In this document: piece after piece, positions 1 to 64,000 of the stretch
Layout: each line of letters begins with the position of its first letter
Position numbering within the stretch: the first letter of the stretch is position 1
DNA from: Candidatus Reidiella endopervernicosa
GTDB taxonomy: Bacteria > Pseudomonadota > Gammaproteobacteria > GCF-013343005
Direction: 5' to 3'
Assembly (NCBI RefSeq): GCF_013343005.1
Contig: NZ_CP054491.1
Span: 2,586,501-2,650,500 of the forward strand
Length of the DNA: 64,000 nucleotides
Translations under genes and position numbers: made by a program
Notes under the pieces: generated by a model
Told to the model about the DNA's origin: nothing
Seen by the model: only the letters and a program-made list of their open reading frames with translations
The model's database searches: none

Positions 1-23
1 CCGGGTCTAAACGTACTCGGCAT

Positions 24-307
24 CCGGGGAGTCGCTATTTTGCGAAAGTTTGTTTTGGGCATCCAAGCCCAAGCAAACAGCAAAACTTAACGCGACCGTT
101 TATGCCTTCGGCGCCCCGACCGTCCTGCGTACGTTGCGTAATCACCTCTTCGCGGCTCTACACAACTCCCTCAGTGACTCTACGCCGACATAAAGCCGCT
201 GCTGCATCTTCTTCGTCGTCCGCTCGCGCTCTCAACTACGAATATGCGAGACGGCGTCGACTATCGCGGACTAACCGCCTTCGCTTCGCTATCCATGGCG
301 GTCAGCG
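24..307 (+). repeat. 284-bp interspersed element, copy 1 (in hypF)
   Basis: Begins CCGGGGAGTCGC and ends GGCGGTCAGCG, 284 bp. It belongs to the subfamily with TTCGCTTCGCTATCC near the right end. It interrupts hypF inside the Ile codon of LGIMLPY; its removal restores the frame. Sense orientation relative to hypF. Confidence 0.92.
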
Positions 308-362
308 CATGTTGCCCTACAGTCCACTACATACACTCATTACCGAATCGTTTGGCAAACCA

Positions 363-646
363 CCGGGGAGTCGCTATTTTTGCGAAAGTTTGTTTTGGGC
401 ATCCAAGCCCAAGCAAACAGCAAAACTTCACGCGACCGTTTATGCCTGCGGCGCCCCGACCGTCCTGCGTACGTTGCGTAATCACCTCTTCGCGGCTCTA
501 CACAACTCCCTCAGTGACTCTACGCCGACATAAAGCCGCTGCTGCATCTTCTTCGTCGTTCGCTCGCGCTCTCAACTACGAATATACAGACGGCGTCGAC
601 TATCGGGGACTAACCGCCCTCACTTCGCTCTCCATGGCGGTCAGCG
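363..646 (+). repeat. 284-bp interspersed element, copy 2 (in hypF)
   Basis: 284 bp, CACTTCGCTCTCC subfamily. It lies 55 bp after copy 1 in the same gene. Removing it joins AAACCA to CTCGTC, giving GKPLVFTSGN, the expected HypF sequence. Confidence 0.92.
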
Positions 647-1927
647 CTCGTCTTTACCTCTGGCAACATCAGCGGCGAGCCGGTACTGACCGAGGCCGCC
701 GATGTTGAAGCTCGACTTCATGATGTTGTTGATGCCTTCCTGCACCACGATCGTCCCATTCGCCGCCCAGTTGATGACGCTATTTTTCAGATCTCAGCCG
801 GTAAAGCACGGCCGATGCGCATCGGCCGTGGCAACTCCCCACTCGAGCTAAAGCTACCTTACAGGTTTGATCGTCCGATCCTCGCTGTTGGTGCCCACAA
901 CAAGGTGGCCGTTGCACTCGCCTGGGAAGATCGTGTCGTAGTCTCACAGCACCTCGGCAATCTCGATGCACCGAGAACAATCAACCAGTTTGAACGCACC
1001 ATTGAGGATCTACAGCGACTCTACGCCGTCGAGGCTGAGATCATCGTCTGTGATGCCCACCCCGACTACTTCAGCAGTCGTTGGGCACGCGACCAGAAAG
1101 ACAAGGAACTGATAAAGGTCTACCACCACCACGCCCACGCCTCCTCCCTCTATGGTGAGCAGCGGCTTGAGGGGACAGCACTCATATTCACCTGGGACGG
1201 TATCGGCTACGGCGAAGATGGCACGCTCTGGGGTGGTGAGGCACTACTCGGTAGACCTGGCAATTGGAAGAGAGTCGCCACCTTCCGCCCCTTCTCCCTG
1301 CCAGGCGCCATAAAGGTCGCCCATGAACCGTGGCGTAGCGCCCAGTCACTCTGCTGGGAGTGCGACCGGGAGTGGACGGGCAATCCACGCGAAAACGCAC
1401 TGCTACGTCATGCATGGGAAACAGGTATTAACAGCCCGCGCAGCAGCGCCGTCGGCAGACTCTTCGATGCTGCAGCCGCCTTTACACGAACTCTGAAACA
1501 GGCCAGTTTCGATGGTCAGGCACCGATGTGGCTGGAATCGATATCAGCGTCGAAAGGTAAAGCGATTAGCCTGCCGCAGCATACGAGATCAGATGGTGTC
1601 ATTGAAGTAGATTGGGAGCCGACTATTTTGACTCTGCTCGATGAGAGTCGTAGTTCAGCCATTCGTGCCGCCGATTTTCACGCCACCATGGCACAATCAC
1701 TCAGCGACCAGACTCAGGCTATTACCGAAAAATACGACTTTGACTCAGTTGGGATCACCGGCGGTGTATTCCAAAACCACCTATTAACTGAAGCTGTAGT
1801 TAGGATACTTGCATCACAACAGCGCCCAGCAATTATTCACGAGACCATTCCAAGCAATGATGCTGGCATCAGTTTTGGACAAATAATTGAAGCAATCAAT
1901 ACCAAACACTAACCACTTAACATCAAT

Positions 1928-1966
1928 CAACATATCCCAGTGAAGAGCATTCACTGGGATATGTTG
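1928..1966. terminator. Strong inverted repeat between hypF and a convergent minus-strand frame
   Basis: A perfect 17-bp stem (CAACATATCCCAGTGAA and its complement) encloses a 5-base loop, 15 bases after the hypF stop. There is no clear T-tract, so it may be an mRNA 3'-end hairpin rather than a full intrinsic terminator. The minus-strand frame at 1951 ends inside it. Confidence 0.55.
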
Positions 1967-2160
1967 AAGTGAGCAACCTCTTTAATCAGCCTAATTAACA
2001 GCAATAATTCGGCACGTCCCTCATCAACCGCTGCAACCATTTGTGGAAGATTATCGAGCACCAGGCGAGAAATCGTTAGACCCGTCTCTGCAGCCACCTT
2101 CTCCACGGCTTCTATGGAAAAACCGCGTGGTGGCTTGCTTACCCCCAGGAGTGCTGCAGG
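1951..2160 (-). pseudogene. Possible remnant of a small gene
   Basis: The minus strand has an open frame reading about GVSKPPRGFSIEAVEKVAAE and ending LLIRLIKEVAHFNISQ. It looks like real helical coding sequence. Upstream, at 2161-2260, a different frame reads like a signal peptide (LPLLPSLASAADERTSDH) before a stop, which suggests one frameshifted small exported protein. I do not recognise the family and no convincing start is visible. It could also be noncoding sequence. Confidence 0.3.
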
Positions 2161-2385
2161 TGGAAGTGTTGAATAACTGTAACGATATGATCCGATGTAC
2201 GCTCATCTGCAGCAGACGCCAGCGAAGGCAGCAGGGGCAGACATAGTCAATAGTGCACTCTGAAAAGACGACACAGAAGTACAGCTTAATTGAATAGAGT
2301 CAAAAGAGTGTCTGGATCAGTAGTAACAGGGAGGACACCAATAATACCGCTATCTTCCTTTTTTAAGTCCCACTTACTACGCCAG

Positions 2386-2640
2386 TTATGAAGCGCGTTC
2401 CCAACTATTTTCGTTCCGCACCACCTCATAACGAGCCCAGTTTGCGAACTCTTCATCGGAAACGACAAACGATTTTCGACGGTTCTCACCCACCAATATC
2501 TTGAATTGGACGCTACGCTCCTCATCGCCACTCACCTCGCAGAGTGATGAGTCGATTGCCAGCACCTGGCGCACCATCCAACGCTTGCCAAAATCACCGT
2601 TGCTGTAGAAAGCACCGATCTCTATCTCATCGATTTTCAT
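2386..2640 (-). CDS. Small conserved hypothetical protein, 84 aa
   Basis: Starts MKIDEIEIGAFYSNGDFGKR and ends RYEVVRNENSWERAS. The start at 2640 is chosen because the longer upstream frame (to 2823) overlaps the amrS gene and reads as its shadow. There is no signal peptide or membrane segment; the protein is rich in charged and aromatic residues, as a small beta-rich cytosolic protein would be. It lies 76 bp downstream of amrS on the same strand and may be cotranscribed. I cannot assign a function. Confidence 0.6.
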   Translation of the reverse strand: MKIDEIEIGAFYSNGDFGKRWMVRQVLAIDSSLCEVSGDEERSVQFKILVGENRRKSFVVSDEEFANWARYEVVRNENSWERAS

Positions 2641-2716
2641 AAAAACAATTCTATCGACTTGTCGATCTTTCCTGCACCCCCCATTGGTAATATCTCTTCC
2701 CTGTTTTTTCAGTGGC

Positions 2717-3826
2717 TTATGGGTGTAATTCCATATTGATCGGGAGTCGCTTTGCACCCCATTCACCGGGGTGTTTTTCAAACACACCAACGCAGGGGCT
2801 GTTGCAGTCACAACAGCGTCCATCGGCGGTCAGATTCCATTCAGTCAGTACATACCAGTCACGTCCGATCAGGCGCTTACCGCAACGGTGACAGTAGGTG
2901 CTACCACCTCGCTCATCGTGCACATTGCCGGTATAAACATGGTGCAGACCGGCACTCATCGCGATCTCACGTGCACGACTCAGCGTTACAGGTGGCGTGG
3001 GTGGGTGGTCCATCATTTTCCAGTCGGGATGAAAGGCACTGAAGTGCCACGGTGTATCAGCCCCGAGATTGTCGACCACCCAACGACTCATCGCCTCCAG
3101 TTCGCTCTCGGAGTCATTCTCGCCCGGAATCAACAGGGTAGTAATTTCAGTCCAGACATCGGTTTCATGTCGCAGATATTTAAGGGTCTCTAGAACAGGA
3201 TCGAGCTGGCCACCACACAGCTTCAGATAGAACTCATCACTGAACGCCTTCAGATCAACGTTAGCGGCATCCATATAACTAAAAAACTCACGTCGTGGTT
3301 CATCACAGATATAACCAGCGGTAACAGCGACCGACTTGATTCCCTGCGCTCTACACGCCCTGGCTATATCAATTGCATACTCCATAAAGATGACTGGATC
3401 GTTATAGGTGTAGGCGACACTGCGACACCCCATCTCTCTGGCAACCCGTGCAATTTTTTCCGGCGAGGCCTGATCCATCAATGTATCCATCTCGCGTGAT
3501 TTGCTCATATCCCAGTTCTGGCAGAATTTGCAGGCGAGATTACAACCAGCCGTACCGAACGAAAGAACGGGGGTTCCGGGAAGGAAGTGGTTAAGCGGCT
3601 TCTTCTCGATGGGATCGATACAGAAGCCGCTAGATCGCCCATAGCTGGTCAACACGATCTCATCAGACCTATTGGCCCTTACAAAACAGAGCCCACGTTG
3701 GCCATCACGTAGCTTGCAGTAACGCGGACAGAGATCACACTGCACCCGTCCATCCTCGAGTTTGTGCCAATACCGGGTCGGGAATGTTGGTGTCTCGGGC
3801 GTGATTGTTTCTGACCCCTTACTCAT
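2717..3826 (-). CDS. amrS: AmmeMemoRadiSam system radical SAM enzyme (AmrS)
   Basis: A 369-aa radical SAM protein. The [4Fe-4S]/SAM cluster motif is CNLACKFC, near residue 95. The N-terminus has a conserved cysteine-rich segment (CDLCPRYCKLRDGQRGLC) and the C-terminus a four-cysteine zinc-like segment (CHRCGK...CCDC). This layout is typical of the AmrS/PflA-related family. It is transcribed away from amrB and amrA, with which it forms the three-part AmmeMemoRadiSam set; the biochemical role of this set is not settled. Start at 3826 (MSKGSETITPETP). Confidence 0.9.
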   Translation of the reverse strand: MSKGSETITPETPTFPTRYWHKLEDGRVQCDLCPRYCKLRDGQRGLCFVRANRSDEIVLTSYGRSSGFCIDPIEKKPLNHFLPGTPVLSFGTAGCNLACKFCQNWDMSKSREMDTLMDQASPEKIARVAREMGCRSVAYTYNDPVIFMEYAIDIARACRAQGIKSVAVTAGYICDEPRREFFSYMDAANVDLKAFSDEFYLKLCGGQLDPVLETLKYLRHETDVWTEITTLLIPGENDSESELEAMSRWVVDNLGADTPWHFSAFHPDWKMMDHPPTPPVTLSRAREIAMSAGLHHVYTGNVHDERGGSTYCHRCGKRLIGRDWYVLTEWNLTADGRCCDCNSPCVGVFEKHPGEWGAKRLPINMELHP

Positions 3827-3960
3827 CGCTCATCCTCACTATCAATTCGCAACTTATCTGACCAGACTATAGTCGATATATCCTTACAGAATTACGGACT
3901 TGATATCGATCCACTCTCACACTATTGATAGTAGATAGATGTCCCACAAAGGGAGCCGGA

Positions 3961-4746
3961 ATGGCAACTGTTAGACAACCAGCCGTGGCAGGCATGTTCT
4001 ATCCAAGTGATCCAACAGAGCTTCGCACAATGGTCGATGGCTATCTGAGCGAGGCGGCAGAAGTAGCTCGCGTGCCCAAGGCGATCATCGCGCCACACGC
4101 TGGTTTTATCTACTCCGGCCCTATCGCCGCCTCGGCCTATACAGCAATCGCGGCGGCACGCCATCAGATCAAACGGGTGGTACTGCTAGGACCTGCACAT
4201 CGGGTTGGTTTTCACGGTCTGGCGGCTAGCCATGCCGACTTCTTTCGTACCCCTCTCGGCGATGTCAGCATTGATAAAGCGGCTCTGGAGAAGATCATTG
4301 AGCTACCGCAACTCCACTGGCTCGATGAGGCGCATACCCTTGAGCATAGCCTCGAGGTCCAGCTCCCCTTCCTACAGCGTCTGCTTGATGACTTCACTCT
4401 GATTCCGCTGGTTGTTGGCGACTGCGCAGCAACAGAGGTCGAACAGGTTCTGAAACTGCTCTGGGGTGGCGATGAGACGCTGATCGTGATCAGTTCAGAT
4501 TTGAGTCACTATCACGACTACCTCACCGCACAACAGATGGATCGCACCACCTCAAATGCCATAGAGCAGCTCGACGGCCGTGCCATTCACTATGAGAGCG
4601 CCTGTGGACGAAATGGTATTCTCGGCCTGCTAGCCGCTGTAGAAAAACATCAGATGACAATTAGAACCATCGATCTGCGAAATTCGGGTGACACCGCGGG
4701 TGCTCGTGACCAGGTGGTCGGATATGGAGCCTATCTCGTTGAGTAG
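3961..4746 (+). CDS. amrB: AmmeMemoRadiSam system protein B (MEMO family)
   Basis: A MEMO-family protein of 261 aa, structurally related to extradiol dioxygenases. Conserved signatures are AVAGMFYPSDP at the N-terminus, APHAGFIYSGPIAA (metal-site histidine) and SSDLSHYHDY. I chose the ATG at 3961 because GGGAG lies just upstream and MATVRQPAVAGMFYP is the usual family start; an in-frame ATG at 3925 adds 12 unlikely residues. Its 3' end overlaps amrA by 23 bases, so the two are translationally coupled. Confidence 0.9.
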   Translation: MATVRQPAVAGMFYPSDPTELRTMVDGYLSEAAEVARVPKAIIAPHAGFIYSGPIAASAYTAIAAARHQIKRVVLLGPAHRVGFHGLAASHADFFRTPLGDVSIDKAALEKIIELPQLHWLDEAHTLEHSLEVQLPFLQRLLDDFTLIPLVVGDCAATEVEQVLKLLWGGDETLIVISSDLSHYHDYLTAQQMDRTTSNAIEQLDGRAIHYESACGRNGILGLLAAVEKHQMTIRTIDLRNSGDTAGARDQVVGYGAYLVE

Positions 4747-5308
4747 TGTCACATCACTGACAGGGCATGAGCAGGACGACCTGCGTCAGCTAGCACGCGA
4801 CTCTATCCGCCATGGGCTCACTCACGGTAAGGCACTTGATGTAAATGCGAGCGACTATAGCGACCCACTTCAACGGCAGCGTGCCACCTTTGTCACCCTG
4901 GAGCTCGGCGGCACACTGCGTGGCTGTATCGGAACCTTAGAGGCGCATCGCCCACTTGCCGTCGATGTCGCAAGCAACGCCTACGCGGCAGCCTTCTCCG
5001 ACCCACGCTTTCCACCCCTTGATGAAAATGAGTTTCAGCGACTCGATATTCATATCTCTATCCTCACTCCCTCGGAACCACTCCTTTTTAATGGTGAAGA
5101 GGATCTGCTGGAGAAGATCCGTCCCGGCATCGACGGCCTGATACTGAGTGAGGGTTACCGGCGTGGCACCTTTCTCCCCTCAGTCTGGGAGTCACTGCCG
5201 AATCCTGAGCAATTTCTGCAGCATCTCAAGCTCAAGGCAGGTCTTCCGGCCGACTACTGGTCAGATCAGATTGAGATCGAACGTTACACCACCGAGTTGA
5301 TTGAATAG
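4724..5308 (+). CDS. amrA: AmmeMemoRadiSam system protein A (AMMECR1 family)
   Basis: A 194-aa AMMECR1-domain protein. Signatures are FVTLELGGTLRGCIGTLEA, the HRPLAVDVASNAYAAAFSDPRF segment (named here by its ends HRPLA and DPRF), and GLILSEGYRRGTFLPSVWE. The start at 4724 (MEPISLSS) overlaps the end of amrB, typical of coupled genes; the upstream ATG at 4688 would deepen the overlap. The family function is unknown, and its linkage with a MEMO protein and a radical SAM enzyme suggests a shared redox or metal-dependent reaction. Confidence 0.88.
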   Translation: MEPISLSSVTSLTGHEQDDLRQLARDSIRHGLTHGKALDVNASDYSDPLQRQRATFVTLELGGTLRGCIGTLEAHRPLAVDVASNAYAAAFSDPRFPPLDENEFQRLDIHISILTPSEPLLFNGEEDLLEKIRPGIDGLILSEGYRRGTFLPSVWESLPNPEQFLQHLKLKAGLPADYWSDQIEIERYTTELIE

Positions 5309-5381
5309 CCACTCCCTCCTAAAGCAGCCCTATTCCTGACCGATAGAGTATGCTAGAGCCAATAGAGAGTCAGGGTCAGGC

Positions 5382-7000
5382 GTGGAAGTAAAACCGACAC
5401 AACCGCAGATCACTACCATCAAAGTCGATGTCGCTGAGCTTAAGGCGGCACTGAGCAATTGGAAGGTAGGCGAATCACTGCTCGCTGTTGCACGCGAGAG
5501 TTCTCAGCAGGGACGTGTGATGCTGCAGATTGGAAATCTTGCGGTCGAAGCAAAAAGCGATCAGCCGATCCGGGCGGGACAACAGCTCCAACTCGTTGTC
5601 GAAAGGCTCACCCCCTCCCCCGTGATGCGTGTTGTTGATAACATTCAGCCCCCATCACCACAGAGCATTGCGTTAAAAAACCTGCTGCCACTACAGCGTC
5701 CCATCTCAGAACTATTGGCCAATCTCACCCAGCTTACCCAGACCAAGGTTGTCACCCAGCTGTTAACTGCAGCTTCAACGGCCATCACTCCCAGCAAAGT
5801 GAATTCCAGTAGCACGCCCCTCCTCACACCAACCCTACCGGGACAGCCAGTCACAACATCAGCCACGACACCTCCGCCCGGCATCAGTCGCGATGAGGTA
5901 CGTGCCATCACACAACTTGCCCAGCGGTTGGTCAGTCAGATCAGCTCATCTAGTGATATCAGTAAACCAGGGGCGCTTGAGCAGGCAATAAAAACATCCG
6001 GGGAGTCGCTATTTTTGCGAAAGTTTGTTTTGGGCATCCAAGCCCAAGCAAACAGCAAAAACTTCACGCGACCGTTTATGCCTGCGGCGCCCCGACGTCC
6101 TGCGTACGTTGCGTAATCACCTCTTCGCGGCTCTACACAACTCCCTCAGTGACTCTACGCCGACATAAAGCCGCTGCTGCATCTTCTCCGTCGTTCGCTC
6201 GCGCTCTCAACTACGAATATACAGACGGCGTCGACTATCGGGGACTAACCGCCCTCACTTCGCTCTCCATGGCGGTCAGCGCGGGAAATTTCTTTGAGGC
6301 CAATCTTCTCAAGGGACTGCAGGGACTCAATCGCCCCACCCCAAACAGCGACTTCAAGGCACCACTGCTGCAACTACTCGATCTGTTACGTACCGTCAGC
6401 AGCAGCAAATCGTTGCCACCTAGCAGTGACAAACTCCCTCTCAGCAGTGAACTGACTCTTCCCGGTAGCGCCCCCCAGGCTCCCGCACGTTTTGCACCGT
6501 CACTCCCCCTTGGGGACACATTGAGAATGCTTGCAGATCTTCTCAAGCAGGTTGAGGGGAGCCTTGCTCGCATACAGCTCAACCAGCTTACCTCTACACC
6601 TCATCAGGCCACAGAGGCGGAAACACGCCCCGCATGGCTGATCGAGCTACCACTTCGCAACGGTGAGCGGATCGATCTGGTGCAAATGAAATTCGAGGAG
6701 GAGCGTGGGAAAAACAGTGATGGCAATGCTGAGAAACAGTGGTCCGTTAAGCTTGCGTTCGATCTCGACACTATTGGACCACTGCACATCAAGGTGACCT
6801 ACGCAGGCGGCTCCATCTCAACAATCTTCTGGGCCGAACAGCACGACAGCGCTGAACTCTTTAAGGCCAACATGGGTGAACTCGAACAGCGCCTTACCAA
6901 GGCTGGACTGGTTGTTAACAAACTCGATACTCACAGCGGTGCTCCCCCCTTTAAAAATGGCCTGCTTGCCGCCGAGTCGATACTGGATGAGAAGGCATGA
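5382..7000 (+). pseudogene. fliK: FliK-like hook-length control protein, split by the element
   Basis: Pieces 5382-5997 and 6282-7000 sum to 445 codons. The N-terminal half is Pro/Thr/Ser-rich. The C-terminal half has the Flg_hook fold (PAWLIELPLRNGERIDLV, GPLHIKVTYAGG, LEQRLTKAGL). Joining at the element gives IKTSGNFFEANLLKGLQG with no residue lost. It starts with GTG at 5382. Its stop overlaps the ATG of the next gene (ATGA at 6997). The pairing with an FlhB-C-terminal-like gene is common in gammaproteobacteria, where both act in flagellar type III export switching. As written, translation runs 37 codons into the element and stops. Confidence 0.85.
5998..6281 (+). repeat. 284-bp interspersed element, copy 3 (in fliK-like gene)
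   Basis: 284 bp, CCGGGGAGTCGC to GGTCAGCG, CACTTCGCTCTCC subfamily, with one base missing in CCCGAC(C)GTCC. Sense orientation. Removal gives AAA-ACA-TCG-GGA-AAT, in frame. Confidence 0.92.
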
Positions 7001-7582
7001 AGGAGCAGCAAACCGGCAACGATCTCTCGATTGCACTTCGCTACGACGGCGTCGGTGCGCCCCGGGTCACTGCAAAGGGTGAAGGTGATCTCGCCCGAGA
7101 GATTCTCGAACTGGCGAAAAAACACGGAATCCCCTATCAGGAGAATCCGGTCCTGGTTCAGTTACTGGCTCAGATAGAACTGCCGGGGAGTCGCTATTTT
7201 GCGAAAGTTTGTTTTGGGCATCCAAGCCCAAGCAAACAGCAAAAACTTAACGCGACCATTTATGCCTACGGCGCCCCGACCGTCCTGCGTTCGTTGCGTA
7301 ATCACCTCTTCGCGGCTCTACACAACTCCCTCAGTGACTCTACGCCGACATAAAGCCGCTGCTGCATCTTCTTCGTCGTCCGCTCGCGCTCTCAACTACG
7401 AATAGGCAGACGGCGTCGACTATCGGGGACTAACCGCCCTCACTTCGCTCTCCATGGCGGTCAGCGGGGATCAGATTCCACGTGAACTCTATGTCGCGGT
7501 AGCCGAGGTCATCTCTTTCGCCTATATCATTTCGGGCAAACGTCCACCGCTTGAAACCGGAACAACTTCGCAGGATGAGTAA
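6997..7582 (+). pseudogene. FlhB C-terminal-like export switch protein, split by the element
   Basis: Pieces are 6997-7182 (reads [20 protein letters not shown] and [20 protein letters not shown]) and 7467-7582 (DQIPRELYVAVAEVISFAY). This is the EscU/YscU/HrcU-type small homologue of the FlhB cytosolic domain, about 100 aa. The start overlaps the upstream stop as ATGA. Unlike the other split genes, removing the standard element leaves 302 nt, one short of a whole number of codons; one G appears lost at the right junction, where CTG-GGG-GAT would be expected. Confidence 0.8.
7183..7466 (+). repeat. 284-bp interspersed element, copy 4 (in flhB-like gene)
   Basis: 284 bp, CACTTCGCTCTCC subfamily, carrying GAATAGG instead of GAATATA. 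Sense orientation within the flhB-like gene. Confidence 0.92.
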
Positions 7583-8714
7583 CAAATTAATGGGTATCCT
7601 CACTATCCATCGTTCTATGAAATCACTGTTCGCACTACTACTTCTCACACACAGCGCTAACATTGCTGCCACTGAGCTCAACTTCAGTAAAGATCAACTT
7701 GAACAGCGTTGGGCCGATAGAATCGAGAAGCTACTTGAGACAGACAAACTACCGCTTATCGATCTGCAGACCAGTCTCAAATCTGAACAGATAAAACAAT
7801 TCATCCCAGATGCTTTTGATGTGTTCGATGAGATTGGTATCGCTTTAATGGCTGCGGACGGCTATCAGCGGCCAAAGGATGGCAGTAAGGGGTATCGCTG
7901 GAGTAACTACATTCTGGAACTCGTCAATGATCACCCCGACTATTTTATTCCAACGACCAACGGCGGCACGAACAGTAACTGGCTTAAACAGAAAGGGGAA
8001 GACGAGAGACACTATATCGATCAGTTAGAGCACGAAGTTCGTAGTGGTCGCTATCGCGTTATGGGCGAACTCGACTTTCGCCACTACATGTCGAGCATCC
8101 AGTGCTCCCGAGGACGCAATGATCGTGACAACGCCATACCTCTAAGCAGCCCAAATGGTCATCGCCTGTTTGCGCTCAGTGCCGAGCGCGGCATCCCCTT
8201 CAGTATCCACCTGGAAGCGGAAGATCGCGAACTCACTGAACTAGAGAGGATGTTAAGGCAATACCCCAAGGCGAAGGTTATCGTTTCCCATTTTGGACAA
8301 CTACGTCACCCTGAAAAGCAGCGGCGTTTTACGCCAAGGTATGTGCGTCACCTGCTTAACAGCTACCCCAATCTCTTTTTTGATCTCGCCATCGGTCATC
8401 CAAACCGTCAATACCAATGTGCCGGCCCAGACAATAACCGTCTACTTGAGGGTGATACGGTAATTTGGATGGGCAGCGAGGGAAATCAAAAAAAACGCGT
8501 CCGCACAGAGTATCTCGCCATCTTTAAAGAGTTCGACAGACGATTTGTGTTTGCCTCTGACTACGGCGGTGGACGCGCACCACTGACGAGACACCTACGT
8601 GAGAAGGTAGATAACTTCCGGGATATTATTCGCGACTTGCCAGAGAAGGCGAGGCACCAGTTTGCGTACCGAAACGCGTGGCGTCTTCTTACGGGTAGAG
8701 AGTGGAACAGGTAG
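7575..8714 (+). CDS. Exported amidohydrolase-like TIM-barrel protein
   Basis: About 380 aa with an N-terminal signal peptide (MKSLFALLLLTHSANIAA from the ATG at 7617; the ATG at 7575 adds 14 residues and overlaps the previous stop). Later segments fit a metal-dependent amidohydrolase barrel: LIDLQTS, YRVMGELDFRHY, IPFSIHLEAED, KVIVSHFGQL, NLFFDLAIGH and FVFASDYGGGR. HLEAED and SHFG are likely metal-site strands, although an N-terminal HxH is not obvious (position DLQ), so the metal site may be incomplete. It follows flagellar genes but its role is unknown. Confidence 0.65.
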   Translation: MSNKLMGILTIHRSMKSLFALLLLTHSANIAATELNFSKDQLEQRWADRIEKLLETDKLPLIDLQTSLKSEQIKQFIPDAFDVFDEIGIALMAADGYQRPKDGSKGYRWSNYILELVNDHPDYFIPTTNGGTNSNWLKQKGEDERHYIDQLEHEVRSGRYRVMGELDFRHYMSSIQCSRGRNDRDNAIPLSSPNGHRLFALSAERGIPFSIHLEAEDRELTELERMLRQYPKAKVIVSHFGQLRHPEKQRRFTPRYVRHLLNSYPNLFFDLAIGHPNRQYQCAGPDNNRLLEGDTVIWMGSEGNQKKRVRTEYLAIFKEFDRRFVFASDYGGGRAPLTRHLREKVDNFRDIIRDLPEKARHQFAYRNAWRLLTGREWNR

Positions 8715-8757
8715 GGATATTTACCAACCAACGGTCGATTCTGAGCGGACGAAGGGT

Positions 8758-9150
8758 CTATGCGTTACCAGCACTTTCCGCACTGTTCATCATGAAGATC
8801 AACTCTGCCTCACCACGGGTTAGGCCACAGGTATTGATTAGCTCATCAATCGAGGCACCACTGTGGACCAGTTTGCCAGCCTGTAGGTAGGGACGTTCAC
8901 CTGAAGTTCTGAGATCAAGCTGATCCTGGCGTTCATTCTGGCTACGCAGACGTTGCTCCAGTTTATTGAGTCGATTGCCGACACCAACCGCACCACTACA
9001 GAGCGCACTCACATCATCACGAGTTGCATTGAGATCGACTCGGGTCTGTCGGAAAGCATCGAGCTCCCGACGCACCCTGGTAAGCTGGTAGATAGCAACG
9101 GCAGCTGTCGCCAACGCAGCAAGTGAAACAATGAAAAGTGCAATAGTCAT
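8758..9150 (-). CDS. DUF2802 protein of the chemotaxis cluster
   Basis: 130 aa. It has one N-terminal membrane helix (IALFIVSLAALATAAVAIYQ), a coiled-coil middle (LNKLEQRLRSQNERQDQLDL) and a C-terminal helix-turn-helix-like end (IDELINTCGLTRGEAELIF). It is the last gene of the cheYZAB-parCP-cheW run on the minus strand, its usual place in gammaproteobacteria. Function is not established; location suggests a role with the polar chemotaxis array. Confidence 0.8.
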   Translation of the reverse strand: MTIALFIVSLAALATAAVAIYQLTRVRRELDAFRQTRVDLNATRDDVSALCSGAVGVGNRLNKLEQRLRSQNERQDQLDLRTSGERPYLQAGKLVHSGASIDELINTCGLTRGEAELIFMMNSAESAGNA

Positions 9151-9159
9151 GGCAGCTAC

Positions 9160-9321
9160 CTATACATACTCATCTACGTGGGGACGTCCATCATCCTGCT
9201 GGTCATCGGCAGGTTTCTGTCGTTTCTCCTGCTTGGGGCGTTTCTTGCGCTCTTTCTGATCACGGCTCTTATCAACCGGATTGAGAGGAAATGTTGGAAT
9301 AACGTCTCTTATCTCACTCAT
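9160..9321 (-). CDS. Small charged protein between cheW and DUF2802 gene, 53 aa
   Basis: Reads MSEIRDVIPTFPLNPVDKSR, a lysine/arginine/glutamine-rich middle, and ends DDGRPHVDEYV. A short protein with a conserved proline-rich start and an acidic HVDEY-type end is often found at this spot between cheW and the DUF2802 gene. It is cytosolic with no domain. Its 10-base spacing to the DUF2802 gene and 30-base gap to cheW support one operon. Function unknown. Confidence 0.6.
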   Translation of the reverse strand: MSEIRDVIPTFPLNPVDKSRDQKERKKRPKQEKRQKPADDQQDDGRPHVDEYV

Positions 9322-9351
9322 GGCGCACACCCCGCTACATAACGCGAAGAC

Positions 9352-9819
9352 CTACCAGCCGGAACCACTCTCATCGAGTAGCTTGTTAAGGTCTACCAGA
9401 ATGAGCAGTTTGCCTTCACGGCTGGCTACACCCTGGATATATTTTGAACTCTCATCATTACCGACATTGGGCGCCGTCTCGATCTCGGACATCGCCAGTT
9501 CCACAACCTCAGCAACACTGTCGACCAGAATACCGACCACCTGTTTATCCGATTCAATAATGACGATACGTGTCGAGTCGTCCATCTCCTCGGGCATCAG
9601 TCCAAAACGGCGACGGGTATCGATAACCGTCACCACATTTCCGCGTAGATTGATAATACCGAGCACATAATTCGGTGCACCGGGTACAGGCGCGATTTCA
9701 GTCACACGCAGCACCTCCTGCACCTGCATCACGTTAATGCCGTAGGTCTCTTGTTCGAGCTGGAAGGTCACCCACTGCAGGATGGGGTCATTGCCGGTTG
9801 CCTTCACTACTTCATTCAT
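9352..9819 (-). CDS. cheW: Chemotaxis coupling protein CheW
   Basis: 155 aa, one CheW domain. It shows QWVTFQLEQETYGINVMQVQ, VPGAPNYVLGIINLRGNVV and ILVDSVAEVVEL, the standard scaffold that links chemoreceptors to CheA. Length is normal. It lies downstream of parP in the che operon on the minus strand. Its own upstream spacer (9820-9935) is AT-rich, with no clear terminator. Confidence 0.93.
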   Translation of the reverse strand: MNEVVKATGNDPILQWVTFQLEQETYGINVMQVQEVLRVTEIAPVPGAPNYVLGIINLRGNVVTVIDTRRRFGLMPEEMDDSTRIVIIESDKQVVGILVDSVAEVVELAMSEIETAPNVGNDESSKYIQGVASREGKLLILVDLNKLLDESGSGW

Positions 9820-9935
9820 CTCAGTAACCTCTAAGGTCTATCTTATTCAGCTTATTGCATCTCGCGTCAGATATTTGTCGCGAAGCATATTGTTATTACG
9901 TTATTTGCATCAACCGTGCCAAGAATCAATATGTA

Positions 9936-10691
9936 CTACTGATAACCACCTGTACCCAGCTGCTCAGCAAGCGCATCGGTATTGAGCAATGCACACATCT
10001 GCTCGATAACGGTACCCGCCAACCATGCGCGTTTACCCTTGGAGGTACGCCAACGTACATCATCAGATCCCAGTGTAATGACTTCATCGATATCATCACA
10101 GGCAAGTCCCCATTCACCCTCGCCGATCAGAATGATGTTGCCATATTGGCGCTCACCATCTTTCATTCGCTCGGGGGGTACAACAATACCGGCCGTATCA
10201 ACGATCTTCACGTTTTTATCGAGATGCGGTAACAGCCCCATAAAGTGCTCAGAGTGGCCTGGCATCGGGGTGATCTCATCACTCCAGTTCAACACACCGT
10301 TGAGCCGTGCAAGCGGTACCGCCAGTTTTAATCCAGCAACGCTAAACAGTAGCGACTGGAAGGGTTCATCACCCCACTCTGGAACCTCAGACTCCGGCTC
10401 TGCAGCCTTCTCTTCAGCGGCAGCCTCAAGCTGCTCGGCAACTACCGGCTCCTCAACAATCGTCTCCTTAACCTCAGGAGGGGGTGCCACGGGGATTTCA
10501 CGCGGTAATATACGTGGCGTCTCGGTTGTGATTGGTCGCACGCTCAGTTTGCTTTCCGCATCAACGGCTCGCAAACGGGCGACAGGTTCAGGTGTTGAAG
10601 GCGTGTCACTCAGCAGACCATCGAGATAGTCCCCCAGTGCCAAACTCTCGTCGAGAATCGACTCATTTTTTCCTGAATACTTTTTGTTCAT
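9936..10691 (-). CDS. parP: ParP-like CheW-domain protein
   Basis: 251 aa. An N-terminal region of about 110 residues rich in Pro, Glu and Ala precedes a CheW-like domain (FQSLLFSVAGLKLAVPLARL, HFMGLLPHLDKNVKIVDTA). Such a long-tailed CheW-domain protein directly after a ParA-like gene matches ParP, which in Vibrio ties CheA arrays to the pole with ParC. Start overlaps the parC stop (ATGA at 10688-10691). The name rests on gene order and architecture. Confidence 0.78.
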   Translation of the reverse strand: MNKKYSGKNESILDESLALGDYLDGLLSDTPSTPEPVARLRAVDAESKLSVRPITTETPRILPREIPVAPPPEVKETIVEEPVVAEQLEAAAEEKAAEPESEVPEWGDEPFQSLLFSVAGLKLAVPLARLNGVLNWSDEITPMPGHSEHFMGLLPHLDKNVKIVDTAGIVVPPERMKDGERQYGNIILIGEGEWGLACDDIDEVITLGSDDVRWRTSKGKRAWLAGTVIEQMCALLNTDALAEQLGTGGYQ

Positions 10692-11482
10692 CGAGCAGCT
10701 ACCTGTTCTATTGAGTCGAAGGCCTGGAGATAGTTAAGCAGGTGGTGATAGGCAATTGAGCCTCTCGCGTTTGGCTGCATGATAGGCAGCGGAGCACCCG
10801 CTCTGCTCGCCTCACGGAAACGGGTATCAACCGGGATCACCTCATCCCATAGGTGACTGGCAAAGCGTTCCTGCAGATGGCGTACGGTTTCGATCGAGGC
10901 ACGCGTACGTCGGTCAAACAGAGTCGGAACAATCGTATAATCGAGCGGTAGTGGACGGCTGTTGTTGATCATATTTAGGGTACTGAGCATGCGCTCAAGT
11001 CCCTTGATCGCCAGGAACTCTGTCTGCACTGGGATAATCAATCGCTCACATGCCGCCAGTGCGTTGACCATCAGCACACCTAACATCGGCGGGCAGTCGA
11101 GCAGCACGTAATCAAAGCGCCCTTCAAGACTCTTCACGGCCTCGGCCACGACCAGGCCCATACCTCCCAGTTTGCCCGATTGACGATCAAGTGTTGCCAA
11201 CGCCATATTGGCCGGCATTATCTGCAGCTTAGGAAAACGGGTCGGATGGATCAAAGAGGTCGGATCAGCAGGAACACGACTAGCGTGACGCTGATAGAGG
11301 GTATAGGCGCCATTCTCAACACTATCGGGATCGAAACCAAAATAGCTGGTCAGAGAACCGTGGGGATCGAGGTCGATTAACAGCGTTTCGTGACCACGCG
11401 CAGCGAGGTGCCCAGCCAATGAGACTGTGGTGGTCGTCTTGCCAACACCGCCCTTCTGGTTAGCAATAGCCCAAACCTTCAT
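10688..11482 (-). CDS. parC: ParA-family ATPase, ParC-like polar array partitioning protein
   Basis: 264 aa, Walker-type ParA/MinD ATPase. The deviant P-loop KGGVGKTTTTVSL is near residue 10, followed by LLIDLDPHGS (Walker A') and YVLLDCPP. I chose the ATG at 11482 (MKVWAIANQ) because GAGGAGGG lies upstream at the right spacing; the longer frame from 11500 has no such site. Position between cheB and the ParP-like gene matches ParC of Vibrio, which positions chemotaxis arrays at the old pole and guides inheritance. Confidence 0.85.
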   Translation of the reverse strand: MKVWAIANQKGGVGKTTTTVSLAGHLAARGHETLLIDLDPHGSLTSYFGFDPDSVENGAYTLYQRHASRVPADPTSLIHPTRFPKLQIMPANMALATLDRQSGKLGGMGLVVAEAVKSLEGRFDYVLLDCPPMLGVLMVNALAACERLIIPVQTEFLAIKGLERMLSTLNMINNSRPLPLDYTIVPTLFDRRTRASIETVRHLQERFASHLWDEVIPVDTRFREASRAGAPLPIMQPNARGSIAYHHLLNYLQAFDSIEQVAAR

Positions 11483-11630
11483 AGCTACCCTCCTCAACAC
11501 TGTCGAATGCGCTCACGTAGTGAGTCAAGCGCACCGACCCTGAAAATTATGCAATAACGGCCTCTACTGAGTATAGATACCCCATTTTGGGTGCTGAGAC
11601 CATTCATTACCTGTCACTCGCATCAAATCC

Positions 11631-12990
11631 TTAAACAACACCTGCAAGTTCACTGCCAAACTGATCGAGTGTTACGACACGATCTGTGATGCGAGCCTCT
11701 GCTACTGCCATCGGCATACCGTAGACAACGCAGCTCGCCTCATCCTGGCTCCAGACCGTGGAACCGCCCTGTTTAAGGGTGCGACACCCCTCTCTACCAT
11801 CTGCACCCATCCCGGTCAGAATCACCGCCAGGGTCGTATTTGGATAGATTTTGGCAACAGAATTGAAGGTGATATCGACACAGGGTTTGTAGAACTGGCC
11901 AGCATCACTCTCTGTGATCTTCACCCGCGCCGCACCACTTCGCCCCTCAATAACCATCTGTTTACCACCGGGTGCCAATAAAGCGACACCAGGCTGCAGC
12001 ATGTCGCCATCTGCGGCCTCTTTCACCTTGATGTTGCAGAGTGATCCGGGGAGTCGCTATTTTGCGGAAGCTTGTTTTGGGCCCCAAGCCCAAGCAAGCG
12101 GCAAATATAACGCGACCGTTTATGCCTAGCAGACGCCGACTGTCTGCGTACGTTGCGTAATCACCTCTTCGCGGCTCTACACAACTCCTCAGTGACTCTA
12201 CGCCGACATAAAGCCGTGCTGCATCTTCTTCGTCGTTCGCTCGCGCTCTCAACTACGAATAGGCAGACGGCGTCGACTATCGGGACTAACCGCCTTCGCT
12301 TCGCTATCCATGGCGGTCAGCGCAAGAACGCGCCGCGAAAGCCGGAGTAAAGGTGCCAGGCATGTGCTGTACCAGCAAAATCGGCATCGGGTAGTTAGCC
12401 GGCAGTGCGGTCAGTACCTTCTGTAACGCGACCGGTCCACCCGTGGAGGTACCGATAGCAAGTAGTTTGAAACTGCCACGCCTAACAGGCGCTGAAGGGG
12501 CAGCGGGTGGCGGCGCAGACGCTGGTCTTGAAATGGGTGTACGCGCGGCTGCCGTTGGTCTGCTTACAGGCGGTGGTGTTGGTGCTGGGCGACTTCCCTT
12601 GGCGACACTGCGAACCTGTGCGCAAAGTTTACGCTTTGCCTCTTCGCGATCTTTAGAAATGTCATCGAAGCGTTTTGGTAAAAAATCGACCGCACCGGCA
12701 TCGAGTGCATCGAGTGTCGCCTTGGCACCATCGTAGGTGAGTGAAGAGAACATCAACACGGGAGTTGGGCGCATTGTCATAATACGCCGTACTGCTGTGA
12801 TGCCATCCATGACCGGCATCTCGATATCCATGGTGATCACATCGGGCTTGAGCTGCATCGTCTTATCGATGGCATCTTTACCATCCACAGCAGCACCGAC
12901 CACCTCAATCTGGGGATCTGAATCGAGAATCTCTGTGACACGGCGCCGGAAAAAACCGGAGTCGTCCACAACCAGTACGCGTACTGCCAT
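11631..12990 (-). pseudogene. cheB: cheB, chemotaxis methylesterase, split by the element
   Basis: Pieces 12323-12990 and 11631-12045 sum to 361 codons, normal for CheB. The receiver domain has [13 protein letters not shown] and the phospho-acceptor in [14 protein letters not shown]. The esterase domain carries the nucleophile serine in GTSTGG, the histidine in [10 protein letters not shown] and the aspartate region ILTGMGADG. The three catalytic elements are therefore present but split after AFAARS. The element is antisense to cheB. Standard removal restores length and frame but leaves a TGA at the junction (TCT-TGA-TCA); removal shifted two bases to the right would read RSGSLCNIKVKEA. Confidence 0.88.
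12046..12322 (+). repeat. Interspersed element, copy 5 (in cheB, antisense), 277 bp
   Basis: The most divergent copy at 277 bp, with several small deletions (GCCCCAAGCCCAAGCAAGCGG in the first hairpin, missing C in ACAACTCCTCAG). TTCGCTTCGCTATCC subfamily. Antisense to cheB. Confidence 0.9.
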
Positions 12991-13051
12991 CTATCTCTCT
13001 ACCTTAAAACCGTAATAAGGGGTTTGATTGTCACCCCGAACGGCGCAGGGT

Positions 13052-15154
13052 TCAATATTTTCCGCCGTAGGCCTTCATCAAGCTGGGTACATCGAGAATC
13101 AGAGCAATACGCCCATCACCGGTGATGGTTGCACCTGACATGCCAGCCACACCATGCAGTGTCTGACCGAGTGGCTTGATAACCACCTCTTCTTGACCAA
13201 TCAGCTGATCCACCACGAAACCGACACGCTGACTACCCACATTGACGACAACGACATGTGCATTGTCTGGTGCCTGATCAACGTAACCGTCCTGTACCAG
13301 CCATTCACGTAAGTAGTAAAGCGGCAGTGCCTGATTGCGCACCATCACCACTCGTTGACCATCAACCACATTGGTCTTGGAAAGATCGAGATTGAAGATC
13401 TCGTTAACACTGGCCAGTGGCAGACTAAACGGCTGTTTACCCAGAACGACCATCAGGGTCGGCATAATAGCGAGCGTCAGCGGTACCTTGATGCTGATCT
13501 TGGAACCTTTACCGAGAGTCGAATCGATCTCAGCACTACCATTGAGCTGGGTAATCTGGGTCTTGACCACATCCATGCCAACACCACGACCTGAGACATC
13601 GGATATCTCGGTCTTGGTTGAGAAACCCGCCGCAAAAATCAGGTTATAAGCCTCGTTGTCACTCAGACGATTCGCACTATCCTCATCCATCATCCCCTTC
13701 TCAACCGCCTTGCGACGCAGAAGGTCGGCATCCATACCAGCACCATCATCGGTGATAGTGATCAGAATATGATCACCCTCCTGGTCTGCCGCGAGAATAA
13801 CGGTACCACCACGAGGTTTACCCGCTGATTCACGAACATCGGGCCCCTCAATACCGTGGTCAACCGCATTACGCACCAGATGCACGAGTGGATCGGCCAG
13901 CGCCTCAACTAAATTCTTATCAAGGTCGGTCTCCTCACCGCGCAGCTCTAGAGAGACCTCTTTCTTAAGACTACGCGCAAGGTCACGTACAACACGTGGG
14001 AAGCGACCAAAGACCTTCTTGATCGGTTGCATGCGGGTTTTCATCACCGCTGTCTGAAGGTCTGCGGTAACCAGGTCGAGGTTAGCAACGGCCTTGCTCG
14101 CCTCCTCATCGGCCATCGCGGCCTTGAGGGTCGAGAGCCGATTACGTACCAGTACCAGCTCGCCAACCAGATTCATAATGTCATCGAGACGCTTGGTATC
14201 GACACGAACCGTTGCTTCCTGGGTTGGTTGTCCACCGCCTGCAGCGGCCTTCGCTGGTGCCTTGGCGGCAGGTACAGGTTTATCCTGTGCTGCTGGCTGC
14301 GCTGCCTTGGCGGGAGGTTGGGGGGGGAGGGTCTCTTTTTTCTCTGCTTTAGCAGGCTCAGTAGCACCCGAAGAGCCCGGGGCCTTGCCGCCGTGAAGCT
14401 CATCGAGCAGTGCCTCAAACTCATCTTCACTGATATCGTCTGAACCTGAAGCCGCCGTCGGTTCAGCCGGTTTTTCGGCTTCTACCGCACCCGATGCACC
14501 CGGTGCCTTACCACCGTGTAACTCATCAAGCAGCGCCTCAAAATCATCTTCACTGATATCTTCCGAACCGCCACTCGCACTTGTTTGGGCAGCCTCAGAA
14601 GCTGCCGGAGCACCCGGTGCCGCACCATCGTGTAGCGTATCCAGCAGTGCCTCAAACTCTTCATCGGTGATATCACCATCATCCGCCGCACCGCTTTCTG
14701 CAACTGCAACCGGTTCGGGCTCAGGTTCTGCTGCAGGTGGCTCAGCAGCGGAGGCAGCATCTACGGTACCGTTCAGATACGCTTCCAGTGAGGCCATCAG
14801 CTCATCTTCGGCAGGCGTTGGATCCTGTCCGGAGCGAACCTCATCAAACATACTATTGAGTCTGTCTAGAACCGTGAGGAAGATATCCATCAAGGTGGCA
14901 TCTACATCGCGCTCACCATTGCGGAGCTGGTTGAAGACATCTTCGGCGCGATGACAAATATTGACCAGAGCATCCAGGCTCAAGAAGCTGGCACCACCCT
15001 TTACGGTATGGAAGCCACGAAATACTGCATTGAGAAGATCGTTATCTTTTGGACGCTGCTCCAGCTCTACGAGCTGTTCACCCAGCTGTTCGAGGATTTC
15101 ACCCGCCTCGATCAGAAAGTCCTGGAGAATATCGTCATCAACATCGATTGCCAT
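13052..15154 (-). CDS. cheA: Chemotaxis histidine kinase CheA
   Basis: 700 aa. P1/Hpt domain with the phospho-acceptor histidine in FHTVKGGASFL (near residue 48). A long linker of about residues 150-330 holds three acidic repeats. The P3 dimerisation domain follows (LDDIMNLVGELVLVRNRLS), then the ATPase P4 (LVRNAVDHGIE, DDGAGMD, GRGVGMDVV) and the CheW-like P5 (MPTLMVVLGKQPFSLPLASV). All kinase motifs are intact. It lies 13 bases after cheZ and 62 bases before cheB, in the same operon. Confidence 0.96.
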   Translation of the reverse strand: MAIDVDDDILQDFLIEAGEILEQLGEQLVELEQRPKDNDLLNAVFRGFHTVKGGASFLSLDALVNICHRAEDVFNQLRNGERDVDATLMDIFLTVLDRLNSMFDEVRSGQDPTPAEDELMASLEAYLNGTVDAASAAEPPAAEPEPEPVAVAESGAADDGDITDEEFEALLDTLHDGAAPGAPAASEAAQTSASGGSEDISEDDFEALLDELHGGKAPGASGAVEAEKPAEPTAASGSDDISEDEFEALLDELHGGKAPGSSGATEPAKAEKKETLPPQPPAKAAQPAAQDKPVPAAKAPAKAAAGGGQPTQEATVRVDTKRLDDIMNLVGELVLVRNRLSTLKAAMADEEASKAVANLDLVTADLQTAVMKTRMQPIKKVFGRFPRVVRDLARSLKKEVSLELRGEETDLDKNLVEALADPLVHLVRNAVDHGIEGPDVRESAGKPRGGTVILAADQEGDHILITITDDGAGMDADLLRRKAVEKGMMDEDSANRLSDNEAYNLIFAAGFSTKTEISDVSGRGVGMDVVKTQITQLNGSAEIDSTLGKGSKISIKVPLTLAIMPTLMVVLGKQPFSLPLASVNEIFNLDLSKTNVVDGQRVVMVRNQALPLYYLREWLVQDGYVDQAPDNAHVVVVNVGSQRVGFVVDQLIGQEEVVIKPLGQTLHGVAGMSGATITGDGRIALILDVPSLMKAYGGKY
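14380..14720 (-). repeat. Three acidic in-gene repeats in the CheA linker
   Basis: The linker repeats a unit of about 55-60 residues three times. Each core reads like DDISEDEFEALLDELHGG or GDITDEEFEALLDTLHDG, followed by a Pro/Ala/Gly spacer (KAPGASGA, KAPGSSGA, AAPGAPAA). The DNA repeats are diverged, so they are not recent slippage. The conserved D/E-F-E-ALLD-LH core resembles the DDVDDLLSSLGF tail of CheZ and could be a short docking peptide. Confidence 0.75.
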
Positions 15155-15166
15155 TTTTTTACGTCC

Positions 15167-15916
15167 TCAGAATCCGAGGCTAGAGAGAAGGTCATCCACA
15201 TCATCCTGGCCACTCACCACATCGGCGGTTTCCAGACCAGGTACTTGAGGCCCTTCCAACTTTCCAGACTCACTTGTTGTTTTTTCGCTTGAGGTACTGC
15301 CTGGCACCATCTTCTTACCAGAGATTCGAACCATCTCAACCAGATTCTCTTCTACTTCCTGGACAAGACTTATTACGCGGCGAATGATCTGACCGGTAAT
15401 ATCCTGGAAATCCTGTGCCATCAGAACTTCTGTCAACTTACTCTGAATGTCGGCTGTACTCTGCTGGACTTGAGTAAAAAAGGTATCAATCTCACCACTG
15501 AGGTCACGAAACTCCTGCGCCTCCATCTCTCTGGCACGGAATTTCTGCCACTGACCACCTAGGTCTGAAGCCTGTTTACTGAGGCTCTCACACATAGGCA
15601 GCACCTGCTCAACCATATCAAGCGTGCGGTGAGCTGACTCTTCAGTCTTGGTAATAACGTAGTTGAGACGCTCTTTGGCATCGGGGATATCTTTTTCGGT
15701 TAGCTCAGGAATACGTGAATCGGAACCAAAGCTATTGAGAGAGTCGTGCAGATCACGTGTCAGTTTTCCGATCTCCTGGAAGAGTCCAACATCTCGGATC
15801 TGTACCATTTCATCGAGCAGACGATTTGCTTCGGGCTCGTTATCCTCTTCAAGAGATTTGAGCAGTGCGCGCGCATTTTCCAGTCGCAGCTGTTTTTCGC
15901 TTTCTGTCAGTTCCAT
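15167..15916 (-). CDS. cheZ: Chemotaxis protein phosphatase CheZ
   Basis: 249 aa, mainly long helices. The catalytic glutamine region is MAQDFQDITGQIIRRV and the C-terminal CheY-binding peptide is DDVDDLLSSLGF. CheZ removes the phosphate from CheY-P to end the signal to the flagellar motor. It lies 11 bases after cheY. Start at 15916 (MELTESEKQLRLEN). Confidence 0.93.
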   Translation of the reverse strand: MELTESEKQLRLENARALLKSLEEDNEPEANRLLDEMVQIRDVGLFQEIGKLTRDLHDSLNSFGSDSRIPELTEKDIPDAKERLNYVITKTEESAHRTLDMVEQVLPMCESLSKQASDLGGQWQKFRAREMEAQEFRDLSGEIDTFFTQVQQSTADIQSKLTEVLMAQDFQDITGQIIRRVISLVQEVEENLVEMVRISGKKMVPGSTSSEKTTSESGKLEGPQVPGLETADVVSGQDDVDDLLSSLGF

Positions 15917-15927
15917 GTTTTGACCCC

Positions 15928-16320
15928 CTAGCTGCCCGCATCAATGCGTTCAAAGATCTTGTCGATCTTCTCCTTGAGGGTTCCGGCAGTAAACGGCTTA
16001 ACGATGTAGCCATTTACACCAGCCTGCGCAGCCTCAATGATCTGCTCTTTCTTCGACTCCGCCGTTACCAGCAATACCGGCATAGAAGAGAGGTTCGGAT
16101 CGGCTCGCACCGCCCTGAGCAGATCAATACCTGTCATCCCAGGCATATTCCAATCGGTAACCAGAAAGTCGAAATCACCAGACTGCAGCATGGGTAGGCC
16201 TGTAGCGCCATCGTCTGCTTCCGACACATTTTCGAAGCCCAGCTCACGCAGCAGATTCTTAATGATGCGCCGCATTGTGGAGAAATCATCCACAACCAGG
16301 ATCTTCATGTTCTTATCCAA
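15928..16320 (-). CDS. cheY: Chemotaxis response regulator CheY
   Basis: 130 aa, single receiver domain: acidic pocket [12 protein letters not shown], acceptor aspartate in [12 protein letters not shown], switch threonine in [11 protein letters not shown] and lysine in GYIVKPFT. This is the CheY that binds the FliM switch. It is the first intact gene of the che operon here; upstream lie only the last codons of fliA. CAGGAGGTT (reverse strand) upstream is a strong ribosome site. Confidence 0.95.
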
Positions 16321-16398
16321 AACAACCTCCTGCTCTTTTTATAAGCATTTTCAAAGCTATAGATTCCCACGCAGTATAATGCACTGGAGTCGTAATCG

Positions 16399-16474
16399 TT
16401 AATCTCTATCTGCAGTCCAGTCCGTCATTCTGGCGCGCAATCTTGCCATCGCCTGACTGTGTATTTGACACACA
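16399..16474 (-). pseudogene. fliA: 3' end of fliA (flagellar sigma factor 28)
   Basis: Directly upstream of cheY the minus strand reads (R)VCQIHSQAMARLRARMTDW then TADRD and a stop at 16399. This is the conserved C-terminus of FliA (region 4.2 end). In related genomes fliA sits immediately upstream of cheY. The rest of the gene is missing: the sequence runs into element copy 6 inside the Arg codon. Identification is by motif and gene order. Confidence 0.8.
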
Positions 16475-16759
16475 CTGGGGAGTCGCTATTTTGCGAAAGC
16501 TTGTTTTGGGCATCCCAAACCCAAGCAAACAGCAAAAACTTCACGCGACCGTTTATGCCTACGGCGCCCCGACCGTCCTGCGTACGTTGCGTAATCACCT
16601 CTTCGCGGCTCTACACAACTCCCTCAGTGACTCTACGCCGACATAAAGCCGCTGCTGCATCTTCTTCGTCGTCCGCTCGCGCTCTCAACTACGAATAGGC
16701 AGACGGCGTCGACTATCGGGGACTAACCGCCCTCACTTCGCTCTCCATGGCGGTCAGCG
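16475..16759 (+). repeat. Interspersed element, copy 6, joining flgF to fliA
   Basis: 285 bp, starts CTGGGGAGTCGC, CACTTCGCTCTCC subfamily. Its two flanks belong to different genes on the minus strand (fliA 3' end at left, flgF 5' end at right), unlike every other intragenic copy. Confidence 0.92.
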
Positions 16760-16828
16760 ACTGTTGATCGACTGGGAACGAAGCGTCTGCTTCGCCCCTT
16801 CCATCGCCAAATAGAGCATGCGGTCCAT
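16760..16828 (-). pseudogene. flgF: 5' end of flgF (proximal rod protein)
   Basis: The first 23 codons read MDRMLYLAMEGAKQTLRSQS and then INS. This is the typical FlgF N-terminus, which normally continues NNLAN. It starts 21 bases after the flgE stop, the usual operon order flgE-flgF. The reading frame ends at element copy 6, and the remainder of flgF and the following flg genes are absent from this window. Confidence 0.82.
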
Positions 16829-16849
16829 AACGTCACCTCAACCTATCGA

Positions 16850-18835
16850 TTAACGGATGTTGATAATGGTTTGGGTTATCTGGTCATTGGTGCTGATGAC
16901 CTGCGCATTCGCCTGGTAGTTACGCTGTGATGTGATCATCTTTACCAGCTGCCCCGAGAGGTCGACGTTGGAATCCTCCAACGCACCACCCTGAACCAGA
17001 CCCAGACTCGCCGTACCGGGCTGACCGACCAGTGCTGCACCGGAGTCGAAACTCTCGGCCCAGTTGGTATCACCCAGCTGGCTCAAACCCTGTGAGTTGG
17101 CGAAACTGGCCAGTGCTACCTGACCCAGCGCCTGTGACTGACCGTTGCTGTAACGGGCAAAGACGGTACCGTCATTGGAGATATCGACACCGCTGAGTCG
17201 ACCGGTTGAGTAACCATCCTGCGACAGGGCGAAAACGGCGAAGTCGGCGCCGTACTGCGTCAGGGCACTGACATCAACACTCAGATCGATGGGGTCGACA
17301 TCGTTTCCGGGGGTGTCGACATCGATGCCGGTCATGTTGAATGAGAGGGTAGCGATGGCGCTGTCAGCAACTGTGGGCTGATCGGGCTGGCTAGAGTCGT
17401 CACGTGCCCAGAGCTGGCTGATCGAACCACCTGGAGAGAACTCAGCGATGAAATTGAGATCGGGATCATCGTTTGGATAGACAGCAGCGCCATCCATGAA
17501 GTGGTGAACCTCCCACTTATTGGGCTCTGGCATCTTGCGATAGTAGGTAGTCAGCAGATGGGTACCACCCTGAGAGTCATAGACGCTCAAAGAGGTTGAG
17601 TTGTTGTAGCTCGCGGGCTCATCGGGATCAAAGGCAATAACCTGTTTGTCGACACCATCAGCAATAACGGTCGAAACCGCTGCTGCAGGCGTCGTCTGCG
17701 TCATGTTGGCGAAGGAGAGATCGATATTAAGATCTGGCGCGTTGAGCAGATTGCTGGCATTACCCGTCAGGTCGATGCTGATGTTCTGATTACCGCCGAG
17801 GGTAATGGTCTGAGGTATCAGACTCGCTACGCCATCAACGGTGTAGGTCACGTCATATTCGCCTAGACGTTCTGTACCGGTCTGAGTGGTTGCAAAGCCC
17901 GAGGCGGTTGTTCCATCAGTGACGGTGGAAACGTCAACGGTGTATGGGCTCAGGGTGTCGGTAATGACATCGGTGCCCGCGTCATAGGTAAAACGACCGG
18001 CTACCGTGGCGGTATTTAGCTGGCTAACGACCTCACCAAGAACACCATCATCCGTTGCATAGTTAGCATTCAGGGTTATAGCGGTGGTTGAACCATTGTC
18101 GTATGTGAAATCGATCGTCGCAGTTTCACCCGCACCCGAATAATCTGATTTTGTGATCAGCCCGGTAAAATCTGCACTGGTACCTTCAAAGGCCGTCAGC
18201 GACAGGTCAAGATCATGCTCATAACCGTAATCATCTATTACGGTCAGGCCCGCAAAGTTGTTGGTTGCGGTTGGGTCGGTATCGAGATCGCCACTACTAA
18301 TATCGATACCGGTGGTTGCTGTAGGATTACCTGGAACCGCCGCCGCAGAGTCAACGTTCACCGACACATCCACATCCTGAGTTGCATTAGGCTGGATGTT
18401 TGAGGTATCGAGCTGCATGTCACCAATCGCACCGGTGATTGCACCGGTCGCATCGGCCTGGAAACCGATCAAACGCTGGCTGAGGTTGTTGACCACATAG
18501 CCATCACGGTCAACCTGAAAACTACCGGCACGTGAGTAGAGTCGTGAACCGTTATCCTCAAGGACAAAAAAACCATCACCGTTGATCGCCAGATCAAGGT
18601 TGTTATCGGTGTAAGAGATGGTGCCCTGGGTGAACTGCTGCGATACAGCGGCAAGACGCACACCACTACCGATCGCATTGGATGAGGTACCACTGGAGGA
18701 AACGGCGTATACATCGGCAAACTCTGCACGAGACTGCTTAAAGCCGTTGGTGCTGGCGTTTGCGATGTTGTTTGAAATGACGCCCAGATCGGCTGCGGCC
18801 GCTTTCAAACCTGACAGTGCTGTATTAAATGACAT
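16850..18835 (-). CDS. flgE: Flagellar hook protein FlgE
   Basis: 661 aa, longer than the roughly 400 aa of enteric FlgE. The conserved N-terminus is MSFNTALSGLKAAAADLGVI then SNNIANASTNGFKQSRAEF. The C-terminus has SNVDLSGQLVKMITSQRNYQ and ANAQVIST. The enlarged middle (residues about 170-430) is Thr/Asp/Gly-rich and likely forms extra surface domains, as in other long hooks. It lies 22 bases after flgD in the flgBCDE operon. Confidence 0.93.
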   Translation of the reverse strand: MSFNTALSGLKAAAADLGVISNNIANASTNGFKQSRAEFADVYAVSSSGTSSNAIGSGVRLAAVSQQFTQGTISYTDNNLDLAINGDGFFVLEDNGSRLYSRAGSFQVDRDGYVVNNLSQRLIGFQADATGAITGAIGDMQLDTSNIQPNATQDVDVSVNVDSAAAVPGNPTATTGIDISSGDLDTDPTATNNFAGLTVIDDYGYEHDLDLSLTAFEGTSADFTGLITKSDYSGAGETATIDFTYDNGSTTAITLNANYATDDGVLGEVVSQLNTATVAGRFTYDAGTDVITDTLSPYTVDVSTVTDGTTASGFATTQTGTERLGEYDVTYTVDGVASLIPQTITLGGNQNISIDLTGNASNLLNAPDLNIDLSFANMTQTTPAAAVSTVIADGVDKQVIAFDPDEPASYNNSTSLSVYDSQGGTHLLTTYYRKMPEPNKWEVHHFMDGAAVYPNDDPDLNFIAEFSPGGSISQLWARDDSSQPDQPTVADSAIATLSFNMTGIDVDTPGNDVDPIDLSVDVSALTQYGADFAVFALSQDGYSTGRLSGVDISNDGTVFARYSNGQSQALGQVALASFANSQGLSQLGDTNWAESFDSGAALVGQPGTASLGLVQGGALEDSNVDLSGQLVKMITSQRNYQANAQVISTNDQITQTIINIR

Positions 18836-18857
18836 AGTTAATATCTCCTGAAATCGA

Positions 18858-19556
18858 TTACATAATCTGGCGAATGCGAGAGAATTCCGACTCTCCCAGC
18901 CCGTTCAGATTGACTTTGAAACCACTTGTACCTGTACCCAGTGATACGCTTCCAACCGAGTCGGCCATCAGCGGTTCCACTGCCTCTACTTCATTACCAA
19001 AACGCGCATTAGCGCTTACCAGATAGCGTCCGGGTGGTGCTGCCTCACCCTGCTCATTGAGTCCATCCCAGACGAAATAGCTAATCCCCTTCTCCACACT
19101 GCCGTAGTCAATGCTGCGGACGTGTTGACCAAAGGTGTCGTAAATCTCTACGGTGAGTTTTTCACTCGCCTGCGGCAGCTCAACACCACCGGCCAAGCCA
19201 GCCTCATTGAGGTTGCCAACCGCTTTGCCATCAGACATTTGCGGTTCGACCAGCACCGTGCGACCGACCATATTCGATGCCTGAAGCACCTGGTTCGATT
19301 GCATCCTGCCGGCAAAGTCGTCGAATGAAGTCTGTAGATCCTGCAGACCGGTGACCTGACTGAACTGAGCGATCTGGGTCAGATACTCACCACTCTCCAT
19401 CGGCTTGAAGGGATCCTGATTTTGTAGCTGAGTCAGCATCAGGGTCAGGAACTGCTCCTGACCGAGTGCATTGGCATCAACCTCAGCATCCTTACTCGCT
19501 GTTTTTGTAGATAGCCCAAGGGCTGAGAGGGTCGATTGATCAATCGCGTTTGTCAT
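18858..19556 (-). CDS. flgD: Hook cap / scaffolding protein FlgD
   Basis: 232 aa. The N-terminal signature is LGQEQFLTLMLTQLQNQDPF then KPMESGEYLTQIAQFS. The Ig-like FLgD region has SYFVWDGLNEQGEAAPPGRY. FlgD caps the growing hook to allow FlgE assembly and is needed only during construction. It sits between flgC (14-base gap) and flgE. Confidence 0.93.
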   Translation of the reverse strand: MTNAIDQSTLSALGLSTKTASKDAEVDANALGQEQFLTLMLTQLQNQDPFKPMESGEYLTQIAQFSQVTGLQDLQTSFDDFAGRMQSNQVLQASNMVGRTVLVEPQMSDGKAVGNLNEAGLAGGVELPQASEKLTVEIYDTFGQHVRSIDYGSVEKGISYFVWDGLNEQGEAAPPGRYLVSANARFGNEVEAVEPLMADSVGSVSLGTGTSGFKVNLNGLGESEFSRIRQIM

Positions 19557-19570
19557 TATCAGCTACCCCC

Positions 19571-19984
19571 CTACTGGCCAAGCTGCAGCGTGCGCATTAG
19601 CAGCTGTTTGGAGGTGGTCATCACCTCAACATTGTTCTGATAGGAACGAGAGGCGGAGATCATGTTCGACATCTCCTCCACGGTGCTGATATCGGGGCTG
19701 TAGACATAGCCCTGCTCATTGGCGAGTGGATTACCGGGGTCATATTTCATTAGTGGGTCGGCCTGACTCTCGACTACACCATCAACCCGCACACCCTTGG
19801 CAGCCTGGTTTGGATTCATCGAGTCGAGAATGGCCGAGAAGACAGGCTGGCGCGGCTTGTACACCTCTTCAGGTGTGGTCGCGACGTTATCGGCATTCGC
19901 CAGGTTACTGGCAACGGTATTAAGACGCACCGACTGTGCACTTAACGCCGAACCTGACACATCAAATACATTAAATAGCGACAT
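19571..19984 (-). CDS. flgC: Proximal rod protein FlgC
   Basis: 137 aa. N-terminus MSLFNVFDVSGSALSAQSVR, then NTVASNLANADN; the C-terminus MISASRSYQNNVEVMTTSKQ is the usual helical tail of axial proteins. Only two bases separate it from flgB. Normal length for the family. Confidence 0.93.
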   Translation of the reverse strand: MSLFNVFDVSGSALSAQSVRLNTVASNLANADNVATTPEEVYKPRQPVFSAILDSMNPNQAAKGVRVDGVVESQADPLMKYDPGNPLANEQGYVYSPDISTVEEMSNMISASRSYQNNVEVMTTSKQLLMRTLQLGQ

Positions 19985-19986
19985 AA

Positions 19987-20391
19987 TTACTCTCCTCGAA
20001 TGGCGCCGCGAATCGCCTTGATCTTGTCACCCAGGAATCTCAGGCTCGCCTGGTACTGAATGGAGTTCTCAGAAAACTCAGCCTGTTCAACGTGCACATC
20101 GACGGTGTTGCCATCAAGTGATGCCTGATTGGGAACTCGATAAGCCGGTTCCATGCCGACACCGCCTGAACTGGCACTGGTGATATGGTTTGAGTGGGTG
20201 CGGTTCATACCTTGCATCCCCAACATCTGGTCCTGCGCCTGCCCCAAAGCGGCCTTGAAGTCGATATCGCGCGCCTTGTAGTTGGGGGTATCGGCATTGG
20301 CCAGATTGGATGCGATCAACTCGGCACGACGAGCACGAACCCGTAGCGCTTCTGAATGAATCCCCAATGCTGAATCGATATTTATTGGCAT
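19987..20391 (-). CDS. flgB: Proximal rod protein FlgB
   Basis: 134 aa. Start at 20391 (MPINIDSALGIHSEALRVRA) is preferred over the longer frame from 20445, because GAGG lies seven bases upstream and the family starts here. ELIASNLANADTPNYKARDI is the axial-protein motif, and the C-terminal helix is FSENSIQYQASLRFLGDKIK. First gene of the flgBCDE(F) operon. Confidence 0.92.
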   Translation of the reverse strand: MPINIDSALGIHSEALRVRARRAELIASNLANADTPNYKARDIDFKAALGQAQDQMLGMQGMNRTHSNHITSASSGGVGMEPAYRVPNQASLDGNTVDVHVEQAEFSENSIQYQASLRFLGDKIKAIRGAIRGE

Positions 20392-20445
20392 CTTGCACCT
20401 CACACATTTCTCTTCTGGACAGAGAAAATGCAAAAGATATGCCAC

Positions 20446-20825
20446 TAGCGTTTATTTCATAGATAACAACTGGTTGTAACATTTTGAAGGTAACAAGAGG
20501 TACTAAACGGCAAGAATTCGCCGCCATGCGGCAAGGTTTTAAGGATTACGGCAATCGATAGGTGATGGTTTGTTGACGCGCCCGAACTGTGAACAGAGAG
20601 TTGCTCTCTTGCACGCATCTATTGAATGTAAGGTGGGTTGAGCGAAAGCGCGATGAACCGTAGGTTCGAGTCCTATTAGGGAAACCCACCAAGGGTGAAT
20701 GAGTGTAATTACGTTGCTATGTGGTGGGGGTCGCTTTGCTCGACCTACCCTACGTGTATAAGCGTTACGAAGGTGTTGCCGGGTTTCTTTCCACGTTACC
20801 CGCCACTGGCACTACAGCCCTCTTC
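20446..20825. other. Intergenic region between flgB and cheR with a palindromic repeat
   Basis: No coding potential that I can support. At 20627-20756 there is an imperfect inverted repeat of about 130 bp. The left arm contains GGTGGGTTGAGCGAAAGCGC and AACCCACC; the right arm contains GTCGCTTTGCTCGACCTACC. This is the kind of palindromic intergenic repeat scattered through many gammaproteobacteria. Between the arms is a T-loop-like GGTTCGAGTCC, but no cloverleaf can be drawn. Confidence 0.6.
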
Positions 20826-21089
20826 CTATTTAACCTTATATACGACGCCACGCGGCATACGTACCAGTTCAAAATCATCTGAGTAGTTGGCAATTGACTC
20901 CGAACCACCGAGAAAGAGATAGCCACCAGGATTGAGCGCCTTGGCCATTCGCGACAGGATGTCACTCTTCGATTCGGCTGAGAAGTAGATCAGGACATTA
21001 CGGCAGAAGATGATATCGAAACGACCCAACAGGGTGTAGCTCTGCATCAGATTAAGCTCGCGAAAGCTAATCCGACGTTTAACATCAGG

Positions 21090-21370
21090 CTGGGGAGTCG
21101 CTATTTTTGCGAGAGTTTGTTTTGGGCATCCAAGCCCAAGCAAACAGCAAAAACTTCACGCGACCGTTTATGCCTACGGCGCCCGACGTCCTGCGTACGT
21201 TGCGTAATCACCTCTTCGCGGCTCTACACAACTCCCTCAGTGACTCTACGCCGACATAAAGCCGCTGCTGCATCTTCTCCGTCGTTCGCTCGCGCTCTCA
21301 ACTACGAATATCAGACGGCGTCGACTATCGGGGCTAACCGCCTTCGCTTCGCTATCCTTGGCGGTCAGCG
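21090..21370 (+). repeat. Interspersed element, copy 7 (3' part of cheR, antisense)
   Basis: 281 bp, begins CTGGGGAGTCGC, TTCGCTTCGCTATCC subfamily with CCTTGG in place of CCATGG. Removal rejoins IN and PDVK of CheR. Confidence 0.92.
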
Positions 21371-21701
21371 ATTGATCTGCCACTTATGCTCCTTCTGGGT
21401 AAAGAAGCGCTGCGTTCTCTCCGGGGAGAGACCACGAATTACCGCGAGGTTGTCGTAAACACCCTCCTTCGCCTCTGAGAGAATCGCTGGCGAGATATCG
21501 GTACCGGTTACCTGCACATCACCGGGGAGCGCACCGGGGTTTTTCTGCTGAAACTCCTGGGTGATCATGCTGATTGAGTAGGGTTCCTGCCCCGAAGAGC
21601 AAGCTGCAGACCACACCTTAATCGGCATGTTGCGCTTGGTTTTCGCCAGCTCGGGCAGTAGCGTCTCCATCAACATATCGTAGGGGTAGTTGTCGCGGAA
21701 C

Positions 21702-21985
21702 CCGGGGAGTCGCTATTTTTGCGAAAGTTTGTTTTGGGCATCCAAGCCCAAGCAAACAGCAAAAACTTCACGCGACCGTTTATGCCTGCGGCGCCCCGAC
21801 CGTCCTGCGTACGTTGCGCAATCACCTCTTCGCGGCTCTACACAACTCCTTCACTGACTCTACGCCGACATAAAGCCGTTGCTGCATCTTCTCCGTCGTT
21901 CGCTCGCGCTCTCAACTACGAATAGGCAGACGGCGTCGACTATCGGGGACTAACCGCCCTCACTTCGCCTCCATGGCGGTCAGCG
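21702..21985 (+). repeat. Interspersed element, copy 8 (5' part of cheR, antisense)
   Basis: 284 bp, CACTTCGC(T)CTCC subfamily with one T lost. Removal gives TCC-TGG-TTC-CGC on the gene strand, i.e. S-W-F-R. Confidence 0.92.
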
Positions 21986-22380
21986 CAGGAGGTCTCGTTG
22001 GTTGTCATCGCTTCGATAATCCGCTCGCGCAGACCTCTTACAATGCCGCTATTAAGTTTGGTCAATAGGTCGCCGAGTGAACCGAGACTGTACTCAGTAA
22101 AGACCTTAGTCAGGCGACTCGAAACGAGATATTGCTTGTTGTCACCCAGTACGATGCCACAGGTATCCTCCAGATACTTCTGGAAACCCTGATACTCTTG
22201 CTGGGTACAAAACGCCTTGGACACTATCGCTACCTTAACTCTCTCAACTACAGACCTTTCCCTATCTGGATGATAATAAATCGTCCCTGAAAGTCTGTTC
22301 TAGACCGGACGCCAGATTACCTGCAATTGACCACGTAAGCCACTAAAAAAGCTGCAATGTTTATCTTTGGAAGAGGATTA

Positions 22381-22420
22381 TAAAGAAACAAGCCGTTGGA
22401 GTTCACCACTACCAACGGCT
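22381..22420 (-). terminator. Terminator of cheV
   Basis: On the minus strand, stem AGCCGTTGG with its complement around a 12-base loop, followed by TTGTTTCTTTAT. It lies 18 bases after the cheV stop. Confidence 0.65.
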
Positions 22421-22437
22421 CGATATGAGACAAATTG

Positions 22438-23370
22438 TTAAGCGTTGTCGACCGCTTTAATCCGATCCAGTACGGCCCCAGCCAGCTCATCGGGCTTAAA
22501 CTTGGCGATGAACTTGTTGGCTCCTACCTTTTCAACCATGGCATTGTTAAAGACGCCACTGAGAGATGAGTGGAGCAGAACATAGAGGCCGGTCAGGCGC
22601 GGATCGTTACGGATTGAGGTGGTCAGAGTGTAACCGTCCATCTCTGGCATCTCGATATCGGAGAGCACCATTGCAAGGCGCTTCAGCTTTGGATCCTCAT
22701 CCTCCGCCCATTTCAGCAGGATATCGAGCGCCTGTTTGCCATCATTGGCAAGCGTTGTCTCCACACCGATCTGGTCGAGGGTACGTTTAACCTGGTTACG
22801 TGCCACGCTGGAATCATCGGCAATCAGCACGTGATGTGGCATATCTCCCACCTCATCAACATCGGAGAGAACCTCCTGAGAAATCTCCTCACTGACGGAC
22901 ATTACCTCTGCCAGAACCTTCTCCACGTCGATAATCTCAACCAGCTCATCATCAACACGGGTCACAGCAGTAAGGTAGGTGCCACGACTCATGCCCTTCG
23001 GCGGCGGCAGAATATCTTCCCAATTGGTGTTAATAATGCGGTCAACCGAGCTAACCAGAAAACCAATGGTGGTGCGGTTGAACTCGGTGATGATGACAAA
23101 GGCCTCTTTGAGATCATCGATCGGTTTCATCTTGATCGCCATACCAAGATCGACCAGGGGAATGGTATTACCACGTAGATTGGCTACGCCGCGTATCACT
23201 GGATGGGAGTGAGGCACGCTGGTGAGCGCAGGACACTGAATAACCTCCTGCACCTTAAAAACATTAATGCCAAAACGTTGTCGCGCACCGAGGCGAAACA
23301 TCAACAGTTCTAATCGGTTGTGTCCAGCTAGCTGTGTACGCTGGTCTACACCATCCATTATGCCCGCCAT
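22438..23370 (-). CDS. cheV: Chemotaxis coupling/receiver protein CheV
   Basis: 310 aa. An N-terminal CheW domain (LLMFRLGARQRFGINVFKVQ, HPVIRGVANLRGNTIPLVDL) is followed by a receiver domain from about residue 175 (VLIADDSSVARNQVKRTLDQ, MVLSDIEMPEMDGY). This fusion defines CheV, which couples receptors to CheA and can be phosphorylated to tune adaptation. It is upstream of cheR in the same direction, a common pair. Confidence 0.94.
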   Translation of the reverse strand: MAGIMDGVDQRTQLAGHNRLELLMFRLGARQRFGINVFKVQEVIQCPALTSVPHSHPVIRGVANLRGNTIPLVDLGMAIKMKPIDDLKEAFVIITEFNRTTIGFLVSSVDRIINTNWEDILPPPKGMSRGTYLTAVTRVDDELVEIIDVEKVLAEVMSVSEEISQEVLSDVDEVGDMPHHVLIADDSSVARNQVKRTLDQIGVETTLANDGKQALDILLKWAEDEDPKLKRLAMVLSDIEMPEMDGYTLTTSIRNDPRLTGLYVLLHSSLSGVFNNAMVEKVGANKFIAKFKPDELAGAVLDRIKAVDNA

Positions 23371-23447
23371 GGGACCTCCTCAAGCTTCTTGTTGGCTATC
23401 TGCCTGAAACTATCGTCCAATTCAGCAGATTCTTGAACCGATATTTT

Positions 23448-23463
23448 TGGCACGCCTGTTGCA
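23448..23463 (+). promoter_or_regulatory. Sigma-54 promoter for flgA
   Basis: TGGCACGCCTGTTGCA matches the sigma-54 consensus TGGCACG-N4-TTGCW at every fixed position. It lies about 150 bases upstream of the flgA start and points toward it. This fits FleQ/RpoN control of class II-III flagellar genes. Confidence 0.85.
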
Positions 23464-23615
23464 ACGTAGTTATTCAGATGAAAAAAACCGTGCTGAAAAG
23501 CTAATGTTGTATGCGACTGGTAGAAGCGATTATGTACAGAAGAGTACAATTTAATCAATCTAAACAAAAAGATAATCATTCCAAACTGGGATGCCGTTTC
23601 TTTGACGCAGTGACA

Positions 23616-24353
23616 ATGCCCAAGAGTCAAAAAAATGGGCATAACGCTTATCTACGCCTCTTCACCCTGCTGCTCGCCGCCCTGCCGATCTCTAATAAGA
23701 TCCACGCGGCCGAACCGGTCAAATATCAGGGGCATGAGTCGATATATAGCAGTGTGCAGCAGTATATAAAGGAAAAGACATCGCACTACTCCATTCCAGC
23801 TGAAATTGAGGTGGGAAAACTCGATCGACGTCTTCGGTTGATTGCTTGCGATCAACCTCTGGCCACCTTTCTACGACCGGGTGCAAAGATGAGTGGAACA
23901 ACTTCCATTGGTGTGAAATGTAACAGCGAAACACCCTGGACGGCTTACCTCACGGCCAACATTCACCTCTATGATAAGATCGCGGTCGCTTCACAACCGC
24001 TACCCCGTGGCAGATTGATCTCTGCAACTGATTTTGAACTGGTTGATCGTGAGATCTCTACGCTTTCACGCGGCTTTTTCACCGAGGCCAAGGCGCTCTA
24101 CGGCATGGAGCTGAAACAGACACTCAAGGCCGACACCGTCATCACGCCTGCAATGGTCAAACAGCCCCTGGCGATCAAACGCCGTGAAGGTGTCACCATA
24201 CTCGCCTCCAGTGGAGGACTGGTGATTCGTGCCCGAGGAGAGGCAATGGGTGATGGTGCTATCGGTGAACGAATCAAGGTCAAGAACAGCAGTTCTAAAC
24301 GTGTTATCGAGGCGACAATCATCCGCGCGGGTGTGGTTGAGGTTCGTCTTTAA
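23616..24353 (+). CDS. flgA: Flagellar P-ring chaperone FlgA
   Basis: 245 aa. A signal peptide (YLRLFTLLLAALPISNKIHA) is followed by the SAF-type C-terminal domain (VASQPLPRGRLISATDFELV, REGVTILASSGGLVIRARGE). FlgA helps assemble the periplasmic P ring made of FlgI. I chose the ATG at 23616 (MPKSQKNGHN); the frame opening at 23511 reads through the promoter leader. Confidence 0.9.
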   Translation: MPKSQKNGHNAYLRLFTLLLAALPISNKIHAAEPVKYQGHESIYSSVQQYIKEKTSHYSIPAEIEVGKLDRRLRLIACDQPLATFLRPGAKMSGTTSIGVKCNSETPWTAYLTANIHLYDKIAVASQPLPRGRLISATDFELVDREISTLSRGFFTEAKALYGMELKQTLKADTVITPAMVKQPLAIKRREGVTILASSGGLVIRARGEAMGDGAIGERIKVKNSSSKRVIEATIIRAGVVEVRL

Positions 24354-24370
24354 ATAGTTAAAATTATTTC

Positions 24371-24397
24371 TAAAGGTTTCCCGGTTGCTGCCGACAA
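24371..24397 (+). promoter_or_regulatory. Sigma-28 (FliA) promoter for flgM
   Basis: TAAAGGTT, an 11-base spacer, then GCCGACAA, close to the sigma-28 consensus TAAAGTTT-N11-GCCGATAA. It lies 43 bases upstream of the flgM start. FlgM made from its own sigma-28 promoter is the usual feedback design. Confidence 0.8.
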
Positions 24398-24440
24398 TTA
24401 GTGCAGATAACCTAAAAGTATAAAGTGGAGAGATAAGACA

Positions 24441-24752
24441 ATGGGCATCGAAATCAATGGGTTAAACAACAGGGCTACCCAGGGCGCTGGAACCTCTAAG
24501 CAGGATAAGGAGGTTCAGGGTGGCAAGGGTGAATCGGCAGACAAGGGTGCTCCGACTACTCAGGGCGACAGTGTCAGCCTGACCGATACCGCTAGCCGTC
24601 TCAGCAATCTTAGTGAGGCGTTGGCCGACACACCGGTGGTCAATACCGATAAGGTTGCCGCATTCCGCGAGGCCATCGCGAATGGGAGCTATCAGGTCAA
24701 TCCGGAGAAGGTTGCGGAGAAGCTGATGGGTCTTGAAGAGAGTCTGGGCTAA
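24441..24752 (+). CDS. flgM: Anti-sigma-28 factor FlgM
   Basis: 103 aa. A disordered, Gly/Lys-rich N-terminus precedes the FliA-binding C-terminal half (VSLTDTASRLSNLSEALADT, VNTDKVAAFREAIANGSYQV). FlgM holds FliA inactive until it is exported through the finished hook. Its target fliA survives here only as a 3' fragment. AGAGATAAG upstream is the ribosome site. Confidence 0.92.
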   Translation: MGIEINGLNNRATQGAGTSKQDKEVQGGKGESADKGAPTTQGDSVSLTDTASRLSNLSEALADTPVVNTDKVAAFREAIANGSYQVNPEKVAEKLMGLEESLG

Positions 24753-24774
24753 ACAGCCAACAGTGGAGTCAATC

Positions 24775-25257
24775 ATGGATCAGTCTCGTCATATCGCAAT
24801 GCTCGTCGATCTGCTCGCCAACCAGCGAGCCAATGTCACAGCATTACTTGAGTTACTGAATCAGGAGCGCTCTGCACTGAGACAGAACGACACCGCCGAA
24901 CTGGAGGTGTTAGCCGCTGAGAAAGAGACACAAATCGGGAAAATCGATGCCAACGACCAGAGGCGCGTCACCCTTCTCAAGGCAGCAGGTTACGAAAACA
25001 ATCAGGCAGGCATGCAGCAGCTGATCGCTCGCCTGGGTAATGAACCGGTTCTTCTCGACACCTGGAATGGATTACTAGACGATCTGACCGAGTGTAAAAA
25101 GCTGAACGAGATCAATGGTGGTTCGATCGAACTGGTAAAACGTCATCTCCAGCGTGCCATTTCGATCGTCAACGGCCAGAGCCAGAGCCCTAGCCTCTAT
25201 AACGACAGTGGTATATCTACCTCGCAGCACACCGGTCACACCATCGCCAAGGCTTAG
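24775..25257 (+). CDS. flgN: FlgN family export chaperone
   Basis: 160 aa, all helical. ALLELLNQERSALRQNDTAE and LEVLAAEKETQIGKIDANDQ match the FlgN coiled-coil chaperone of the hook-filament junction proteins FlgK and FlgL. I chose the ATG at 24775 (MDQSRHIAML), 22 bases after flgM; the frame opens earlier, at 24733. flgM-flgN is the standard pair. Confidence 0.88.
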   Translation: MDQSRHIAMLVDLLANQRANVTALLELLNQERSALRQNDTAELEVLAAEKETQIGKIDANDQRRVTLLKAAGYENNQAGMQQLIARLGNEPVLLDTWNGLLDDLTECKKLNEINGGSIELVKRHLQRAISIVNGQSQSPSLYNDSGISTSQHTGHTIAKA

Positions 25258-25344
25258 CGCCTCGGATCATCAGCCAAACGTAGAAAAATCGGGTAGTATT
25301 GCGTGCTTAGCGAAATATTTAGACCGAAAGAGAAAAATACGGTC

Positions 25345-26091
25345 ATGCAAGCGGTAATGGCTGAAAAAAACACCCCTAAAAAGAGCGAAGCTCAATATCT
25401 CAAAGATCCTGCGCAGATACGTTCAATATTGAAACGTATTCAGGAGTCGCACGCCCTGCTCTCGCTCAGCCTGCCCAACAGTAAGGGCACCTATAGCAGC
25501 TCATTGATCAATGTCATACACGATGATGAGACAGATGTTGTTGAGCTTGATGAACTCACCCCATCAATCGGTCACGACCACTTCATCAAATCGAGAGAGG
25601 CACGTGTCTATGCCAAGTTGAATGGCGTCGATGTCCGTTTTTCCTGTCACCTTAAAGGCATTAAGCGTAGCGACGACGGTTACCTCTCCTACGTCATCGA
25701 CCTACCGAGACCGGTCGAGTATCACGAGCTGAGAAGTTATTTCCGTGTACCAATCAGCCTGGCCAGCAACATTCAGGTCACCATCGAATTGGAAGCTCAT
25801 CACGTCACTGCGCTCATTTCCGATATCTCTCAAGGTGGTTTTGGTGCGGTTATTACCGACTCAGTGGTCAACGTATCTATTGGTGACGTCTATCCCTGCA
25901 CCATTCAGCTTTCTAAAAAAGAGAAGATCGAGTGTTCAATTGAGATCAGAAACTCTCGTATCAATGACTTTACAGATAAACAACACATCGGTGCTCAGTT
26001 CCACAAGCTGACCCGTGCCCAGGAGTTACGCATCTCTAACCAAACCGCTCAGTTGCAGCGAGAGATGATTCGCAAAAACCTGTCGGTCTAA
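25345..26091 (+). CDS. YcgR-like flagellar brake protein with PilZ domain
   Basis: About 248 aa. The N-terminal YcgR domain is followed by PilZ. The c-di-GMP site is seen as RSYFR (RxxxR, about residue 134) and DISQGGFG (D-x-S-x-x-G). YcgR-type proteins slow the flagellar motor when c-di-GMP is high. Location after flgMN supports this. Start could be 25345 or 25357; the frame opens at 25303. Confidence 0.85.
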   Translation: MQAVMAEKNTPKKSEAQYLKDPAQIRSILKRIQESHALLSLSLPNSKGTYSSSLINVIHDDETDVVELDELTPSIGHDHFIKSREARVYAKLNGVDVRFSCHLKGIKRSDDGYLSYVIDLPRPVEYHELRSYFRVPISLASNIQVTIELEAHHVTALISDISQGGFGAVITDSVVNVSIGDVYPCTIQLSKKEKIECSIEIRNSRINDFTDKQHIGAQFHKLTRAQELRISNQTAQLQREMIRKNLSV

Positions 26092-26741
26092 TCCAAGCGG
26101 CGCATTCGCCTCACATCACGCCAGTAATCCACATCCCAGAGTGGCTTAAGCTCCTTCCACTCCATACCAGAGGCACGCATCAATCGGCGTGTCTGCTGCA
26201 TCACCCGACCACTCCCCCACTCCACTGCAGAAAAAGGGAGTGAGGCGCCGCGACGCAGACCAACCAACACATAGCCGCCATCTTCAGCAGGACCAAAGAC
26301 AGCGTCAGCTCCCTGCTCCAATACATCGAAGGCCTGCTGCAGATAGGAGGCATCAATCGACGGACAGTCGGTGCCGATCAACAGTGCATAGGGGGCATCG
26401 CTTAACATCACCCTAAAAGCAGATGCCATTCGCTCTCCTAGATCCAATCCATGCTGCACACACAGCTCAAATGAGTAGTATTGCTGTAGTCGTTGTGTAA
26501 AGGGGTGCCAACGATTCGGGGCAACCCAAAGCGTCACGGGGGCGAGGTCAGATTGTGAAACGGTTGCAACAGTCTGCACCACTAACTTTCGATGAATACG
26601 TGCTGCACCGATGGCCCCAGTAGCAGGTATCAGTCTGGTTTTAACACGCCCCGCCAGTGGCTGTTTCGCAAAGACGGCGATTCGACCCTTAGCAAATTTC
26701 ACCCTACCGATACCAGCTTGAGAGCCGCTGTGGATCGACAC
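26088..26741 (-). CDS. TIGR04282-type glycosyltransferase (DUF2064)
   Basis: 217 aa. Motifs are IAVFAKQPLAGRVKTRL, LLIGTDCPSIDASYLQQA and DAVFGPAEDGGYVLVGL, which define the family often called rSAM/selenodomain-associated transferase 1, a GT-A nucleotidyl/glycosyltransferase fold. It overlaps the upstream TIGR04283 gene by 38 bases and converges with the PilZ gene, their ends overlapping by 4 bases. Substrate unknown. Confidence 0.85.
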   Translation of the reverse strand: MSIHSGSQAGIGRVKFAKGRIAVFAKQPLAGRVKTRLIPATGAIGAARIHRKLVVQTVATVSQSDLAPVTLWVAPNRWHPFTQRLQQYYSFELCVQHGLDLGERMASAFRVMLSDAPYALLIGTDCPSIDASYLQQAFDVLEQGADAVFGPAEDGGYVLVGLRRGASLPFSAVEWGSGRVMQQTRRLMRASGMEWKELKPLWDVDYWRDVRRMRRLD

Positions 26742-27381
26742 CGATGAGATAGCAGAGACGCAGCCACCACATCAACAGGATGGTTCTCACCACACCACGC
26801 TGCAACCAGCGTCGCCCAGAGGTAACGACACGCTCGTGTAGAGCTATAGGCCTAGCCACCTGTCGCAGCCGTTTGCTCAACGCCACATCCTCCATCAATG
26901 CAATCGAAGGATAGCCACCAACACGCCAGAAGAGCCTGGTGGTCACAAAGATCGCCTGATCCCCCGTTGCCACTCCAGTCTGTTGTGAACGCAGATTCAT
27001 CATCTTCTCAACCACACCGATCAGCGCTGTTTTAGGTTCGATAGAGACATCAAAACGTCCCCAGACCTCGGGCGAGGACTGCTGATTGATAGCCTGATGA
27101 AGCAGTACCAGTGCCGTTGCGGGCAACACCGTATCGGCATGGATAAACCAGAGTATATCTCCCCTTGCAACGTCCGCCCCCGCATTCATCTGGAGCGCAC
27201 GACCCGATCTGGTGACTACCACCCTATCTGCTAGCTCATGTGCAAGCGCAACAGATTCATCACTGCTGCCACCATCGACAACAATCAGCTCAACCATCTC
27301 ATCGCGCTGGTCATTAAGTTGCAATAACAGGGAGTGAAGCGCTATGGCATCGTTCAGCACAGGGATCACTACTGAGATCAT
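26704..27381 (-). CDS. TIGR04283-type family 2 glycosyltransferase
   Basis: 225 aa. GT2 fold: ISVVIPVLNDAIALHSLLLQ, ELIVVDGGSSDES, ADTVLPATALVLLHQAIN and QAIFVTTRLFWRVGGYPSIA. A hydrophobic C-terminal stretch (TILLMWWLRLCYLIGV) suggests membrane association. It usually accompanies the TIGR04282 transferase, as here. The start overlaps the ATP-grasp stop by four bases. Confidence 0.86.
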   Translation of the reverse strand: MISVVIPVLNDAIALHSLLLQLNDQRDEMVELIVVDGGSSDESVALAHELADRVVVTRSGRALQMNAGADVARGDILWFIHADTVLPATALVLLHQAINQQSSPEVWGRFDVSIEPKTALIGVVEKMMNLRSQQTGVATGDQAIFVTTRLFWRVGGYPSIALMEDVALSKRLRQVARPIALHERVVTSGRRWLQRGVVRTILLMWWLRLCYLIGVDPQRLSSWYR

Positions 27382-28349
27382 GGACGCCTCAGATATCGTT
27401 TTTTGAACAGGTTTTTATAGGGCCGATAGGGACATAATAGTTTAGAGTCCAAGCTGATTTTATCTTTGTGTTGTCCCATTACATCAATCTCTGCGAAGGC
27501 ATCCAGAAGACTCTTCTCTCCTATTGCGAGTGCCTCTCGGCGTAGTGGGGAACGGTGTTTCACACCGACCTTGATGTGGGGATTGGTGTTAATCTCATAG
27601 ACCTGCATTCGTCCACCAACCAGACCATAGTCAGCCCTGCCATACTCAATACCCGCCTGCTGAAAGATCTTCATCAACTGCTCCGCATGTGGATTCTCGC
27701 GTACGTAGGCAATCTCATCACGAAAATCATCATCACTGGCAAGTCCAATCTTGCCGTACTTAACGTTCCAGTTATCTTCAATCACAAAGTGGTGAGCGAC
27801 GATCCGATCACCCACTCTGAATGCACCATATTTTCGATAAACCGACGGTGATGTCTCCTCGGCACAAAATTCAACCACCAGTAGACCTCGCAAGGGGTAA
27901 CCTGTCTCTCTAAGTTGCGTCAGAGAATTTTCAAGATCAGCCTGGGTGAGCAGCAGATCTGAGAGCGGCTTGCCGTGGTCGCCCTCCCACCTTACAAACA
28001 CCGGAAACCGGCGAGGAGCAGGATACTCATCGGCACGATAGACGTCGAAATCATTGACTCCTAGACGGTGCAAACCTTTTAACAGTTCAACGCGACTTTG
28101 CGCCCTTGCGGGATTGTTTAGCGGTCGACAACCCTCGGCCTTATTCAAGGAGTGGTAAACCTCACTCGCAATACGTAACTCCCACGGCATCAGACGTTCC
28201 AGGTCAGAAAAGATATAGCTACCAGCAGTAAGCGATCGCTTGGCAAAAAGTTCATCGTAACTGGATGTTTTCAGATCAAAACCACCATCAGCCTCACTCA
28301 ATGCCTCAACTGAATAGTCGTGTCCCGTTGCTGTGATGAAATTGATCAT
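27378..28349 (-). CDS. ATP-grasp-like protein
   Basis: 323 aa. The C-terminal half has ATP-grasp features: FPVFVRWEGDHGKPL (P-loop-like), LLVVEFCAEE, ADYGLVGGRMQVYEINTNPH (metal-binding E-x-N-x-N). ATP-grasp enzymes ligate amines to carboxylates. It heads an operon with the two transferases and diverges from the small peptide gene 131 bp away. The substrate cannot be read from sequence; peptide ligation is one option given the neighbours. Confidence 0.7.
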   Translation of the reverse strand: MINFITATGHDYSVEALSEADGGFDLKTSSYDELFAKRSLTAGSYIFSDLERLMPWELRIASEVYHSLNKAEGCRPLNNPARAQSRVELLKGLHRLGVNDFDVYRADEYPAPRRFPVFVRWEGDHGKPLSDLLLTQADLENSLTQLRETGYPLRGLLVVEFCAEETSPSVYRKYGAFRVGDRIVAHHFVIEDNWNVKYGKIGLASDDDFRDEIAYVRENPHAEQLMKIFQQAGIEYGRADYGLVGGRMQVYEINTNPHIKVGVKHRSPLRREALAIGEKSLLDAFAEIDVMGQHKDKISLDSKLLCPYRPYKNLFKKRYLRRP

Positions 28350-28480
28350 CGCTCCATTTATCCCCTCTCTCCTGCAAATACCCTGTATAAATCATTGATA
28401 ATACTAGAGCTCTACTTTGACAGCAGAGGCTGATCATAGCTAATCTTCACGGGGTATCTTAATCAAATAAAGGAATAGAC

Positions 28481-28684
28481 ATGAACGATTCAAATAATAA
28501 GGAAGCAAAAGTCTCGATTGATCCCAGCAAACTCCTTGGCAGCCAATGGCTCGAAACCAGTTCAGACACTAGCGACGACGCAACAAACGGCGTCAAGGTC
28601 GGAACAGTCAAAACTAAGAACCTTAAAGTTCGTGGTGGCAAGATCGGTGGTGCAAAACCTGGCATAGATAAATTCACAGCCTGA
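28481..28684 (+). CDS. Candidate RiPP precursor peptide, 67 aa
   Basis: Reads MNDSNNKEAKVSIDPSKLLG and later VKVGTVKTKNLKVRGGKIGG then AKPGIDKFTA. An acidic/polar leader-like half is followed by a lysine/glycine-rich core-like half containing GG motifs. AAAGGAA upstream is a good ribosome site. It lies just before an HEXXH-motif peptide-modification gene, with a hairpin between them, the usual arrangement of precursor and modifying enzyme. No homology is recognised; the role is inferred from size, composition and context. Confidence 0.6.
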   Translation: MNDSNNKEAKVSIDPSKLLGSQWLETSSDTSDDATNGVKVGTVKTKNLKVRGGKIGGAKPGIDKFTA

Positions 28685-28701
28685 TCTCAATCTAATTCTC
28701 T

Positions 28702-28729
28702 CCGCTCCCCATGCTTTTAAGGGGGGTGG
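28702..28729 (+). terminator. Hairpin between peptide gene and HEXXH gene
   Basis: A 9-bp stem, CCGCTCCCC with GGGGGGTGG (two G-U pairs), and a 10-base loop. No T-tract follows. It could partly terminate or process the transcript so that the peptide is made in excess over the enzyme. Confidence 0.45.
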
Positions 28730-28761
28730 TTGGATTGAACGGTAAAGCGTGAACTAAATCT

Positions 28762-29778
28762 ATGGTCACAGCCTTCAATAACAGCACACTTCCTATCGGT
28801 TTTCTCCCCGACCGCAGGCGTGCAGACGCACTTTACTGCGAGATGAAAGCACGGCTAATAGATAGCCTCAGCTATCTGCATCAACAGTTATCAGATACAA
28901 CCAGCCAGCCTCCCCCAATCGACAGTTGGTTAGCAACACTAAACAAAACCACCTTCATCAAGCCCGGCATTTTTGGCTACTACTACGATCTCGCTTCAGC
29001 GTTACTGCAAGATGATATCGAACTGGCCAAACAACTATTTACGAAGCTCTCCAGCTTCGAAGCAGCCGCAGGCGGTCTCTCAGTAATCACCCTCTCTGAG
29101 ACCGACCTCGATAGAGAGAGTATCGATCTCTATATTCGCAACGTTGAGATTGAACCAGACGTCCCCCTGCACCTGACTGCACCCTCCGCCTCATCTGCTG
29201 AGCGAGTCTCCCCCCATATCCACGAGGCCCTTGAGATCATCGATCAGGTTCTGCCAGAACTGGGCGAGGAGATCAGAGCACTGACAACCGAGATCGTGAT
29301 GGCCAGCAGTGCCAGGAATAGCGACGGCATCACCTTCCACGGTGCCTCCTCGGTCTACCTCTGGGGCACGCTCTTTATCAATGCCGACTACCACAAGACG
29401 CTGGTACAGGTACTCGACACACTGATCCACGAGTCGGCTCACTGCCTGCTGTTTGGACTCTCAGTCGAAGGTCCACTGGTCGAAAATCCTGAGGAGGAGC
29501 GGCACAGCTCACCACTGAGAGAGGATCTACGCCCCATCGATGGCATCTACCACGCCACCTTTGTGCTTTCGCGTATGCACTATGGAATGCAGAAAATTCT
29601 CGACTCGAGCCTACTTGATGATGAGAGTAACAAGGAGGTAGAGAGACTCATCGGACACCATGCCAGCTGCTTCAGAGATGGACTCAACACCATCGAGTCT
29701 GTCGGTAGACTCACCCAGCTCGGCAGCACCATCATGCAAGGCCCAAAACAGTACATGCAGAGTGTAGGTGCCATATAA
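28762..29778 (+). CDS. HEXXH-motif peptide modification protein (possible peptide hydroxylase)
   Basis: 338 aa. The metal motif HESAH is at residues 223-227 (LIHESAHCLLFGLS). It is followed by SPLREDLRPIDGIYHATFVL, a conserved block of the HEXXH motif domain family found in RiPP loci. Some members of that family are iron/2-oxoglutarate-dependent peptide beta-hydroxylases rather than proteases (established knowledge; not shown for this protein). No signal peptide. It sits 77 bases after the small peptide gene, which is its likely substrate. Confidence 0.75.
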   Translation: MVTAFNNSTLPIGFLPDRRRADALYCEMKARLIDSLSYLHQQLSDTTSQPPPIDSWLATLNKTTFIKPGIFGYYYDLASALLQDDIELAKQLFTKLSSFEAAAGGLSVITLSETDLDRESIDLYIRNVEIEPDVPLHLTAPSASSAERVSPHIHEALEIIDQVLPELGEEIRALTTEIVMASSARNSDGITFHGASSVYLWGTLFINADYHKTLVQVLDTLIHESAHCLLFGLSVEGPLVENPEEERHSSPLREDLRPIDGIYHATFVLSRMHYGMQKILDSSLLDDESNKEVERLIGHHASCFRDGLNTIESVGRLTQLGSTIMQGPKQYMQSVGAI

Positions 29779-29863
29779 ACTCTAACGCGGTGCGCCAGAG
29801 CCACAGCACACGATCAATCGCTATAGCCAAATAGTCTCTCATTGTTATACTTCGCAACCTTTA

Positions 29864-29940
29864 GCGCCCGTGGCACAGCTGGATAGCGCAGCCCCCTCCT
29901 AAGGGGCAGGTCAGAGGTTCGAATCCTCTCGGGCGCGCCA
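29864..29940 (+). tRNA. tRNA-Arg (anticodon CCT)
   Basis: A 77-base cloverleaf including an encoded CCA. The acceptor stem is GCGCCCG/CGGGCGC, and the anticodon stem GCCCC/GGGGC encloses the loop CTCCTAA (anticodon CCT, reads AGG). The T-loop is GGTTCGAATCC. Its terminator is split by element copy 9. Confidence 0.97.
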
Positions 29941-29941
29941 T

Positions 29942-30266
29942 ACAAACAACAAAGGTCCTCGCCGGGGAGTCGCTATTTTTGCGAAAGTTTGTTTTGGGCA
30001 TCAAGCCCAAGCAAACAGCAAAAACTTCACGCGACCGTTTATGCCTGCGGCGCCCCGACCGTCCTGCGTACGTTGCGTAATCACCTCTTCGCGGCTCTAC
30101 ACAACTCCCTCAGTGACTCTACGCCGACATAAAGCCGCTGCTGCATCTTCTCCGTCGTTCGCTCGCGCTCTCAACTACGAATATACAGACGGCGTCGACT
30201 ATCGGGGACTAACCGCCCTCACTTCGCTCTCCATGGCGGTCAGCGATAGAGAGCCTTTTTGTTTGT
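29942..30266 (+). terminator. tRNA-Arg terminator split by element copy 9
   Basis: The left arm 29942-29961 ends AAAGGTCCTCG and the right arm 30246-30266 begins ATAGAGAGCCTTTTTG. Rejoined, they form a 10-bp stem with one mismatch, GATA loop and T-tract. The element sits exactly in the loop. Confidence 0.7.
29962..30245 (+). repeat. 284-bp interspersed element, copy 9 (in tRNA terminator)
   Basis: 284 bp with one C lost (ATCAAGCCC), CACTTCGCTCTCC subfamily. Intergenic, 21 bases after tRNA-Arg, between the two arms of its terminator. Confidence 0.92.
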
Positions 30267-30506
30267 GGGGTACGACCGAAGGCCTTGGTGAGAACCTCCA
30301 GGTTCGACGACCGAGCAACGCGAGGGAGAACGTCACTTGCACTCCAGCGACGGCCCGTAGGAGCAGGCAAAATCGAATCACCCTTTCGGCTCCTTAGCTT
30401 CGTTCCAATCTATCCGTTAAACACCGGAACAGGCAGAAATCGATACACCAACCTCATTTGTGGCACGCCGCTTGCTATCTCTTTATTGAGAGAAACTACG
30501 GCGAAC

Positions 30507-33500
30507 ATGCCTATTATGTTTAATTTCATGCAGTTACATACAACTAGAACACTCCCTGATAATAGTAATGACGGGAGTTTGACGCCTATCAAGCAGAAGG
30601 TGAGCCCTTCGCTGCCTGAATTCTGTCGTCTGTTATCGCTCATGTTGCTGACACTCCTCATCATTCCAAACGCGAATGCTGAGGTAACAACACAACAGCG
30701 GCTTACGCTAGATATGCAGCTTGATGGTGAGCTGATCGCTACCGATGTCATCGGTTATCGACACCAGCAGAGTCTGCTATTACCGCTTGGGGTCGTGGTC
30801 GAAAAGCTCGGTTTTCCGATTGAACTCAACCCCGTTGCAGGTAGCGGACGAGGATGGACGATCAGCCGGGAGCGCGACTTTGAACTCGATATCAACAGTG
30901 CAGCAGTCACCATTGATGGCAGTCGCAGTGTGATACCTGCAAACAGCGTCTACTCTGCCAACAACGAAATCTATGTTGAGCTCTCACAGCTATCGAACTG
31001 GTTCCCGATCGACTTCTCTTTTAACCAGTCTCGCATGAGAGTTGAGCTTGAGGCCCTGGAGACACTACCCATACAGACGCGACACGAAGGGAAGCACCCA
31101 GTAACATTCAATCAGACTGCGGTTCATACGAGACAACATGCACTCCCCTATCCAGCCAGGAGCCTTCCAACAACCGATCTAAGCCTCGACTATCGAGTCA
31201 GACGTCACGGCACAGAGAACAAGCCAGACTTCAGCGGTGGTTATGCATTGATTACGAATAATGAACTCCCCTTTATCTCCAGTGAGTTCTATCTCCGAGG
31301 TGATGAGAGCGATCTATTGGACGGTGCGCGTCTTAGCGTTAGCCGCACCGATGCAAACAAGGGTCTGCTGGGCCCATTACGCGCATCACGCATCAAGGTT
31401 GGCGATCTAAATACCGTAGAGATTCCACTCTATGAGGGTGGCAATCAGGAGCTCGGCATCAAGTTTGAGAATAGTGATCTCGAGCATGAATATAGCTTCG
31501 ACACCACCGATTTTAGAGGCGACCTGCTACCAAACTGGGAAGTGGAGCTCTATCGCAACAATCTACTCATCGGCTATCTGATGACTCCCGAAAATGGGCG
31601 CTACGTCTTTAGCAACATTCCGCTCTACTACGGTAACAACGACTTCGAACTTATCTTCTACGGCCCTAACGGCCAGATCCGACGTATCAGCCGTAGTCAC
31701 TTTGTCGGCCCAGGCATGCTGCAGAAGGGTAAGGCGATCTATCAGTTCTCTCTCAGTGAACAGGGCGAGCAGCTGTTTGATCTACAGGAGGATGAGGTCG
31801 CCAGAAACCCTCGTCTTAGCGCAAAAATCGATTACGGCCTGAACGATAAATTCTCACTGGGCGCAGCTCTTCACAGTGTTGAGCTGGGTGATCGCCGCCA
31901 CCACTATCTCAACCTCGGCCTTCGCGGCGCCCTGCCCGGCATCTTTGCCAGCCTCGACACCACGCAGGACTCACGCGGGGGTGGTAGCTATCGCCTGCTT
32001 CTGCAGAAATCGTTACGGGGCATTAATCTACGTGCCAGCCTTGCCCTCTACGACGACTTCATTACTGAAGAGAGCTATACATCAAATAATCACCTAAAGT
32101 CGATCACCTCCATCTCAGCCAGCGGTCAGTTCGCCGGGATACCCATCGAATTCACCCTGCAAGATCGCGACTATGAAAATCATCGTGAGAGCATTTTGAG
32201 CAACACGCTCACCGCATATATCAACAGCGCCTATCTCAGCCACGACCTTAGATATATTCGCCTTGAATCAACCGCTGACGAATCGGAGATGGTTGAAGGT
32301 ACGCTGCAACTCAGCAAACATTTAGCCCCCCTCTTTCTACGTGGTCGTCTCGACTACTCAATCTACCCAGATGAGCGTATCGACTCGCTCTTTATTTCAG
32401 CCCTGTTGAATCTCGAAGATCGACTAAGCATGAATTTCGACTTTACCCATAACATCGATGGCGATGATCTCAACCACTACTCTGCGGGCATTAACTGGCG
32501 CAGCGATGCACTAATAGTCACCCCCTCTATCGCCTTTAGCAGTGACGGTGACTACACCGGCATGGTCTCTGCCAATCTGGCCCTCGGTTATCAGCCGATT
32601 CAGGATAGCGAGATAGACAGCCGTGAGCGGAATCACCACGGAACCATTACAGCAACGGTTTTCGAGGACAGCAATAACAACGGCACACTAGACAGCGGAG
32701 AACGCGGTGTTGCGGGCGTCTCGATTCGTGGCGCAGCGGGTGAACAGGTCTCTCGAAGCGATCGCAGCGGCCATCTCTATATGACCAACCTGCCGACCGA
32801 TACCCCAATCGATATCGAACTTGATATAGCAAGCATCAAGGATGCCTACCTGCTACCTCAACACGAATCACATACGATCACGTTAACCGCTGGAAAGCTG
32901 ACCAGGCTGGACTTCCCGCTCACACCGACGGGGGAGATCGATGGCACCCTCCTGTTGCAGCAGAGTGATGGCAATCGTTCTCCCCTGCCCAATGTTGTCG
33001 TCGAGCTATTCGACGCTAACAACCGCCTGGTTCAGCGTCAGCGCAGCGCCTTTGATGGTTTCTACCGTTTCTACATGCTGCCACTTGGAGAGTACAACGT
33101 TAAGCTCGTAGCAAACGATGCCATGCAGATTATTAAGCAACCGACAACACTGGCCATTACAGACAAGGGAACGACACTTAATAACAGTGACATCATCCTC
33201 GGAGCCAGCCACCCGAAAGCGACTCAAACTCAATCACCAGGCAAGGCTGCTGCAACAACAGAAAAACAGCCCAACCGCTACCGTCCCATCATCACGAGTA
33301 AGCAGGAAACAACCCCGATAACCGTGGCAAAACGTGAACCCCAGCCTCTCCAGGTTAAACGCACTGCAGGCAAAATATCACTGCAACTCGGTTCATTCAG
33401 TGCACAGGCCCAGGCAGAGCGCAGTTGGAAAGCCATTCAACAGCGTCACCCTACTCTTACCCAGGATCTTCACGCCTCCATCAACAGCGCGCTGATCAAC

Positions 33501-33899
33501 GGTTCACGTTACTACCGTATTACCACTAAAGAGCAGATGAGTCGTGCCAGTGCCGAGCAGTACTGCGCTCGTTTTAAGGCAGCAAAGCAGGCCTGCGTAC
33601 CTGCTCTCACAGCAGAAAAAGAACCATCTACAGTACGCAAACCCGATTTAGGAGGGTTCACCCTGCAGCTGGGTTCATACACCAGCCATGCCAGAGCTGA
33701 GTCGGGCTGGAGTAGCATCAGTGAGAAGGTAAAGGTCACGCTGAAAAACTACAGTCACCGTGTATTAGCTCATACCGAAGGTAGAGTTACCCTCTACCGA
33801 CTCACTTTAGCTCCGGGAGGCAGTGAGGCCTCAGCCCGTGATCTCTGCAACCGCGTCAAGGGGCTCGGCCAGCCGTGCCTGCCACTGGCGCTTAAATGA
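30507..33899 (+). CDS. Usher-like outer-membrane barrel protein with SPOR repeats
   Basis: About 1130 aa. A hydrophobic signal (LLSLMLLTLLIIPNANA) follows a long n-region; the frame opens at 30285, and I chose the ATG at 30507. Residues of about 60-250 are an N-terminal periplasmic domain. The middle has usher-like features (GRYVFSNIPLYYGNNDFELI, YGPNGQIRRISRSHFVGPG) and repeated beta-strands of a barrel. Next come two Ig/carboxypeptidase-regulatory-like folds (FEDSNNNGTLDSGERGVAGV; PLPNVVVELFDANNRLV). Two SPOR-like repeats close the protein (ISLQLGSFSAQAQAERSW; FTLQLGSYTSHARAESGW). Possibly secretes or anchors a surface polymer; function unknown. Confidence 0.65.
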   Translation: MPIMFNFMQLHTTRTLPDNSNDGSLTPIKQKVSPSLPEFCRLLSLMLLTLLIIPNANAEVTTQQRLTLDMQLDGELIATDVIGYRHQQSLLLPLGVVVEKLGFPIELNPVAGSGRGWTISRERDFELDINSAAVTIDGSRSVIPANSVYSANNEIYVELSQLSNWFPIDFSFNQSRMRVELEALETLPIQTRHEGKHPVTFNQTAVHTRQHALPYPARSLPTTDLSLDYRVRRHGTENKPDFSGGYALITNNELPFISSEFYLRGDESDLLDGARLSVSRTDANKGLLGPLRASRIKVGDLNTVEIPLYEGGNQELGIKFENSDLEHEYSFDTTDFRGDLLPNWEVELYRNNLLIGYLMTPENGRYVFSNIPLYYGNNDFELIFYGPNGQIRRISRSHFVGPGMLQKGKAIYQFSLSEQGEQLFDLQEDEVARNPRLSAKIDYGLNDKFSLGAALHSVELGDRRHHYLNLGLRGALPGIFASLDTTQDSRGGGSYRLLLQKSLRGINLRASLALYDDFITEESYTSNNHLKSITSISASGQFAGIPIEFTLQDRDYENHRESILSNTLTAYINSAYLSHDLRYIRLESTADESEMVEGTLQLSKHLAPLFLRGRLDYSIYPDERIDSLFISALLNLEDRLSMNFDFTHNIDGDDLNHYSAGINWRSDALIVTPSIAFSSDGDYTGMVSANLALGYQPIQDSEIDSRERNHHGTITATVFEDSNNNGTLDSGERGVAGVSIRGAAGEQVSRSDRSGHLYMTNLPTDTPIDIELDIASIKDAYLLPQHESHTITLTAGKLTRLDFPLTPTGEIDGTLLLQQSDGNRSPLPNVVVELFDANNRLVQRQRSAFDGFYRFYMLPLGEYNVKLVANDAMQIIKQPTTLAITDKGTTLNNSDIILGASHPKATQTQSPGKAAATTEKQPNRYRPIITSKQETTPITVAKREPQPLQVKRTAGKISLQLGSFSAQAQAERSWKAIQQRHPTLTQDLHASINSALINGSRYYRITTKEQMSRASAEQYCARFKAAKQACVPALTAEKEPSTVRKPDLGGFTLQLGSYTSHARAESGWSSISEKVKVTLKNYSHRVLAHTEGRVTLYRLTLAPGGSEASARDLCNRVKGLGQPCLPLALK

Positions 33900-33910
33900 G
33901 AGAGAAACCG

Positions 33911-34504
33911 ATGAAAAACTTCGCACTCATAATCACACTTCTCATCAGCTGCTTTCCTGTTACCGGCCCATTAGCCGCCGACGAGGGTATGGAAAGTCCT
34001 CAACAGGAACAGCACAGCAATACAGACAACGACAGTCGTGTTGGCGTCATCGCAGGGACGGCACTGGGTGGCGCAGCGACTGCCCATCCCGCTGGCCCGG
34101 TAATCGGTGGAGTTATTGGTTATCTGTTCGGTAAGAACAAAAACTTTATCGTCGATGCCTTTAACAAACTGCGTTCAGGCGTCACAGAGGAGAATGAGGA
34201 GGAGTCAGAGGTCAGCAAAACAGAACCTTCCATGCCTGAAACCGTTAAAACTGCATCCGCTACATCCGCTGAATCAGAGGCGGAGCCCACTCCCCCCACG
34301 CCTGTTGAGATGGTCAACAAACCACTACCTATCCCTATTGTCGCAGGTCCACCCCGCTGCTATGGCCATGCAACCAACATCACGACAAAGATGGAGATGG
34401 AGTTAGCTGCCCCCTCACTGCAAACGGAAAGCGGCGTGGTTAAAACATCGGTTAATCCCCGTCTTTCGCTGCGCGACCCTCGCTGTTTCTACTATATGGA
34501 CTAA
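33911..34504 (+). CDS. Exported glycine-zipper protein
   Basis: 197 aa. Signal peptide MKNFALIITLLISCFPVTG. Then a glycine-zipper-like segment (GVIAGTALGGAATAHPAGPV then IGGVIGYLFGK) that could insert into or span a membrane, followed by a Glu/Thr/Pro-rich linker and a C-terminal part with two cysteines (PRCYGHA, PRCFYYMD). It starts 12 bases after the usher-like gene, so the two likely form one operon and one envelope assembly. Family not recognised. Confidence 0.65.
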   Translation: MKNFALIITLLISCFPVTGPLAADEGMESPQQEQHSNTDNDSRVGVIAGTALGGAATAHPAGPVIGGVIGYLFGKNKNFIVDAFNKLRSGVTEENEEESEVSKTEPSMPETVKTASATSAESEAEPTPPTPVEMVNKPLPIPIVAGPPRCYGHATNITTKMEMELAAPSLQTESGVVKTSVNPRLSLRDPRCFYYMD

Positions 34505-34721
34505 TACGATCCCTCATATGATAACCAGCTTCATTTTAAGTGAATGCCCTCACTGAGCATCAGTGGTGTCTTGCACTCCTTCATCTATTTAGTTAATAAC
34601 CTAATCGATCACGCTTTTTTTAGGCCCCAAGGGACACAGAATAATAACCCTCTCAACAGAGCATGATTACTACACCCTAAGAGTAGGTTAATGCCGCTCG
34701 ACAACGCACCATTTACATTGG

Positions 34722-36413
34722 ATGATGGGAACTATGTCTATCCGATATCGATTGGTGATCATCTCCCTTCTTATCTCCATCATTCCTGCTGGAATGATCG
34801 GCATTATTGGTTACAGCGAAGCTAAGGGGGCGCTTGAACGCAGCACACTTGCCGGACTCAATGCAGTCTCTGAATTTCGTGAGGGAGAGCTTTTTCTTTT
34901 CCTAAATAGCTTCAAAATCGTCACACGCAACTACGCCTCTGACGGCTACATCCGTGATCAACTGCTTATGACCGCAGATGCACGGACACGTATTTCATCA
35001 CTAACCCGACTCAACAAACACCTCATTTACAATAAGGTCCCCCTCGATAATTCAATTCTCTACATTGACGTGCTCTCTCACGAAGGAATCGTTATCGCAT
35101 CCAGCGATGAGAGCAAAATCGGTGTAAGCAAAAAAGAGAAGCGTTACTACACTCAGGGCCTGCAGCGAACCTTCATCAGCGATATCCACGCCCATAAAAA
35201 TGGTCCGCCCGAGCTTGAGGTCGCCTCGCCCATCTATCCTAACGGTATGAATGAGAATCCAATCGGTGTATTGGTCGTCCATTTCAGTGCCGAGGCGTTC
35301 AATAATCTGCTTCGCGGCCAACTTATTGTCGACCTCGGTGCTAAATCTCAGATTCGAGGTATTGGCAAGACGGGTGAGACCTATCTGGTCGATAGAAACA
35401 GTCGAATGATCACCGACTCACTCTTTCTGGATAACAGTGATCACGAGCTTCAGGTCAACACCTATCCGGTCGAGATCGGAATCAGTGAACAACAAGAGGT
35501 GACCGGCCTTTGGGATGACTATCGCGGTGTCCCCGTTGCGGGTTCTTCTATGGTGATCACTATGGATGATTTCTTCTGCATTCTGATTAGCGAACAGGAC
35601 CAGGATGAGGCCTTTCAGCCGATAACCCAATTACGTGATCGTGCGATCACACTCTCTGTCGCAATGTTTCTCTGTGTCATTGTCATCGCGCTAGCCACGG
35701 CAAGAACCATCTTTACACCCCTGAACAAACTGATGCGTGGTATCGAAACGATTGGTGAGGGAGACCTCTCATCACAGGTCACTGGTGTGAATGGCAACCA
35801 TGAGATAGGCACCCTGGCTCAGGCATTTAACCGGATGTGTCAAAGTTTAGGCCGAACCCAGGCCAGTCTTGAAGAGAAGAATCGTAAGCTCGAAGAGCTT
35901 TCAACCAGAGATGGTTTGACCGGACTCTACAACCACCGCTACCTGAAAGAGAAACTCGAGTATGAGTTCAATCGAGCCCAGCGCTACAAGACACCACTCT
36001 GCGTCATGATGCTCGATCTCGATCACTTCAAACGAGTCAACGACACCTACGGTCATCTCTTTGGCGATTATGTACTCAAAGAGAGCGCTAAGCTGCTGAC
36101 ACAGGGTCTTCGTAAGACCGATATCATCGGCCGCTATGGTGGTGAAGAGTTCATGGTCATCTCACCCAACACACCGCTCGATAACGCAGAGTTTCTCGCA
36201 CATAAACTGCGCAAGCTCTTTGATAATCACACCTTTACCAACGATGAGATCAGCAGCAACGTCACCATAAGTATCGGTGCAGCAAAATATTATGAGTCGA
36301 TAGAAGACTACAACGGTCTAATCAATGTCACTGATCGCGCGCTCTATAGCGCCAAACAGGCAGGACGAAATCGCGTCTGTCTTGACGGGATGCCCTGCGA
36401 GACAGGCAGTTAA
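34722..36413 (+). CDS. Diguanylate cyclase with Cache and HAMP domains
   Basis: 563 aa. TM1 at about 8-30 (LVIISLLISIIPAGMIGIIG), a periplasmic Cache-type sensor of about 250 residues, TM2 near 310-330 (LSVAMFLCVIVIALATA), HAMP, then GGDEF from about 395 (DGLTGLYNHRYLKEKLEYEF). The active site is GGEEF, with an inhibitory RxxD site (RKTD) five residues before it, so active and feedback-inhibited c-di-GMP synthesis is expected. The start could be 34722 or 34734. Confidence 0.9.
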   Translation: MMGTMSIRYRLVIISLLISIIPAGMIGIIGYSEAKGALERSTLAGLNAVSEFREGELFLFLNSFKIVTRNYASDGYIRDQLLMTADARTRISSLTRLNKHLIYNKVPLDNSILYIDVLSHEGIVIASSDESKIGVSKKEKRYYTQGLQRTFISDIHAHKNGPPELEVASPIYPNGMNENPIGVLVVHFSAEAFNNLLRGQLIVDLGAKSQIRGIGKTGETYLVDRNSRMITDSLFLDNSDHELQVNTYPVEIGISEQQEVTGLWDDYRGVPVAGSSMVITMDDFFCILISEQDQDEAFQPITQLRDRAITLSVAMFLCVIVIALATARTIFTPLNKLMRGIETIGEGDLSSQVTGVNGNHEIGTLAQAFNRMCQSLGRTQASLEEKNRKLEELSTRDGLTGLYNHRYLKEKLEYEFNRAQRYKTPLCVMMLDLDHFKRVNDTYGHLFGDYVLKESAKLLTQGLRKTDIIGRYGGEEFMVISPNTPLDNAEFLAHKLRKLFDNHTFTNDEISSNVTISIGAAKYYESIEDYNGLINVTDRALYSAKQAGRNRVCLDGMPCETGS

Positions 36414-36444
36414 GGTCGGTTCTGTTTTGGACTGCTCCAATCCT

Positions 36445-37431
36445 TTACCAGGCACGAACAATATCACCCGGCCTAAGATCCTCTGCCCTACCTCTCTTCA
36501 ACTTCAGCGTACCTATAGAGCTGTTGGGGAAGAGGCGTTTTATGGTCAAAGTACCGTAAGGGATCTCTTCAGCAACCATCTTGTCATGCAGATCGTGGGC
36601 CGCAATACGCTTTCTAAATATCTTTAATTCATCGTTGGGCCGCAATAGAACATTTGCACCGGCATCAATGTAGACCGTATTACCATCCAATTTCAGAATC
36701 CTTGCCTGCATCGGCATACAGGCCAGATCGTTAACAATATCTCGCACCTGCAGCTTGAGCATGTGCGCAACTGCCTGACCATACTCTGACTCGTTGAAAC
36801 GACCATCAAAGGGGGTGATCTGCTTCATGTCGATACGTCCCTTCACCCTATCTCGATAGAGATGACGCGTAATCAGGCTACCGGAATAACCATCAAAAAC
36901 CTCAATCTCGACCACCAGTTGCCGTACCGGCCACTTCCTTGCCGTATCGATCAGGTTGTCGTAGTAGGTTGAAGAGAGATCCAGAAAGCGTCCAGAGATC
37001 ACAAACTGCGCCCCCTGCTCTTCTGCAACCTGTCTTGCCTGCTCTGCAGCCGTTCTCGAATAGTTACCCATAAGATCTAGCGCTGCTGGCACCAGTATCG
37101 TGTGGCCTCTCTCGGTGAGAACAAAGCGCCCTTCATCATCTAGCAGCTTGGTCAGTTGACTGGGATAACGCTGTTCAATCTCATTAAGATCATTGGCTTG
37201 CGCAGGATCACTGAGGCCAAACCCGACCACAACGACCCGTTTAAGCAGACCATACTCAGCGCCAGCTGAAGGACTACACATCTCAGCCATTGTCGGTTCA
37301 TTAACCGTGCTCTCAGCAGGTGGTTTGTATTTGGCTGGCGGTACCGGTGGTCTCTGAAGACACCCCATCAACAGGGCTGTACTCAGAAGCAGGATCAGTG
37401 GCTGGTGTCTAAACATTGACGTCTTTTCCAT
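36445..37431 (-). CDS. FlgT-like flagellar lipoprotein
   Basis: 328 aa. Lipoprotein signal with lipobox LLMGC. The N-terminal region resembles the FlgO/FlgT-type fold (RVVVVGFGLSDPAQANDLNE, FVISGRFLDLSSTYYDN). The C-terminal SH3-like domain is rich in short strands (LKLDGNTVYIDAGANVLLRP, GDIVRAW). FlgT-like proteins form the H ring around the basal body in polar flagella. It lies alone, convergent with the diguanylate cyclase gene, 31 bases apart. The assignment is by fold pattern and may be to a related CsgG-like family. Confidence 0.65.
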   Translation of the reverse strand: MEKTSMFRHQPLILLLSTALLMGCLQRPPVPPAKYKPPAESTVNEPTMAEMCSPSAGAEYGLLKRVVVVGFGLSDPAQANDLNEIEQRYPSQLTKLLDDEGRFVLTERGHTILVPAALDLMGNYSRTAAEQARQVAEEQGAQFVISGRFLDLSSTYYDNLIDTARKWPVRQLVVEIEVFDGYSGSLITRHLYRDRVKGRIDMKQITPFDGRFNESEYGQAVAHMLKLQVRDIVNDLACMPMQARILKLDGNTVYIDAGANVLLRPNDELKIFRKRIAAHDLHDKMVAEEIPYGTLTIKRLFPNSSIGTLKLKRGRAEDLRPGDIVRAW

Positions 37432-37891
37432 CTATTAACTATCTACCGGTGATTAAAGCAAAAAATAGACCAACTTGAGGTTCTCTCGTCATCTCGCACA
37501 GCTTAGGGAGAGATACGCAAAAGCATTACATGCAATGGCGAGTAACCATATCGGTATCACTAAGCGCTAATCTCACAACCACGACTCTTAACTCACTATC
37601 TTTCTTCAATCGTTGCGACTAGAAACCTTCCAGAAATTAACCGGACTCGATAATGAAATATCACCCTCTACCTGCGCACCACTCAATTTCATCCACTCTA
37701 ATCTGGCGCCTAACCAGCTCTACATCCGACTCAGTCATTTCTTATACACCTCAAATAACAACAAGTTACACAAATTTTGATATCAAATAGTTGTTTATTA
37801 ACCGCCAGCGCATATGACCAGCGTTGCGTTTTGTGACTGACAGTCATATATTTACGAGTAGTCACTGATTGGTAAACAACGAGTATTAAAT
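37432..37891. other. Intergenic region upstream of the FlgT-like and tetR genes
   Basis: 460 bases between divergent genes, AT-rich. I see no supported gene, repeat copy or RNA. The part just before the tetR start holds ATATTTACGAGTAGTCACTG and likely carries its promoter and any operator, but no clear palindrome stands out. Confidence 0.5.
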
Positions 37892-38521
37892 ATGGGTATT
37901 CAGGAGAGGAAAGAGCGCGAGTTTGCACGCCGTGAAGAGGAGATCCTCGATGCGGCACTGCACCTGCTCGATTGCGACGACTGGCTTTCGGTCACTGTCG
38001 AGAAGATCGCCAATGAAGCGGAGATAGGCAAAGGGACCATCTACAAACACTTCCCCAGCAAAAATGCCCTCTACGCCAAGCTGACGCTCAGCTTTTATGG
38101 TGGCCTGATGAGCAGCTTTCAGCAGGTCAGTAGTGATCTACCCGCCGATGAGGCGTTTCGTCACACCGCCACCCTCGCTCTGCGCTATCACCTTGAACAC
38201 CCGCAGTATCGCCGGGTAGTGCAGTACTGCAACCGAGGTGATTTTAAAAACAGCGCGACACCCGAACTACTGGAACAGTTTCATCAAGTGGACGATCAAT
38301 TCGACCGGTTTGGTGACGAGCTGGTACAGCGCGGCATCGATCAGGGTCTCTTTGCCAACAGGCCCATTGAAGAGATGAAGTACGGCATTCATGCCTGCTT
38401 CGATGGCGCGATCAACACCCTCTGGGAGGGTTACTGCTGGGGGCGTGACATCGATAACGATCGTTTTATCGATGCCACCGTCGAATTCATGCTTGCTGGA
38501 CTACGTCACGTAGATCAGTAA
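37892..38521 (+). CDS. TetR-family transcriptional regulator
   Basis: 209 aa. The N-terminal helix-turn-helix (EILDAALHLLDCDDWLSVTV then EKIANEAEIGKGTIYKHFPS) is the TetR DNA-binding signature; the C-terminal helical ligand domain is less conserved. It precedes and is codirectional with an RND efflux operon (52-base gap), so it probably represses that operon and responds to a pump substrate. Confidence 0.9.
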   Translation: MGIQERKEREFARREEEILDAALHLLDCDDWLSVTVEKIANEAEIGKGTIYKHFPSKNALYAKLTLSFYGGLMSSFQQVSSDLPADEAFRHTATLALRYHLEHPQYRRVVQYCNRGDFKNSATPELLEQFHQVDDQFDRFGDELVQRGIDQGLFANRPIEEMKYGIHACFDGAINTLWEGYCWGRDIDNDRFIDATVEFMLAGLRHVDQ

Positions 38522-38573
38522 CAGGTCAAACCCAGCACAACGAAACACAGCAGTAATTTCTGAGGATTGAAAG

Positions 38574-39671
38574 ATGAGAAAATCGACTATCGCAGCAATG
38601 GCTATCGTTGTAGCCCTGTCGCTCTGGCTCTGGAGTGGTAGCGATGCGAAGCAACACGATGTTGAGCAATCCGCCACAGCGCTAAATACAGCCCCAGTGA
38701 GCCTGTTGAAGGTGCAGTATCGCCACTCCGTCGCGAGCGATATCGAGCGCGTGGTAAAGATTCAGGGACAACTTGAACCCTTCCGCAGCGCCGTACTGCG
38801 CGCCGAGACGGAGGAGACCATCAAGGAGATTCACGTTGAGAAGGGGCAGCAGGTCAGCAAGGGTGACCTACTCTTCTCTCTCGAATTGGGTGATCGAATG
38901 GAGCGACTCGCAGAGGCCAAGGCGCAACTTCTGCAGTATCAAGTCAAACTCAAGGGCATCAAGAAGCTGGGGAAGACCAACCTGAGTTCAGAGAACTCAC
39001 TGCGCGAGGCTGAGACCAATCTGGCTGCGGCAAATACCCAGTTGGCAGCCATCAAGCTCGATATCAAGCATACCCGAATTCGCGCCCCCTTCACCGGCAT
39101 CGTCAATGATTATCTGATCGAAGTGGGCGAGCTGGTACAGATGGGCGACAACCTTGCGACCCTGGTTGAGTGCAGTCGACTACTGGCCACCGCACAGGTA
39201 CCACAGCTTACGGCCGGTAAGTTCTCCCTTGGCCAAGCCCTGGAGATTATTACCGCCGCTGATGAGCGCATCAAGGGCACCATCACCTACATCTCAAGTG
39301 TTGCCGATGAGGCCACCCGTAGCTTTCGAATTGAGGCGGAGATCGATAACCGCGACAGAGGCGTGGCTGCTGGAATGAGCGCCACGCTAGCAATCCCTGC
39401 CGACAATGTCAGCGCGCATTTTATATCACCCGCTCACCTGACCTTGGGTAACGACGGCTCTATTGGTGTCTACATCGTTGCAGAAGAGGATCGTGTGCAG
39501 TTTTTCCCCATTCGCATGCTGCGAAATGAATCGGCTGGCACCTGGATTACCGGCCTCCCTGAAAAGGTTCGGATTGTCACCCTGGGACAGGGTTTTGTTA
39601 TCAACAATCAAAAGATCATTCCCATTGCTGAACCCGACAAAACAGCGGCTGCCGCAGGGGCAGTACTGTGA
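38574..39671 (+). CDS. RND efflux periplasmic adaptor (membrane fusion protein)
   Basis: 365 aa. N-terminal membrane anchor (IAAMAIVVALSLWLWSG), lipoyl half-motifs (AETEETIKEIHVEKGQQVSK and IRAPFTGIVNDYLIEVGEL) around a coiled-coil hairpin, and a beta-barrel domain (GMSATLAIPADN). It links the inner-membrane pump to an outer-membrane channel. Its stop overlaps the GTG start of the pump gene by four bases. No TolC gene is present nearby. Confidence 0.92.
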   Translation: MRKSTIAAMAIVVALSLWLWSGSDAKQHDVEQSATALNTAPVSLLKVQYRHSVASDIERVVKIQGQLEPFRSAVLRAETEETIKEIHVEKGQQVSKGDLLFSLELGDRMERLAEAKAQLLQYQVKLKGIKKLGKTNLSSENSLREAETNLAAANTQLAAIKLDIKHTRIRAPFTGIVNDYLIEVGELVQMGDNLATLVECSRLLATAQVPQLTAGKFSLGQALEIITAADERIKGTITYISSVADEATRSFRIEAEIDNRDRGVAAGMSATLAIPADNVSAHFISPAHLTLGNDGSIGVYIVAEEDRVQFFPIRMLRNESAGTWITGLPEKVRIVTLGQGFVINNQKIIPIAEPDKTAAAAGAVL

Positions 39672-42600
39672 AAAGCGTGATTGAAGCGGCCTTTGACCGA
39701 AGCCGCATCGTTATTCTTGTACTGCTGTTTGTACTGCTTGCTGGATCACTCTCCTGGCAGGCGATACCCAAAGAGGCCGACCCGGATGTAACGATCCCAA
39801 TCGTCTACGTTTCGATGTCACATGAGGGGATCTCACCTGAAGATGCTGAGCGCCTGCTGGTACGGCCAATGGAGAAGGAGCTGCAGTCGATTGAAGGGAT
39901 CAAGGAGATGACCAGCAGTGCGGCCGAAGGCCACGCCTCGGTCACGCTTGAATTCGAAGCGAGTGTCGATAACCAGCGTGCACTCGATGATGTACGTGAG
40001 AAGGTCGATATCGCCAAGATCGAACTCCCCAACGACACCGACGAACCGGAGGTGCATGAGGTCAACGTCGCCCTCTTCCCGGTGCTTACCGTGGCCCTTT
40101 CCGGCACGGTACCGGAAGCAGGCATGTTACGCATCGCGCGTGAACTGAAAGACCGCATCGAATCACTACCACAGGTACTGGAGGCCGATATCGGAGGGGA
40201 TCGCGAGGATCTCCTGGAGATCATCGTCGACCCGCAGGTGATGGAGAGTTACGACATCCGTTTCAGTGAGGTGTTTGAGCTGATCAGCAACAACAACCTG
40301 CTGGTTGCCGCTGGAGCACTCGATACGGGTGCCGGGCGTATGGTGGTGAAGGTGCCGGGTGTGATCGAGGATCTCAATGACATCCTGAAGATGCCGGTCA
40401 AGGTGGCAAACAATAATGTGGTCGTATTCGAGGATGTCGCCTCCATCCGTCTAACCTTCAAGGACCCGGAGGGTTTTGCCCGCGTCGGTAGCCAGTCTGC
40501 CATCACGCTCGAGATCAAAAAGCGCGTCGGTGCCAACATTATCCAGACCATCGAAAAGGTCAGAGAGATCGTCGCTGCTGAGCAGAAGCACTGGCCGGAG
40601 ACACTTCAGGTCGCCTACCTGCAGGACAAGTCGGGCGAGATCAAAGATATGCTCAACGATCTGACCAACAACGTCATGAGTGCGATTGTATTAGTCATGA
40701 TTGTGATCCTGGCCATCCTCGGTGCACGTTCAGCACTGCTGGTCGGTATGGCGATCCCCGCCTCCTTCCTGGCTGGAATATTCATCCTCTACAACCTCGG
40801 TTATACCCTCAATATCGTCGTACTCTTCAGCCTGATTCTGGTCGTTGGCATGCTGGTCGATGGCGCTATTGTCGTCTCCGAACTGGCAGACCGTCGACTC
40901 GCTGAGGGAATGCGTGCCCACGAGGCCTACGCGGGTGCTTCAAAACGGATGTCGTGGCCGATCATCGCCTCCACCGCAACAACCCTTGCGGTGTTCCTGC
41001 CGCTGATGTTCTGGCCGGGTGTGATTGGTGAGTTCATGGGTTATCTACCACTCACGGTAATCATCTGCCTCAGCGCCTCACTGATCATGGCGCTTGTTTT
41101 TATCCCAGTGCTCGGTGGCGTCACCACACCACATAACGAAGAGCGTCAGATCAGGAAAAACCCCGAAGGGCGTATGACCCAGATCTATGCCGAGCTACTG
41201 GCAAAATTACTGCGTCATCCCGGTAAGGTTCTACTGGTGGCACTAATGGCGATGATCGGCTCCTACACCGCCTACGGCACACACGGTCACGGTGTTGAAT
41301 TCTTCCCCGATGTGGAACCTGAGTTTGCTCAAGTCCATATCCGTGCACGCGGGGATCTGTCGATCCATGAGAAGGATGCACTGGTACGTGAGGTTGAGTC
41401 TCGCATCCTCGATATGAAATCGCTCAAATCGGTCTATGCCCGCTCCTTCAATAACAGCAGCGGCGAAAACCGTGCTGAAGATGTGGTCGGTGTGATCCAG
41501 CTACAGTTCACCAACTGGCAACATCGTCCCAAGGCGTCTGTAATCATGGATCGGATCCGTGAACGCACTGCCGACATCTCGGGCATCATCATTGAGGTGC
41601 GCAAACAGGCAGGAGGACCTGGTGGTGAGAAAAAACCGGTACAGATTCAGCTCTCCAGTCGTGAGCCTGCACGTCTTGCCGGTGTTGCCAAGCAACTGCG
41701 AGCCGTTATTGACGAGGTAGGAGGTTTTGTTGATGTCGAAGACAACCGCCCTCTTCCCGGCATCGAGTGGCGACTTGAGGTGGATCGCGAGAAGGCGGCA
41801 CGCTACGGCGCCAATGTGCAGATGATCGGCAACACGGTACAGATGATTACCAATGGTATTCGCATCGCCGGTTATCGTCCCGATGATAGCGACGACGAGG
41901 TCGACATCCGCGTACGTTACCCCTTTGTTGAGCGCAATCTGGATCATCTGAGCGATCTACGTGTCGCAACCGCTAACGGCATGCAGCCGATCACCAACTT
42001 CGTCACCCTGATACCCGCCGCCAAGACCGGCACCCTGTCACGTGCCGACGCCCGTCGGGTGATTACGGTGCAGGCCGATGTTGCTGAGGGTGTATTGCTC
42101 GATGAGCGTGTACAGCTGGTCAAACAGCAGCTGGAGAAAAACCCCCTCGATCCTGAGGTAAAGATTACCTTTAAGGGTGAAGATGCCGATCAGCGCGAGG
42201 CCGCCACCTTCCTCTCCAACGCCTTCATGATGGCAATATTCCTGATGGTGGTCATTCTGGTCACCCAGTTCAACAGCATCTACCAGGCACTACTGGTACT
42301 CTCTGCGATCATCTTCTCAACCGCCGGTGTACTGCTGGGTCTGTTGCTAACGGCCCAGCCATTTGGTGTGGTGATGGTTGGTATCGGAATCATTGCGCTG
42401 GCCGGTATTGTGGTGAACAACAATATCGTTCTGATAGATACCTATAACGGCTATCGGCGCGACGGAATGAGTATCTACGATGCGGCATTAAAGACGGGAC
42501 GGGTTCGTCTGCGCCCAGTTCTGCTCACGGCCATCACCACGGTACTGGGTCTGATGCCGATGGTCTTTGCCCTCAATATCGACCTGATCGAGCGCACCAT

Positions 42601-42796
42601 CACCTTCGGTGCCCCCTCAACCCAGTGGTGGACGCAGCTCTCGACTGCGATCGCCGGAGGACTCACCTTCGCCACTCTGCTGACCCTGATCCTGACACCT
42701 TGCCTACTGGTGCTGGGAGAGCAGAGCTCGGCCAGAATCAAGGCGCTGTTCCTGCGTATTGCCAGGATGATGGGCCACCAACCTACAACAGAGTAA
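39668..42796 (+). CDS. RND efflux pump inner-membrane transporter (AcrB/HAE family)
   Basis: 1042 aa, full length. TM1 near 12-30, two large periplasmic loops, and paired sets of TM segments at about 335-485 and 850-1015. Conserved features are the proton-relay segment VVGMLVDGAIVVSELADRRL (D at the TM4 position) and the C-terminal VVNNNIVLIDTYN. It starts with GTG, translationally coupled to the adaptor. Substrate unknown. Confidence 0.92.
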   Translation: MKSVIEAAFDRSRIVILVLLFVLLAGSLSWQAIPKEADPDVTIPIVYVSMSHEGISPEDAERLLVRPMEKELQSIEGIKEMTSSAAEGHASVTLEFEASVDNQRALDDVREKVDIAKIELPNDTDEPEVHEVNVALFPVLTVALSGTVPEAGMLRIARELKDRIESLPQVLEADIGGDREDLLEIIVDPQVMESYDIRFSEVFELISNNNLLVAAGALDTGAGRMVVKVPGVIEDLNDILKMPVKVANNNVVVFEDVASIRLTFKDPEGFARVGSQSAITLEIKKRVGANIIQTIEKVREIVAAEQKHWPETLQVAYLQDKSGEIKDMLNDLTNNVMSAIVLVMIVILAILGARSALLVGMAIPASFLAGIFILYNLGYTLNIVVLFSLILVVGMLVDGAIVVSELADRRLAEGMRAHEAYAGASKRMSWPIIASTATTLAVFLPLMFWPGVIGEFMGYLPLTVIICLSASLIMALVFIPVLGGVTTPHNEERQIRKNPEGRMTQIYAELLAKLLRHPGKVLLVALMAMIGSYTAYGTHGHGVEFFPDVEPEFAQVHIRARGDLSIHEKDALVREVESRILDMKSLKSVYARSFNNSSGENRAEDVVGVIQLQFTNWQHRPKASVIMDRIRERTADISGIIIEVRKQAGGPGGEKKPVQIQLSSREPARLAGVAKQLRAVIDEVGGFVDVEDNRPLPGIEWRLEVDREKAARYGANVQMIGNTVQMITNGIRIAGYRPDDSDDEVDIRVRYPFVERNLDHLSDLRVATANGMQPITNFVTLIPAAKTGTLSRADARRVITVQADVAEGVLLDERVQLVKQQLEKNPLDPEVKITFKGEDADQREAATFLSNAFMMAIFLMVVILVTQFNSIYQALLVLSAIIFSTAGVLLGLLLTAQPFGVVMVGIGIIALAGIVVNNNIVLIDTYNGYRRDGMSIYDAALKTGRVRLRPVLLTAITTVLGLMPMVFALNIDLIERTITFGAPSTQWWTQLSTAIAGGLTFATLLTLILTPCLLVLGEQSSARIKALFLRIARMMGHQPTTE

Positions 42797-43282
42797 GCCT
42801 AATTTTGGAGTGAGATTGATCAGACATATGCTCCCAATGTGTTACCTATTCTGAGCACTGGACGAACACATAAAGAGGAGTGAATTCTGCTAATCTTCTA
42901 GTCGGGGAGTCGCTATTTTTGCGAAAGCTTGTTTTTGGCATCCAAGCCCAAGCAAACAGCAAAAACTTAACGCGACCATTTATGCCTACGGCGCCCCGAC
43001 GTCCTGCGTTCGTTGCGTAATCACCTCTTCGCGGCTCTACACAACTCCCTCAGTGACTCTACGCCGACATAAAGCCGCTGCTGCATCTTCTTCGTCGTTC
43101 GCTCGCGCTCTCAACTACGAATATGCAGACGGCGTCGACTATCGCGGACTAACCGCCTTCGCTTCGCTATCCATGGCGGTCAGCGTTGGAATCCATCTAT
43201 TCAGTGCCAAGGGAGTGTAAGACACTGTCCGTTAACCCTCGATGAGGCGACAACAGTCGTCTCGTTTCCGGAATAAGCAGGC
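42797..43282. other. Intergenic region holding element copy 10
   Basis: 486 bases between the RND operon and the GGDEF/EAL gene. 284 of them are the element. The remaining 97 bases before the GGDEF/EAL start have no clear sigma-70 or sigma-28 match. I see no hairpin terminator after the pump gene. Confidence 0.6.
42902..43185 (+). repeat. 284-bp interspersed element, copy 10 (intergenic)
   Basis: 284 bp, starts TCGGGGAGTCGC, TTCGCTTCGCTATCC subfamily. It lies 97 bases upstream of the PAS/GGDEF/EAL gene, so it may separate that gene from its original promoter. Confidence 0.92.
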
Positions 43283-46200
43283 ATGATCAAAGCACTCACG
43301 CTCCGAGACAAGCTGACCACACCATTTATCTGTGTCGATTCTGAAAGCTCAATTGGCGAAGTAACGATACAGCTCCGCGCCGATACAGACTCCCTTATCC
43401 TGATCCAAAGAGACGCCACACCTATCGGCCTCATCGAAAGTGAATCGGTCATCGGATTCGTCGGTGATCAGCTCGCAGCCATCACCACCCTGCCCCTGAT
43501 CGAGATCATCGTCATCAGTGAAGATACCGAACTCGATATTGCAACGGATCTATTGGAGCAACATCAGTGCGACTATCTATTGCTTACCCATGAGGGTGGC
43601 AAGGTCTCCAGAGTTCTTAGCAAACAGCAGCTCTGCTCTGCAGATGAACAGCGTGAAAAACAACTCGCCATCTCCAATTTCGTCATGGACCACATTACCG
43701 AGGCGACCTTTCTTGTCGCTGAGAATGGGCAGATACACGATGTAAATCGTGCAGCCTGCGAGTCACTCAGTTTTAGCCAAGAGGAGCTATTACAGCTCTG
43801 CGTGCCCGATATCGACACAGAGTTCACCTGGGAGCGGTGGCAAGAGCTTTGGAAAAAACTAAAAACCGAGGGTTCGATGACCTTCGAATCGACTCACCGT
43901 TCCAAACATGGTGAAACCTTTCCCGTTGAGATCAATACCAATTTCTTTCTCTTCAATGGTTCTGAATATAACTGCGCCGTGGTGCGAGAACTATCCAACC
44001 GCAAGGCCTACGAGTTTGCCTTAAAAGATAGTGAAGCACGCTTCAAAGCGATGATAGAAAACAGCTCCGAATGGATCTGGGCCATCGATATTAACGGTAT
44101 TCACACCTATTCAAATCCCGTCATCGAAAAGATTCTGGGCTATCACCCGGATGAGATCATCGGCACCAGCAGCTTTAGTCTGCTGCATGAGCAAGATCAG
44201 GCTAAGGTTCTGGAGAGGCTTCCCGAGTTGATCAATAACCAGCAAGGATGGGACGGCTGGTTATTACGTTGGCGTCACAAAGATGGAAGCTATCGCTACA
44301 TGGAGAGCAATGCTACCCCCGTCTATGACCTCGAACAGCGCCTAGTTGGCTTTCAGGGGGCTGATCGCGACATGACAGATCGTATTCTGGCAGAACGTGA
44401 TTCCGCCCGTAATACGGCCGAATGGAATTACGCGATGGATTTCTTTGAGGATCCAATCTACCTGCTTGGCCTGGATCGCAAAGTCATCCGCGCCAACCAC
44501 GCCTTTTACCAATTCACTCACACCACTCCTGATCAGGTGATCGGTAGTCATATCGCCGGCATCATCCACCCCGATGATGAAGAGGAGTTATGCCCGGTCT
44601 GCCTTGCACAGGAAGAGCGGCGCGATGCGGTCATCACCATGGAGGCCCACCATCCGGACAATCCTGCGGGTGCACCGATAGAGGTCATCTCACGAATCAC
44701 CCGTGATGAGCTGGGGGAAGCAAGTTCCATCCTCATGACCATCCGTGATCTAAGCCGTGCACGCCGTACCAAAGAGCAGCTAAGTCAGTCGCAGGTTGTC
44801 TTTGAAAGCACCAGCGAGGGGATCATGATTACCGATATGCGGTTACAGATCGTCGCCGTTAATCCAGCCTTCACCACCATCACCGGCTATACAGAACAGG
44901 AGGCCATTGGAGAGAAACCGAGCCTGCTCAAATCTGAGCGCCACGATGAGGGTTTCTATCATGAGCTGTGGCAAGCCGTTGAGTCGACCGGTAGCTGGCA
45001 GGGAGAGGTCTGGAACCGTCGCAAGAGTGGTGAGATCTACCCTGAGTGGCTAAATATCAGCACCGTTGAAAATGAAAAAGGAGAGATCATTAACTATATC
45101 GGGGTCTTCTCCGATATTTCACAACTCAAGCAGTCGCAATCACGACTCGCCTTCCTCGCCCACCACGACCCGCTGACAGGACTCCCCAACCGGCTGCTGT
45201 TCCGTGCACGTCTCGACCATGCCATCGACCGCGCTGACCGTGATAAACGACTGGTTGCGGTTCTGTTTCTCGATCTTGACCGTTTTAAACATGTTAACGA
45301 CAGCCTCGGTCACACTGTAGGCGATGCCCTGCTGGAAGCCGTTGCCAAACGTTTTGAAAACCTGATCCGCAAAGAGGATACCGTCGCTCGTCTCGGCGGC
45401 GATGAGTTTGTCATTCTGATGGAGGGGCTTGCTGATCCAGAGAGTGCCGCCCTGCTTGCAGAGAAGATCAGTTCGGCCCTAAGGGATCCATTCTATATTC
45501 AGGAGTATGAACTGTTTGTCGGCGTCAGCATCGGCATCAGCATCTATCCACAGGATGGTGACGGTGTAGAGCAACTGCTCATGAATGCCGACTCGGCGAT
45601 GTATCGTGCCAAAGAGGTCGGACGCAGCACCTACCAGTTCTACACCGAAGAGCTTACAACACAGGCCTTCGAGCATCTGGTTCTCGAGGGCCAACTGAGA
45701 CGTGCCATCGACGATGAACAACTCCTGCTCCACTATCAACCGCAGGTCGAGATCGAGAGCGGCAGGGTGCTAGGCTTTGAAGCGCTGGTACGCTGGGAGC
45801 ATCCAGGACAGGGACTCATATCCCCTGCCCATTTCATTCCACTTGCCGAAGAGACCAATCTAATCATTCCACTCGGTGAGTGGGTGCTGCGCAGAGCGGC
45901 ACAGCAGGGACGAGAGTGGCTCGATAGCGGCTTAGAGTTCGGCACCATATCGGTCAATATTTCAGGCCCACAGATCAGACTCACCGATCTACGTGAAACT
46001 GTGCGTACAATTCTGGAAGAGACAGGGCTACCTGCTTCTCGTTTAGAGCTTGAGATCACAGAAACCTTTATTATGGGTCACAGCAAATCGGCCATTGAAC
46101 AACTTCACTCGTTACGTGAACTTGGCGTTTCGCTAGCCATCGACGACTTTGGTACAGGCTACTCATCACTCGCCTATCTCAAACAGCTCCCAGTCGACAA

Positions 46201-46447
46201 ACTAAAAATCGACCGCAGCTTTGTCCGTGACCTGCCCAACGACGAGAACGATGTGGCCATATCACGCGCTGTTATTGCATTGGGAAATAGTATGCGATTT
46301 ACCGTTATTGCGGAGGGTGTAGAGACCGAGGAACAACGCGAATTCCTGTTGAAGGAAGGCTGCGCACAGGCACAGGGATTTCTCTTTAGCAAACCCTTGG
46401 AGAGCTTTTCAGTAGTGAGCTATCTTGGCCTCCCCAGCAGTAAATAA
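43283..46447 (+). CDS. CBS-like/PAS4/GGDEF/EAL c-di-GMP protein
   Basis: 1054 aa, no membrane segment. An N-terminal region of about 120 residues resembles a CBS pair (ICVDSESSIGEV, LILIQRDATPIGLIES). Four PAS domains follow at about 125-245, 255-375, 380-495 and 500-620. GGDEF at about 628-790 has an intact GGDEF with RxxD site (RKED), and EAL at about 805-1045 has FEALVRW, ITETF, DDFGTGYSS and AEGVETEEQ. Both enzymatic halves keep their motifs, so it may make and break c-di-GMP. Confidence 0.93.
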   Translation: MIKALTLRDKLTTPFICVDSESSIGEVTIQLRADTDSLILIQRDATPIGLIESESVIGFVGDQLAAITTLPLIEIIVISEDTELDIATDLLEQHQCDYLLLTHEGGKVSRVLSKQQLCSADEQREKQLAISNFVMDHITEATFLVAENGQIHDVNRAACESLSFSQEELLQLCVPDIDTEFTWERWQELWKKLKTEGSMTFESTHRSKHGETFPVEINTNFFLFNGSEYNCAVVRELSNRKAYEFALKDSEARFKAMIENSSEWIWAIDINGIHTYSNPVIEKILGYHPDEIIGTSSFSLLHEQDQAKVLERLPELINNQQGWDGWLLRWRHKDGSYRYMESNATPVYDLEQRLVGFQGADRDMTDRILAERDSARNTAEWNYAMDFFEDPIYLLGLDRKVIRANHAFYQFTHTTPDQVIGSHIAGIIHPDDEEELCPVCLAQEERRDAVITMEAHHPDNPAGAPIEVISRITRDELGEASSILMTIRDLSRARRTKEQLSQSQVVFESTSEGIMITDMRLQIVAVNPAFTTITGYTEQEAIGEKPSLLKSERHDEGFYHELWQAVESTGSWQGEVWNRRKSGEIYPEWLNISTVENEKGEIINYIGVFSDISQLKQSQSRLAFLAHHDPLTGLPNRLLFRARLDHAIDRADRDKRLVAVLFLDLDRFKHVNDSLGHTVGDALLEAVAKRFENLIRKEDTVARLGGDEFVILMEGLADPESAALLAEKISSALRDPFYIQEYELFVGVSIGISIYPQDGDGVEQLLMNADSAMYRAKEVGRSTYQFYTEELTTQAFEHLVLEGQLRRAIDDEQLLLHYQPQVEIESGRVLGFEALVRWEHPGQGLISPAHFIPLAEETNLIIPLGEWVLRRAAQQGREWLDSGLEFGTISVNISGPQIRLTDLRETVRTILEETGLPASRLELEITETFIMGHSKSAIEQLHSLRELGVSLAIDDFGTGYSSLAYLKQLPVDKLKIDRSFVRDLPNDENDVAISRAVIALGNSMRFTVIAEGVETEEQREFLLKEGCAQAQGFLFSKPLESFSVVSYLGLPSSK

Positions 46448-46807
46448 ACCGCTCAACTCTTCTTCAATTAGCCTTAACGTCACCACCAATATGTGCTCAA
46501 GAATAGTCTTGCTGAACTATTCAAACGCCTGTGAGCTGGAAAATCTCATAATCGACAACTAGCATCTATTAAACAATAAATAAGATGTCGCATCATTTGT
46601 GATGAGAGCAGCACATACCGCACCACAATAGTGCGACCCGCCAAGCCACAGCAAAGAACTATTGATTTCCCCAGTTAATTTGTAAAGTATTGTGAATCGT
46701 TGTCGCTAAAAGACCTTGAGACTCTCTCAATGTGATATACAAAAAGCGGGCTGACTGATTGATTTGGCTAGATCAACAATCTTGTTCATTTTATTTCACC
46801 ACATTTA
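46448..46807. other. Intergenic region upstream of the repeat protein/chemoreceptor pair
   Basis: 360 AT-rich bases. They hold the sigma-28 promoter at 46683-46709 and no supported gene. The leader between promoter and start is about 100 bases, with no obvious attenuator. Confidence 0.6.
46683..46709 (+). promoter_or_regulatory. Probable sigma-28 promoter of the chemoreceptor operon
   Basis: TAAAGTAT, 11-base spacer, then GTCGCTAA. This is 6 of 8 at each box against TAAAGTTT-N11-GCCGATAA. Sigma-28 control of chemoreceptors is usual. It lies 98 bases upstream of the repeat protein gene, which heads the operon. Confidence 0.6.
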
Positions 46808-47818
46808 ATGGATATCCATATGCAAACAACAACTTCAAAAAACACGCATTTTCGTTATTTACTTACCGCTCTGCTCATCCCTGTTCTCACCCTGATTGGG
46901 AGTGCTAATGCGGCGCAAAAATACTCTCCCAATGATGTCTATGCGGGGGTGGAGTATGCCAACAGCCTGATAGATAGAATCCTCACCGCCAATGGCGTCA
47001 CTGAGATCAACATCCCAGTCTCTCGTGAAGCCGGTGCCAAGCCGATGCATGTTTACGAGCTGCACGTATCGGCACTTACAGAGCTCTATGCATACGCGCT
47101 CGAAGAAGAGCGACGCCCACCTCCACTTGCTGTATCAACACCGATCACATACACGCCAACCGACGTCTACTACCTTACTCAGCTTGTTATCAACAACCTG
47201 GAGGAGGTCTATCGCGACTCTGGGGGATACATCGACTTTTCGATGAATAGTCACAGCGGCAAATCACCTGCCGATGTCTATCAGGAGCTGTTTGAGCTCT
47301 ACTACCGTCTCAACCTACTAAATGGCAAGAGCAAGGTGAGTCCGAATGAAGTGTACTCACACATCTTTCGCGCCAAAGAGGATCTGCAATTTAGTCTTCT
47401 AACTCTCTCAAAACATCTCGCCGATAGTGATGAGATAAAGAAAAGACTACTGGTAACCGCAATCTATGGCATGCACCCTGACGGTTCGACAATGACACCA
47501 TTAGAAGCCGGTAAAAAACCGGGAGACGTCATTGCCAAGTCGATCACCATTCGTGGCAAGCTCAATCTACTGCGTAAACGCAATAAGTTACCTGAGATCC
47601 CTCGCCCTAAGCTTGAAGAGTTCGGTGCAGCCAAACCGATCGACGCATTTCTACAGACACAGTTTATTATCGCTGAGTTAAACCTGCTTAAGATCCCAAT
47701 GGACATCAGTAGTACAACTAACAGCGCCAAGGCGGTAAGTGGAAAAACGCCTTCAGATGTCTATCAAGAGATGAAACACATCGAATACATGATCGATCGA
47801 CTCATCCAAGCGCTATAA
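46808..47818 (+). CDS. Periplasmic eight-repeat PxDVY protein linked to a chemoreceptor
   Basis: 336 aa with a signal peptide (YLLTALLIPVLTLIGSANA). The mature protein consists of about eight helical repeats, each starting with P-x-D-V-Y or a variant and running about 18 residues to a Leu-rich end. Examples: PNDVYAGVEYANSLIDRI, PTDVYYLTQLVINNLEEV, PADVYQELFELYYRLNLL, PSDVYQEMKHIEYMIDRL. Family not recognised. It ends 18 bases before the chemoreceptor gene, so it is a candidate periplasmic ligand-binding partner of that receptor. Start could also be 46820. Confidence 0.75.
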   Translation: MDIHMQTTTSKNTHFRYLLTALLIPVLTLIGSANAAQKYSPNDVYAGVEYANSLIDRILTANGVTEINIPVSREAGAKPMHVYELHVSALTELYAYALEEERRPPPLAVSTPITYTPTDVYYLTQLVINNLEEVYRDSGGYIDFSMNSHSGKSPADVYQELFELYYRLNLLNGKSKVSPNEVYSHIFRAKEDLQFSLLTLSKHLADSDEIKKRLLVTAIYGMHPDGSTMTPLEAGKKPGDVIAKSITIRGKLNLLRKRNKLPEIPRPKLEEFGAAKPIDAFLQTQFIIAELNLLKIPMDISSTTNSAKAVSGKTPSDVYQEMKHIEYMIDRLIQAL

Positions 47819-47836
47819 GAGACGGGGAACTACACC

Positions 47837-49695
47837 ATGTTAAATTCAATCAAGAAAAAAATAATTGTTAGCAACGGCGCACTACTCGTCATCCTGCTAC
47901 TCGTACTAATCTTCGCCCTTATACAGCTTAAGAGTAATCAACAGCTACTCGCACAAGAGGAGGAGAACGTTACTATTCTCACCGAGATCGCTGATATCGA
48001 AGAGCATTTCCTTGAGTTTCGTATAGCCGCCACCGAGTTTGCACTGCTGTTACAGAATAGTAGCAAGCAAAAACGCGATGACGACTACAAACAACTTCGT
48101 ACAATTTTTTCAGAGTCGGTTCACCCTGAGATCGCTGCTGAGACAGCCACGCTAGAAAACTACTATTCACAGATAGAGAAGGCTGCAACTGCATTCATTA
48201 ATGATGACAAGATGGAAGGCGGCTTGCTACTAAACACCTCTATTGCCACAGCCGATCAGATTCTTACTGTGCTTAAAAACCAGTACGGTGAACACAAATC
48301 TGAGGTTGACGTTATAACCGGCGAAATTCACGAATCGAACAGTGCCGTCACCTTCTCACTCTACGCTCTGCTCGTTGCGATGGTCGTAGCTGGTATCGGA
48401 ATTTCTCTCTTCCTCGCCAATATGATCAGTAGCGGTCTGATCAAGCTTCAAAGGACCGTTGAGGAGATTGAACAGACCGGGGAGTCGCTATTTTGCGAAA
48501 GTTTGTTTTGGGCATCCAAGCCCAAGCAAACAGCAAAAACTTAACGCGACCGTTTATGCCTGCGGCGCCCGACGTCCTGCGTACGTTGCGTAATCACCTC
48601 TTCGAGGCTCTACACAACTCCCTCAGTGACTCTACGCCGACATAAGCCGCTGCTGCATCTTCTTCGTCGTCCGCTCGCGCTCTCAACTACGAATATGCAG
48701 ACGGCGTCGACTATCGGGGACTAACCGCCCTCACTTCGCTCTCCATGGCGGTCAGCGATGGTGATCTGCGTCTTAGAGCAGATATTCACTCCAATGATGA
48801 GGTGGGAAGTCTTGCTGAGGCGTTTAATCGTCTCATCGACAATCTGGCCAACATCGTCAGCCAGGTCATGGCGCAGGCCGATCAGCTCGCTACAGCCGCT
48901 GAACAGCTCTCAGCCATTACTGAACAGACCAGCTCGGGTGTACAGCAACAGTCTGATGAGATCAGACAGGTTGCAACCGCCATGAATGAGATGTCCGCAA
49001 CGGTCCAGGAGGTTTCGAACAATGCCGAACACGCCTCTCAGTCCGCTGAAGAGGGTAACAGCGAGGCAAATAATGGTAGCACTGTTGTACAGAAGACTAT
49101 CTCTGCTATTAATGAACTGGCTGGCGACGTACAGAGCTCTGCTGATGTTATAGAGAAGCTTAAGGGCAATAGCGAGAACATCGGTACCGTGCTCGACGTG
49201 ATCAAAGGCATCGCCGAACAGACCAACCTTCTAGCACTCAATGCAGCAATCGAAGCAGCACGCGCCGGTGAACAAGGACGCGGTTTCGCAGTGGTTGCCG
49301 ATGAGGTTCGTACTCTTGCACAGCGCACACAGGAGTCGACCAAGGAGATTGAGGCACTGGTCGATGCACTCCAGGGTGGTGCACAACAGGCCGTTGATGT
49401 CATGGAGCTTAGTCGTGACAAGGCGCAAAACACCGTAAGCCAGGCACAACATGCAGGTGAGTCGCTCACAGCTATTACCACTGCAGTGAGCAACATTCTC
49501 AACATGAACACTCAGATTGCCAGCGCGGCTGAAGAGCAGTCGGCAACGACCGAGGAGATCAACCGCAATATCAACAACATTCAGAACATCTCAGAACAGA
49601 CAGCACAGGGTGCTGAACAGACTGCGGCTGCGAGTAATGAGCTGAGCCAGTTGGGTGAGAGTCTGCGCAGCCAGGTATCGCAGTTCAAGGTTTGA
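47837..49695 (+). pseudogene. Methyl-accepting chemotaxis protein, split by the element
   Basis: Pieces 47837-48476 and 48758-49695 sum to 526 codons. TM1 (VSNGALLVILLLVLIFALIQ) and TM2 (YALLVAMVVAGIGISLFLA) flank a periplasmic helical sensor of about 140 residues. HAMP is interrupted; joining gives [20 protein letters not shown], the expected NGD HAMP sequence. The signalling hairpin is intact ([20 protein letters not shown] then [15 protein letters not shown]), with methylation helices on both sides. As written, the first half would end in the element after an added [20 protein letters not shown]. Confidence 0.92.
48477..48757 (+). repeat. Interspersed element, copy 11 (in chemoreceptor HAMP)
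   Basis: 281 bp with three single-base losses, CACTTCGCTCTCC subfamily, sense orientation. Removal gives GAA-CAG-AAT-GGT-GAT, in frame. Confidence 0.92.
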
Positions 49696-49716
49696 TTGAT
49701 ACCTGAGCGTTGCTTA

Positions 49717-49746
49717 AGAGAGGGATCGCTGATGCGATCCCTCTCT
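49717..49746 (+). terminator. Hairpin after the chemoreceptor gene
   Basis: A perfect 13-bp stem AGAGAGGGATCGC with its complement and a TGAT loop, 22 bases after the stop. No long T-tract follows, so termination may be partial. Confidence 0.6.
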
Positions 49747-50109
49747 ATCCACAGCATAAATATTGATTCCGAAGGATCAACCATGTCGCTACGACAGACG
49801 CCTACACATTTAAACGGCTCTACATTTAATTTCACAATTCGGTACAGCTCTTTTCATCTGCCTCATGCCGGACGAAGTGCACAAACAACTACCAACCAGC
49901 CAACTTTTCCCTCCAGTTTGTCTTCACCAAAGATGAGAGTATTTTTCTCTCTGCGTTGTACTAATTGACGATGACTGACTACTCTTTAGCGAGGATTGTT
50001 CTGTAGTAAACAAGTGCGTTCAGGATCAACCCGGCCAATTTTACAAAGGTAGAGATTTTGGCTGGAGGCGTTAGCAGGCTAACAATGTTGATAAACTGAG
50101 GACGACGAA
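49747..50109. other. Intergenic region between chemoreceptor and hybrid kinase
   Basis: About 360 bases with no supported gene. A short open frame crosses part of it, but its composition does not resemble a protein and it has no ribosome site. No copy of the element is present. Confidence 0.5.
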
Positions 50110-51510
50110 ATAACTACACTCCCAAAGAATCTCACTCTATTTCTTGTTCTGAGTAGTCTTGGCGTTGCCGGGAACATCTACAACATTGAGATGTTCTTTG
50201 GCGTAAACCAGATATTCGGCAGTATTTTTGTACTACTGGCCGTCTGGTATTTAGGACCGGCTGCCGGCGCACTCTGCGCGATCATCGTTCACAGCTACAC
50301 AATCTATCTCTGGGGACATCCCTACGCCTTTATCGGCTTCGTACTCGAAGCTCTCATGGTCGGAGTACTGCTCCGCTGGCGGATTAGGAATATCTTCATT
50401 GCCGATATTATTTACTGGCTACTGATCGGTGTTTGGCTGGTACCACTCTTTTATGGACACTATATCGGACTACCCGAGACCCAGGTCACATTAATCATGC
50501 TCAAGCAGCCCGCCAACGGCCTGCTGAACGCTCTCACGGCATCCTTAATCATCTTTCTCGCCCAACGATGGCTAAAGACCAGTAACAAGGTATCCCTACG
50601 ATATGCGCTATTTACATTCATAATGGTGACAGTGGCTTTCTCTCTGTACGCCGCCGCCAACCTGATTACCCGGTATACATTTGAAAACTCGCAAAAAGAT
50701 GTCACGGAAAACCTCCACACCTTCGGTAGTCATATTGACAATGAACTAAGACACTTCCTTAGGGATCTACCTGCTTCAATGCGGCAGCTTGATCGGACTG
50801 CGGCGAGTGGAGATCTACCGGTAAATCTCGACAAGCAATATATAATCGACACACTCTGGCGACTGGAACGTAGTAATGAGAGTCAAGTCATTGCATCTAA
50901 ACATGAAACCGCTGCACCGTTAACCACACCGTTTCCGTGTAACAACTCGACATCCATCACCCTGCAAGAGAACCAGCTCTATGTTAGTTTTTTAACTGGC
51001 GACAGATGTCTGATCGGTTCCCTTCCTGCCAGCAGATTAGAGCAATTTCTAAATCTTCAGGCCGTTGAAGAAGGGGTGGTAGTTTTTGCGGTTATCGACA
51101 ATCACGTAGTGACTTCAAGCCTGGGAAATCAGGTTGATGCACCATTTGAAGGAACCTCTATCCCACTCAGTAAGAACATCTATCATCTACTCCCCTCCGG
51201 CGAGATGCCAAAGATGCGACGCTACAAGCTATCACACTACATCTACGAACTTCCCAAAAACGACATTATCAACTGGCAGACCATTATCAAGCTCTCGTTT
51301 TCGAAACATGTTGATGAGCTACAGCGTATTTATATCTTCATCTTCAGCGTCATGCTCGGTGTTATTTTGCTCGTCGCGCTGATCGCCTACCTGCTCAGCA
51401 ACAGCCTGCTCTACGCACTCACTAGACTGACAACTATCACTGCAGACCTGCCGAAAAAGATCGAGCAGCGTGAAACCATCAGCTGGCCGCAGAGCAATAT
51501 TCAGGGGTAA
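50110..51510 (+). pseudogene. Membrane sensor half of a frameshifted hybrid histidine kinase
   Basis: The frame encodes a multi-helix membrane domain (FGSIFVLLAVWYLGPAAGAL, then IIVHSYTIYLWGHPYAFIGF), a periplasmic region of about residues 150-370 and a last TM (IYIFIFSVMLGVILLVALIA). The first ATG in the frame is at 50191, but homologous-looking sequence (TLPKNLTLFLVLSSLGVAGN) extends back to an ATA at 50110 preceded by GAGGA, so the normal start codon seems lost or misread. The frame ends at 51510 after a run of four Gs, while the next frame carries on with VTNLTTNFSQVANSLSTTFN. One extra G would fuse both halves. Confidence 0.75.
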
Positions 51511-51569
51511 CCAATCTGACGACCAATTTCTCACAGGTCGCAAATAGCCTGAGCACAACCTTTAACGCC

Positions 51570-53495
51570 ATGGAGGAGCGAATCAAAGAGCTAAGATGTA
51601 TGTACGGAATCACAGAGGCCATTCGCCACCATAATCAAATCGATGAGATCCTGAGCGCCGTTGTTGAAATCATGCCGATGGGCTGGCAACACCCCAAACA
51701 CACGACCGCCCGTATTACCATCGATGACATGGTCATCATAGATGAATCGTTTCAGATAACGCCCTGGAAGATGAGTAGCGAAATCACCATTGACGAGCGC
51801 AGTCGCGGCCGTGTTGAGATCTTCTATACAAAATCATTCCCGGAAATCGATGAAGGCCCCTTCCTCCTGCAGGAGCGAAATCTACTCAATAGCATCGCAA
51901 AGACTGTGAGTGAGGCAATTGAACGCAACGAGGCAGAGACAGCCCTGGCCGATAGTGAGCAGCGACTCCGCGAGGCTCAATCAATGGCTCATATCGGCAA
52001 CTGGCACTCCAATATGACTACTGGAGATTTAAGCTGGTCTGATGAGGTCTTCCACATCTTCGGCAGAGAGGGAACTACCTATATTCCAAGCCTCAGGCAA
52101 TACCACGAGTCCATTCATCCAGACGATCTCCAGCTGGTTGAGAGTAACGTGCAACTGGCCCGTGAAAGCGGAAGTTACGACGCCACCCACCGTATCGTTC
52201 GTCCAGACGGGTCGGTACGTCACGTCCATGAACTGGCACAGGCGAGTTTCAATGCCAGCGGAGAGCCTGTTTCATTAACCGGCACCATTCAGGACATTAC
52301 TGATCAGATAGAAGCTGAACAGGCCCTGATCATCGCACGCGATGAAGCCGAACAGGCCAACACCGCCAAATCGGATTTTTTATCTCGAATGAGTCATGAA
52401 CTTAGAACACCGATGAATGCGGTACTGGGCTTTGCACAGCTACTTGAATATGAGAGTACGCTCACTGAAGAGCAACAATCACACATCCACGAGATTATTA
52501 TTGCGGGTAATCATCTGCTTGCCCTCATTAATGAGGTTCTCGACCTCGCCAAGGTTGAATCGGGCAAGTTGGATATGGAGTTCGAACCGCTTCAGCTGTT
52601 TCCCCTCATCAAAGAGTGTTCTGCACTAGTCAGCACCCTTGCAGAAAAACGCCAAATATCGATATCTATAAATGGCGTGAGTGATAGCGTGGTGGTTGCT
52701 GATCGCACCCGCTTGAAACAGGCGCTGCTTAATTTGCTCTCAAATGCAATCAAATATAATTCTGAGAAAGGGAACATCATCATTGAAGTCGAGGCCCTTG
52801 CCGATCGACGGATTCGTGTTCTTGTCACCGATAACGGAACCGGTATCCCTGCTGATCGCATCTCAGAGCTATTCGAGCCATTCACTCGCCTCAGTGCTGA
52901 TAAAACCTATATCGAGGGAACCGGAATTGGCCTGACTCTGACACGCAAGATCATCGAGGCGATGAAAGGCAGCATCGGTGTTTCAAGCAATGTGGGTGTT
53001 GGCAGTACCTTCTGGTTTGACCTTCCCCAGGGTACTCCTGAACAATCGGAACGCTTCACGAGGAGAAGCAAACACTCTGACGAACCCCAACAGACGATAG
53101 ATAAAGGGAGAGTGAACGTACTCTACATAGAAGACAATTCAGCCAACATGCGGCTGGTCGCACAATTCATCAGCAAACGTCCTCAAGTTAGACTTCTGGA
53201 GGCCGCCACCCCAAGCATTGGCCTTGAACTGGCCACTGCCCACCACCCTGATCTCATCCTGCTTGACATCAACATGCCAGAGATGGACGGCTATCAGGTC
53301 TTGAAGCGACTTCAGAAGAGCGACGAACTCAGGCACATCCCGGTCATTGCAGTTACAGCCGATGCGATGCCACACGATATCAAGCGCGGACTCGAGGCCG
53401 GTTTTAGCGACTACCTCACAAAGCCTCTCAATATTGAGGATTTTTTTTCACATCATCGATCAACAAATCACCATCAACGAGACCAGGCTTGGTAA
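51570..53495 (+). pseudogene. Kinase half of the frameshifted hybrid histidine kinase
   Basis: 641 aa from the first ATG. After a linker comes a PAS domain (QSMAHIGNWHSNMTTGDLSW), HisKA with phospho-acceptor histidine (FLSRMSHELRTPMNAVLGFA), HATPase (LLNLLSNAIKYNSEKG, DNGTGIPADR, TGIGLTLTRKIIEAMKG) and a receiver domain (VLYIEDNSANMRLVAQFISK, LILLDINMPEMDG). The end is also shifted: in a T8 run near 53442, one T fewer would replace SHHRSTNHHQRDQAW with the helical HIIDQQITINETRLGK and a stop at 53499. Paired with the preceding frame in one original gene. Confidence 0.85.
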
Positions 53496-53572
53496 GTAGC
53501 CTTCCAGGTAACCAAATGAGGGCCTGCGTAATCAGATTACACAGTTAAAAGTTTAATCTGAAGAAGTGGATT

Positions 53573-53612
53573 AACAAGAGAGGCCGCACATTCGGCCTTT
53601 CTTGTTCTTTAT
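53573..53612. terminator. Terminator after the hybrid kinase gene
   Basis: AACAAGAGAGGCCG and its near complement around loop CACATT, followed by CTTGTTCTTTATTT. The flanking A and T tracts let it work in both directions, between the kinase gene and the convergent FG-GAP gene. Confidence 0.75.
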
Positions 53613-53761
53613 TTAATACCGTATCAGCAGACATCTACTGTACAGCACTCCCAACACTACATTTTTTACTATCTCGCCGTATGGCATAGCGACTATCAAG
53701 ATCCAAAAGCATTCAGGCCTGCATCAACCACGAGATTGAAGGCTCCAGGGTAGCCCTCATG

Positions 53762-56700
53762 CTAAACCCACTCCCCCCTTCCCTTTCTCCTGGCCATTAG
53801 AGACGACAGTCCAGTCAGACCCAGCAGCAGCCACAGCGGATGAAGAGCACCGCCGCCACTACTACTGCCCTCATTGATAGCCAGCTGCTGCGCTACTCCA
53901 CCGGGGTCGACCACACTATTATTTGCCTCGCTATCGGCATCATTAGGTCCACCATCCTCAATAGTCAGCTCCACGCACCAGTGCCCCTCGTTAAGGCCAC
54001 TCTGGTAGGCACTATCACCTGGAGGCGGGCAGAAGCCCGCTTCACCTACGGCCGAGGCAAGGCCATTACTGCCCTCTTCTACAAACGCCTGCCACCCCCC
54101 TGGCATCCATTTTCTGTAGACCGCATTGGCAGGAATCGTTACAAACTGAGGAATGACCACCTTGATCGACTGGCCTGCAACGGGCAGCTCGGAGACGATA
54201 AAATCGAACAGCTCGGAGGTGTAGTCATACTCGGGGCTATCATCAGTGTCGCCACCACCGTTGCTGACATCCTCCATATTGACCTCCGCCTGACCGTTGC
54301 CGGTTTGGAATGCGATCGCACCCAGGCTCAATCGCAAACCCGGTTCCGTCTCAATCAGATAACTAGCCGCTTCACCGCTCTGCTCCTGCAGTACATTGGG
54401 AATCGATATCGCATCCAGATAGTCTGCAACACCGTCACCATCACTATCTCCGTAGCCCTCACTCTCATCATCGATACCATCACCGTCACTATCGCTCTGA
54501 TCAAGACGCGGTGCTGCCGCTACAATATTCAGCGTTATCTCGGTCGCATCACTCGCACTGCCATCGCTAACATCCAGCGCTACGGTATAGATCCCTCTAC
54601 TCAATCCGGAGGGATCGAAGCTAAAGGTATCCGCTTCGCTATCGCCATCGCCATCGACGAGCGCATTGTCACTGGCTACCCAGTTATAACTGTGTGTGTC
54701 ACCAATATTGGGATCGCTAACACTACTTATAAGGCTAACAACCCCCCCTCCACTAATAACGGTACGTGTATCCCCAAAACCCTGATTCGCGCTCAGTGTG
54801 ACTATTGGTGCGACGTTGCCCTCAACCAGGCTAATGGTGTGGGTAGTCATACTCCCCTTCACCGCATTTGTTGGACTGCCCATGGTAACGACAATATTTT
54901 CTACACCCTCGCCGGCACCATCATCGATGGTGGCGAAACTCACCGCTAACTCCGTTCCCTCTTCCAGAGTGGCAGTGGCACTGATCAGAGAGTGGTCACT
55001 CCCATCGGTAGCAGCACTACCGCCCACGCTATAGGGTACGATGACCGGGTAGTTTGCCGCTTCGCCGTTGAGAATCACGTTAAAGGTAACGCTGCTCCCC
55101 TCAGCAGTGAGCTGATCCTTGCTGAAATCAACCATGGGATTAACCATCACCATCTGAATGGCAGAGCCACTATTACCCGCACTATCCGTCGCGCTCCAGG
55201 TCACCAGATGCACTCCTGGTTTGAAGTGGCTGGGTGCATCTGAGGTAACCGTCAGGTTGCCATCCATCCCATCTATGGCAATAGCACTACCCAGACTCAC
55301 CGGGGTGAGAAGCCCTGTGGCATCAACCATCACATCATCCGGTGCTGTAACCAGTGGCGGATTATCATCCACGGCAGGATTGGTCTCAGCGATAAACTCC
55401 TCGAGGTTACTTAACCCATCACCGTCCAGATCACCCGCCGCATCACTGGGATCATAAGGGTCGAGACCGTTGTCGCTCTCCCAGTCATTTTCTATCCCAT
55501 CCCCATCAATATCACTATCGATCCTATCGGAGATGTTGTCATTGTCCATGTCGGCAAAGACCCATACCTTAAAGGCCGACAGGCTACTCTCAAACTCGCC
55601 ATCACTGACACTAATCACGACCCCCCTCGTAGTGCCTATATCACTGCTATCCGGGGTACCGAACAACGCGCCAGAGCTAGTATCAAAGTTCGCCCAGGCA
55701 GGTTTGTTCACGATGCTGAAGGTGAGTTTGTCGCCATCATTATCATTGACCGTAGGAATAAAACTGTAATCAACATCATCACCTACCTTTGTGGCCGGAT
55801 TACCACTAATGGTTGGCGCGACATTGCCGACAGTTCGGGCAACAGAAGTCGCACTGGTAATGCCACCCTTGCTGTCATTTGCAGTAACCACCACGCTGAT
55901 GGACTTATGTGCCTCAATGCCGGTCAGCGTGTAACTGTTGCTGTCTGTACCGATATTCGTGCCATCGGCCCTCCATTGATAGCTGTAAACCCGGCCGTCC
56001 CCGTCAGCATCACTCCAACTACCGCTACTACTGCTGATAGTGTTGCCGACCTCTACCGTGCCGCTGATAATCGGCAGCACTGTGTTGATCGGTGCATCAT
56101 TGACATTGACCACGGTACTGGTCGCACTACTAGTGACACTCTCGTCCGTATTTTCCAGGTCACGATAACTCGCCGTTACCGTCATGGTTTGCCCCACATC
56201 CGCCTGCTGCAGCGGGTAACTATCACTGGTCGCACCCTCGATCACACTCCCCCCACGCTTCCACTGATAGCCAATCCCGCCAAGACCATCAACGTCCGCC
56301 AGGTCATTACTGGCACGTAGGATTTGGAATTGAGTGGGTTTGCCGCTGATTGTCACGCCACCAGTCGGAGTCTTATTCACGGAGGTAGCAGAAACCTTGG
56401 TTGTCGCATTAGCGCTACCATTAACCGTGCCATCATTGGGTGTCAGGGTGAAGGTTGTAATGACACTATTACCCGTAATCACCTGATCGGTGGTGGGTGT
56501 AAAGATCAGCGCCTGCAGGCGGCTGGTCAACGTAGTGAGATCCGTACTCCCTAGGATATAGCCACCCGCACTTCCGCTCAGTCCTGTGCCGCTCAAGGTG
56601 CCGTTGGCAGCACTATAGCCAATCGCGACACTGACATCATTGGATTCAATATCGGCTATCGTCACGCCACTGAATGGTGATGTTGTAGCGTTGTCGTTGA

Positions 56701-59700
56701 CAGTACCAGCGGTAGTAAAGGTGCCTCCCAGCATCGGTGCCGTATTGAAGGGCTGCAGTGCAATCTGACTCAACGCAGGGGAACGCGCTGCCGAGAGCGT
56801 TTGTAGCTTGGCCTTCCAGCGCAGGTCATCCGTACCGGTATCGGGGAAGGTGAAGAACTCCCCGGAGATGACCTTGTACCAGTTTGTACCGCCATTATTA
56901 GATAGGTAGTAGTCGATCGAGGTGTCTGCGCTGCTTGTCTCCGTCGCTGACAGACGAACCGTCAAGATGTCCGTTTCACTGTCATTGACCTTTTTCGATA
57001 CCGCCAGCCCCGAGAGTTGGTACTGCTTGGTCTGAAGATAGAGCTTATTGGTCACATTATAGTTGGCGGCAATCAGGTCGAGATAACCATTGCCATCAAC
57101 ATCGCCAAGTGCCATGCCTCTTGTGTCATCCGTTTCCGAACCGATAGCTTCACCTGAAACACTAAAGCTACCGCTACCGTTATTCCAATAGAGTCTGTTG
57201 CTCCCTGATGGATTACCGGTCACCAGATCGAGATCACCATCCCTATCGAGATCGCCCAGCACCAGATCCCAGTGCTGATCGGCGTCAATGCCGATAGCCA
57301 CGCCACTCGCATTGAAGAGACCGCTACCGTTATTACGATAGAGCTTATTGATACCGCCATAGGAGCCGGAAACCAGATCGAGGTCGTTATCACCATCTAC
57401 ATCACCGAGCGCAATCGTGGTGGTGTTATCGCTATCGGTATCGATGGCGGTGCCCGTCGCGGGAAAACCGCCACTACCGTTGTTCAGATAGAGTCGATTG
57501 GTCTGGTTACCGACGCCCGTCACCACATCCGGGTAGTTATCGCCATTCAGGTCGCCAACGGCAATGCTCCAGGTAGGATTGGTCTCCGATCCGATGTCAC
57601 TTCCCGTTGCACTAAAGAGACCGCTGCCATTATTGAGGTAGAACTTGCTGGTCTGACCGTTATTACCGGCCACCACATCCAGATCACCGTCTTGATCAAT
57701 ATCGGTCAGCTCTATACCGGAGGTGTAGTTCGTCTCTGAGCCGATGTCTCTACCACTGGAGGGAAAACCTCCGCTGCCATCATTGAGGTAGAGCTTGTTG
57801 GTCTGGTTCTGGTTTCCTACGACCAGATCGAGGTCACTATCACCATCAACATCACCCAGCTTAATCGCTCGGGTGCTGTCTGTATCGGATGAGCCGATAG
57901 CACTACCCGTTGCAGGATATCCGCCACTGCCGTCATTGAGATAGAGTCTGTTGGTCTGGTTGTAGTTGCCGATGATGAGATCCAGATCACCATCCCCATC
58001 CACATCACCTAGCGCCGCCTTGTAACTGCTCTCCGTCTCAGAGCCGATAGCCGTACTGATAGAGAAGCCATCGCCGCTGTTGTTCATATAGAGTTTGTGC
58101 GTGTTGCCATCGCTGGCATTCACCATGTCGAAGTCGCCATCGCCATCCAGATCACCCAGAATGATGGCAAAGGTGGCATCTCGATTTGAGCCGAGTTGGG
58201 TGCCGGTTGCTGAAAAGCCACCCGACCCATCGCCCAGGTAGAATTTACTGACATTTCCATGCGCACCGGCGACCAGGTCGATATGGCCATCGCCATTGAT
58301 ATCGGCAACCTCTACGGCGGTGGTGTTATCGGTCTCTGATCCGATGGCGGTTCCGGCACCGGTGGTAAAACCACCAGAGCCATCATTGAGGTAGAGCTTA
58401 ATGATCTGATTGGCATCACCCGAGATCAAATCCAGGTCACCATCCTCATCGACATCGCTCAGGGTTACATCGTAGGTCTCGCCCAGATCGGAACCGACAT
58501 CCGTACCTGCGCCAGTGGTAAACCCACCGCTACCGTCATTCAGGTAGAGCTTGTTACGCTCTTGAAAGTTGCCCGCGACCAGATCGGGGAAACCGTCTCC
58601 ATTGAGATCCGCCAGTGCAATCTCCCAGGTGGTATCTGTATCCGAACCGATGTCAGTGCCTGTTGCCGGAAAGCCACCGCTGCCATCATTGAGATAGTAC
58701 TTGTGGGTATCGCCCGCGTTACCAGCAACGACGTCCAGATCACCATCGTTATCGAGATCGGCCAGTGCGACAGCTCGAGTGTTATCGGTCTCTGAGCCGA
58801 TAGCTGTGCCCGTGGCAGAGAAACTGCCACTACCGTTATTGAGGTAGAGCTTATTGATGCCTGGTGCAGTTCCGGTTACCAGATCAAGATCGCCATCCCC
58901 ATCAATGTCACCCAGCTCAACCGCATAGGTGATATCACTCTCTGTGCCGATAGAGGTTCCAGTGCCAGTGGTGAAGCCACCAGAGCCGTCATTGAGGTAG
59001 AGTTTATTGGTGGCGCTTTGAACCGCGACTATCACATCCAGATCCCCATCACCGTCCACATCACCGAGAGAGACATCCCAGTTCTTCTCTACCTCAGATC
59101 CGATCACGGTTCCGCTGGCATCAAAGCCACCGCCAGTCGAGCTACTGCTACTCATATAGAGTTTGTTGGTGGCGGACTGTCTTCCCGTCACCATATCGAG
59201 CGCACCATCACCATTCAGGTCGCCCATGCTGAGAGAGTAAGTAATATCCGATTCAGAACCGATATCCGTGCTTTCAGAAAAAACGCCACTTCCGTCATTT
59301 AGATAATATTTATTTCTCGCACCAACATTAGCCACCACCAGATCAAGGTCGCCATCATAATCGAGATCGATTAAGACCCCCTCTAGTGTGTTTTTATAGG
59401 TGTCGCTACTAATGGGTGCACCGTTAGAGGGGAAACCACCACTACCATCATTCAGATAGAGGCGATTACCCTCATAACCGAGTGAGAGAAAATCGAGGTC
59501 ACCATCACTGTCAACATCACCGAGGAGGGTGTCGTAGGTTAACTCATCCTCGCTACCAATCACGGTCCCTGTGGCCGGGAACCCCCCGCTACCGTCATTT
59601 AAATAGCGACGGTTAACCTGTCTCTGATTGCCCACAACCAGATCCAGATCTCCATCACCATCGAGATCACCCAGGCGAACGCTTAATGTATCCTCGGTCT

Positions 59701-60394
59701 CGCTACCAATCGCCACACCCGTAGCCGAAAAACCACCGCTACCATCACCCAAATAGAGCTTATGAGTTCGACCCATGTTGCCCGAGACAAGGTCAAGCTT
59801 GCCGTCGCCGTTAACATCACCCAGGGCGATATCTCGGGTGCTATCAGTATCTGAGCCGATATCGACGCCGGTGGCAGAAAAGACTCCACTGCCATCATTA
59901 AAATAGAGTTTGTTCGTTGCATTATAATTGGCGGTCAACAGGTCCAGGTCACCATCACCATCAATATCAATCAGGTGAACCTGCCAGGTCGTGTCGGCCT
60001 CACTACCAATGGCCGACCCAGAAAGCGGAAAACCCGCACTACCATCATTCAGATAGAGAAGATTGGCTGATGTATTACCGGCCACCAGATCCAGGTCACC
60101 ATCACCATCAACATCACCAAGGGTGACCCTTGTCGTGAAGTTCACATCACTATCGATAACCGTGCCTGTTTCGGTATCGTCTGGCAGCCCGATCTGACGC
60201 TCGCGCCAGGCCAGATAGACGGTCTGCTCAGTCGTTGACCAGTGGGCATTGCTTAAGCTGGTGTCATTAAGAGTGGCAGCTGAGAAATCTTCCGTAAACG
60301 GCAGGCCCGTCGTCGCCGCGCACAGTTGTGTAGAGACGATCAACAGCAGCAACAGGGTAATGGCATTTATAAAATGAACGGGCGTTCTGGTCAT
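53762..60394 (-). CDS. Giant FG-GAP/VCBS repeat surface protein with C-terminal sorting signal
   Basis: About 2210 aa. Start at 60394 (MTRTPVHFINAITLLLLLIV), giving a signal peptide; the frame opens at 60496. About 21 FG-GAP-type repeats of 47-50 residues occupy roughly 60-1080, each like LGDVDGDGDLDLVVGN then NKLYLNDGSGGFPATG, with calcium-binding D-x-D-x-D-G loops. Then come cadherin/Ig-like folds, a thrombospondin type 3-like D-rich stretch (DMDNDNISDRIDSDIDGDG), a HYR-like domain and a Calx-beta-like domain. The C-terminus GGGALHPLWLLLGLTGLSS then MARRKG is a GlyGly-CTERM-like signal. Probably an adhesin or cell-surface scaffold. Confidence 0.85.
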   Translation of the reverse strand: MTRTPVHFINAITLLLLLIVSTQLCAATTGLPFTEDFSAATLNDTSLSNAHWSTTEQTVYLAWRERQIGLPDDTETGTVIDSDVNFTTRVTLGDVDGDGDLDLVAGNTSANLLYLNDGSAGFPLSGSAIGSEADTTWQVHLIDIDGDGDLDLLTANYNATNKLYFNDGSGVFSATGVDIGSDTDSTRDIALGDVNGDGKLDLVSGNMGRTHKLYLGDGSGGFSATGVAIGSETEDTLSVRLGDLDGDGDLDLVVGNQRQVNRRYLNDGSGGFPATGTVIGSEDELTYDTLLGDVDSDGDLDFLSLGYEGNRLYLNDGSGGFPSNGAPISSDTYKNTLEGVLIDLDYDGDLDLVVANVGARNKYYLNDGSGVFSESTDIGSESDITYSLSMGDLNGDGALDMVTGRQSATNKLYMSSSSSTGGGFDASGTVIGSEVEKNWDVSLGDVDGDGDLDVIVAVQSATNKLYLNDGSGGFTTGTGTSIGTESDITYAVELGDIDGDGDLDLVTGTAPGINKLYLNNGSGSFSATGTAIGSETDNTRAVALADLDNDGDLDVVAGNAGDTHKYYLNDGSGGFPATGTDIGSDTDTTWEIALADLNGDGFPDLVAGNFQERNKLYLNDGSGGFTTGAGTDVGSDLGETYDVTLSDVDEDGDLDLISGDANQIIKLYLNDGSGGFTTGAGTAIGSETDNTTAVEVADINGDGHIDLVAGAHGNVSKFYLGDGSGGFSATGTQLGSNRDATFAIILGDLDGDGDFDMVNASDGNTHKLYMNNSGDGFSISTAIGSETESSYKAALGDVDGDGDLDLIIGNYNQTNRLYLNDGSGGYPATGSAIGSSDTDSTRAIKLGDVDGDSDLDLVVGNQNQTNKLYLNDGSGGFPSSGRDIGSETNYTSGIELTDIDQDGDLDVVAGNNGQTSKFYLNNGSGLFSATGSDIGSETNPTWSIAVGDLNGDNYPDVVTGVGNQTNRLYLNNGSGGFPATGTAIDTDSDNTTTIALGDVDGDNDLDLVSGSYGGINKLYRNNGSGLFNASGVAIGIDADQHWDLVLGDLDRDGDLDLVTGNPSGSNRLYWNNGSGSFSVSGEAIGSETDDTRGMALGDVDGNGYLDLIAANYNVTNKLYLQTKQYQLSGLAVSKKVNDSETDILTVRLSATETSSADTSIDYYLSNNGGTNWYKVISGEFFTFPDTGTDDLRWKAKLQTLSAARSPALSQIALQPFNTAPMLGGTFTTAGTVNDNATTSPFSGVTIADIESNDVSVAIGYSAANGTLSGTGLSGSAGGYILGSTDLTTLTSRLQALIFTPTTDQVITGNSVITTFTLTPNDGTVNGSANATTKVSATSVNKTPTGGVTISGKPTQFQILRASNDLADVDGLGGIGYQWKRGGSVIEGATSDSYPLQQADVGQTMTVTASYRDLENTDESVTSSATSTVVNVNDAPINTVLPIISGTVEVGNTISSSSGSWSDADGDGRVYSYQWRADGTNIGTDSNSYTLTGIEAHKSISVVVTANDSKGGITSATSVARTVGNVAPTISGNPATKVGDDVDYSFIPTVNDNDGDKLTFSIVNKPAWANFDTSSGALFGTPDSSDIGTTRGVVISVSDGEFESSLSAFKVWVFADMDNDNISDRIDSDIDGDGIENDWESDNGLDPYDPSDAAGDLDGDGLSNLEEFIAETNPAVDDNPPLVTAPDDVMVDATGLLTPVSLGSAIAIDGMDGNLTVTSDAPSHFKPGVHLVTWSATDSAGNSGSAIQMVMVNPMVDFSKDQLTAEGSSVTFNVILNGEAANYPVIVPYSVGGSAATDGSDHSLISATATLEEGTELAVSFATIDDGAGEGVENIVVTMGSPTNAVKGSMTTHTISLVEGNVAPIVTLSANQGFGDTRTVISGGGVVSLISSVSDPNIGDTHSYNWVASDNALVDGDGDSEADTFSFDPSGLSRGIYTVALDVSDGSASDATEITLNIVAAAPRLDQSDSDGDGIDDESEGYGDSDGDGVADYLDAISIPNVLQEQSGEAASYLIETEPGLRLSLGAIAFQTGNGQAEVNMEDVSNGGGDTDDSPEYDYTSELFDFIVSELPVAGQSIKVVIPQFVTIPANAVYRKWMPGGWQAFVEEGSNGLASAVGEAGFCPPPGDSAYQSGLNEGHWCVELTIEDGGPNDADSEANNSVVDPGGVAQQLAINEGSSSGGGALHPLWLLLGLTGLSSLMARRKGRGEWV

Positions 60395-60749
60395 AACACT
60401 CTCTTCTATACTGGTAGAGAATCCTCTATTGCTAACCACTGTCCTGAGATAGCGCCGATCAGTTACGCAAACCGCCATGCTGCCGACAGAGTCCAATTTC
60501 TGGTTAACAACCGAAGATATTCCTGAGAAAATCGCTATGCGCCATCACAAGGTGGCACTCTATTTATGAGGCTTAAATGGGCTACGCCTATCGCCAGCAG
60601 GATCTAGTAACGACCAGCCCTCCCCCTCTAATCCGGGGGAAATCACCTATATAGACTCACTACTCAAGAGATTAACAAGAGAGAAAAAAGAAACCCTACG
60701 AATCCCTACGGCGGGAACGGGTTAGAACAGAAGGGGGGGGGGTAGCGGC
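60395..60749. other. Intergenic region between the FG-GAP gene and the response regulator gene
   Basis: 355 bases with no supported gene. It includes a run of ten Gs near 60733, an indel-prone stretch. The promoter of the FG-GAP gene should be in the 60395-60600 part, but no clear sigma-54 or sigma-28 site is visible. Confidence 0.5.
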
Positions 60750-61427
60750 CTAAATAACCGCTATGTCGATGCAAAGCTGATAGCCCTCGTTGCGAATGGC
60801 CTTAATGGGCTGATTTGGAGTACCGGCCTGCAAAAGCTTTTTTCGCAGGCGAACGATTTGGACCTCTAGTGTACTCTTGGAGATGCTATCGCTCTTAGAA
60901 AGTTCCATCAGCTGCCAGTACGCCAGACGGTGTTCTAATGCACGAGCGAAGGCACAAATTATCATGGCCTCTTTTGATGACAGATTCACACTGTGGTCAG
61001 GTCCTTGCAGTAGTAACGTGGTGCTATCCAATACAAAATCATGCTGAATTCCTGATTTCAGCCGGCGTGCCAGCGCCTTCACCGCGGCACCAAGCTCTTC
61101 AACCGAGGTGGGCTTGGTCAGATAGATATCAGCGCCCGACTCGTAACCGAGCAGCTTGTCGTTAACCTGGCCCCGAGAGGTAACCATGATGATCCCAACC
61201 TCGGGCTGCACCGCACGGACGCATTGAGCAAGGCTAATCCCATCTTCACCAGGAAGATTGAGATCGATCACCATCAAATCAACCGAGAGGCTCTTTAACT
61301 CATCACTCAGGGCCTCAGCACAGTCCACTCCCTGCACGCCGTAACCCATGCCTCGCAAAGCCTCAACCGTGACCTCACGCAGTGCATCGTGATCTTCCAC
61401 CACGACAATATTCAGACTGGCAGCCAT
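60750..61427 (-). CDS. OmpR-type response regulator
   Basis: 225 aa. Receiver domain (IVVVEDHDALREVTVEALRG, acceptor D in LMVIDLNLPGEDG, K in IYLTKPTS) and a winged-helix output domain (KEAMIICAFARALEHRLAYW, LEVQIVRLRKKLLQAGTPNQ). I chose the ATG at 61427 (MAASLNIVVVEDHD), since the frame upstream overlaps the kinase gene with unrelated sequence. It follows the 7TMR-DISM kinase, its likely partner, and may control the adjacent FG-GAP gene. Confidence 0.88.
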   Translation of the reverse strand: MAASLNIVVVEDHDALREVTVEALRGMGYGVQGVDCAEALSDELKSLSVDLMVIDLNLPGEDGISLAQCVRAVQPEVGIIMVTSRGQVNDKLLGYESGADIYLTKPTSVEELGAAVKALARRLKSGIQHDFVLDSTTLLLQGPDHSVNLSSKEAMIICAFARALEHRLAYWQLMELSKSDSISKSTLEVQIVRLRKKLLQAGTPNQPIKAIRNEGYQLCIDIAVI

Positions 61428-61449
61428 AGCTCGAACCTTACCTCTGTTT

Positions 61450-63255
61450 CTAACGGTCTGTATCGCACCCAGCCATCCAGCCATCCAGCAAGCCAACAAT
61501 GTTTCTCACCAGATAGAGACCGATACCTGAGCCCGTATTTCCGTGAGCAGCCTGATTTCGGTAGTACTTTTCAAACACCTGCTCGGGATCGGGCATCCCT
61601 GCTACCCCAGGAACATTGGTAATACCTAGCAACACTCCCTCTCTTCCCTGATATTCATGGGGTTGTGCATCAAGCTGAACGGGAATATCCACATCCCTAT
61701 ATTTGATGGCATTACCGATCAGATTGCCAAGCACAATATTCAACAGCTGAGGATCGCTGTTTATCCTGGGGAGTGGCGACGACTGAAGCGAAATCTGATG
61801 TGTGCCGTTACGTTCAAACTCAACAAGCATCGAATTGATGTCACATAGCTGACGTTTAGGTACCAGCTGTCTCTGTTCCATCTGATCCGCCTGCAGACAG
61901 CGTTCAATAATGGCATCGATATCCATAGTCGCCTGTATCGCATGCTGCTTGATCGGCTCGGACTGCTGCTCCATCCCCATCGCCATACGAATCACGGAGA
62001 GCGGTGTCTTGAGTTCATGATTGAGCATATCCATAAAACGACTCTGCTCTCTGCGCTGTCGCTTCTCGATTTCGAGCTGTTGTTGGCTCATTCTCAAACT
62101 CTGCTGTGCCTGTTCGCTTGCGCGCATCATCTCTTTTGAGCGGCTATGCAGCAGACTAAACATCAAACCGGAGGTCACAATACCCTGAAACAGCAGCACG
62201 AGAAGATATATCTTTTGAGGTTCAATCCAGCCCAGCAAGATCAGTTGCTCATCGAGCTGTGCAACGGCAATAAGAATATAAAAAAGCCTCAATGTAGCTA
62301 TCTTGGGAACGGCCTCACGTTTTGCACTAAAGGCCAGATATAGAAACAGTGGTACGAACAGCAGCTTCACCAGGGCGTTAACATGGAGAGCCATTTGTGT
62401 ATTGCCATAGAACATGATCCCTAATTCGATCAGGATTAATACCGCCAAGAGATCGAGCGCACGCAACGCCGGTTTCGACGGTGCATAGTCAGCAAACATC
62501 GTTCGGTGAAACATCAAGGCAGTCAACGGCATGATACAGACCAGATAGTTCGTAACCACATCGGTTGCACCACTGGGTATGAAGCCAATTATTGGTACTA
62601 GACGCCCTGTAATAGCGAGATGATAGAGGATGTAACAACTCTGATAGAGAACAAACCAGGCCACCACTCTCTGGCGACCCGCAACATAGTCACTGACCGC
62701 CCAAAACAACAACCACAATAAGAGCCCTGCATACAGTGCCTGAAACAGGACAAATCTATAATCAAGGTTTCGTGCATCCGCTGGCTGATGAACATCGAGC
62801 AACATAAACGAAGAGCTGGTAGTTTGCAGACGAAGATAATAGACCGTCTCAGGCGCGCTAGGATTAACCACGAACTCCAGCGCCACCATCGTAAAATCGT
62901 AGTCATCTGTGTAACTGCGATCACCCAGCACCTGAGTTTTCCAACCATTAACTGAAGCAGGGTCTGGTTCATAGAGGACGACCTGATCCAGAATGGTCGG
63001 GTTGATACGTACCAGCAGCTCGCCTGTCTTATCTGGCGTTACAACGAATCGAATCCAGTGCACCGATTCGCTAAAGCCCTTAGACAAGAAATCACCCATT
63101 GGCTTGAAATCAGCCTTCGCGACTTCATTGATTGACATCGTACCGAAACGATCCTCAATAACTCCGCGCGATGAGACAAGCTCGCTGCCCCACACGGTCG
63201 CAGTGAGTCCAAAGCAGCAGAGAAAGATCAGATATATGAGAATCTTTTTCATCAA
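61450..63255 (-). CDS. 7TMR-DISM sensor histidine kinase
   Basis: 601 aa. A signal peptide (IYLIFLCCFGLTATVWG) and a 7TMR-DISMED2-type extracellular domain of about 170 residues are followed by seven TM helices (about 180-390). Then come a coiled coil, HisKA (FMDMLNHELKTPLSVIRMAM) and HATPase (LGNLIGNAIKYRD, GSGIGLYLVRNIVGLLDG). The C-terminus stops within about ten residues of this G2-type box (WMAGCDTDR), shorter than usual, so the last strand of the ATPase fold is missing or replaced. It ends 22 bases before the chosen start of the response regulator. Confidence 0.85.
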   Translation of the reverse strand: MMKKILIYLIFLCCFGLTATVWGSELVSSRGVIEDRFGTMSINEVAKADFKPMGDFLSKGFSESVHWIRFVVTPDKTGELLVRINPTILDQVVLYEPDPASVNGWKTQVLGDRSYTDDYDFTMVALEFVVNPSAPETVYYLRLQTTSSSFMLLDVHQPADARNLDYRFVLFQALYAGLLLWLLFWAVSDYVAGRQRVVAWFVLYQSCYILYHLAITGRLVPIIGFIPSGATDVVTNYLVCIMPLTALMFHRTMFADYAPSKPALRALDLLAVLILIELGIMFYGNTQMALHVNALVKLLFVPLFLYLAFSAKREAVPKIATLRLFYILIAVAQLDEQLILLGWIEPQKIYLLVLLFQGIVTSGLMFSLLHSRSKEMMRASEQAQQSLRMSQQQLEIEKRQRREQSRFMDMLNHELKTPLSVIRMAMGMEQQSEPIKQHAIQATMDIDAIIERCLQADQMEQRQLVPKRQLCDINSMLVEFERNGTHQISLQSSPLPRINSDPQLLNIVLGNLIGNAIKYRDVDIPVQLDAQPHEYQGREGVLLGITNVPGVAGMPDPEQVFEKYYRNQAAHGNTGSGIGLYLVRNIVGLLDGWMAGCDTDR

Positions 63256-63334
63256 ATTCAGTATTAATAATCCCGCATCACGCTGGAAAATCCTGCGCTT
63301 GCCTAATCCAAGACAGGTAAAACTAGATTGCCTT

Positions 63335-63617
63335 CGCTGACCGCCATGGATAGCGAAGCGAAGGCGATTAGTCCGCGATAGTCGACGCCGTCTGCATATT
63401 CGTAGTTGAGAGCGCGAGCGGACGACGAAGAAGATGCAGCAGCGGCTTTATGTCGGCGTAGAGTCACTGAGGGAGTTGTGTAGAGCCGCGAAGAGGTGAT
63501 TACGCAACGTACGCAGAACAGTCGAGGCGCCGAAGGCATAAACGGTCGCGTTAAGTTTTGCTGTTTGCTTGGGCTTGGATGCCCAAAACAAACTTTCGCA
63601 AAATAGCGACTCCCCGA
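63335..63617 (-). repeat. Interspersed element, copy 12 (minus orientation, intergenic)
   Basis: 283 bp, the only copy on the opposite strand. Begins (minus) TCGGGGAGTCGC, TTCGCTTCGCTATCC subfamily. It lies between the kinase gene and the tRNA-Arg terminator, 80 bases upstream of the kinase start. Confidence 0.92.
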
Positions 63618-63683
63618 TGCGAATTTTGACAATTGAACATATAACCAGAAATTTTACATGGCAAATTGCCCATAGGACTGGGC

Positions 63684-63725
63684 AAAAAAAAACAGGCAGT
63701 ACCGAAATACGGTAACTGCCTGTTT
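63684..63725 (-). terminator. Terminator of tRNA-Arg(ACG)
   Basis: On the minus strand, AAACAGGCAGTTACCG and its near complement around a short AT loop, followed by a run of nine Ts. It is intact, unlike the terminator of the other tRNA-Arg. Confidence 0.85.
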
Positions 63726-63738
63726 GGTCTTTCCAATA

Positions 63739-63815
63739 TGGTGCGCCCGGCACGATTCGAACGTGCGACCGCCTGGTTCGTAGCCAGGTACTCTATCCAG
63801 CTGAGCTACGGGCGC
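63739..63815 (-). tRNA. tRNA-Arg (anticodon ACG)
   Basis: A 77-base cloverleaf with encoded CCA. The acceptor stem is GCGCCCG/CGGGCGC; the anticodon stem CCTGG/CCAGG encloses the loop CTACGAA (anticodon ACG, read as ICG). The T-loop is CGTTCGAATCG. The A34 would be edited to inosine by TadA. Confidence 0.97.
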
Positions 63816-63830
63816 TTTTTAGAGCAGCAG

Positions 63831-63859
63831 ATTATGAAGATCTAGCCTGCTGCTGTCAA
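63831..63859 (-). promoter_or_regulatory. Sigma-70 promoter of tRNA-Arg(ACG)
   Basis: On the minus strand, TTGACA, a 17-base spacer and CATAAT, 15 bases before the tRNA 5' end. This is a near-consensus housekeeping promoter. Confidence 0.8.
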
Positions 63860-64000
63860 GATAAATGACTGAGAGTGAAGAATTTTCGGCTCTCTCAGTT
63901 CATTCGTTCAGAGGGTTTCCACCCTCTATCGAAACCTCCTATATATTCGAAGGATTCGAAGTACAATCTTGACGGTTATCTGCCGTCAAACATCAACAAC

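Follow-up and report, generated by a model that had tools for sequence, protein, structure and literature searches.

A recurrent cassette of a Lys/Gly-repeat peptide, an aKG-HExxH-type oxygenase and an ATP-grasp ligase in Candidatus Reidiella endopervernicosa

The window analysed here, a stretch of 64,000 nucleotides from contig NZ_CP054491.1 of Candidatus Reidiella endopervernicosa, carries genes for a predicted precursor peptide, an oxygenase assigned to the aKG-HExxH family and a putative ATP-grasp ligase, which sequence comparisons show to be linked and to co-occur. They probably constitute a stand-alone three-gene cassette of the RiPP type, in which leader-guided hydroxylation at K-x-G sites would be combined with the attachment of an external acid by the ATP-grasp enzyme. 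The oxygenase family is a known one, but its setting here is new, as is the precursor family, and either of two ATP-grasp types serves as partner; the combination is undescribed in the literature searched. No description of the trio of HEXXH enzyme, ATP-grasp and KLLG-leader peptide was found there (subscription papers lay outside its scope). The presence of the trio in four bacterial phyla suggests a family of ribosomal peptides with enzymatic modification that has so far not been described. Recognition of the HEXXH oxygenases as a family is recent, and there is as yet no way of predicting their reactions (PMC13060819). The cassette is compact, at three genes, and its short two-part precursor exists in about 60 natural variants, so that substrate rules can be tested on it directly.

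The features of the locus, with positions in the window, are as follows.

26088–27381, minus strand: arsenosugar-type glycosyltransferase gene pair (TIGR04282, TIGR04283), abutting the ATP-grasp gene
27378–28349, minus strand: RimK/Ddl-like ATP-grasp ligase, 323 aa, divergent from the peptide gene (AF2 fold, homologue profile)
28481–28684, plus strand: precursor peptide ORF, 67 aa, with an AAGGA-type ribosome site
28687–28738, plus strand: RNA hairpin between the peptide and enzyme genes (folding MFE and z against shuffles)
28762–29778, plus strand: aKG-HExxH-type peptide beta-hydroxylase ORF, 338 aa, Fe(II)/2-oxoglutarate oxygenase family (TIGR04267, PDB profile, AF2 fold)
29428–29442, plus strand: HESAH metal-binding motif, residues H223–H227 of the 338-aa enzyme (alignment of 48 homologues)
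29509–29568, plus strand: SPLREDLRPIDGIYHATFVL block of the 338-aa enzyme (invariant residues in the alignment; counterpart in ChlH)
29864–29940: tRNA-Arg(CCT), directly downstream of the cassette

The peptide, the HESAH enzyme, the hairpin, the divergent ATP-grasp gene and the two GT-like genes named in the preliminary description were all located. The hairpin has an MFE of -26.2 kcal/mol and a z of about -3.9 against shuffles; it has no T-run of the terminator kind and is therefore not a simple terminator. It may set the ratio of peptide to enzyme expression.

The precursor peptide and its family

The window precursor presents the leader V-S-I-D-P-S-K-L-L-G and a core with the K-x-G sites VKVG, GKIG and AKPG; it has some Asp/Glu and no Cys, ends in ...IDKFTA, and matched no NCBIfam or Pfam family above the cut-off, and neither did its relatives. 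In the precursor family, the core that comes after the leader LDxSKLLGFK[LI] consists of G-[AS]-K-[IVL]-G repeats, and a wider leader pattern upstream of the enzyme is LDxSK[LM][LFY]G[FY][KR][LI], then G-x-K-x-G repeats. The window peptide is atypical, with KLLGSQW and three K-x-G. A search of the 3.45-Mb genome with the precursor profile returned only two matches, directly upstream of the only two mod_HExxH genes of this genome: the window peptide (E 2.3e-14) and, ahead of the second gene, a precursor reading MVKDVILDSNKLLGFKIL...GAKIGKAP...GAKIGKAP...GAKIGKAPL.

Another 62 loci came from scanning 84,980 genomes, making 64 with the window and the second locus of the same genome; the enzyme homologues on these 62 other contigs are from Proteobacteria, Verrucomicrobia, Acidobacteria and Planctomycetes. 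The preliminary description had let its RiPP reading depend on conservation of the small peptide beside homologues of the enzyme. The peptide was found at 62 of the 64 loci, the other two being cut by the contig end, and the RiPP reading is supported by this conservation. The 62 comprise 56 loci with the standard leader (55 above the cut and L037, listed below it) and six with variant leaders or repeats spotted by eye (L006, L008, L048, L055, L061 and L063; the L048 peptides lie downstream of the enzyme). A pattern combining leader and core, searched without regard to position across 0.98 Mb of homologous loci, matched 40 times: 39 matches share the strand of the enzyme and precede it by no more than 1.3 kb, and one lies between the enzyme and the ATP-grasp. 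The cores contain 218 K-x-G, against 62 ± 7 in shuffled cores, and 243 G-x-K, against 63. What characterises a RiPP locus, namely a ribosomal precursor with a conserved leader and a variable core beside modifying enzymes, is seen here across genomes. The probability that the peptide is a chance small ORF beside an unrelated enzyme is close to nil: taken by itself, the window peptide is weak in features and belongs to no database family, as this explanation would have it, but its recurrence in essentially every complete locus, the clustering of the 39 matches and the mere two matches genome-wide refute it.

Several precursors are present at some loci (two at L020, two at L022, three at L048 and six at L058). 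A variant leader, approximately L-[LA]-x-P-Y-G-[AS]-x-[KR]-F instead of KLLGFK, occurs at L006, L048, L055, L061 and L063, mostly with a CphA-like ATP-grasp, and these loci form a separate sub-family. For dN/dS, the closest pair (L031/L040) offers four synonymous and five nonsynonymous codon changes, too few for use.

The HExxH oxygenase

The 338-aa protein had been described beforehand as a HEXXH peptide-modification enzyme, and the family model, the PDB profile and the predicted fold all uphold this. Its score against NCBIfam TIGR04267 (aKG-HExxH-type peptide beta-hydroxylase) is 85.5 bits, with a cut-off of 40. It carries H223-E-S-A-H227 and RPIDGIYHATFVL; in the alignment of 48 homologues the H, E and H of HExxH are invariant, as are S250, P251, R253, R257, P258 and D260–A265. 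Searched against the PDB, the profile of these homologues found convincing matches only in ChlH (8s5f, 1.5e-10) and an SjiH entry (22nu, 1.4e-8), which have HExxH and the RxDxRPxxG block in common with it; HESAH aligns to HEHRH of ChlH, and the SPLREDLRPIDGIYHATFVL block to SPWREDLRPPSGLLHAIFVF. The AF2 model (pLDDT 94) has ChlB-HExxH (8s5f) as its best Foldseek match (E 5.4e-12, TM 0.70) and also retrieves SjiH (22ob), and all five matches with E ≤ 0.001 are ChlB-HExxH chains or SjiH. Membership of the aKG-HExxH oxygenase family is thus well supported by homology and modelling, and the hydroxylase activity is a prediction only. On the hydroxylase tree the window enzyme groups with an Acidobacteria sequence (support 98/92), and the window copy is a diverged member of the cassette.

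The enzyme shares the family HMM, the HExxH, the SPxRxDxRPxxGxxH block and the predicted fold with ChlB-HExxH, BpmH/BipH, PflC/PosC and PesO (TIGR04267 / IPR026337). Those systems, however, use other leaders and have radical SAM, MNIO, MNIO-nitroreductase or Asn-synthetase-like partners (PMC12636437, PMC13060819), whereas the partners in the window clade are ATP-grasps and a KLLG-leader Lys/Gly peptide. The residues that HEXXH enzymes are known to hydroxylate in RiPPs include His, Asp, Phe, Gln and Pro (PMC13060819, PMC12636437), and no report of Lys as a target was found in the literature searched.

Hydroxylation is not certain, and cleavage is a live rival to it, since PflC/PosC cut the backbone oxidatively, forming an amide, and hydrolyse it when the leader is missing (PMC12636437). 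The HEXXH protein would then be a maturation cleaver, oxidative or hydrolytic, cutting at the repeats, with the ATP-grasp capping the new ends, and the lack of a linked protease here agrees with this. We consider it very unlikely, as beta-hydroxylation is the commonest activity of the family, PflC/PosC hydroxylate too, and nothing resembling the ARMD motif was found.

The ATP-grasp partners

The ATP-grasp gene had been taken simply as a divergent neighbour; its presence at 27378–28349 was confirmed, but it is more than a mere neighbour, for an ATP-grasp accompanies 59 of the 64 loci and is a true third component of the cassette. The nearest one is RimK/Ddl-like at 42 loci and CphA-like at 17, always within 2 kb except at L026 (5.5 kb). 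These counts come from an HMM search over six-frame translations of all loci, as long antisense ORFs otherwise hide ATP-grasp genes.

No Pfam or NCBIfam model matched the window ATP-grasp at E ≤ 1. The protein carries YGRADYGLVGGRMQVYEINTNP, and the catalytic D240, E252 and N254 and the EINTNP motif are conserved in its homologues, 23 of which gave a profile that reaches Ddl at 3e-4. In Foldseek, its AF2 model (pLDDT 91) matched RimK/Ddl/LysX/ArgX (E about 1e-9), and the top 50 fold matches are RimK, Ddl, LysX/ArgX and synapsin. RimK, LysX/ArgX and D-Ala-D-Ala ligase are therefore its nearest folds, with the catalytic D/E/N kept, but the likeness is distant (TM about 0.5, 11–17% identity, no Pfam family above the cut-off). 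RimK and LysX/ArgX ligate free amino acids to proteins.

The alternative ligase at 17 loci resembles the ATP-grasp half of cyanophycin synthetase (CphA), but with its length of about 620 aa it lacks the Mur-ligase half and reaches only about 250 bits to NF010623, far under the 877-bit cut-off. In the window genome it is found at the second locus only (L005 7620–7800; G000:C1 about 1565700), where it is split by a frameshift in the assembly, seen as two overlapping HMM matches in different frames; this copy may thus be broken, whereas the window cassette is intact.

The ligase type changes at least 4–6 times on the hydroxylase tree, at least 2–3 of these changes being forced by well-supported branches. 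This alternation implies that the ligase was swapped while peptide and oxygenase were kept. Cores with K-[IVL]-G-K occur only with the CphA-like type (6/17 versus 0/40; Fisher p = 3e-4, kinship ignored). The idea that K-x-G vanishes where the ATP-grasp is absent proved wrong, as L057 and L065 retain K-x-G and lose the G-x-K-x-G spacing. The precursors of L062 and L067, beside the RimK-like type, are without K-x-G, and together with K-x-G at L057 and L065 without an ATP-grasp this makes the link between motif and ligase a loose one.

An independent, unbiased set of 398 Pseudomonadota genomes shows the co-occurrence as well, clade-type HEXXH being defined as more than 300 bits to the 48-homologue profile. 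Such enzymes are present in G000, G069, G186, G256, G350 and G376; the precursor profile matched in G000, G069, G186, G350 and G376, besides an artefact in G105, a low-complexity repeat inside another protein. The RimK-type ATP-grasp occurs in G000, G186, G350, G376 and, as a distant form, G107; G069 has the CphA-like type, and a match in G007 was rejected as weak (41.8 bits). Within 3-kb loci, TIGR04267 proteins outside the clade were accompanied by neither ATP-grasp type and by no leader, except for the doubtful L089. The distant form of the window ATP-grasp in G107 (L100 4324–6683; 248 bits) diverges from a gene whose product resembles a cytochrome P450, at a locus without HEXXH or evident peptide; it is possibly another oxidase pairing.

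Viral contigs gave no cassette match, plasmids gave only distant HEXXH relatives (27–31% over 55–58% of the query), and no PADLOC defence model matched the peptide, the enzyme or either ATP-grasp type.

Proposed chemistry and genomic surroundings

Sequence establishes a conserved linkage, unbroken catalytic motifs and two-part precursors; for the working of the cassette we infer leader docking, K-x-G hydroxylation and ligation of an external acid. Both enzymes would dock on the shared leader. The oxygenase, with Fe(II), O2 and 2-oxoglutarate, would hydroxylate each repeat, most likely at the beta-carbon of Lys or of a neighbour in K-x-G; no other feature is shared by nearly all cores. The ATP-grasp would turn a free carboxylic acid, which is probably an amino acid, into an acyl-phosphate and join it to the repeats, the Lys epsilon-amine being the most likely acceptor. 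The product would be a poly-modified cationic peptide, which may stay in the cell or be trimmed by housekeeping proteases.

The closest characterised precedent is corallotide, where isopeptide formation at Lys repeats (KxxxD) precedes delta-hydroxylation by a 2OG oxygenase and the outcome is a 5-hydroxyisopeptide (PMC13097080). Repeated Lys motifs in the precursor, an ATP-grasp ligase and an Fe/2OG oxygenase are common to both systems, whose working is comparable. In corallotide, however, CorC is a PF13640 oxygenase, CorB is a TIGR04187 graspetide synthetase and the motif is KxxxD (PMC13097080), whereas the cassette of the window has a zincin-like HExxH-fold oxygenase, a RimK/Ddl- or CphA-like ligase, the K-x-G motif and, at some loci, acid-free precursors. 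On the corallotide model, the ATP-grasp would form Lys-Asp/Glu isopeptides (with core, leader or C-terminus) and the oxygenase would then hydroxylate the linked Lys; many cores do contain some Asp/Glu, and the leader Asp is nearly constant across the family. This graspetide-like course is unlikely. The precursors of L017 and L048 have no Asp or Glu anywhere in the peptide (L048 has two further precursors, not all acid-free), and in several others the leader Asp is the only acidic residue, although most loci have some Asp/Glu. The KxxxD spacing is absent, the enriched spacing being K-x-G, and no graspetide synthetase model picks up the ATP-grasp at E ≤ 1, the nearest folds of this protein being those of RimK, Ddl, LysX/ArgX and synapsin. 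Thus the synthetase-family ATP-grasp typical of graspetides is lacking, as are the acidic donors at L017 and L048, where side-chain graspetide links are excluded and a C-terminal carboxylate is possible. Acid-free precursors point to an ATP-grasp chemistry other than the usual side-chain cyclisation.

The substrate of LysX/ArgX, which are related to the ATP-grasp in fold, is a carrier protein, and the peptide might likewise be a carrier or scaffold, LysW- or PEARL-like, on which the ATP-grasp loads an amino acid and the oxygenase modifies the loaded group before a small molecule is released. The absence of a recurrent exporter or leader peptidase, expected for an intracellular peptide, is consistent with such a carrier. 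It is nevertheless decidedly unlikely, since many repeated sites, up to 9 K-x-G, suit poly-modification better than a single loading site, the family has no conserved C-terminus, and no product-releasing enzyme recurs downstream. A LysW-type carrier is small, Zn-binding and Cys-rich, with an acidic C-terminus; the window precursor does not correspond to this, and Cys amounts to 0.2% of core residues across the family.

Returning to K-x-G hydroxylation with external acid ligation, a new RiPP class is conceivable, although we do not yet lean towards it, in which an ATP-grasp would decorate many K-x-G Lys with an exogenous amino or other carboxylic acid alongside the HExxH oxygenase, two distinct ATP-grasp lineages, RimK/Ddl-like and CphA-like, having been recruited repeatedly for this one step.

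The 181 flanking genes contain, by Pfam, only scattered housekeeping and some polysaccharide genes. In agreement with the preliminary description, which saw no peptidase or transporter adjacent, none recurs among them, each such family matching at most 2 of the 181, so that the cassette is self-contained. The lack of both suggests that the predicted poly-modified cationic peptide has a role inside the cell; such a role would be out of the ordinary among RiPPs. The GT-like transferases, by contrast, had been counted in the candidate locus and fall outside the cassette: they are arsenosugar-type genes (TIGR04283/TIGR04282) that do not recur at other loci, the commonest GT2 family accounting for 5 of 102 flanking genes in one batch and not being among the top families in the other 79.

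Some loci depart from the common arrangement. In a Rickettsiales MAG (L064:6931–8004), the gene directly upstream of HEXXH encodes a KLLG-leader peptide, containing a single K-x-G, joined to an autotransporter beta-barrel domain (PF03797, E 8e-35); the contig has no ATP-grasp. At the Rhodobacterales-type loci L057 (8983–11505) and L065 (6444–7487), also without ATP-grasp, an AMP-binding/PP-binding/thioesterase or thioesterase-like protein adjoins HEXXH, and the cores have a different repeat (LGRLFSKRG; NGEP). Fusions of an AMP-binding adenylation domain and a cyanophycin-synthetase-like ATP-grasp, of about 1,100 aa, lie near the cassette at L063 (9772–13086) and L028 (11560–14760); L063 has an additional gene (2324–5563) with RimK-like and Mur-ligase domains.

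In the window, the tRNA-Arg(CCT) at 29864–29940 is a possible integration site. A large protein at 30600–34504 has an odd domain mix, with matches to copper amine oxidase N-like, SdrD_B and two SPOR domains, and is followed by a weak PdsO-like gene.
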